DNA from: Bacteroidota bacterium
GTDB taxonomy: Bacteria > Bacteroidota > Bacteroidia > 2-12-FULL-35-15
Direction of reading: 5' to 3'
NCBI GenBank assembly: GCA_947447995.1
Contig: CANFLQ010000016.1
Location: 1-34,548, forward strand
Length of the DNA stretch: 34,548 nucleotides
In this document: piece by piece, positions 1 through 34,548 of the stretch
How positions within the stretch are numbered: position 1 is the stretch's first letter
How the letters are laid out: every line of letters begins with the position of its first letter
Made by a program: the position numbers and the translations under genes
Notes under the pieces: model-generated
The model's database searches: none
What the model was told of the DNA's origin: nothing
The model's input: the letters and a program-made list of their open reading frames with translations, nothing else

Positions 1-1082
1 AGAAATAAATTAGCTAGCAACAATATAGGAACTACTTTTAAACCTTCCCTAAATTTGTCGCCAATAAAATATTGTATCCACTCCATGTTCATCATTGTTC
101 CCAGAAATATAACAGAACAGATGATTACAAAATATTTCATGATAAGTGCATTTGTTGTTTTTGAGTCCGCTTCTTTAGAGTGATTAAAAAAGAAAGGTTC
201 GGCTGCAAAGCGGAATGCCTGAATAAAAATGGTCATAAGGATTGCCACTTTGTAACATGCTCCATAAATACCATTCTGGCTTTTTGCAATTGCTTCGGGT
301 AGTAAATGCGGAATAAGCACACGGTCGAGGGTTTCGTTTGCCATACCCGCTAAACCAGCAATAAGTAAAGGCAATCCATACTTCATCATTTGTTTCCAAA
401 GTGCTGTTTCCATTTGCCATTTTACAGATAACATTTCGGGTAATAACAAAAATAGCGTTATTACACTTGCAAAAAGATTGGAAATAAAAATATATCCAAT
501 ACCAATGGATGGATTGTAAATCATATCCACATAAGGCTTAAACGCTGATTCGGGAGCTTCGTGAACGCCTTTACAAAAAATTAAAAAAAATAAATTTAGC
601 CCTATATTGATGGCGATGTTTAACGACCTGATTACGGCAAACCGCTTTGCTTTATTTTGCAAACGTAAACGGGCAAAGGGAATGGCAGCCAAAGCATCAA
701 AGCCAAGAATAATGGCAAACCATACTACATACTCGGGATGCCCTGAAAATTTAAGGGTTTCGGAGATGGGTACAGCAAAATAAGCGCTCACAAAAATAAA
801 CAGTGTAGAGGTAACAAATAAAGAAACCAATGCCGTACTGTATACCTTTTCCTTGTTGTCTTCTGTCTGGGAAAAACGAAAAAGAGTTGTTTCCATACCA
901 TACGTTAAAAACACTAAAAGAAAAGAAACGTAGGCATAAGCCGATGTTACATCACCAAATTCGGATGTAGAAAAAAGATAAGTAAAAAGTGGCGTTAAAA
1001 AATAATTCAATAATCGCCCCACAATAGTAGGCAAGCCATAAATGGCTGTTTGTGAGGCGAGTTTTTTGAGTGGGGAACCCAA
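1..1082 (-). CDS. Oligosaccharide/polysaccharide flippase (MATE/Wzx-like), 3' end outside window
   Basis: Open minus frame from a probable TTG start at 1082-1080: LGSPLKKLASQTAIYGLPTIVGRLLNYFLTPLFTYLFSTSEFGDVTSAYAYVSFLLVFLTYGMETTLFRFSQ...; multi-TM pattern typical of polysaccharide biosynthesis exporters. Not in the ORF track because it runs off the window. Start codon uncertain. Confidence 0.8.
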   Translation of the reverse strand, partial: MGSPLKKLASQTAIYGLPTIVGRLLNYFLTPLFTYLFSTSEFGDVTSAYAYVSFLLVFLTYGMETTLFRFSQTEDNKEKVYSTALVSLFVTSTLFIFVSAYFAVPISETLKFSGHPEYVVWFAIILGFDALAAIPFARLRLQNKAKRFAVIRSLNIAINIGLNLFFLIFCKGVHEAPESAFKPYVDMIYNPSIGIGYIFISNLFASVITLFLLLPEMLSVKWQMETALWKQMMKYGLPLLIAGLAGMANETLDRVLIPHLLPEAIAKSQNGIYGACYKVAILMTIFIQAFRFAAEPFFFNHSKEADSKTTNALIMKYFVIICSVIFLGTMMNMEWIQYFIGDKFREGLKVVPILLLANLF

Positions 1083-1084
1083 TC

Positions 1085-1864
1085 TTATTTTCCTGTAAAA
1101 TTTGGTTTTCTTTTTTCAACAAATGCGCTGGTACCTTCTTTAAAATCTTCGGTAGCAAAGCAATTGGCAAATTCATCTATTTCGGTTGCAAAACCATCCA
1201 CTTCGTTTTCAAAATAGGCATTTACGCTATTGATAACTCCGGTAATGGCTCTTGGCGATTTACTTCTGATTTTAGCAATAATCTCCAAACATTTTGGCAT
1301 CAATTGATCGGGAGTAACTACATAATTTACCAAGCCTAAATTTAATGCTTGTTCTGCGTTTAACATATCGCCAGTCATGTGCAACTCTATTGCTTTTGTT
1401 TTGCCGATGTATTGGATCAAACGTTGTGTTCCGCCGTATCCAGCAATTAAACCCAAGTTTACTTCCGGCTGACCGAATTTAGCATTATCACTTGCCACAC
1501 GTAAATGACAAGCCATTGAAAGTTCACAACCACCGCCTAAAGCAAATCCGTTTACGGCTGCAATAACAGGTTTAGGGCAATTTTCAATTTCTTTAAATAT
1601 ATTTTGTCCTGCTTGCGCAAGCATTTTACCTTGCTCTAACGAACGACCAATAAACTCAGAAATATCAGCTCCTGCAACAAATGCTTTTTGTCCAGCACCT
1701 GTAATGATAATTGCTTTTACTGTAGCATCTGTTATTGCATTTTTTATAGCAGCCCCTATTTCATCTACTGTTTTTTTATTAAGGGCATTTAATTTGTCGG
1801 GGCGATTAATAGTAATTGTTAAAACGCCATTATCATTTGCTGTTAAAAGATTTTCGAATGTCAT
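1085..1864 (-). CDS. Enoyl-CoA hydratase/isomerase (crotonase) family protein
   Basis: 259 aa; crotonase signatures KAFVAGADISEF and PVIAAVNGFALGGGCELSMACHLRVAS. Confidence 0.93.
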   Translation of the reverse strand: MTFENLLTANDNGVLTITINRPDKLNALNKKTVDEIGAAIKNAITDATVKAIIITGAGQKAFVAGADISEFIGRSLEQGKMLAQAGQNIFKEIENCPKPVIAAVNGFALGGGCELSMACHLRVASDNAKFGQPEVNLGLIAGYGGTQRLIQYIGKTKAIELHMTGDMLNAEQALNLGLVNYVVTPDQLMPKCLEIIAKIRSKSPRAITGVINSVNAYFENEVDGFATEIDEFANCFATEDFKEGTSAFVEKRKPNFTGK

Positions 1865-1906
1865 AAATTAGTTACTAGTTAAGAGTTATTAGTTATAAGC
1901 TAAAAG

Positions 1907-2314
1907 CTAAAAATTGCGATGTTCTTTCACGTAATTGGTTATATAATCAATAATTTCTTTGGTATCTGTTCCTGGAGGAAAAAGTGTGCCAACACCTTGT
2001 TCGTTTAATTTTGCAATGTCTTTCTCGGGAATAATTCCGCCACCAGTAAGTAATACATCGTTCAAACCTTTTTCCTTCATCAAATTAATAATTTTTGGAA
2101 AAACGGTATTGTGTGCGCCCGAAAGAATACTTATGCCTATCGCATCCACATCTTCCTGTAAAGCTGCATTAACAACCATTTCAGGTGTTTGTCTTAACCC
2201 GGTATAAATTACTTCCATACCAGCATCGCGCAAAAAGGATGCAATTACTTTTGCTCCGCGATCATGCCCATCTAAACCAACTTTGGCAATTAAAACTCTT
2301 ATGGGTCGTTTCAT
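1907..2314 (-). CDS. Cobalamin B12-binding domain protein (methylmalonyl-CoA mutase C-terminal/small domain type)
   Basis: 135 aa; [40 protein letters not shown] = canonical DxHxxG B12-binding motif. Confidence 0.93.
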
Positions 2315-2364
2315 AAAAATGAAGCAAATTATAAATCAAAAGCAAATATACAAAAACTAAGCTA

Positions 2365-5300
2365 CTATGCTTCCGAATAACAGGGTAATGTAACAAAAAA
2401 AATGGATCCTTCATCCACTTTACTCTCAAACCAAATTTTACCCTCCACACTTTCTACAATATTTTTTACCATTGCCAGTCCTAACCCCATACCAGCAGTT
2501 TTTGTAGTAAAGTTAGGTACAAATATTTTGTTGTGTACTTCTTTTGCAATACCCAATCCATTATCTTTTATGCTAAAAATAAAGGAATCATCTTCTTTTT
2601 TTAATCGAATATCAATTTCACCCAAAATACCTTCCGGTATTGCCTGAATGGCATTTTTTATCAAATTATTGAACACCCTCAACAGTTGGTCTTTATCGGC
2701 TAAAACATAGCAATCACTAGCTGTTTCGTTTGTAAATTTAATTTTGGGATTGGCCAAATCCGAATATAAGGAAATACTGTTCAAAACAATTTTATTTAGG
2801 TTTACCTTACCTACATTGGCTTTTGGCATTTTTGCAAAATTGGAAAATTCAGTAGCTATACCCGAAAGTGTATCAATTTGTTCAATAATGGTTTGCGTTA
2901 ATCGTTCCATTTTTTGATCCATATCGGGTGTACGATCTTTCCAGATTCGTTGTAAATGTTGCACACTTAATTTCATAGGCGTAAGCGGATTTTTAATTTC
3001 ATGTGCTACTTGTTTTGCCATTTCGCGCCATGCACTTTCACGTTCCGATTTGGCAAGCAATTCGGCACTATTAGTCAATTCTAATATCATACGATTGTAT
3101 TCGCTCACTAAACTGCCAATCTCGTCTTTCTCATGCCATTCAATTAATTCGTTGGTAGTACCTAACTTTATTTTACTCAATTTATCTTGAATTAATTTAA
3201 GCGGTTTGGTTACATAATTGGAAATAAAAATTGCCATCACAATGGATAAGGCAAACAACAAAACATAAATGTTTATAAGTGCTACCAAAAATCCGGAAAT
3301 CTCTTTTTCCAATTCGCTTTGCTTTGCAAAATAAGGCAGATTAAGGTATGCCAACACTTTACCTTCTTTATTTTTAAAGGAGGTGTAAGCCGACAGGTAT
3401 TCCAGTTTACCAATACGTTCATCGTGTACAAACTCTGATTTTCCTAAAATTGCCATTTGCAAATAGGCTTCAGGGTTCATTTTTTTTGATGTTAATCCTT
3501 CATCGAAAACTTTTGGACGCGAGGATGCGTAAAGATTTCCCTGTGTATCGTACAAATTAATATCTGTAAAAAAGGTATAGGCTAATTTTTTGAGCACAAA
3601 GGTTGAATACTCTGACAAAGACTTATCCAACACATTTTCATTTGCCAATTTACTATCAATATCTATCAATACCGAATGAATTTTTTCGCTGATATTTTCC
3701 CTGTTTTTTGTTTCAAATTGTTGTTTGATATAATAAATAGTTCCTCCACCAAACAATGCCAAAGAGGTTAATACAATAAGCACCAACAACAGCTGAATAC
3801 GGTATTTAAAATTAAAATTTTCAAATAAAGAACCGCCTATTACCTGACGAAAAAATAATATGATAAGTAACAATAAACTAAACAATGCAAACAGGTAGGA
3901 GAAGTTGGAAATTTGAGCAACAATGCCATCATTTTTTTTACTTATAATAATTAGTGTATTTGCATCGGGGCGATACAACAGGTGGCTATAATTTTCTTTA
4001 TTTATAATAGCATAATTACCTTGATTGGTATAAAATATCAACCCACTACGGTTATATGGGAATTTACCATACTGACTAATCAATTGATTGTGCTTGTATT
4101 TGGCATAGGAATAATTAGTTAATTCCTGAGACATGCCCACATTTTTATCCAATAACAATTCGGGGAAACCTATCTCATCTGAAATATATTTTGCATCCAA
4201 CTCAATATAAAGTGTAGCTATTTTTAAAGCTGGAAATTGAGTTGAGTTTATTGTTATCTTTGCTAAATAATTGATTTTTCCTGAAGCATTATTAATAAAA
4301 AACAGATTGGGTGTAGCCGTTGATGCCCCTTTTTTATCAATCAGTTCATCAAAATAAAGGGTATTATCAAACATTGAATTTTGTGATTTGATAACAGGTG
4401 CACACATATTATCAAACAATGTAATTTTCACATCGTACTTTTCCCAAAAGCCACTAAAATAATCTTGTTTCAGTCGTTTCTCAAAATCAGCCGGCTGCTT
4501 TTCTACTGCATTCAAATAAGATATTAAAACAGTATCCTTGTTTATTTTTTTTTGAATATCCTCAAATAAAAATTCGGCAACCGGATCCTGTTCAGCAGCC
4601 AACTTTTCGGCATATCTCTTACGACTTTCAATTTCTTTTATCCTTGTATGTTTAATAAAAATATGTACCGAAAACAAGGAAAAAATAAGTACTAAAAAAA
4701 CAATTGCAGAAAAGTAATAACCGGAATAATTTTTTTTGATAAGTGTAATTACAAGTATTAAAACAAAAGGCCACAAAATCAATATTAAGTCAAGTGTTCC
4801 CAGTAATTGCCAAATACTTGCATGAATAAGTGCTGCAATTGTAAATGCAATAAAATACTGTGGTGTACTAAGGGTAAATTGCCTTAAAATCTCCACTATT
4901 TTATCGGCAAATAAAAAGCAAACAAATAACAACAATCCTATAATTAATAAGGCGACGTAACTGTATTGATTAAGCGTAAATAAATTATTGATGCTAAACG
5001 GAATGTTAGAATTTTTTATCAGTCCAATAAAAAGCGTGGTAATTACCCATGAGAAAAAAAAGAACCCTAAAAAGCAGAAAAAACTAAGCAACAATTGATT
5101 TACGCCTTTTAATTTTAGCACCACAGGTTTAACCTGAAACTCTTTAGTAAAAATATATGTCAGAAAAAATAAAAGACAACTGTTAATAAACAAATCGCCC
5201 AATGAGGTTAACCATACAGAACTTGCATCGGCATAATTTTTTGGACTAAACAAATTAAATTCATAAAATATTCCCGGAAAGGAAAATTTGATACTTATGT

Positions 5301-6144
5301 AGCGTAACAATATTACAATGGAACATAAGAGCAATAAGGAGTAATTATGTTTCATACTTTGCTCTTTTCCTATTAAAAGTGGCTTATCAATAATAAAGAC
5401 ACTTTTAAGAAAAATTACAACAAACAAAAAGCCTAGTAAATTAAGAACTAAAGCTAAATATGAGGTAAACCCAACAGAATTGTTTGCCGAATTAAACTCC
5501 AAACAAAATAAAGATTCCTTATTAAAATTTTTTATCTGGTATTTAGCATCCGAACACGTTGGATCAAGCTGTGTATCTGGTGGAACGGCAAACGATTTTT
5601 GAAATTCGTTTACCAAATATTTGTTTTGATACGGATATTCATTTTTTATTAAAATTAAACCCACAATTGTTTTAGATGTTGCGGCATTGGTTTCGGGTTT
5701 CATTACTTCAAACCATCCGTTGTGAAGTTTTACCAATTTGGTATCCAAGCAAATTTCTTTTCTCCAATTTTCAACAGCGATGGAATTATCACTCCAAAAT
5801 TTTAACGTATCATTTTCATAGATTAACACTACAACACCTTCTTTTTGAAACAAGCTGTTGTAATAAAATGGTTTTTGGGCAAACAGTTGATTGTAATTTT
5901 GCTTTACAGCACGCCCTGCAAGTAAGCGCATTTCGTCGTTTAGCTTCAACTCCTTACGATGCAATTTTTTCTCAAAATCAGCAACAGCAGAAGCTCTGCC
6001 ATCCATAAATGGGCGATGTACAAAATAAGCTGCTAAAAAAAGAAAAGCCGCTAAAAAAAGAAGATAAAGTTTGTTTTTCAATTTTTTTTCAAAAAAAGAT
6101 TTTATTCGTGTATTTTTACATCCTAAGAAAAAAAACGACAGCAA
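2365..6144 (-). CDS. Very large multi-TM sensor histidine kinase (HAMP + HisKA + HATPase, NtrY-like)
   Basis: 1259 aa; many TM segments, HAMP-like region (NYVTKPLKLIQDKLSKIKLG), H-box AHEIKNPLTPMKLSVQHLQR, ATPase motifs NLIKNAIQAIP, DNGLGI, GMGLGLAMVKNIVES. Confidence 0.9.
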   Translation of the reverse strand: MLSFFFLGCKNTRIKSFFEKKLKNKLYLLFLAAFLFLAAYFVHRPFMDGRASAVADFEKKLHRKELKLNDEMRLLAGRAVKQNYNQLFAQKPFYYNSLFQKEGVVVLIYENDTLKFWSDNSIAVENWRKEICLDTKLVKLHNGWFEVMKPETNAATSKTIVGLILIKNEYPYQNKYLVNEFQKSFAVPPDTQLDPTCSDAKYQIKNFNKESLFCLEFNSANNSVGFTSYLALVLNLLGFLFVVIFLKSVFIIDKPLLIGKEQSMKHNYSLLLLCSIVILLRYISIKFSFPGIFYEFNLFSPKNYADASSVWLTSLGDLFINSCLLFFLTYIFTKEFQVKPVVLKLKGVNQLLLSFFCFLGFFFFSWVITTLFIGLIKNSNIPFSINNLFTLNQYSYVALLIIGLLLFVCFLFADKIVEILRQFTLSTPQYFIAFTIAALIHASIWQLLGTLDLILILWPFVLILVITLIKKNYSGYYFSAIVFLVLIFSLFSVHIFIKHTRIKEIESRKRYAEKLAAEQDPVAEFLFEDIQKKINKDTVLISYLNAVEKQPADFEKRLKQDYFSGFWEKYDVKITLFDNMCAPVIKSQNSMFDNTLYFDELIDKKGASTATPNLFFINNASGKINYLAKITINSTQFPALKIATLYIELDAKYISDEIGFPELLLDKNVGMSQELTNYSYAKYKHNQLISQYGKFPYNRSGLIFYTNQGNYAIINKENYSHLLYRPDANTLIIISKKNDGIVAQISNFSYLFALFSLLLLIILFFRQVIGGSLFENFNFKYRIQLLLVLIVLTSLALFGGGTIYYIKQQFETKNRENISEKIHSVLIDIDSKLANENVLDKSLSEYSTFVLKKLAYTFFTDINLYDTQGNLYASSRPKVFDEGLTSKKMNPEAYLQMAILGKSEFVHDERIGKLEYLSAYTSFKNKEGKVLAYLNLPYFAKQSELEKEISGFLVALINIYVLLFALSIVMAIFISNYVTKPLKLIQDKLSKIKLGTTNELIEWHEKDEIGSLVSEYNRMILELTNSAELLAKSERESAWREMAKQVAHEIKNPLTPMKLSVQHLQRIWKDRTPDMDQKMERLTQTIIEQIDTLSGIATEFSNFAKMPKANVGKVNLNKIVLNSISLYSDLANPKIKFTNETASDCYVLADKDQLLRVFNNLIKNAIQAIPEGILGEIDIRLKKEDDSFIFSIKDNGLGIAKEVHNKIFVPNFTTKTAGMGLGLAMVKNIVESVEGKIWFESKVDEGSIFFVTLPCYSEA

Positions 6145-6248
6145 ACAATTAACAAATTACTTACTGTGTTTAAAATTTTACACAAAACTACTATTTTATA
6201 AATCAAATACCGACGGCATGTTTGCCTCACAAATTGTACCAAAGCAAA

Positions 6249-8201
6249 ATGGCTCAGAAGAAAACAAATACAGCACCTAAAAATACCCCTAAAAGTACCC
6301 TTATTCCTAAAAGTACTCCTAACACATTGCCACCCATAACGGAAAACGCGCCTTGGTCGTTCAGTAATTTTAAAATACAGGCAATTATTTTAGTAATCAT
6401 TGGATTTGTAATTTATTCCAATTCATTTTACAATGAATATGCATTGGATGATGGAATTGTTATTCAAAAAAATGATTATGTTCAAAAAGGGATTTCCGGC
6501 ATTCCCGAAATTCTTAGCACAGATGCGTATGATAGCTTTTATCGTCAGATGGGAGCTAAACAGGAATTGGCCGGCGGGCGTTACCGACCACTATCTGTAG
6601 TTACATTTGCAATTGAAGAATCGCTTTTTGGAAGCAAAGAAAAAATTAAACCACCCACTGATGTTGCTTTTGTGAGGCACGTGCTCAATGTGGTATTTTA
6701 TATCCTTTCAATTGTAGTACTCTTGTATTTTTTGAAGAATTTTATTTTTAAGGAAACGCCGCTGGTAGCATTTATTACCACACTTATATTTTTAATTCAC
6801 CCTATCCATACCGAAGTTATTTCTAACGTAAAAAGTCGCGACGAAATTTTATCCTTCCTTTTTGTTATCCTTACCTTTATTGCTGTTTTGCGCTACAGCG
6901 AAAGAAAAGAAAAAAAGCATTTATACTGGGGATTGTTCCTTTATTTTTTAGCATTACTTTCAAAGGAATATGGTATTACCTTATTAATTTTAATACCAAT
7001 GTTACTTTATATTGTAAGTGGCGAAACGCTTCAAAAAAGCATTGTTTCAACTATTCCTTATTTCATAGTTGCATTAATATACCTGTTTATCCGTTTCAAA
7101 ATTGTTGGTGTTGGTAAAACCGGAGAAAACCCGGATGTACTCAATGCCCCATTTAAGTTTGCTACCGGAAATGAACGATTGGCAACCAAATTTGATATTT
7201 TGAATCGTTACTTAAAACTAATGTTTTACCCCGATCCGCTTTCCAGCGATTATTCCTACAGTACCATCCCTTTCAGCAATTTTAAAAATGGCAGAGTATG
7301 GTTATCACTCGTACTACATGTTTCCTTAATTATAAGCACTATTGTATTATTTTTCAAACGCAATATTTTATCGTTTGCACTTGCATTTTATTTATTGCAC
7401 CTGGCATTAGTAAGCAACTTTTTAATGGAAATTGGTGCTACCATGGGCGAACGATTGGTATACAACTCTTCGTTAGGCTTTGCTATGATTGTTGCTGTGG
7501 GAATTAATTTTGGGTTGAACAAGATAACTCAACCTAAAGTACGAACAGCAATTGCAGTAGCCTTGGGGTTGATTGTTACCGTATGGTGTGCCGATAAAGT
7601 AATAAAGCGCAATGCGCAATGGAAAAACGATTCGGTACTGTTTATTGCCGATGCCGAAACGGTACCCAACAGTGTGTTGGTAAATGGGAATGCGGGAAAA
7701 GCATATATGGATCTTTCTGAATTGCCTGAGAATAAAGGCAAAGAAAAAGAGTTTATTGCTAAAGCTATTTTTCATTTAACACGAGCTGTATCCGTACACA
7801 AAAGATATGTAAATGGATATTTGAATTTAGGTGTAGCATATTATAAATTAGGTGATTTAGATAAGGCAAAAGAGCAATGGGACATAGCTAAAGTCATTTA
7901 TCCGAATAACCCGTTTTTACTAACAAATTATAAGGCTTTGGGTTCTATGTTTTATAATAAGGCAGTTATATTGGGTTCAAAAAAACCGCTAAATGTGCCT
8001 GATTTATTAGAAGCTATAAAATTGCTTGAAAAAGCTACGGAAGTTGACCCTACTAATGCCAATTATTGGTACGATTTGGGTGGCGTAAGTTATATGATTC
8101 AAGATTTTTCCAAAGCACGCAACGCATGGCAAAAAGCCTTGGAAATTGACCCTAAAAACCAAAGAGCAATACAAGGAATGGCAGCGTTGCCAAAACAATA
8201 G
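6249..8201 (+). CDS. TPR-containing multi-TM membrane protein (TMTC/DUF1736-like glycosyltransferase-type)
   Basis: In frame with track ORF 6222..8201; start MAQKKTN more likely than 6222. N-terminal luminal NEYALDDGIVIQKNDYVQKG motif, multiple TMs (LIHPIHTEVISNVKSRDEILSF), C-terminal TPR repeats. Confidence 0.82.
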   Translation: MAQKKTNTAPKNTPKSTLIPKSTPNTLPPITENAPWSFSNFKIQAIILVIIGFVIYSNSFYNEYALDDGIVIQKNDYVQKGISGIPEILSTDAYDSFYRQMGAKQELAGGRYRPLSVVTFAIEESLFGSKEKIKPPTDVAFVRHVLNVVFYILSIVVLLYFLKNFIFKETPLVAFITTLIFLIHPIHTEVISNVKSRDEILSFLFVILTFIAVLRYSERKEKKHLYWGLFLYFLALLSKEYGITLLILIPMLLYIVSGETLQKSIVSTIPYFIVALIYLFIRFKIVGVGKTGENPDVLNAPFKFATGNERLATKFDILNRYLKLMFYPDPLSSDYSYSTIPFSNFKNGRVWLSLVLHVSLIISTIVLFFKRNILSFALAFYLLHLALVSNFLMEIGATMGERLVYNSSLGFAMIVAVGINFGLNKITQPKVRTAIAVALGLIVTVWCADKVIKRNAQWKNDSVLFIADAETVPNSVLVNGNAGKAYMDLSELPENKGKEKEFIAKAIFHLTRAVSVHKRYVNGYLNLGVAYYKLGDLDKAKEQWDIAKVIYPNNPFLLTNYKALGSMFYNKAVILGSKKPLNVPDLLEAIKLLEKATEVDPTNANYWYDLGGVSYMIQDFSKARNAWQKALEIDPKNQRAIQGMAALPKQ

Positions 8202-8271
8202 TTTAACGTTATGATAATTTAAAAAAACAATTAAAAAACAATTAAAAAACAGTTAAAATTTAATTCATCTT

Positions 8272-8913
8272 ATGACAATTTTAGATTTTATTAACGAAGA
8301 TGTATTAAAGATTATTGCGTCCATGGTGGCTGGTTCTATCATTGGTGCAGAAAGAGAATATAAAAGTAAAAATGCTGGCTTTAGAACCATTACTTTAATT
8401 ACTATCGGCGCTACATTATTTACATTGCTGTCAAATGAAATAGCTGGAGGCAAAGATTTTCACGTAGTAGGTAATATTGTTGTTGGTGTTGGCTTTTTAG
8501 GTGCTGGTGCTATTTTTAAGGAGGGTTCAAACATTTCAGGTTTAACTACCGCTGCAACAATATGGGTAAGTGCTGCCATTGGAATGGCTATCGGTTCGGG
8601 CGAATTTATTTTTGCTTTTAATACATTAATAGCTGTACTGATAATCTTATTAGGGTTTTCGGGAATACAATCTATTATAGATAAAAAAAATGCTGATAAA
8701 TATTATAAAATAACTGTTGAGAATAATACAGATTCGAACAAGATGATACAAAATTTTGTGGAACAATGTGCTTTAAAATCAAGGCAGGTAAATATGAGTA
8801 AGTTCGATAATAAACTTCTTTACACTTTAAAAATTTCAGGTGGAATACATAAACACGAGCGCTTTGAAATTTTACTTTCTGCTTCCAAGAAAATACTATC
8901 GTTTGATGTTTAA
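8272..8913 (+). CDS. MgtC/SapB family membrane protein
   Basis: 213 aa; MVAGSIIGAEREYKSKNAGFRTITLITIGATLFTLLS and GVGFLGAGAIFKEG...GLTTAATIWVSAAIGMAIGSG are hallmark MgtC motifs. Confidence 0.93.
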   Translation: MTILDFINEDVLKIIASMVAGSIIGAEREYKSKNAGFRTITLITIGATLFTLLSNEIAGGKDFHVVGNIVVGVGFLGAGAIFKEGSNISGLTTAATIWVSAAIGMAIGSGEFIFAFNTLIAVLIILLGFSGIQSIIDKKNADKYYKITVENNTDSNKMIQNFVEQCALKSRQVNMSKFDNKLLYTLKISGGIHKHERFEILLSASKKILSFDV

Positions 8914-8920
8914 TTCTAAA

Positions 8921-9016
8921 TTAAACTATCTTACATGGAATAAACGCATCCTCGTCAAACGTATACACAGCACACATTCTGTGATATCCGTCAGCTACAA
9001 TTACTTTTCTGTTCCG
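8921..9016 (-). pseudogene. C-terminal remnant of a ParB/sulfiredoxin-like fold protein
   Basis: Minus frame reads ...RNRKVIVADGYHRMCAVYTFDEDAFIPCKIV-stop (DGYHR motif), without a full-length upstream ORF. Confidence 0.5.
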
Positions 9017-9127
9017 GCTATAGAAGAAAAAGCAATAAAATAGTTAAAAAAACCCTTTAGAAGTGATATAAATTTATATAAATAAAATTTAACTTGGCTT
9101 TAACTATTAGAAAAACAAAAATTATGT

Positions 9128-9382
9128 CTACAAAGGATTATCTTTCGAAATATATTTTAACACCTTTTTATCACCATCATAAACTATAAATTCTATGTCA
9201 TCTCTTCTACTAAAAATAGACCGGATATAGGCAATGCTTTCATCAATACAATTAAATACGGTATATACATTTTGTTCCATATTAACATCCGACACAAAAC
9301 CTTCATCCAATACATCTCCTGTATTATAATCAGATCTTAGCAACACCACTTGCTTTTCATTTACTGTGGGAAATTTTTCCAT
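9128..9382 (-). CDS. Small hypothetical protein (84 aa)
   Basis: Intact ORF with ATG; no recognised domain. Confidence 0.6.
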   Translation of the reverse strand: MEKFPTVNEKQVVLLRSDYNTGDVLDEGFVSDVNMEQNVYTVFNCIDESIAYIRSIFSRRDDIEFIVYDGDKKVLKYISKDNPL

Positions 9383-9404
9383 ATTAACTTTCTTTTATTG
9401 GTAG

Positions 9405-9830
9405 TTACCTTACAATTCTACCATTTCGATTTATAAAATTTTCTTGTCCTGCCCTTTTAACTTTTGCTTCGCCATTCTCAAAATCATAAATCCATTCATA
9501 AATGGGAGGAACAATTTCTTGTCCGCTAGTATTTACTAACCCCCAGCCACCTGCATTATGTCCACTTGAGCTCATTCTCACCCTTGCTAAACCGCTCGAA
9601 AATTTTTCAACCTCGTCGTACTTTGGAGATACCAACACAACCCCTAATGAATCAATGAAGCCCCATTTTCTATTTACTTTAATTGTAGCTATACCATCAC
9701 AAAATGGACCTTGATATTGGTACTGAGATAATTTTGATTCAGATTTTTTTCCTTTTTTTTGAGCAAAAACAATATTAACGGCAAAAAATAACAATGTAAA
9801 TACAAGAAAATATCTTCTATTATTTTTCAA
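9405..9830 (-). CDS. WG-repeat containing secreted protein
   Basis: 141 aa; signal peptide and WG repeats (KWGFIDSLGVVLVSPKYDEVEKFSSGLARVR; GGWGLVNTSGQEIVPPIYEWIYDFENGEAKVK). Confidence 0.85.
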   Translation of the reverse strand: MKNNRRYFLVFTLLFFAVNIVFAQKKGKKSESKLSQYQYQGPFCDGIATIKVNRKWGFIDSLGVVLVSPKYDEVEKFSSGLARVRMSSSGHNAGGWGLVNTSGQEIVPPIYEWIYDFENGEAKVKRAGQENFINRNGRIVR

Positions 9831-10184
9831 AGTGTTTTTATTTATTAATTTTCAATTTTTATACAATGCAATTATCGCATCCAAATTGCTTTTCATAAAT
9901 TTAAGAATTTGTTTTCAGAATTGCAAATGATAGTATTAGAAAATTAGGAATTATAAAGACAGATTATTAATTAAGCCTTAGTTGGTGTTAAAACCAACTA
10001 AATATAGACTTATAAAACATCCGAATAATTTACCAAAAATTATAGCTTAAATCTTCTGTTTTTATAAAACTGAGTACTCAACTATAACTAATCTTCCACA
10101 TTAGAAGTTAACAGCCACTTTGGATACAAAGGTTTTTTTGGGGAATGTAATTTAACTTTTGCAATATGGTATTAGGTTGTATAA

Positions 10185-11024
10185 CTATTGCTCTGGCAAA
10201 TTCGCTTTCACATATTCTCCCAATACCGAAAAATCATTGGTTTCCTTGTTAATTTTAGCCATTGCTTTTTTAAAGTGCTCGTAATCCTTTTTTTTCCATT
10301 CAACATCTAAATGGAAGAAATACTGCCTAGGCTCGCCATATACAGGTACGCTTTGTATTTTAGAAAGATTTAATTTTTCTTCTTTTATAATGTTGAGTAC
10401 ATCGCTCAATGAACCAACTTTATGTTTAAGACGGAAGCAGATGGATGCTTTATCTGTATTTTTAGGTGTTTCATCCGCTTTGGTAAGAATTAAAAAACGG
10501 GTAAAATTAAATTTATTATTCTCAATGCCTTTATCTAAAATGGGCACATTGTACAGCTTTGAGGAAAACTCATTGGCAACAGCAGCAGTATTGCGCAATT
10601 GTTTATCCGCAATGTTTTTTACACAAGAAGCGGTATCTCCTTGTTCTACAATTTTTATATGAGGGTATTTATTTAAAAATACAGTGCATTGTGCCAATGC
10701 CATTGGGTGAGAATGAACAAATTCAATGTCCTTTATTTTTACACCTTTTAATGCCAGCAAATTTAATTCAATTTTTAAATATTGCTCTCCAATAATTTTA
10801 AGTTTATATTGATTTATAAGATTATAATTGGGTAAAATACTTCCTGCTAAAGAGTTTTCAATAGCCAGTACTGCATATTTTGCATCACCTGTTTTTAATG
10901 CATCAGCAACTTTCAAAAAAGTAGCACACTCCAATAGATCAGCATCTTTACCATAATATTTTTGAGCAGCCAAATAATGGAATGAGCCTGCTGTACCGAA
11001 AATTGCAACTTTAGGATTTTTCAT
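10185..11024 (-). CDS. pheA: Prephenate dehydratase with C-terminal ACT domain
   Basis: 279 aa; KVAIFGTAGSFHYLAAQKYYG, YAVLAIENSLAGSI, NFTRFLIL, ACT domain KASICFRLKHKVGSLSDVLNIIKEEKLNLSKIQSVPVYGEPRQYFFHLDVE. Confidence 0.9.
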   Translation of the reverse strand: MKNPKVAIFGTAGSFHYLAAQKYYGKDADLLECATFLKVADALKTGDAKYAVLAIENSLAGSILPNYNLINQYKLKIIGEQYLKIELNLLALKGVKIKDIEFVHSHPMALAQCTVFLNKYPHIKIVEQGDTASCVKNIADKQLRNTAAVANEFSSKLYNVPILDKGIENNKFNFTRFLILTKADETPKNTDKASICFRLKHKVGSLSDVLNIIKEEKLNLSKIQSVPVYGEPRQYFFHLDVEWKKKDYEHFKKAMAKINKETNDFSVLGEYVKANLPEQ

Positions 11025-11378
11025 TTATTCGTGAACAATAATTTTAGTTTTGTGAATTTCTATTAATGAATTTTTACCTAGAGCCTCTACAAGATACCCT
11101 ATATTGTTTGCAAAAATAGTAAGTAATTCATTATTTTTAATGTTTCCGGTTCTAACCACAATAAGTTTTTCGGGTTGATGTTTTATCAAATACGATTCTA
11201 AAAAATCATTGTCCTTTGTAACTACAACACGATTTTCCTGCCGCGAAATCTCAATTATTTGTTTATCGGAAGTGGAGTTTTTATCTGTTAATTCTAAGGT
11301 GTGCTTAGAATCGAAACCTTTTGAATTTAAAAGTTCAGAAATAGATATTGGCAATTGTGCATCGACAATAAACTTCAC
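11025..11378 (-). CDS. DUF5615-like PIN-fold (Mut7-C/VapC-like) putative toxin
   Basis: VKFIVDAQLPISISELLNSKGFDSKHTLEL...VVTKDNDFLE pattern. Probable GTG start overlaps the DUF433 stop (GTGA), so the track's ATG at 11435 is probably too long. Confidence 0.78.
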   Translation of the reverse strand: MKFIVDAQLPISISELLNSKGFDSKHTLELTDKNSTSDKQIIEISRQENRVVVTKDNDFLESYLIKHQPEKLIVVRTGNIKNNELLTIFANNIGYLVEALGKNSLIEIHKTKIIVHE

Positions 11379-11611
11379 GAGGCGATTTTGTAAATGCTTT
11401 TTATTTGAGTAAGCCTTGCTGCGTAGCCTATACAAGCCAACAAGTCCTCTTTTACTAAATCGGGATAATCAGCTAATATTTCTTCTGTAGACATTCCTGA
11501 AGCCAATAACTCAAGCATTGATTCAACAGGATACCTCAAGCCACGTATAACGGGTTTACCGTGGCAGATATCAGAATTAATAGTAATTCTATTTAATAAT
11601 TCGTTTTCCAT
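11375..11611 (-). CDS. DUF433 domain protein, putative antitoxin
   Basis: 78 aa; RITINSDICHGKPVIRGLRYPVESMLELLASGMSTEEILADYPDLVKEDLLACIGYAA is a textbook DUF433 pattern. Confidence 0.9.
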   Translation of the reverse strand: MENELLNRITINSDICHGKPVIRGLRYPVESMLELLASGMSTEEILADYPDLVKEDLLACIGYAARLTQIKSIYKIAS

Positions 11612-11644
11612 CTATACAAATGTAAGTATAATCAAATAAACCAA

Positions 11645-12361
11645 CTACATCACCCCATCAAAAAACTTAGCTACTCCAAATGCAGCAGCAGCAGCTAATA
11701 CACCAATAAGTGTTACTTTTAAAGCACCTTTTATTGGCGCTTGTCCGGTTACTTTACTTTTAAAATAACCAAAAATAAAAAGACAAACAATGGTGATTGA
11801 TGCCGAAAGCATTAATCCTTCATAAGGAGTTGAAGTAAAAAAGTATGCTAAAAGCGGTAACAAACCACCTACTATGTATGAAATACCAATATTTGCGGCA
11901 CTATTACGGGCACGGTTTGGATGTGGTGCTTCCAAACCCAATTCAAACTTCATCATAAAATCAACCCATTTATCTTTATCTTTCACTAATTCATCTACTA
12001 TCAAATTTTGGGTAGCATCGGTAAAACCATAATTAGCAAATACTTCTTTCACCTCTGCTCTTTCCATTTCTGGTTTGTGTTCCACCTCATCGTACTCACG
12101 TTTCAATTCTGCCTGATAATGTTCTTGTTCTGTTTTTCCTGATAAGTAACCACCTAAACCCATAGCAATACTTCCTGCTACAATTTCTGCAATACCTGCG
12201 GTGATGATGATGGAATTATCATGCACAGCGCCACTTAATCCGGCAGCCAACGCAAATGGAACGGTAAGACCATCGGCCATACCAATAACAACATCTGTAA
12301 TAAATTCAGAGCTTTTGAGGTGTTCCTCCTTGTGGTCGTGATGATGAGTATGTGAAGACAT
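11645..12361 (-). CDS. VIT1/CCC1 family transporter (ferritin-like/vacuolar iron transporter type)
   Basis: In-frame start at MSSHTHHHDHKEEH; VVIGMADGLTVPFALAAGLSGAV, EIVAGSIAMGLGGYLSGKTEQEHYQAELKREYDEV. Confidence 0.85.
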   Translation of the reverse strand: MSSHTHHHDHKEEHLKSSEFITDVVIGMADGLTVPFALAAGLSGAVHDNSIIITAGIAEIVAGSIAMGLGGYLSGKTEQEHYQAELKREYDEVEHKPEMERAEVKEVFANYGFTDATQNLIVDELVKDKDKWVDFMMKFELGLEAPHPNRARNSAANIGISYIVGGLLPLLAYFFTSTPYEGLMLSASITIVCLFIFGYFKSKVTGQAPIKGALKVTLIGVLAAAAAFGVAKFFDGVM

Positions 12362-12565
12362 TGAGCCTCTAATTTTTTTATAATACAAAGATGAAAAAAT
12401 ATTTAATACCAATGCAGAATATAACAACTAGGATTTCAATTAAAATTCCCTTTGCGGATATTTTATTGAATTTAAGAAATAGATGATAAATTTAAGGTAA
12501 TCCAACCTTCCCTTAATCTTTGGTATATCAATTTAATATATTGTTATATTTACCATATCAAAAAA

Positions 12566-13516
12566 ATGAAGAAAATGAAAAAAAAGGTAATAACAGCAAT
12601 AATTTACGTGATTACATTAATCAATACCTATGCTCAGGTATTGGATTGTAATTTTACGCTTAATACAGGAAATAATAATCAAACTATTTGTTTAGATTCT
12701 CCGGTTAATGACATTACATATAATACTCAAGACAATAGTACCGTTAAAGGATTACCTCCCGGAGTTACTTCAAAATTTTTTAATATAAACTGTTGCTGTG
12801 CACCATGCCCAACTAGCCATCTTGATATTATTGATACGGCAAGAGCTAGTGGTGTTTATACATATACTTTAGTTGGTAGCTATTGTAATAATTCGACAAC
12901 AGTAACAGGGACGATAAACGTAAGCACCACAGGATCGTGTTATCGCAATTGTTTTGCAAATTTTATTACCACTTATGATACGCTTCAAAATCAATTTACT
13001 TTATTGGTAGATCAAGCAGTATCAGCAACCAGCTTCAATTGGAATTTTGGGGATGGTACAACTTCTACATTAGTACAACCTACTCATGCCTTTTCCACAG
13101 ACACTACTTATAACGTCTGTTTAACAGCAACAACAGCTGCTAATAATACGTGTACTTATTGTCATACGATTGGCAAGAATTACAAAGGAAATATTTTAAG
13201 GACTCAGGGATTTTCTTTAAAGGTTTTAAATACTCAAAATGTAGCATCGGAGATTGCTTCAGAAACTTCAGTAAACACTAATTTTATAGTTTATCCAAAC
13301 CCGACAAATGGACAATCAGCAATTAAATTTAACAGATTAGTTTCCAAAGTTGCTATTAACATTTATAACTCTGTAGGGCAAAAAATAATCGAGAATTTAG
13401 ATTTTTCGGGTATGATTTACAGTATTAATTTAACAAATCAACCTTCGGGGTTATATACAGTTGAGGTAATTCAAGAGGAAAAGAATGTATCTAAGGTTAA
13501 AATAATTGTACGCTAA
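12566..13516 (+). CDS. Secreted PKD-domain protein with T9SS type A C-terminal sorting domain
   Basis: Signal peptide; PKD motif SFNWNFGDGTTSTLVQPTHAFSTDTTYNVCLTA; C-terminus FIVYPNPTNGQSAIKF...INIYNSVGQKI...LTNQPSGLYTVEV. Confidence 0.88.
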   Translation: MKKMKKKVITAIIYVITLINTYAQVLDCNFTLNTGNNNQTICLDSPVNDITYNTQDNSTVKGLPPGVTSKFFNINCCCAPCPTSHLDIIDTARASGVYTYTLVGSYCNNSTTVTGTINVSTTGSCYRNCFANFITTYDTLQNQFTLLVDQAVSATSFNWNFGDGTTSTLVQPTHAFSTDTTYNVCLTATTAANNTCTYCHTIGKNYKGNILRTQGFSLKVLNTQNVASEIASETSVNTNFIVYPNPTNGQSAIKFNRLVSKVAINIYNSVGQKIIENLDFSGMIYSINLTNQPSGLYTVEVIQEEKNVSKVKIIVR

Positions 13517-13554
13517 TAATAATTGTATACAAGCCCAATCCAACATTAGAACAT

Positions 13555-13598
13555 AAAAACAACAACGCCCTTAGTTAACTAAGGGCGTTGTTGTTTTT
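13555..13598. terminator. Bidirectional terminator hairpin (44-bp perfect palindrome)
   Basis: aaaaacaacaacgcccttag-ttaa-ctaagggcgttgttgttttt between convergent genes ending 13516 (+) and 13636 (-); A/T tract on each side. Confidence 0.93.
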
Positions 13599-13635
13599 AA
13601 AATTAGTTCTTCAATTTTATTTTAAATCAATATTA

Positions 13636-14874
13636 TTATAATCCTAAAACAACTTCACCCGGGTCTTTTCCGCCAAACAGCATCTTGGTAGGGTTTTCCA
13701 ACATTTCTTTTACTTTTACAAGGAACCCAACCGATTCACGACCATCAATAACGCGGTGGTCGTAAGACAATGCCACATACATCATTGGGCGAATAACCAC
13801 TTGTCCGTTTACCGCTATTGGACGATCAACTACATTGTGCATCCCTAAAATAGCACTTTGTGGAGGGTTAATGATGGGAGTACTCATCATGGAGCCAAAT
13901 ACACCGCCGTTGGTGATTGTAAATGTACCACCTGTCATATCATCCAATGTAATTTTATTGTCGCGGGCTTTTATTGCCAGATTTTTAATTGCGGTTTCTA
14001 TCTGTGCAAGGCTCATTTGTTCTGCATTACGAACAACTGGCACTACCAAGCCCTTTGGTGCGCTCACAGCAACACCAATATCAGCATATTTATGATATAC
14101 AATTTCTTCACCATCTATCATGGCATTTACAGCAGGGAAATGATTCAACGCTTCTGTAACAGCCTTTGTAAAAAAGCTCATAAAACCAAGATTTGTACCG
14201 TGTACTTCTTTAAATTTATCTTTGTATTTGGCACGTAATGCGTAAATAGCACTCATATCTACTTCGTTAAAAGTAGTTAGCATAGCAGTTTCGTTTTTTA
14301 CAGCCACCAAACGTTGTGCTAATTTTTTACGAAGCGGAGTCATCTTCGCTCTTTCGGTATCTCTGGTTCCACCCCAACCTGCTGTGGCTGAACTATCAAA
14401 TCCAGCAGACAATGCGTTTATAACATCCCCTTTGGTGATACGACCATCTTTACCTGTTCCACTTAATTTATTAGCTAAAATTTTATTTTCTTCCATCAAC
14501 TTTTTAGCTGCTGGCGAAGGTGTTCCGCTGGCGTAGCTTTCCGACTTTACAACTTCCTTAACTGGCGTAGCAGCAGCCTTAGGTGCTTCCGCTTTAGCAG
14601 CAGCCTTAGGTGCCTCGGCTTTCGCTTCTCCTTTTACAGAAGTATCTATCGAGCAAACCACTTGCCCAACTTTTACTGTTTCGCCTTCGGCAACCAATAT
14701 TTTAAGCGCGCCAGACTCTTCGGCATTAAGCGTCAATGTAGCCTTATCCGATTCTATTTCAGCCATTTCCTCATCTTTTTCTACAAACTCTCCCTCCTTT
14801 TTTATCCAACGAGAAATAACAACTTCGGTAATCGATTCACCGGGACTAGGTACTTTAATTTCTATGATTGCCAT
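13636..14874 (-). CDS. sucB: 2-oxoglutarate dehydrogenase E2 component (dihydrolipoamide succinyltransferase)
   Basis: 412 aa; lipoyl motif [12 protein letters not shown]3-binding domain [17 protein letters not shown], catalytic [18 protein letters not shown]. Confidence 0.95.
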
Positions 14875-14944
14875 AATTTAGTTCTTAATTTTTTATAAAT
14901 ATTACACCTTCTCTCCTTTAAAAATAACTGAGCTAAGGCCTTTT

Positions 14945-17686
14945 CTATTTAGTTACCAATTGTTTTTTAAATACTGCTTCCATTATATTTTTTTCCTGTG
15001 CAACGTGCAGTTTAGCATATCCTGTTGCTGGACTGGCGGATGCTGCTCGACCAACATATTTTAGAATTTGCCCATTCAATAATTTTACAGTTCTAAATGA
15101 TAATAACGCATGTACCCAGGCTCCCATGTTTTCTGGCTCTTCCTGAACCCAAAGGTATTCTTCCGCATTTTTATATTTAGCTATAATTTCATTTACTTTT
15201 TTCAATGGGAAAGGATACAATTGTTCTAATCGCACAATTGCAAGGTCATCATAACCTTCTTTTGTTTTTGTATCTATCAAATCATAAAAAATTTTTCCTG
15301 TACAAAAAACTACTTTCTTAACCAATTTAGCAGTTGCTGTAACATCGTCAATTACTTCCTGAAATGTTGTTTCTGTAAAGTCTTTCAACGATGAAACGCA
15401 AGCAGGGTAACGCAATAATTTTTTAGGTGTAAAGCAAACCAATGGTTTACGGAAATCGCGCTTTAATTGGCGGCGCAATACGTGAAACTGATTAGCAGGT
15501 GTTGTACAATTTACCACTTGCATATTATCCTCGGCACATTGCTGTAAAAAACGTTCCATACGAGCACTTGAATGTTCTGGACCCATACCTTCAAAACCAT
15601 GAGGCAATAACATAACCAATCCGCTCATTCGTTTCCATTTGTATTCGGATGCTGTAATATATTGGTCAATAATAATTTGAGCACCGTTAAAAAAGTCGCC
15701 AAACTGGGCTTCCCATATAGTAAGTGTAAATGGGGCCGTTAATGAATAACCGTATTCAAAGCCCAAAACGCCATATTCAGAAAGATGAGAGTTATAAATA
15801 GCCAACTTAGCGTCCGTTCCAATATTATTCAATGGAATATATTGTTCTTCCGAATCTTCCACACGCACTACAGCATGACGGTGGGAGAATGTGCCTCTTT
15901 GAACATCTTGTCCGCTAAAACGAACAGGATTACCTTCGTTCATTAAAGTAGCATAAGCCATCAATTCGCCCATTGCCCAATCGTATTTATCATCAACAAT
16001 CATGGCAGCTCTGTCGGCAAATAATTTTTCTGTTTTATTGAAAAACTTTTTGTCGGATGGAAGCACCGATATTTTTTTTGCAATATTTATAAAGGTCTTT
16101 TTATCAACTGCGGTACTGTTTGCAATATCAACAAATTCAGGCTCAGCGGGTTTTAATTTGCTCCACTGACTTTCAAGATAGGATGGTAATACTGATTGAC
16201 CTTTTTGTTTAGCTAAATCTAATTTCCCTTGTAAAAGATCTTTAAAATCTTTCTGCAACTGTTTGGATGAAGCTTCATCAATAATTCCATCTGCAATTAA
16301 TTTTTTAACATATATCTCGCGAGGATTGGGATGAGCAGCAATTGCTTTATATAACAACGGTTGTGTGAAACGAGGTTCATCACCTTCGTTATGCCCGTAT
16401 TTACGGTAACACAACACATCTATAAATACATCTTTATGAAATTTTTGGCGGTATTCCATTGCCATTTGTATGGCATATACTACTGCTTCGGTGTCATCGC
16501 CATTTACGTGAAACACGGGAGATAGCACCACTTTAGCAACATCGGTACAATAGGTGCTTGAACGAGCATCTAAATAATTAGTAGTAAAACCAACTTGATT
16601 GTTAATTACTATATGAATAGTACCGCCCGTTTTATAACCAGTTAATAAACTCATTTGAATTACTTCATACGTAATTCCTTGTCCGGCTAAAGCTGCATCA
16701 CCGTGAATTAAAATGGGGCAAACTTTATTGTTATCACCATTGTGAAACATATCAATTTTAGCACGTGCAGACCCTTCAACAACAGGGTCAACGGTTTCTA
16801 AGTGTGAAGGATTTGGTATTAAACTGATGTGAAATTTATTTCCTTTTTCTGTAACCCTGTCACTCGAAAAACCTTGATGGTATTTAACATCGCCACCAAA
16901 CATAATATCTTCCGACAAATATCCTTCGAATTCGGCAAACAACTCTTCGTAACGTTTACCCAATACATTGGTTAAAATACCTAATCGCCCACGGTGTGCC
17001 ATACCAACAACATAATCTTTAATTCCCATATCGGCACCCTTTTCAAAAAGGGCTTCTAATGCAGGGATAACAGCATCTCCACCTTCTAACGAAAAACGTT
17101 TTTGACCAACGAATTTTGTATGTAAAAAATTTTCAAACTCAACAGCTTTGGTTAAATTATTTAGGATGATTAGCTTTTCTTTAACACTGAACACAGGCAA
17201 ATTTTTGCTTGTTTCCATTTTGCTTTGAAACCAGTTTACAACATCTGGGTGACGCACGTATTTAAACTCTGCACCGATAGAACGGCAATAGGTTTCATTC
17301 AAATGCGCTACAATATCTTTTAGCTTTGCGGGTCCAATTCCTAATTCAACTCCTGCCTGAAATACCGTTTCTAAATCACTATTCCCTAATCCGAATGTTT
17401 CCACATCCAAAGTTGGAGTATACTTTCTACGTTCGCGAACGGGGTTGGTAAGTGTAAATAAATGACCGCGAGAACGATAACCATTAATTAGATTAATAAC
17501 ATCGAATTCTTTTTTTACATTATTCGGAATTTCACCTGTATCTTGATAACTCTTTCGGGCAAATTCAAAGCCTTCAAAAAATTTTTGCCAACCGTAATCC
17601 ACCGAACTGTTATCGTTCATATATTGCTGAAACAAAACCTCCATTGAAGAGATGTCTGCATTGCCCAAGTAGGAAAATTTATCCAT
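14945..17686 (-). CDS. sucA: 2-oxoglutarate dehydrogenase E1 component
   Basis: 913 aa; SYLGNADISSMEVLFQQYMNDNSSVDYGWQKFFEGF, GMAHRGRLGILTNVLGK, GDAALAGQGITYEV, LLPHGFEGMGPEHSSARMERFLQ. Confidence 0.97.
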   Translation of the reverse strand: MDKFSYLGNADISSMEVLFQQYMNDNSSVDYGWQKFFEGFEFARKSYQDTGEIPNNVKKEFDVINLINGYRSRGHLFTLTNPVRERRKYTPTLDVETFGLGNSDLETVFQAGVELGIGPAKLKDIVAHLNETYCRSIGAEFKYVRHPDVVNWFQSKMETSKNLPVFSVKEKLIILNNLTKAVEFENFLHTKFVGQKRFSLEGGDAVIPALEALFEKGADMGIKDYVVGMAHRGRLGILTNVLGKRYEELFAEFEGYLSEDIMFGGDVKYHQGFSSDRVTEKGNKFHISLIPNPSHLETVDPVVEGSARAKIDMFHNGDNNKVCPILIHGDAALAGQGITYEVIQMSLLTGYKTGGTIHIVINNQVGFTTNYLDARSSTYCTDVAKVVLSPVFHVNGDDTEAVVYAIQMAMEYRQKFHKDVFIDVLCYRKYGHNEGDEPRFTQPLLYKAIAAHPNPREIYVKKLIADGIIDEASSKQLQKDFKDLLQGKLDLAKQKGQSVLPSYLESQWSKLKPAEPEFVDIANSTAVDKKTFINIAKKISVLPSDKKFFNKTEKLFADRAAMIVDDKYDWAMGELMAYATLMNEGNPVRFSGQDVQRGTFSHRHAVVRVEDSEEQYIPLNNIGTDAKLAIYNSHLSEYGVLGFEYGYSLTAPFTLTIWEAQFGDFFNGAQIIIDQYITASEYKWKRMSGLVMLLPHGFEGMGPEHSSARMERFLQQCAEDNMQVVNCTTPANQFHVLRRQLKRDFRKPLVCFTPKKLLRYPACVSSLKDFTETTFQEVIDDVTATAKLVKKVVFCTGKIFYDLIDTKTKEGYDDLAIVRLEQLYPFPLKKVNEIIAKYKNAEEYLWVQEEPENMGAWVHALLSFRTVKLLNGQILKYVGRAASASPATGYAKLHVAQEKNIMEAVFKKQLVTK

Positions 17687-17715
17687 ATTTATTCTGAAAA
17701 TTAATTTAAAGCCTA

Positions 17716-17723
17716 CAAATTTA
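17716..17723 (-). promoter_or_regulatory. Putative Bacteroidota -7 box upstream of sucA
   Basis: TAAATTTG (TAnnTTTG) on minus strand 30 nt upstream of sucA start. Confidence 0.45.
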
Positions 17724-17899
17724 AGGTTTTTAGCGAAAAAAGGAAATAAATTCGCCAGTTTTTAACTTTTGAGCATTTTAAAAAATATTTTTTTAGTGAT
17801 AAATTTTATAGGGGGTAAAATAAAAAAGATACAACTATTTTTAATATATGAATAAATTTACATGGGCAAAAAATACAAATAACCGTATTTTAAAACGCT

Positions 17900-18256
17900 T
17901 TAACTCTTTTTGTAATATTGACGGATAACTACTTTTTGCAACTCTCGCTTAATTATTAAATCAGTAATGATTTCGGAGAACGATTCAGAAGCATTTGAAT
18001 CTACAGCTTTTTTTATTTGAATATCACTGATATCAATACGATACATGACACCTAAAAATTTAGAATGGTTATTTGAAATAAGTTTGTGGATATGTGGCTC
18101 AATCTGCTCAAATAACTCCTCATAAGCATTATAGGCATTTCCAGAAAATTTAATATCCATTCCAAACATATCAAAATCCTTGATAATCTGACTGGCTGTA
18201 TCTTTGATAAGATCAAGTCGATTAAAGTATTGAGATATGTTTTTAATATCCATCAT
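17900..18256 (-). CDS. Hypothetical protein (118 aa), translationally coupled to the upstream ferredoxin-like gene
   Basis: Intact ORF overlapping the upstream stop by 4 bp (ATGA); no recognised domain. Confidence 0.65.
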   Translation of the reverse strand: MMDIKNISQYFNRLDLIKDTASQIIKDFDMFGMDIKFSGNAYNAYEELFEQIEPHIHKLISNNHSKFLGVMYRIDISDIQIKKAVDSNASESFSEIITDLIIKRELQKVVIRQYYKKS

Positions 18257-18588
18257 TGATTTAATCTTTTTGCTCTTACCGTTTCTAATCTTAATCTTTC
18301 CACAACTCTATTATTGACAATATGCTCGTCAATAATTTCATCCACATCGCTTAGCTCCACGCCCACATAAAAAACTCCTTCTGGATAAATGGCAATTGTT
18401 TGCCCAAAATCACAAATATCAAGACACCCCGATTTTTGAGCTCTAAGTTTTATGGACAAGTTACGCTCTTTTAACTTATTTTTAAATGCCTCAACTATCT
18501 CCATTCCATGAGCCTCTCCGCAGCTTTTTCTTGGCGCACCTGCTACTCGTTGATTGGTGCAAATAAATATATGTTTATCGTAGACCAT
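18253..18588 (-). CDS. Thioredoxin-like [2Fe-2S] ferredoxin
   Basis: 111 aa; HIFICTNQRVAGAPRKSCGEAHGMEIVEAFK...RAQKSGCLDICDFGQTIAIYPEGVFYVGV, four-Cys pattern of the (2Fe-2S) ferredoxin/NuoE-like family. Confidence 0.85.
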   Translation of the reverse strand: MVYDKHIFICTNQRVAGAPRKSCGEAHGMEIVEAFKNKLKERNLSIKLRAQKSGCLDICDFGQTIAIYPEGVFYVGVELSDVDEIIDEHIVNNRVVERLRLETVRAKRLNQ

Positions 18589-18720
18589 GATTTTGATTTA
18601 ATAAAATAAATAATTTGCCACATATCTAATTCAACATTATTCCAAATGCGTTGTTAAATGTATAAACAAAACAATTTGAATAAAAGTGTTGGCAATCCAC
18701 TAAATATAGCTAATATAAAA

Positions 18721-19671
18721 TTAAAGGCGTTTCTCAATCAAGTAATGATTTCTGCTAGTAGAGTTTCTAGAGATGAGTTCGCCTAAAAATCCGGCAAGAA
18801 ATAGTTGTGTACCAATTACCATTGCAACCAAAGCAAGATAAAACAAAGGCATATCTGTTACATCACGGGTAGGGATGCTAAATGCTGATTTATATATCTT
18901 TTCAGCAATTAAAACCATAGCAACTAAACCGCCCAACATAAAAGAAACGGTTCCCCATAATCCAAAAAAGTGCATTGGGCGTTTGGAGTATCTGGAAACA
19001 AACGATATAGACATTAAGTCCAGAAAACCATTAATAAAACGTTCAAAACCAAATTTGGTTGTACCATATTTACGTTCACGGTGTTGTACTACTTTTTCTT
19101 CTATCTTTAAAAATCCAGCCCATTTGGCAATTACAGGTATATAACGGTGCATTTCGCCATATACCTCAATATTTTTTACAACATCTTTTTTATATGCTTT
19201 TAAACCGCAGTTGAAATCATGTAAATTATTGATTCCACTTACCTTTCGGGTAGCCCAATTAAATAATTTAGTAGGAACAGTTTTTGTAATTGGATCGTAA
19301 CGTTTCTTTTTCCAACCAGATACAAGATCTAAACCGTCTAAAAATATCATTTTGTATAAGTCAGGAATCTCATCGGGCGAGTCTTGTAAATCAGCATCCA
19401 TAGTGATTATCACATCGCCTTGAGCAGCTTCAAATGCTACACTCAATGCGGCAGATTTACCGTAATTTCTGCGAAATTTTATTGCTCGGATATTTAGATT
19501 TTGAGCTGATAATTGCTCAATTATTTTCCATGAATTATCTTTACTACCATCATCCACCAATATCATTTCGTACGAAAAATTATTATCACGCATCACCCTC
19601 TCTATCCATAAACAAAGTTCAGGCAAAGATTCTTGTTCGTCTAATAATGGTATTACTACTGAAATATTCAT
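18721..19671 (-). CDS. Family 2 glycosyltransferase with C-terminal TMs (GtrB/DPM1-like)
   Basis: Start MNISVVIPLLDEQESLPEL (track start 19785 likely too long); VDDGSKDNSW, ITMDADLQDSPDEIP, NFCGLK-like DFNCGLKAYKK. Confidence 0.9.
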   Translation of the reverse strand: MNISVVIPLLDEQESLPELCLWIERVMRDNNFSYEMILVDDGSKDNSWKIIEQLSAQNLNIRAIKFRRNYGKSAALSVAFEAAQGDVIITMDADLQDSPDEIPDLYKMIFLDGLDLVSGWKKKRYDPITKTVPTKLFNWATRKVSGINNLHDFNCGLKAYKKDVVKNIEVYGEMHRYIPVIAKWAGFLKIEEKVVQHRERKYGTTKFGFERFINGFLDLMSISFVSRYSKRPMHFFGLWGTVSFMLGGLVAMVLIAEKIYKSAFSIPTRDVTDMPLFYLALVAMVIGTQLFLAGFLGELISRNSTSRNHYLIEKRL

Positions 19672-19874
19672 ACGACGGCAAATATAATAAAAAAAAGTTC
19701 GTATAAACGCGGCAAAAAGGGTGTAATAAATACTTGCAGGAAAATATCTAATAAATTCTGAAATATTTTGCTTACAAAATAGCATCGGTTCGACTAATAT
19801 TCATAGCTTTATCTATTGCCGCACAAACATTAATTTGCTAATACAAAAATCTAATTGACCCGAAATTAAATATT

Positions 19875-21440
19875 ATGGAGAATCGCAAAGATTTACAAAA
19901 ACTGAAGATAAGACAATCATACTTAAAAGATGAGAACAGAGCAAGGGACGTTAATAAGCGAAAAAGCAAAGGATTTTTAACCGCTAGAGAAAATATTGAA
20001 AACCTTTGTGATATTGACTCCTTTTTAGAATACGGATCCTTACTTATAGCTGCTCAACGCACCCGACGAAGCATTGATGACCTGATGGCAAACACTCCAG
20101 CCGATGGGCTTATAGGAGGAATTGGCACTATAAATGGTAGCCATTTTAATGAGTTTGCTTCTAAATGTATGGTTATGAGCTATGATTACATGGTTTTGGC
20201 TGGTACTCAAGGATTGGCAAACCACAAAAAAACAGATCGGTTATTACAAATAGCTCAAAAAAGTTTATTACCTATTGTATTTTTTTTAGAAGGCGGCGGC
20301 GGAAGACCTGGCGATGTAGATTATTATCCTATTAGCCTCGGCGGACTAAATCTTACCACCTTTGCCCAATACGCTAAACTAAGTGGAAAGGTGCCACGTA
20401 TTGCAATTGTTAACGGTTATAGTTTTGCAGGAAATGCAGCTTTGGCTGGTTGTTCTGACGTAATTATCGCCACCAAAAATTCATCTATTGGCATGAGTGG
20501 TCCAGCTATGATAGAAGGAGGAGGGCTTGGATCATTTCATCCTTCGGAAATTGGACCTCCAAGTTTTCAAGTACCTAATGGCGTAATTGATATTTTGGTA
20601 GCGGATGAAAAACAAGCTGTAGAAGTTGCTAAACAATATCTATCGTATTTTCAAGGCAGCATAAAATATAATGAATGTGAAAATCAAGAATCATTGCGAA
20701 ATATTATTCCAGAAGAGAGAAAGTATGCTTATGACATGCGAAAATTGGTAAATATACTTTGCGATAAAAATTCTGTTTTAGAGTTAAGACCTAATTTTGG
20801 AAAGAGTATTATAACAACGTTAATAAGAATTGACGGTCGCCCTATGGGATTAATCGCCAATAACCTTAAACATTTGGGAGGGGCTTTGGATAGTGATGCC
20901 TCAGATAAAATAGCTCGTTTTTTACAACTTTGCGATGCTTTTGGGTTACCTATACTTTCATTAATTGATGTTCCTGGATTTATGGTTGGGCCAAATTGTG
21001 AAAAAACAGCAATGGTAAGGCATGCTTCCCGATTGTTCATTGTGGCTGCAAACATTGATGTGCCAATTTATTCGGTTGTTACCCGACGCGGATATGGTTT
21101 AGGAGCAATGGCTTTAGCAGGCGGCGGATTTTACGAATCGAAATTTACAGTTGCTTGGCCTTCGGCTGAATTTGGCGCAATGGGACTGGAAGGTGCTGTA
21201 AAATTAGGTTTTAGAAAAGAGTTGGAGGCTATACAGGATGAAAACGAGCGTATTGCTTTATTTAAAAAATTACTAAAAGAAGCGCATGAGCAAGGTTCGG
21301 CATTCAATGCGGCTTCTGTATTGGAAATTGATGAAGTGATAGACCCTATTGATACTCGAAAATGGGTTATAAATGCCAATAGCACCTACCCCGAACAATC
21401 GTACAAAACAAGAAATGGGAGGTATATTGATGCCTGGTAA
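19875..21440 (+). CDS. Acyl-CoA (propionyl-/acetyl-type) carboxylase carboxyltransferase beta subunit
   Basis: 521 aa; ADGLIGGIGTINGSHF, FFLEGGGGRPGDVD, VPGFMVGPNCEKTAMVRHASRLF, VVTRRGYGLGAMALAGGGF, WPSAEFGAMGLEGAV. Confidence 0.88.
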   Translation: MENRKDLQKLKIRQSYLKDENRARDVNKRKSKGFLTARENIENLCDIDSFLEYGSLLIAAQRTRRSIDDLMANTPADGLIGGIGTINGSHFNEFASKCMVMSYDYMVLAGTQGLANHKKTDRLLQIAQKSLLPIVFFLEGGGGRPGDVDYYPISLGGLNLTTFAQYAKLSGKVPRIAIVNGYSFAGNAALAGCSDVIIATKNSSIGMSGPAMIEGGGLGSFHPSEIGPPSFQVPNGVIDILVADEKQAVEVAKQYLSYFQGSIKYNECENQESLRNIIPEERKYAYDMRKLVNILCDKNSVLELRPNFGKSIITTLIRIDGRPMGLIANNLKHLGGALDSDASDKIARFLQLCDAFGLPILSLIDVPGFMVGPNCEKTAMVRHASRLFIVAANIDVPIYSVVTRRGYGLGAMALAGGGFYESKFTVAWPSAEFGAMGLEGAVKLGFRKELEAIQDENERIALFKKLLKEAHEQGSAFNAASVLEIDEVIDPIDTRKWVINANSTYPEQSYKTRNGRYIDAW

Positions 21441-21483
21441 ATACCCCTTATAACAAGATAAATAGATATATTAAATTCTAATC

Positions 21484-21513
21484 TTTGTAAATCAAATATT
21501 TTTTTTACTTTTG
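21484..21513 (+). promoter_or_regulatory. Bacteroidota-type promoter for SRP RNA
   Basis: TTTG (21484-21487) - 18 nt - TACTTTTG (21506-21513) immediately upstream of the SRP RNA stem. Confidence 0.7.
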
Positions 21514-21516
21514 TGC

Positions 21517-21619
21517 TGGGGTAAGTCTTATACGACCAGCTCCCTAAAACCCTCCAGGTACGGAAGTAAGCAAAGGTAATAGGTTGAGCGGTGCGATGTA
21601 AGTAGCTTACCCCTTTTTT
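21517..21619 (+). ncRNA. ffs: Bacterial small SRP RNA (4.5S-like)
   Basis: Apical-loop signature CCAGGTACGGAAGTAAGCAAAGG; 5' GGGGTAAG pairs with 3' CTTACCCC (21606-21613), followed by TTTTTT. Confidence 0.88.
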
Positions 21620-21734
21620 ATACTTATTACCAAATTTCCACATTTAGCCAATCGGCACTTTTCAGATACAGTAATTTTATACCTTCGCAACCGAATTTAT
21701 TTCAGCAAAATTTTAACCATTTAAAAATATAACT

Positions 21735-22382
21735 ATGAAATTTTTTATTGACACAGCAAACCTTACACAAATAAAAGAAGCGCAAGACCTAGGCGTACTT
21801 GACGGTGTAACAACTAACCCATCCCTAATGGCGAAAGAAGGTATTAAAGGTGAAAAAAATATTTTAAAACATTATATTGACATTTGTAAAATTGTTGATG
21901 GTGATGTAAGTGCTGAAGTAATTTCTACAGACTTTGCAGGAATGGTAAAAGAAGGAGAAGCGTTGGCCAAACTTCACAAACAAATTGTTGTAAAAATTCC
22001 AATGATTAAGGATGGTATCAAAGCCATTAAATATTTTTCTAAAAAAGGAATCAGAACAAATTGCACTTTGGTATTTTCTGCCGGACAAGCCTTATTAGCT
22101 GCAAAAGCTGGAGCTACTTATGTTTCTCCTTTTGTTGGTCGTTTAGACGATGTTTCTACCGATGGATTGCAATTAATAGAAGACATTCGTGTTATTTATG
22201 ACAACTTTGCTTTCGAAACACAAATATTAGCAGCTTCTGTTCGTCATCCTATGCACATTATAGAGTGTGCAACCATTGGCGCAGATGTAGTTACTTGTCC
22301 GCTCAGTGTAATACTTCAATTATTAAAACACCCATTAACTGATATTGGATTGGCACAGTTTTTAGCAGATGCAAAAAAATAG
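21735..22382 (+). CDS. Transaldolase / fructose-6-phosphate aldolase-like (FSA/TalC family)
   Basis: 215 aa; [91 protein letters not shown]. Confidence 0.93.
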
Positions 22383-22388
22383 TGATTA

Positions 22389-22485
22389 GTGATTAGTTGT
22401 TAGTAATTAAAACCGAGTATAGGTGATGAATTATTCAAATCAACTCAATACTAAAATTACTCACTGGTTACTAACAACTAATCAC
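22389..22485. repeat. Inverted repeat, 18-bp perfect arms around 61 nt
   Basis: gtgattagttgttagtaa (22389-22406) versus ttactaacaactaatcac (22468-22485). Confidence 0.9.
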
Positions 22486-22498
22486 TTACAAATAAAAA

Positions 22499-23119
22499 AT
22501 GCTTCTAAGAATAAACCCCGATAAACCCAATTACAACGAAATTGCACAAGTAGTAAAATGCTTGCGCGATGGAGGTGTAATTATTTATCCTACCGATACT
22601 GTTTACGGAATAGGCTGCGATATTAACAAACAACGAGCGGTAGAAAAGGTATGTAAAATAAAAGGCATACAGCCAGATAAAGCCAACTTTTCTTTTATCT
22701 GTTCCGACTTAAGTCATCTTTCTGATTTTACAAAACCTATAAGCACACACACTTATAAGCTGATGAAAAAGGCCTTACCTGGTCCATTTACGTTTGTTTT
22801 AAATGCTAATAACAATGTTCCTAAACTGTTCAGTAGTAAAAAAAAAACAGTAGGAATTCGTATTCCTAATAATAATATTTGTCTTGAAATAGTAAAACAA
22901 TTGGGCAATCCCATCATGAGCACATCTGTACATGACGATGACAATATTATAGAATATACAACTGACCCTGAATTGATTCACGAAAAATACAAAAACATTG
23001 TTGATATTGTTATTGCAGGCGGTTATGGAAACAATGAAGCGTCTACTGTAGTTGATTGTACCGAAAATGAGGCAATTGTTTTACGACAAGGACTTGGTGT
23101 GCTGGAGGAGTATTTGTAA
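22499..23119 (+). CDS. Sua5/YciO/YrdC family protein (L-threonylcarbamoyladenylate synthase type)
   Basis: 206 aa; GGVIIYPTDTVYGIGCDI, KKALPGPFTFVLNA, KKTVGIRIPNNNICLEIVKQLGNPIMSTSV. Confidence 0.92.
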   Translation: MLLRINPDKPNYNEIAQVVKCLRDGGVIIYPTDTVYGIGCDINKQRAVEKVCKIKGIQPDKANFSFICSDLSHLSDFTKPISTHTYKLMKKALPGPFTFVLNANNNVPKLFSSKKKTVGIRIPNNNICLEIVKQLGNPIMSTSVHDDDNIIEYTTDPELIHEKYKNIVDIVIAGGYGNNEASTVVDCTENEAIVLRQGLGVLEEYL

Positions 23120-23298
23120 GATTCGTTATGGAGTAATGCGCCTTGATATTTTTAGTTCTTTTTTTCGTAATCAGGTTGTGGATAATAGCGATATTGATTT
23201 TCTCCTAGAATTTTAACCTCAACAAAAAAACTTTGACAACTTCATGGATTTGGCATTTCCCCACCAAAAAAATATTTTCAAAGTTTTTCAAAAAAACG

Positions 23299-23306
23299 TA
23301 TATTTG
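23299..23306 (+). promoter_or_regulatory. Putative -7 box (TATATTTG) of arginine operon leader
   Basis: TAnnTTTG match about 50 nt upstream of the leader ORF. Confidence 0.5.
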
Positions 23307-23357
23307 TACCTCAAAACGATAATTAAAAAAAGTTATAATTCTTTTATTTGCAAAAAG

Positions 23358-23492
23358 ATGAAAAAAGTAAAGTTGTTTTCCAACTTCCTTTCAGCAGCTG
23401 ACAAGATGTTCAGCACAATTGCTGTTTTGTTTACATTCAAGATTGCCGCCATTCCAGTTGCAATCCGAGTACCCTATTCTCCCAGACGATAG
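23358..23492 (+). CDS. Putative leader peptide of the arginine operon (44 aa)
   Basis: MKKVKLFSNFLSAADKMFSTIAVLFTFKIAAIPVAIRVPYSPRR-stop, downstream of a promoter-like box; terminal AGA CGA TAG. Track ORF 23244 includes an implausible N-terminal extension. Confidence 0.55.
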   Translation: MKKVKLFSNFLSAADKMFSTIAVLFTFKIAAIPVAIRVPYSPRR

Positions 23493-23620
23493 TTCGTCTA
23501 TCCTGTTCCGATCCCTTACGTAGAGGTCATTTTCCGAAAATATTTATTTAAAACAATTTGAAATCATAGCTCATATAATTGCTATTTTCTCTACGTTTCA
23601 TCTTTTAATTTTTTCTTCTG
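23484..23620 (+). promoter_or_regulatory. Putative arginine attenuator region
   Basis: Hairpin AGACGA-tagt-TCGTCT (23484-23499) contains the Arg codons and stop; ACGTAGAG (23518-23525) pairs with CTCTACGT (23589-23596) followed by ttcatcttttaatttttt. Confidence 0.45.
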
Positions 23621-24292
23621 ATGGAGAATCCCGAATTCAAAATAATTGTTGCAACTGAGCAACACATAAAATATTCCCAAATCATTTGCGACGAAATGGA
23701 ATCGTCGGCAAAAGCCCGTGGTACAGGTATTGCAAAACGTTCGCCTGAGTACATTGCCGAAAAAATGCGGGAGGGAAAAGCTGTTATAGCACTTACTACC
23801 AAAGGTGATTGGGCTGGCTTTTGTTATATCGAAACCTGGGAATCGGGTAACTATGTAGCTAACTCAGGCTTGATCGTGTCACCCAATTTCAGAAAAAGTG
23901 GTTTGGCAAAACTAATAAAAAAGAAAGTTTTTGAACTATCTCGAACCAAGTATCCGGATGCGAAAATATTTGGTTTAACTACGGGTTTGGCGGTAATGAA
24001 GATAAATTCTGAATTGGGCTACGAACCAGTAACCTATTCGGAATTGACGCAGGACGATCAATTTTGGAAAGGCTGTCAGAGTTGTGTAAATTTTGAGATC
24101 CTTATGAGTAAGGATCGTAAAAATTGTATGTGTACGGCCATGCTTTACGATCCAGCAGATAAGAAACATGATAAGGAAGATAACGCGACTAAAAATTTCA
24201 AGATAAATTCAAAATTGTATGAACGTTGGATGCGTATTAAACAATCCTTATTGCTGAAGGTGGATAAAATGGTATCTTTAAAAATTGGTTAA
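23621..24292 (+). CDS. GNAT N-acetyltransferase at head of arginine operon (possible first-step acyltransferase)
   Basis: 223 aa; GNAT-like SGLIVSPNFRKSGLAKLIKKKVFE; C-terminal CQSC...CMC; immediately upstream of argG. Confidence 0.78.
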   Translation: MENPEFKIIVATEQHIKYSQIICDEMESSAKARGTGIAKRSPEYIAEKMREGKAVIALTTKGDWAGFCYIETWESGNYVANSGLIVSPNFRKSGLAKLIKKKVFELSRTKYPDAKIFGLTTGLAVMKINSELGYEPVTYSELTQDDQFWKGCQSCVNFEILMSKDRKNCMCTAMLYDPADKKHDKEDNATKNFKINSKLYERWMRIKQSLLLKVDKMVSLKIG

Positions 24293-24310
24293 AATTAAAA
24301 TTATAATAAA

Positions 24311-25513
24311 ATGAAAAACAATAAAGTAGTACTAGCATTCAGCGGTGGTTTAGATACAACGTATTGTGCCATCTATCTAAACAAAATAAAAAACATGGAG
24401 GTGCATGCCGTACTTGTAAACACAGGCGGTTTTGGTGCTGAAGAGTTGAAAAAAATAGAAGAACATGCGTTTAAATTGGGTGTTAAATCATTCAAATGTA
24501 TTGATGATACTGACAATTTTTATAAGACCGTTGTTAAGTATTTAATTTTTGGAAATATATTAAAAAACAATACCTACCCACTTTCGGTAAGTGCGGAGCG
24601 CATTGCGCAAGCAATGGCAATTGCTAATTATGCAAAATTAATTGGTGCAACTGCCGTAGCGCATGGCAGTACTGGTGCTGGTAACGATCAGGTACGTTTT
24701 GATATGGTATTCAACATTGTTGTACCTAACGTTGAAATTATTACTCCTATCCGTGATATGAAATTATCGCGTGAAGCGGAAATTGAATTTTTGAAAGAGC
24801 ATGGCGTTGAAATGAATTTTGAGAAAGCTAAATACTCTATCAATAAAGGTATTTGGGGGACATCGGTAGGAGGCAAGGAAACATTAAAATCCAGAGAATA
24901 TTTACCGGAAGAAGCATTTCCTACACCTGTAACAAAACAAGGTTCAGAAGATGTAAGTCTTACTTTTGAAAAAGGAGAGTTGGTAGCAATTAACGATAAA
25001 AAAATGTCTTCTGTAGAGGCAATTTTAAAATTAAATGAGCTTGCTTCTGGTTATGGAATTGGGAGAGATATACATGTGGGAGATACCATTATCGGAATAA
25101 AGGGTCGCGTAGGTTTTGAAGCTGCGGCATCTATTGTAATCATCAAAGCACATCATTTGTTGGAGAAACATACCTTAACAAAATGGCAATTGTACTGGAA
25201 AGAACAATTGTCGGCTTGGTACGGAAACTGGCTGCACGAAGGTCAGTTCATGGATCCTACAATGAGAAACATTGAGAAGTTTTTAGAAGATACACAAACC
25301 AATGTAACTGGAAAAGTGTTTGTAACGCTGTATCCATACCGTTTTCAATTAAACGGCATTGAGTCGGAACACGATTTGATGTCGGCTAAATTTGGTAGCT
25401 ATGGCGAAATGAACAACGCTTGGACAGGTGAAGACGTAAAAGGATTCTCAAAAATATTTGGTAATCAAGTAGCAATTTATCATCAGGTAAATTCAACGCT
25501 TGAGAAAAAATAA
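24311..25513 (+). CDS. argG: Argininosuccinate synthase
   Basis: 400 aa; VVLAFSGGLDTTYCAIYL, AHGSTGAGNDQVRFD, SINKGIWGTSVGG. Confidence 0.95.
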   Translation: MKNNKVVLAFSGGLDTTYCAIYLNKIKNMEVHAVLVNTGGFGAEELKKIEEHAFKLGVKSFKCIDDTDNFYKTVVKYLIFGNILKNNTYPLSVSAERIAQAMAIANYAKLIGATAVAHGSTGAGNDQVRFDMVFNIVVPNVEIITPIRDMKLSREAEIEFLKEHGVEMNFEKAKYSINKGIWGTSVGGKETLKSREYLPEEAFPTPVTKQGSEDVSLTFEKGELVAINDKKMSSVEAILKLNELASGYGIGRDIHVGDTIIGIKGRVGFEAAASIVIIKAHHLLEKHTLTKWQLYWKEQLSAWYGNWLHEGQFMDPTMRNIEKFLEDTQTNVTGKVFVTLYPYRFQLNGIESEHDLMSAKFGSYGEMNNAWTGEDVKGFSKIFGNQVAIYHQVNSTLEKK

Positions 25514-25532
25514 ATTATTTACGTTTAACAAA

Positions 25533-26516
25533 ATGAAAAAAATTAAAATAGGAGTTGTTGGTGGTGCCGGTTACACAGGAGGAGAGCTCTTGCGTATATT
25601 GGTGAATCACCCGAATGCCGAAATTACTTTTGTACACAGCAAAAGCAATGCAGGTAATTTTATTTACGATACACATACCGACTTAATTGGCGATACCAAT
25701 TTAAAATTTACGGATACTTTGTCGGATGCCATTGATGTATTGTTTTTATGCACCGGACACGGCGAAGCAAAAAAATTTTTGTCGGAAAATAAAATTGATC
25801 CTAAAATAAAATTGATTGATCTGTCGCAAGACCACCGATTGAATTCGAAGAATTCTAATGTTGCAAATCCTTTTGTATACGGACTTCCTGAATTGAATCA
25901 TGCAGTAATCAAAGAAGCTAATTACATAGCAAATCCCGGTTGTTTTGCTACGTGTATTCAATTAGGATTATTGCCGTTGGCCGCAAATAATTTATTGAAC
26001 AACGATGTACATATTACGGCTACAACAGGTTCTACAGGTGCAGGGCAATCGTTGAGCGCTACTTCACATTTCAGCTGGAGACAAAATAATTTAAGCATTT
26101 ACAAGGCATTTGAACATCAGCATTTGGCGGAAATTGGACAAAGTTTAACTCAATTGCAAGCAAGCTTTACTAAGGATTTGAATTTTATTCCTTACCGTGG
26201 AGCATTCACGCGTGGTATCATGGCAACATTATATACTGAGTGTGATTTGAGTGTTGAGAAGATTCAAAAGTTGTACGAAGATTATTATGAAATACATCCA
26301 TTTGTAAACATCAGTAAAAATGCTATTGATTTAAAACAAGTAGTAAATACAAACAAGTGTTTGTTGCAAATACAAAAACATCATGGCAAAATATTAATCA
26401 CAAGTTGTATTGATAACTTACTAAAAGGTGCATCCGGACAAGCAGTTCAAAACATGAACCTTGCTTTTGGATTAGATGAAACAGCAGGATTAAAATTGAA
26501 AGCAAATTATTTTTAA
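25533..26516 (+). CDS. argC: N-acetyl-gamma-glutamyl-phosphate reductase
   Basis: Start MKKIKIGVVGGAGYTGGELLRILVNHPNAEI; catalytic ANPGCFATCIQLGLLPLA. Confidence 0.95.
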   Translation: MKKIKIGVVGGAGYTGGELLRILVNHPNAEITFVHSKSNAGNFIYDTHTDLIGDTNLKFTDTLSDAIDVLFLCTGHGEAKKFLSENKIDPKIKLIDLSQDHRLNSKNSNVANPFVYGLPELNHAVIKEANYIANPGCFATCIQLGLLPLAANNLLNNDVHITATTGSTGAGQSLSATSHFSWRQNNLSIYKAFEHQHLAEIGQSLTQLQASFTKDLNFIPYRGAFTRGIMATLYTECDLSVEKIQKLYEDYYEIHPFVNISKNAIDLKQVVNTNKCLLQIQKHHGKILITSCIDNLLKGASGQAVQNMNLAFGLDETAGLKLKANYF

Positions 26517-26528
26517 TAAAAAATAAAA

Positions 26529-27656
26529 ATGAAACTATTTGACGTATATCCCTTATTTGACATAGAACCGGTTAAAGCCGAAGGTTCAACAATATGGGAC
26601 AAAGATGGAGTGAAGTATCTTGATTTGTATGGCGGACATGCTGTAATTTCGATTGGGCATACACACCCACATTATGTAAAAAAAATAACGGAGCAATTAA
26701 ATGCCATTGCATTTTATTCCAATTCTGTTAAAATAAAAATGCAGGAAGAACTGGCTGATAAACTGGGTAAGCTTTCTGGTTATACCGATTATCAATTGTT
26801 TTTGTGTAACAGTGGTGCTGAAGCAAATGAAAATGCGTTGAAATTAGCATCGTTTCATAACGGACGTAAAAAAATTATCTCGTTCAGCAAAGCATTTCAT
26901 GGACGAACTTCCTTAGCAGTTGCAGCTACGGACGATGCAAAAATATGGGCGCCAGTAAACTTAACAGATAACATTGAAATACTTCCATTCAATGATGAGT
27001 CGGCATTTGAAAAGGCAATGGGCGATGATGTATGTGCTGTTATCATTGAAGGAATACAAGGTGTTGGTGGGGTTCAAATTCCAACAACTAATTTTTTGAA
27101 AAAGATAAAATCACTTTGTGAAAAACACGGAGCTGTTATGATTTTGGATGAAGTACAATCTGGTTACGGACGTTCAGGTAAATTTTTTGCGCATCAATAT
27201 GCTGATGTAAAACCTGATATCATATCGGTTGCAAAGGGTATGGGTAATGGATTTCCAGTGGGAGGTATTTTAATTACTCCACACCTTAAACCTAAACACG
27301 GTATGTTGGGTACTACATTTGGCGGAGCTTATTTGGCTTGTGCTGCTGCAATTGCTGTATTGGATGTAATTAAGGATGAAAATTTAATTGCCAATTCAGA
27401 AACAATGGGCAATTACATTATGAATGAATTGAAAAGCATTAAAGGTGTTAAAGAAGTTCGTGGGCTTGGATTAATGATTGGCGTTGAATTGGAAGAAGCT
27501 TGTGCTCCTATTCGTAATCAATTGTTATCGGAATACAAAATGTTTTTAGGATCTTCATCCGATAAAAACACCTTGCGAGTACTACCCGCATTGAATATAA
27601 AAAAAGAAGATATAGATAGTTTTTTAATTGCATTTAAAAGTGTTTTATCAAAATAA
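26529..27656 (+). CDS. argD: Acetylornithine aminotransferase family (class III, PLP)
   Basis: 375 aa; LFLCNSGAEANENALKLA, MILDEVQSGYGRSGKFFAHQ, PDIISVAKGMGNGFPVGG. Confidence 0.93.
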   Translation: MKLFDVYPLFDIEPVKAEGSTIWDKDGVKYLDLYGGHAVISIGHTHPHYVKKITEQLNAIAFYSNSVKIKMQEELADKLGKLSGYTDYQLFLCNSGAEANENALKLASFHNGRKKIISFSKAFHGRTSLAVAATDDAKIWAPVNLTDNIEILPFNDESAFEKAMGDDVCAVIIEGIQGVGGVQIPTTNFLKKIKSLCEKHGAVMILDEVQSGYGRSGKFFAHQYADVKPDIISVAKGMGNGFPVGGILITPHLKPKHGMLGTTFGGAYLACAAAIAVLDVIKDENLIANSETMGNYIMNELKSIKGVKEVRGLGLMIGVELEEACAPIRNQLLSEYKMFLGSSSDKNTLRVLPALNIKKEDIDSFLIAFKSVLSK

Positions 27657-27668
27657 TCAGTAAAAAGA

Positions 27669-28625
27669 ATGAAAATTTTTACATCCGTGAACGATGTCAC
27701 CAACATCGATGAAATAGTGAACGAGGCCTTGATGCTGAAAAAGGCCCCATACTCGTTTTCTCATTTAGGGAAAAATAAAACATTGGGAATGGTATTTATG
27801 AATCCTAGTTTACGTACCAGATTAAGTACGCAAAAAGCAGGTATGAATTTAGGTATGAATACCATGGTGATGAACCTTGATAAAGATGGCTGGGCATTGG
27901 AGATGAATGAAGGAGTGGTAATGAATGGAACAACGGTAGAACACGTAAAAGACGTTGCTGCTGTAATGTCGCAATATTGTGATATCATTGCTATTCGTTG
28001 TTTTGCACAAATGAAAAACAAGGAGGCTGATTACAGTGAAATGATCCTCAACCAATTTATTAAATATAGCACTGTACCTATTGTAAGTATGGAAGGTTCT
28101 ACTTTACATCCTTTACAAAGTTTGGCAGATGTTATTACCATGCGTGAAAACTGGACTAAGAAAACAAAACCAAAAGTGGTATTGACCTGGGGACCCCACA
28201 TTAAACCAATTGCTCAAGCGGTAGCCAATTCATTTAGTGAATGGATGTTAAAAACGGATGTTGATTTTACCATCACACATCCGGAAGGATATGAGTTAAG
28301 TGAAGATTTTACTAAAGGTGCTAAAATAGTTTACAACCAACAGGAAGCCTTGATAGATGCTGATTTTGTGTATATAAAAAATTGGTCGTGTTATAACGAT
28401 TATGCAAAAATACTGTGTGCCGATAGCAATTGGATGCTAACCAACAAAAAATTAGAAGTAACTAATAATGCAAAAATAATGCACTGCTTGCCTGTTCGCA
28501 GAAATTTAGAAGTAAGCGATGAGGTGCTGGATGGCGCAAATTCATTAATCTATCAACAAGCAAACAATCGTTTGTTTTCGGCACAAGCAGTTTTGAAAAA
28601 AATATTGGAAACAAATACGTTTTAA
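27669..28625 (+). CDS. argF': N-acetyl-/N-succinyl-ornithine carbamoyltransferase
   Basis: 318 aa; FMNPSLRTRLSTQKAGMNLGM, EGSTLHPLQSLADVITM, MHCLPVRRNLEVSDEVLDG. Confidence 0.92.
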   Translation: MKIFTSVNDVTNIDEIVNEALMLKKAPYSFSHLGKNKTLGMVFMNPSLRTRLSTQKAGMNLGMNTMVMNLDKDGWALEMNEGVVMNGTTVEHVKDVAAVMSQYCDIIAIRCFAQMKNKEADYSEMILNQFIKYSTVPIVSMEGSTLHPLQSLADVITMRENWTKKTKPKVVLTWGPHIKPIAQAVANSFSEWMLKTDVDFTITHPEGYELSEDFTKGAKIVYNQQEALIDADFVYIKNWSCYNDYAKILCADSNWMLTNKKLEVTNNAKIMHCLPVRRNLEVSDEVLDGANSLIYQQANNRLFSAQAVLKKILETNTF

Positions 28626-28634
28626 TTAGGTACA

Positions 28635-28705
28635 ACCTCGGCTGGGGTCAAAAGTTTATAGAATGCTGATTTAACTATAAACATACGACCCCGCAGGGGG
28701 CGAAC
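28635..28705. repeat. Compound palindromic element between argF' and argB
   Basis: GGGGTC-aaaa-GTTTATAG-13 nt-CTATAAAC-atac-GACCCC (28644-28692), extended by cctcggct / gcaggggg flanks. Confidence 0.85.
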
Positions 28706-28732
28706 AAAAAGATAGTATTGCACACTATACAA

Positions 28733-29527
28733 ATGAAAAAACTACAAATCATAAAAATAGGCGGAAACGTAATTGACAATCCTACGGAATTAGAAAAATT
28801 CTTATCTGATTTTTCTAAGGTAACCGATTTAAAAATATTGGTGCATGGTGGCGGAAAGGTAGCTACAGAGTTAGCTAAAAAGCTGGGCATTGAGCAGGAA
28901 ATGGTGAACGGCAGAAGAATTACAGATGCCGACACATTGAAAGTAACTACCATGGTGTATGCTGGTTTGATTAATAAACAAGTGGTGGCAGCAATGCAAA
29001 GCAAAGGTGTGAATGCAATCGGATTATCTGGTGCGGATGCAAATACCATCAAAGCAAGCAAACGCAAAGTAGTAGATATTGATTACGGTTTTGTAGGTGA
29101 CATTGAAAGTTCGGGAGTGAATGTAGAGATGATTTCTGTTTTTTTGGAGAATGGTATTACCCCTGTGTTTTCAGCTATTACACACAACGGAGCTGGACAA
29201 TTATTAAATACCAATGCCGATACTATTGCATCTGCATTAGCAGTAGCACTTTCAAAAAAATACGAAGTACAATTGAATTATTGTTTCGAAAAAAATGGAG
29301 TATTGAAAGATGTTGAAGACGATAATTCAGTAATAAATATTATAACCAAAGATTCATACAAACAACTATTAGCGGAAGGGGTTATTTTTAAAGGAATGAT
29401 ACCGAAGCTTGATAATTCTTTTGATGCTATTAAAAATGGTGTATCTGCTGTAATGATAGCTAATTCAAAAGATCTAATAAAAATAACAAATCAAAATGGC
29501 AACACAGGAACAAAGCTCATCGCTTGA
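28733..29527 (+). CDS. argB: Acetylglutamate kinase
   Basis: In frame with track ORF 28718; MKKLQIIKIGGNVIDNPTELEKFL, LVHGGGKVATELAKKLGI, NTNADTIASALAVALS. Confidence 0.93.
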   Translation: MKKLQIIKIGGNVIDNPTELEKFLSDFSKVTDLKILVHGGGKVATELAKKLGIEQEMVNGRRITDADTLKVTTMVYAGLINKQVVAAMQSKGVNAIGLSGADANTIKASKRKVVDIDYGFVGDIESSGVNVEMISVFLENGITPVFSAITHNGAGQLLNTNADTIASALAVALSKKYEVQLNYCFEKNGVLKDVEDDNSVINIITKDSYKQLLAEGVIFKGMIPKLDNSFDAIKNGVSAVMIANSKDLIKITNQNGNTGTKLIA

Positions 29528-30593
29528 CGCAAAAAAGTTAAGTCTGGTTACAGACGAATCGATAGAATTACTGAAACAGTTAATTCCAATTCCGTCGTTT
29601 AGTAAAGAAGAAAACGTAACGGCTGATTTGTTGCAAAAGTTCCTGAAATCGAAAGGTGTTACACCGTTTCGTATGATGAACAATGTGTGGGCGCGTAACA
29701 AACATTATAAAGACGGCTTACCAACAATTTTATTAAACTCGCATCACGATACAGTAAAACCAAATTCGGGTTATACAAAAAATCCGTTTGAAGCCATTGT
29801 GGAAGATGGTAAATTATTCGGCTTGGGAAGTAATGATGCTGGTGGTTGTTTAGTATCACTGTTGGCGGCATTCATGTATTTTTATGAGAAGGAAAATATG
29901 CCTTACAATTTTGTTTTTGCGGCTTCTGCCGAAGAAGAAATTTCAGGATTAAACGGCATTGAACTTATTTTACCCGAATTGGATAATGTTGAATTTGCAA
30001 TTGTTGGTGAGCCTACACAAATGCATTTGGCAGTTTCCGAAAAAGGTTTGATAGTGATGGATTGCACCGCTCACGGTAAATCCGGACACGCTGCACGTGA
30101 AGAAGGTGAGAATGCTATTTACAAAGCATTGACAGATATCAATTGGTTCATTACCTATAAATTTCCGAAAGTTTCCGAAACATTGGGCCCGATTAAAATG
30201 TCGGTTACAGTTATTCATGCAGGTTCGCAACACAACGTAGTGCCTGATAAATGTGAGTTTGTAGTGGATGTGCGTGTAACCGATGCTTACAAAAATCAAG
30301 AGATTTTTGACATCATCAAACAACATGTTACTTGTGATGTAAAACCACGTTCGTTACGATTAACACCATCTTCTATTAGTATGGATCATCAAATCGTAAA
30401 AGCAGGTTTAAAATTAGGACGTGAAACGTATGGTTCACCAACTACTTCCGACCAAGCCTTAATGAATTTCCCATCCTTAAAATTAGGCCCCGGATTTTCA
30501 GGCCGTTCACACACTGCCGATGAATTTGTTTTCCTTGACGAAATTAAAGAAGGTGTGGAGTTGTACGTGAAGATGCTGTCGAGTCTTTTGTAG
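29496..30593 (+). CDS. argE: M20 family deacylase (acetylornithine deacetylase type)
   Basis: 365 aa; LLNSHHDTVKP, FGLGSNDAGGCLVSLLAA, ASAEEEISGLNGIE, GEPTQMHLAVSEKGL; overlaps argB by 32 bp. Confidence 0.9.
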   Translation: MATQEQSSSLDAKKLSLVTDESIELLKQLIPIPSFSKEENVTADLLQKFLKSKGVTPFRMMNNVWARNKHYKDGLPTILLNSHHDTVKPNSGYTKNPFEAIVEDGKLFGLGSNDAGGCLVSLLAAFMYFYEKENMPYNFVFAASAEEEISGLNGIELILPELDNVEFAIVGEPTQMHLAVSEKGLIVMDCTAHGKSGHAAREEGENAIYKALTDINWFITYKFPKVSETLGPIKMSVTVIHAGSQHNVVPDKCEFVVDVRVTDAYKNQEIFDIIKQHVTCDVKPRSLRLTPSSISMDHQIVKAGLKLGRETYGSPTTSDQALMNFPSLKLGPGFSGRSHTADEFVFLDEIKEGVELYVKMLSSLL

Positions 30594-30892
30594 TTAGTAG
30601 TTATAGAACTATGTCTCGTCCTAAAATAGGTGTACACAAAAAAGATGTTATTACTCCCAACAAAACAAATGCTAAGGAATGGATTTCCCCTCGCTCGTAT
30701 CGTAAATCTAAATTTTTACACATTTTTATTTGTTTATAAAAGGTTGTACATTGCAATGGAATTGGCGTAATCGTAATTAAGTTCGTTTTATTTGTTCAAA
30801 ACAAAACTACTTAGTCGTGGAACGCCAACTCCTTTTATATCCGGCTTTATTTCGGACGCTAATGGTACTCAACGATAAAAAACGATAAAATT

Positions 30893-31327
30893 ATGATGTC
30901 AATGAAGTGTAAGTACGCTATTAAAGCCTTAATTAACCTTGCAGGTAATTACCAAAAAGGCTATGTGCATACAGCAGATATTGCAACAGAGGAGAATATC
31001 CCTAAAAAATTTTTGGAGCAAATATTATTGGATATGAAACATGCCAAAATTGTGAATAGCAAACAAGGAAGCAAAGGCGGATACTATCTTTTAAAAAATC
31101 CTAAAGAAGTTTCGGTAGCTGATGTATATCGCGTTTTTGACGGTGCGATTGCTTTGCTGCCTTGTGTTTCACTTAATTTTTATGAAAAATGTGATGATTG
31201 TAAAGATGAAAAAGCCTGTTCGCTACGCCGCGAGTTCATTAAAATCCGTGAAGGCTCAAGGCTAGTAATGAGTAAAATTAGCATTCAATCATTTTTAAAA
31301 CCCAATAAAAAGTTGGTAAAAAAATAG
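30893..31327 (+). CDS. Rrf2 family transcriptional regulator with C-x8-C-x2-C-x5-C motif
   Basis: 144 aa; MKCKYAIKALINLAGNYQKGYVHTADIATEENIPKKFLEQILLDMKHAKIVNSKQGSKGGYYLLKNPKEVSVADVYRVFDG, then CVSLNFYEKCDDCKDEKAC. Confidence 0.95.
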   Translation: MMSMKCKYAIKALINLAGNYQKGYVHTADIATEENIPKKFLEQILLDMKHAKIVNSKQGSKGGYYLLKNPKEVSVADVYRVFDGAIALLPCVSLNFYEKCDDCKDEKACSLRREFIKIREGSRLVMSKISIQSFLKPNKKLVKK

Positions 31328-31349
31328 TTCGCTATTTTTTTATGTATAT

Positions 31350-31370
31350 ATTCTACTTATTTGATAGAAT
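31350..31370. promoter_or_regulatory. Putative operator dyad (ATTCTA-N9-TAGAAT)
   Basis: Perfect 6-bp half-site inverted repeat 5 nt upstream of a TATATTTG box and just downstream of the Rrf2 gene. Confidence 0.45.
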
Positions 31371-31375
31371 TTATA

Positions 31376-31383
31376 TATATTTG
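31376..31383 (+). promoter_or_regulatory. Putative -7 box TATATTTG
   Basis: Matches TAnnTTTG; 27 nt upstream of the short CCNC ORF. Confidence 0.55.
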
Positions 31384-31409
31384 TAGCGAAATTTAAAACA
31401 AGAGTAAAA

Positions 31410-31472
31410 ATGTTGTCATTATTTTTATTAAAAAACTGTTGTAATTGCCTTATGGCATTGGTAGTTAATTAG
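31410..31472 (+). CDS. Putative cysteine-rich leader peptide (20 aa, MLSLFLLKNCCNCLMALVVN)
   Basis: ATG TTG TCA TTA TTT TTA TTA AAA AAC TGT TGT AAT TGC CTT ATG GCA TTG GTA GTT AAT TAG between promoter-like box and porin gene. Confidence 0.5.
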   Translation: MLSLFLLKNCCNCLMALVVN

Positions 31473-31554
31473 GAATGTATTGTTATATATTAACAATCCT
31501 CCACAAAAAAAATAAAATTTGACATTAAATTATTCAAACTAAAATTCAAGCAAC

Positions 31555-33009
31555 ATGAAAACTAAAAAATACACACTTACAATTATAACACTTACTTATT
31601 TTATCGTATCTGCAACAGCACAAACTAATGAGGATGTTTTAAACTTACTAATTCAAAAAGGTGCAATTACTCAGGCTGACGCCGATTCGTTAAGAGCAGA
31701 AAGTGCAATTAAAGAACAAGAAACACCAAAAGACAAAACATTTACCATTGGAGCCGAATTAAGAACGAGAGCTGAATACAGAAACGGATACAGAAATTTA
31801 ATACCTGCCAGCGATACTGCAGTCCCTGCATTCTTTACCAATCAACGTACACGATTATTGTTTACCTACGAGCAAAAAAACAAATTTATCTTACATACCT
31901 CCATTCAGGATGTGAGAGTTTGGGGACAGGCGGACCCTAGATCAAACAATGCTAGTTTACAAGTATTTGAAGCTTATGGCGAAGTGTTTTTTCCGAATCC
32001 AAAATTTTCGGCAAAACTGGGTAGACAAAAAATAGCTTTGGATAACCAACGATTATTTGCAGAAAATGATTGGAGAGTGAATGCAAATTCACACGATGCA
32101 GCCAATTTCAAATATTCCGGAGACAAATTATCCTCTGAATTAATCTTTGCCTTTAACCAAACATCCAGCAATAACGGACAGGTTAATCAACCCAATGGAG
32201 AACCATTATTTGGCACCACCTATAATCCGGGATTTACCACTTACAAAACCCTAGCCGTTCATTATCTAAAATATAAAATAAGTGATGCTTTTACATTAAC
32301 CACGATCAATGCCGCGGATGGCTACCAAAAACCATTATCGAGAGAAGGTATTTATCAACGTTATACAGATGGTGGACGATTGGATTTTGAAAAAGGTAAA
32401 ATTTATGTCACATTCAGCGGATATTATCAATCGGGTACAAACAGCACAGGAACCAATATCAATGCGTGGTATCTTCAACCGGAGGTAAAATATAACAACC
32501 CTGATAATCTAAGCATTCGCTTAGGAGCAGAGGTATTCAGCGGCAATAATGGAGAAAAACCAAGTGCTTCGGATCATAACTTTGTTCCTTTGTATGGTGT
32601 AGCACATCGTTTTAACGGGAATATGGACTTTTTTACCACTTTCCCCGGTGATTTGAATAATGCAGGATTGATAAACCCTTATTTGTTTTTTACGAAAAAT
32701 GCAGGAAAAAAAGTTCAATTCAGATCCGACTTCCATTTGTTCCTATCAGAAAACAATTTTGTAAATGCTGTTAAGTACAACAAAAAGACAATACCTGAAA
32801 CGATCAACCCTTATCTTGGATACGAAAACGACTTGGGTGTAGTATTTACCCCTAAATCCTACATAAAAATTGACTTAGGATTTTCTTATGCAATTGCCAA
32901 ACAATCGATGGCAATCATAAAAAAAGGCGGAAATGCAGACTATACACCCACTTGGGCATACGTTTCGGTTACATTTAAGCCACAACTATTCAAATCAATA
33001 TTCAAATAA
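31555..33009 (+). CDS. Outer-membrane beta-barrel porin (alginate-export / OprO-like)
   Basis: 484 aa; signal peptide ending ATAQ, N-terminal DVLNLLIQKGAITQADADSLRAE segment, alternating beta strands, KLGRQKIALDNQRLFAENDWR. Confidence 0.85.
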   Translation: MKTKKYTLTIITLTYFIVSATAQTNEDVLNLLIQKGAITQADADSLRAESAIKEQETPKDKTFTIGAELRTRAEYRNGYRNLIPASDTAVPAFFTNQRTRLLFTYEQKNKFILHTSIQDVRVWGQADPRSNNASLQVFEAYGEVFFPNPKFSAKLGRQKIALDNQRLFAENDWRVNANSHDAANFKYSGDKLSSELIFAFNQTSSNNGQVNQPNGEPLFGTTYNPGFTTYKTLAVHYLKYKISDAFTLTTINAADGYQKPLSREGIYQRYTDGGRLDFEKGKIYVTFSGYYQSGTNSTGTNINAWYLQPEVKYNNPDNLSIRLGAEVFSGNNGEKPSASDHNFVPLYGVAHRFNGNMDFFTTFPGDLNNAGLINPYLFFTKNAGKKVQFRSDFHLFLSENNFVNAVKYNKKTIPETINPYLGYENDLGVVFTPKSYIKIDLGFSYAIAKQSMAIIKKGGNADYTPTWAYVSVTFKPQLFKSIFK

Positions 33010-33065
33010 CATTTTTTTATAACAAATATTTATACTAACTTTATCGACTTAATAGAATATAGAAT

Positions 33066-34028
33066 ATGAAAACAAATTATAAACTAGTTATCGGAGTCTT
33101 GATAGGCTTTATAACACTTACATCAGGCACAGTAATTAAAAAAGCACCACCTATTGATTTAGAAGGAAACATAAGCATTTCAGGAGCTTTTGCATTGTAT
33201 CCCATAGCCGTAAAATGGGCTGAGGAATTTAAAAAAATTCACCCAAAGGTAAAAATTGATATTTCGGCAGGTGGTGCAGGTAAAGGAATCACCGATGTTT
33301 TATCTAAAGTTACAGACATAGGATTAGTATCACGAGATCTGAATCCGGAAGAAGCAAAAAAAGGTGCATTTCCAATTGCTGTAACCAAAGATGCTGTTAT
33401 TCCTACAGTTAGCGCTATTAATCCCTATTTAGCTGAATTAAAAACCAAGGGCGTAAAAAAGGATGCACTAAATAATATCTTTATCACCGGAAAAATAAAA
33501 TTCTGGAATCAGTTAGGATTTAAAAGTGCTGCTCCAATTCATGTTTATACCCGTTCAGACGCCGCAGGCGCTGCTGAAACATGGGCAAAATATTTTGGCA
33601 AAAAACAAGAAGACCTACTAGGTGTTGCTGTATACGGCGATCCGGGACTTGCAACTGCTGTAAAAAAAGATCCGGGAGCTATTGGCTACAACAACATTGT
33701 TTATATTTATGATTCAAAAACTAAAAAGGCAACAAACGGAATCGTTGTATTACCAATTGACCTCAACAATAATGGGAAAATTGATGCGGATGAAAATTTT
33801 TATGATAATGTTGATCAATTGATAGCTGCAATTGTTGCAGGTAAATATCCTTCACCTCCGGCACGTGACTTATATTTTGTTACAAAAGGGAAACCTCAAA
33901 ATCCAATTGTTATAGAATTTACAAAATGGATATTAACCGAAGGACAAAAATATGTGAACGAAGCGGGTTATATAAAATTGTCGGATGAAAAACTAACCGC
34001 TGAAAAGGCAAAATTAGGTGCTAAATAA
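33066..34028 (+). CDS. PstS-like periplasmic solute-binding protein (divergent ligand site)
   Basis: 320 aa; NISISGAFALYPIAVKWAEEFKKIHPKVKIDISAGGAGKGITDVLSKVTDIGLVSRDL... and IHVYTRSDAAGAAETWAKYFG... GAIGYNN. Confidence 0.88.
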   Translation: MKTNYKLVIGVLIGFITLTSGTVIKKAPPIDLEGNISISGAFALYPIAVKWAEEFKKIHPKVKIDISAGGAGKGITDVLSKVTDIGLVSRDLNPEEAKKGAFPIAVTKDAVIPTVSAINPYLAELKTKGVKKDALNNIFITGKIKFWNQLGFKSAAPIHVYTRSDAAGAAETWAKYFGKKQEDLLGVAVYGDPGLATAVKKDPGAIGYNNIVYIYDSKTKKATNGIVVLPIDLNNNGKIDADENFYDNVDQLIAAIVAGKYPSPPARDLYFVTKGKPQNPIVIEFTKWILTEGQKYVNEAGYIKLSDEKLTAEKAKLGAK

Positions 34029-34037
34029 AATAGTTGA

Positions 34038-34548
34038 ATGAAAAATTTACGATTAACAATTGACAAAATAACAGGGAATGTATTTTTAATATTTACCTTA
34101 CTTGCTACCGTCACCGTTATACTCATTGGAGCCGGCTTGTATTACAAGTCGGCTCCGATATTACACAGTAATTCCTTAAGTAGTTTATTACTTTCTGCCG
34201 AATGGAAGCCCTTTAAATCATCGTTCGGTTTTCTTTCCTACATCGCCGGAACCTTATCAATTACTGCTATTGCAATTATTATAGCCTTACCTATTTCGCT
34301 ACTTACGGGTATTTACCTTTCGGAATATGCGCATGCAAAAGTAAAAAGAGCTCTCCTGCCCCCTATCGATTTATTATCCGGCATCCCACCGGTTATTTAT
34401 GGAGTATGGGGAGTATTGATAATTGTACCTTTTGTTCAAGAAAAAATAGCTGTGCATTTTGTAGAATTTTCATCGGGTTACAGCACACTTGCTGGAGGCA
34501 TTGTATTAGCTATTATGATCATCCCATTAATCATTAGTATTTTATTAG
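34038..34548 (+). CDS. PstC-like ABC transporter permease, 3' end outside window
   Basis: MKNLRLTIDKITGNVFLIFTLLATVTVILIGAGLYYKS...LSITAIAIIIALPISLLTGIYLSEYA...LSGIPPVIYGVWGVLIIVPF...AIMIIPLIISILL; open to window end, absent from the ORF track. Confidence 0.9.
   Translation, partial: MKNLRLTIDKITGNVFLIFTLLATVTVILIGAGLYYKSAPILHSNSLSSLLLSAEWKPFKSSFGFLSYIAGTLSITAIAIIIALPISLLTGIYLSEYAHAKVKRALLPPIDLLSGIPPVIYGVWGVLIIVPFVQEKIAVHFVEFSSGYSTLAGGIVLAIMIIPLIISILL

Follow-up and report, generated by a model that had tools for sequence, protein, structure and literature searches.

The operon described here most closely resembles the PstSCAB phosphate transporters (PstS of TIGR02136 and TIGR00975, PstC of TIGR02138), with which it shares the protein fold, the gene order pstS-C-A-B, and a porin partner. 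It differs from them in that its PstS-like protein scores under the curated PstS cutoffs (124.2 versus 206.6 bits for TIGR02136 and 84.9 versus 205 bits for TIGR00975) and has had site hydroxyls replaced, in that it has no phoU, and in that it is linked to cys genes, to an Rrf2 regulator, and to a Cys-rich leader. The CysPTWA sulfate/thiosulfate ABC transporter and the SulP permeases have the substrate that we propose for this operon, and a link to cysHDN, but the PstSCAB-like proteins are unrelated or only distantly related to them. CymR, a member of the Rrf2 family, controls cysteine metabolism; the regulator encoded here shares the Rrf2 fold with CymR, IscR, and NsrR but has its own four-Cys spacing and falls far under the equivalog cutoffs for all three (69.2 versus 195, 68.3 versus 207.55, and 25.6 versus 182 bits, respectively).

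Leaders with clustered Cys codons are also known. The mycobacterial polycysteine leaders act as Cys-codon attenuators (Canestrari et al. 2020, as cited in PMC9031893), and uORFC-8-2 is a Cys-codon leader upstream of cysS in Rhodobacterales (PMC8632094). They resemble the leaders reported below in being short ORFs with clustered Cys codons 5′ of Cys-related genes, and one of ours, at cysHDN, shows the terminator/antiterminator form. Our leaders differ in belonging to a Bacteroidota host and in being found also 5′ of a transporter, where an Rrf2-type dyad accompanies the leader; this transporter leader differs further in having no intrinsic terminator.

Anatomy of the locus

The window, which is the whole stretch of DNA that was analyzed, is a contig of 34,548 bases (C16) from an assembly of 3.08 Mb in 207 contigs, the relatives of which are Bacteroidota. 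Positions 30893 to 34548 carry, in order and all on the + strand, an Rrf2 gene, a dyad and a promoter with the box TATATTTG, a leader ORF, and genes for a porin, a PstS-like protein, and a PstC-like permease (Table 1). An earlier note had named the same features, including the promoter-like box and the 20-aa ORF, and each was found in its place and co-oriented with the others. An arginine biosynthesis cluster lies 5′ of the operon and has no evident connection to it.

Table 1 Features of the transporter locus, in window coordinates
Feature	Position	Strand	Evidence
Rrf2-family regulator, 144 aa, C91-x8-C100-x2-C103-x5-C109	30893..31327	+	Pfam Rrf2, 111.9 bits (cutoff, 30)
Dyad CTACT-N6-ATAGA, candidate Rrf2 operator	31353..31368	.	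Dyad-plus-promoter pattern, 10/13 genomes
Bacteroidota-type -7 box TATATTTG (TAnnTTTG)	31376..31383	+	Sequence; conserved in relatives
Cys-rich leader ORF, 20 aa, MLSLFLLKNCCNCLMALVVN	31410..31472	+	Leader enrichment, 13/73 vs 2/347; conserved architecture
Small hairpin TGCC-TTAT-GGCA within leader, in frame TGC CTT ATG GCA	31446..31457	+	Frame and stem shared with leaders of G008 and Flavobacterium
Second hairpin AGGA...TTGTTA-TAACAA...TCCT after leader, without U-tract	31471..31500	+	RNA fold
Outer-membrane porin, 484 aa, Alginate_exp-like	31555..33009	+	PF13372, 35.3 bits (cutoff, 25.2)
PstS-like substrate-binding protein, signature GAFALYP / GGAGKG / RSDA[CAS]GA	33066..34028	+	PF12849, 132.8 bits, above cutoff
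PstC-like permease, partial	34038..34548	+	TIGR02138, 130 bits on partial protein

The contig end interrupts pstC, and the operon continues beyond the window. A second, short contig of the same assembly (C173, locus L029), which may be a strain variant, encodes a PstS that is 98% identical, followed by complete PstC, PstA, and PstB. The genomes G008 (same genus), G029, and G035 have porin-pstS-C-A-B and no phoU. Thus, the pstA and pstB genes that the earlier note had proposed to look for downstream are present 3′ of pstC in the second contig and in relatives. A scan with one genome per species gave 80 named loci; the neighborhood counts below are based on 83. Of these 83, 61 had a porin or outer-membrane gene no more than 4 kb from pstS.

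Rrf2, the dyad, and the Cys-rich leader

The window's Rrf2 gene is the sole Rrf2 in its genome. Its four-Cys motif, which plausibly holds an Fe-S cluster, is kept in the aligned homologs except for one Cys in one row of the alignment. Of the 83 loci, 34 had an Rrf2 gene at most 4.5 kb from the transporter, which is more than chance, though the window's genome has only the one. In 8 of 9 genomes, Rrf2 homologs were next to one of two places, the transporter or the cys operon. Among seven evenly sampled genomes with the transporter, Rrf2 was directly upstream of it in four (the window, L146, L147, and L151). Four Flavobacterium genomes have one Rrf2 at the transporter and one at the cys genes, and in G147 and G056 the homolog is directly 5′ of sir-cys (the G056 gene was placed by coordinates). 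In G008, the 84% ortholog is away from the transporter; it is beside the cys cluster's sulfite reductase gene, from which a single gene on the opposite strand separates it. This shuttling of Rrf2 between transporter and cys loci ties the regulator to sulfur, and the synteny that the earlier note had wanted checked across Bacteroidota proved to be conserved, contrary to the missing association that the note had listed as a refutation.

The dyad lies just 5′ of the TATATTTG box, the only box of its type between positions 30501 and 32000. The strict pattern CTACT-N6-ATAGA-N3-9-ATATTTG occurred in exactly one copy in each of 10 of 13 transporter genomes; the reversed control gave no matches in the same 13 genomes. 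By coordinates, all ten copies are directly 5′ of the transporter operon; in genomes with an adjoining Rrf2, they fall between that gene and the operon. Because a lax scan of the cys operons examined found no dyad, it seems to be confined to the transporter, and it is a candidate binding site for Rrf2. Bacteroidales loci with a divergent Rrf2 have another palindrome, GTTAAGTATTAATAC(C/T)TAAC, in the shared intergenic region.

The Cys codons of the window's leader are at 31437-31442 and 31446-31448 (CCNC). Small ORFs with at least 3 Cys in 6 residues were found upstream of 13 of 73 related operons versus 2 of 347 control intergenic regions (shuffle mean, 0.6), far more often than by chance, and both control matches are themselves sulfur or transporter loci. 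Likewise, "MC" fell within the last 7 leader residues in 18 of the 73 operons versus 3 of the 347 controls. The leaders end in MCPRA or CMCMC in Flavobacterium, in CCICLLAY in G008, and in CCCSCIA in G035, and an in-frame hairpin, TGC CNN NNG GCA, is common to the leaders of the window, G008, and Flavobacterium. The covariation test gave no support to the Flavobacterium leader hairpin because its stem is invariant there, and an Rfam scan of the leader region gave no credible family.

In the cysHDN operons of the window's genome and of G008 (L138 and L139), a Cys leader, MIINIQNKKCCDIACCMLNSEGLLLS in L138, precedes a terminator hairpin (about −15 kcal/mol) with a U run behind it, and an antiterminator that overlaps the leader end competes with this hairpin; the fold of this leader has a z-score of −3.5. 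From this anatomy, control of the host's sulfate pathway by Cys-codon attenuation is well supported. The transporter leader shares with it the clustered Cys codons in a short ORF but has no terminator with a competing antiterminator. Its output step may be translational coupling or may depend on Rho.

Some of these results would suit a 20-aa ORF that is there by chance, with the operon controlled by Rrf2 alone. The ORF itself is short, the window's leader region as a whole has a fold that is not significant (z-score, −1.1), and no intrinsic terminator (a hairpin with a U-tract) follows the ORF. The search after the other transporter leaders gave a single, weak candidate (L089), and no clear leader is present in G029 (L033). 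We nevertheless consider a chance ORF unlikely, given the enrichment over controls, the shared codon frame of the hairpin, the MCPRA or MC-cluster ends conserved at the same place in Flavobacterium, and the genome's own cysHDN operon, the Cys leader of which has a complete attenuator.

The ligand site and the neighboring genes

The signature of the PstS-like protein occurred in 24 of 24 relatives and in 0 of 21 canonical PstS proteins. In a tree of both sets the canonical rows join on very long branches; the separation by motif is perfect, and we do not claim that the PstS-like proteins are monophyletic. The window's genome also has, on contig C28, the second, canonical operon that the earlier note had suggested looking for, porin-pstS-C-A-B-phoU, the PstS of which has the usual GSDT / GGGSGVG / RESSSGT motifs.

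Ser/Thr and Arg residues have a role in phosphate binding (PMC12421899). We compared the ligand sites by alignment to 4gd5 and 4q8r and to the genome's own canonical PstS. In the PstS-like protein the site hydroxyls are replaced: S-T-S by A-[FW]-A, S by A71, S by C, A, or S at position 167, and T by A169. A41, A43, A71, and A169 are invariant in 41 of 41 aligned homologs, all of which have lost the phosphate-holding hydroxyls, so that the altered site first noticed in the window is a property of the whole family. Arg163, Asp165, and Ser89 of the PstS site are kept. These changes would fit an oxyanion other than phosphate; the site by itself does not identify sulfate.

It is very unlikely, in our judgment, that the operon encodes a second phosphate transporter that is near sulfur genes by chance in some species. 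The PstS-like protein does have the PBP type-2 fold of PstS, and the best PDB matches of its structure model (pLDDT, 86.5) are phosphate-binding proteins; Porin_O_P ("phosphate-selective") porins accompany many relatives, and the site Arg and Asp are retained. However, the genome has a separate pst-phoU operon, PhoU was found in 0 of 83 transporter loci, the protein is under all PstS cutoffs with its site hydroxyls lost family-wide, and the link to cys genes and Cys leaders is recurrent.

That link was sought at the suggestion of the earlier note, and in relatives the transporter does have cysH, cysD, cysN, sulfite reductase, and siroheme genes for neighbors. The genes cysH, cysD, and cysN follow pstB, in varying order, in L055, L057, L066, L075, L077, L080, L088, L089, and L103, and in L082 cysH and cysD follow it before the contig ends, which makes nine to ten related loci; the direct passage from pstB into these genes is seen in Bacteroidales relatives. 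Representative CysH, CysD, and CysN proteins pass curated cutoffs. By sequence resemblance, a sulfite-reductase-like gene lies after pstB in L092 and after the cys genes in L089, and a siroheme-synthesis-like gene adjoins pstB in L054 and L058. The transporter of L148 is divergent from sir-cobA-cysG-cysH-cysD-cysN, where the siroheme family was verified with Pfam, and homocysteine synthase is just 5′ of the transporter in L063 and L064. Overall, 11 of 83 loci, a minority, had cysDHN no more than 9 kb away, and 18 of 83 had some sulfur gene within 10 kb. In an even sample of the phylum, 7 of 148 genomes had the transporter; CysD was present in 5 of these 7 versus 45 of the 141 others, and the 2 without CysD nonetheless have PAPS-reductase-family genes. 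All 13 transporter genomes first tested had CysD above the cutoff.

Transport of a different sulfur or metal oxyanion (thiosulfate, molybdate, or tungstate) is highly improbable: the altered site leaves ligand identity unspecified and molybdate-binding proteins appeared lower down in the fold search of the model, but the neighbors are sulfate activation and reduction genes, and no molybdenum genes were noticed beside the transporter.

The other sulfate importers checked were SulP, DASS, and CysT/W. Of the 19 transporter genomes tested, 18 had SulP, though G056 had only a fragment; a CysT/W-family permease above the TIGR00969 cutoff was found in 0 of the 19. G056 has CysD, without DASS and without CysT/W above the cutoff. 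The idea that the transporter replaces SulP is therefore mostly not borne out. Since SulP is so frequent, sulfate uptake does not obviously depend on the PstSCAB-like system; in most species this system is probably an extra importer that can be induced.

Proposed function and its implications

We think it likely, from sequence and gene neighborhoods, that the operon is a sulfur-starvation-inducible sulfate importer made of PstSCAB-family parts, under dual control by Rrf2 and a Cys leader, with sulfate as the putative ligand of the PstS-like protein. The earlier note had favored a sulfur-linked substrate instead of phosphate, and the cys-gene linkage, the Rrf2 synteny, the canonical pst-phoU operon elsewhere, and the altered site all support that choice. 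Of the substrates that it named, "sulfate, thiosulfate or another oxyanion," sulfate is the most likely, since the genes linked to the transporter serve to activate and reduce sulfate.

In the importer that we propose, sulfate would pass the outer membrane via the porin, be captured by the PstS-like protein, and be pumped inward by PstC, PstA, and PstB; it would then feed CysDN, CysH, and sulfite reductase, leading to cysteine. Rrf2 would sense Fe-S or cysteine status by its four Cys and, when sulfur is sufficient, bind the promoter-overlapping dyad and block the promoter, repression being the presumed sign of its control. When charged Cys-tRNA is scarce, ribosomes would stall on the Cys-rich leader, the RNA structure would change, and the operon would be expressed.

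We lean, by a little, toward a broader view, that such operons form a distinct class of sulfate importers within the PstSCAB family, in Bacteroidota and beyond, under joint control by Rrf2 and a terminator-less Cys leader (translational coupling or Rho). In the open-access literature, which leaves out most subscription journals, we found neither a Pst-type sulfate importer nor such a leader in Bacteroidota described before.

Genes of the window's type would by default be annotated as phosphate transporters. If they are sulfate carriers, inventories of phosphorus cycling in Bacteroidota are inflated and a route of sulfate uptake has been overlooked. The family would then be a case of a transporter family switching its anion, in which only a few site residues are candidates for the switch, and two independent sulfur sensors, Rrf2 and the Cys leader, seem to govern a single operon.

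Predicted attenuator of the cysH-cysD-cysN operon

In both our genome and the same-genus genome G008, the leader ORF of the cysH-cysD-cysN operon carries CC codons, and the leader region contains an intrinsic terminator with a U run. A competing antiterminator overlaps the end of the leader. Judged from sequence, all parts of a textbook Cys-codon transcription attenuator are predicted to be present.

Features and their locations
Feature	Location	Remark
Predicted Cys-codon transcription attenuator, cysH-cysD-cysN	L138:37-172	own genome, contig C148; from sequence anatomy
Same	L139, about 8250-8392	G008; minus strand
PstS-like copies	C16:33066-34548; C173:1-3986	own genome
Peroxiredoxin	L034:6602-7234; L156:212-847	also L061, L076, L083
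Arginine biosynthesis cluster	window 24311-30593	argC, argD-like, acetylornithine carbamoyltransferase-like, argB, ArgE/DapE deacylase
Leader-like ORF	L142:16-102	Flavobacterium

PstS-like copies and neighboring genes

The two PstS-like copies, 98% identical and on separate contigs, probably represent strain variation within the assembly, not duplication. The arginine cluster lies directly upstream of the window operon; by sequence, 24311-25513 looks like argG. A peroxiredoxin gene recurs adjoining the Rrf2 gene or within the transporter operon.

Leaders at other sulfur genes

Related copies of a ..CCC..RMRMC[SI] leader ORF precede homocysteine synthase (L064) and the transporter (L060 and L070). 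At a Flavobacterium locus, L142, a leader-like ORF with the C-terminal end MICANAIMCIHVC lies 5' of a metX-like gene and of a cluster for methionine biosynthesis, which suggests a wider use of Cys/Met leaders in the sulfur regulon.
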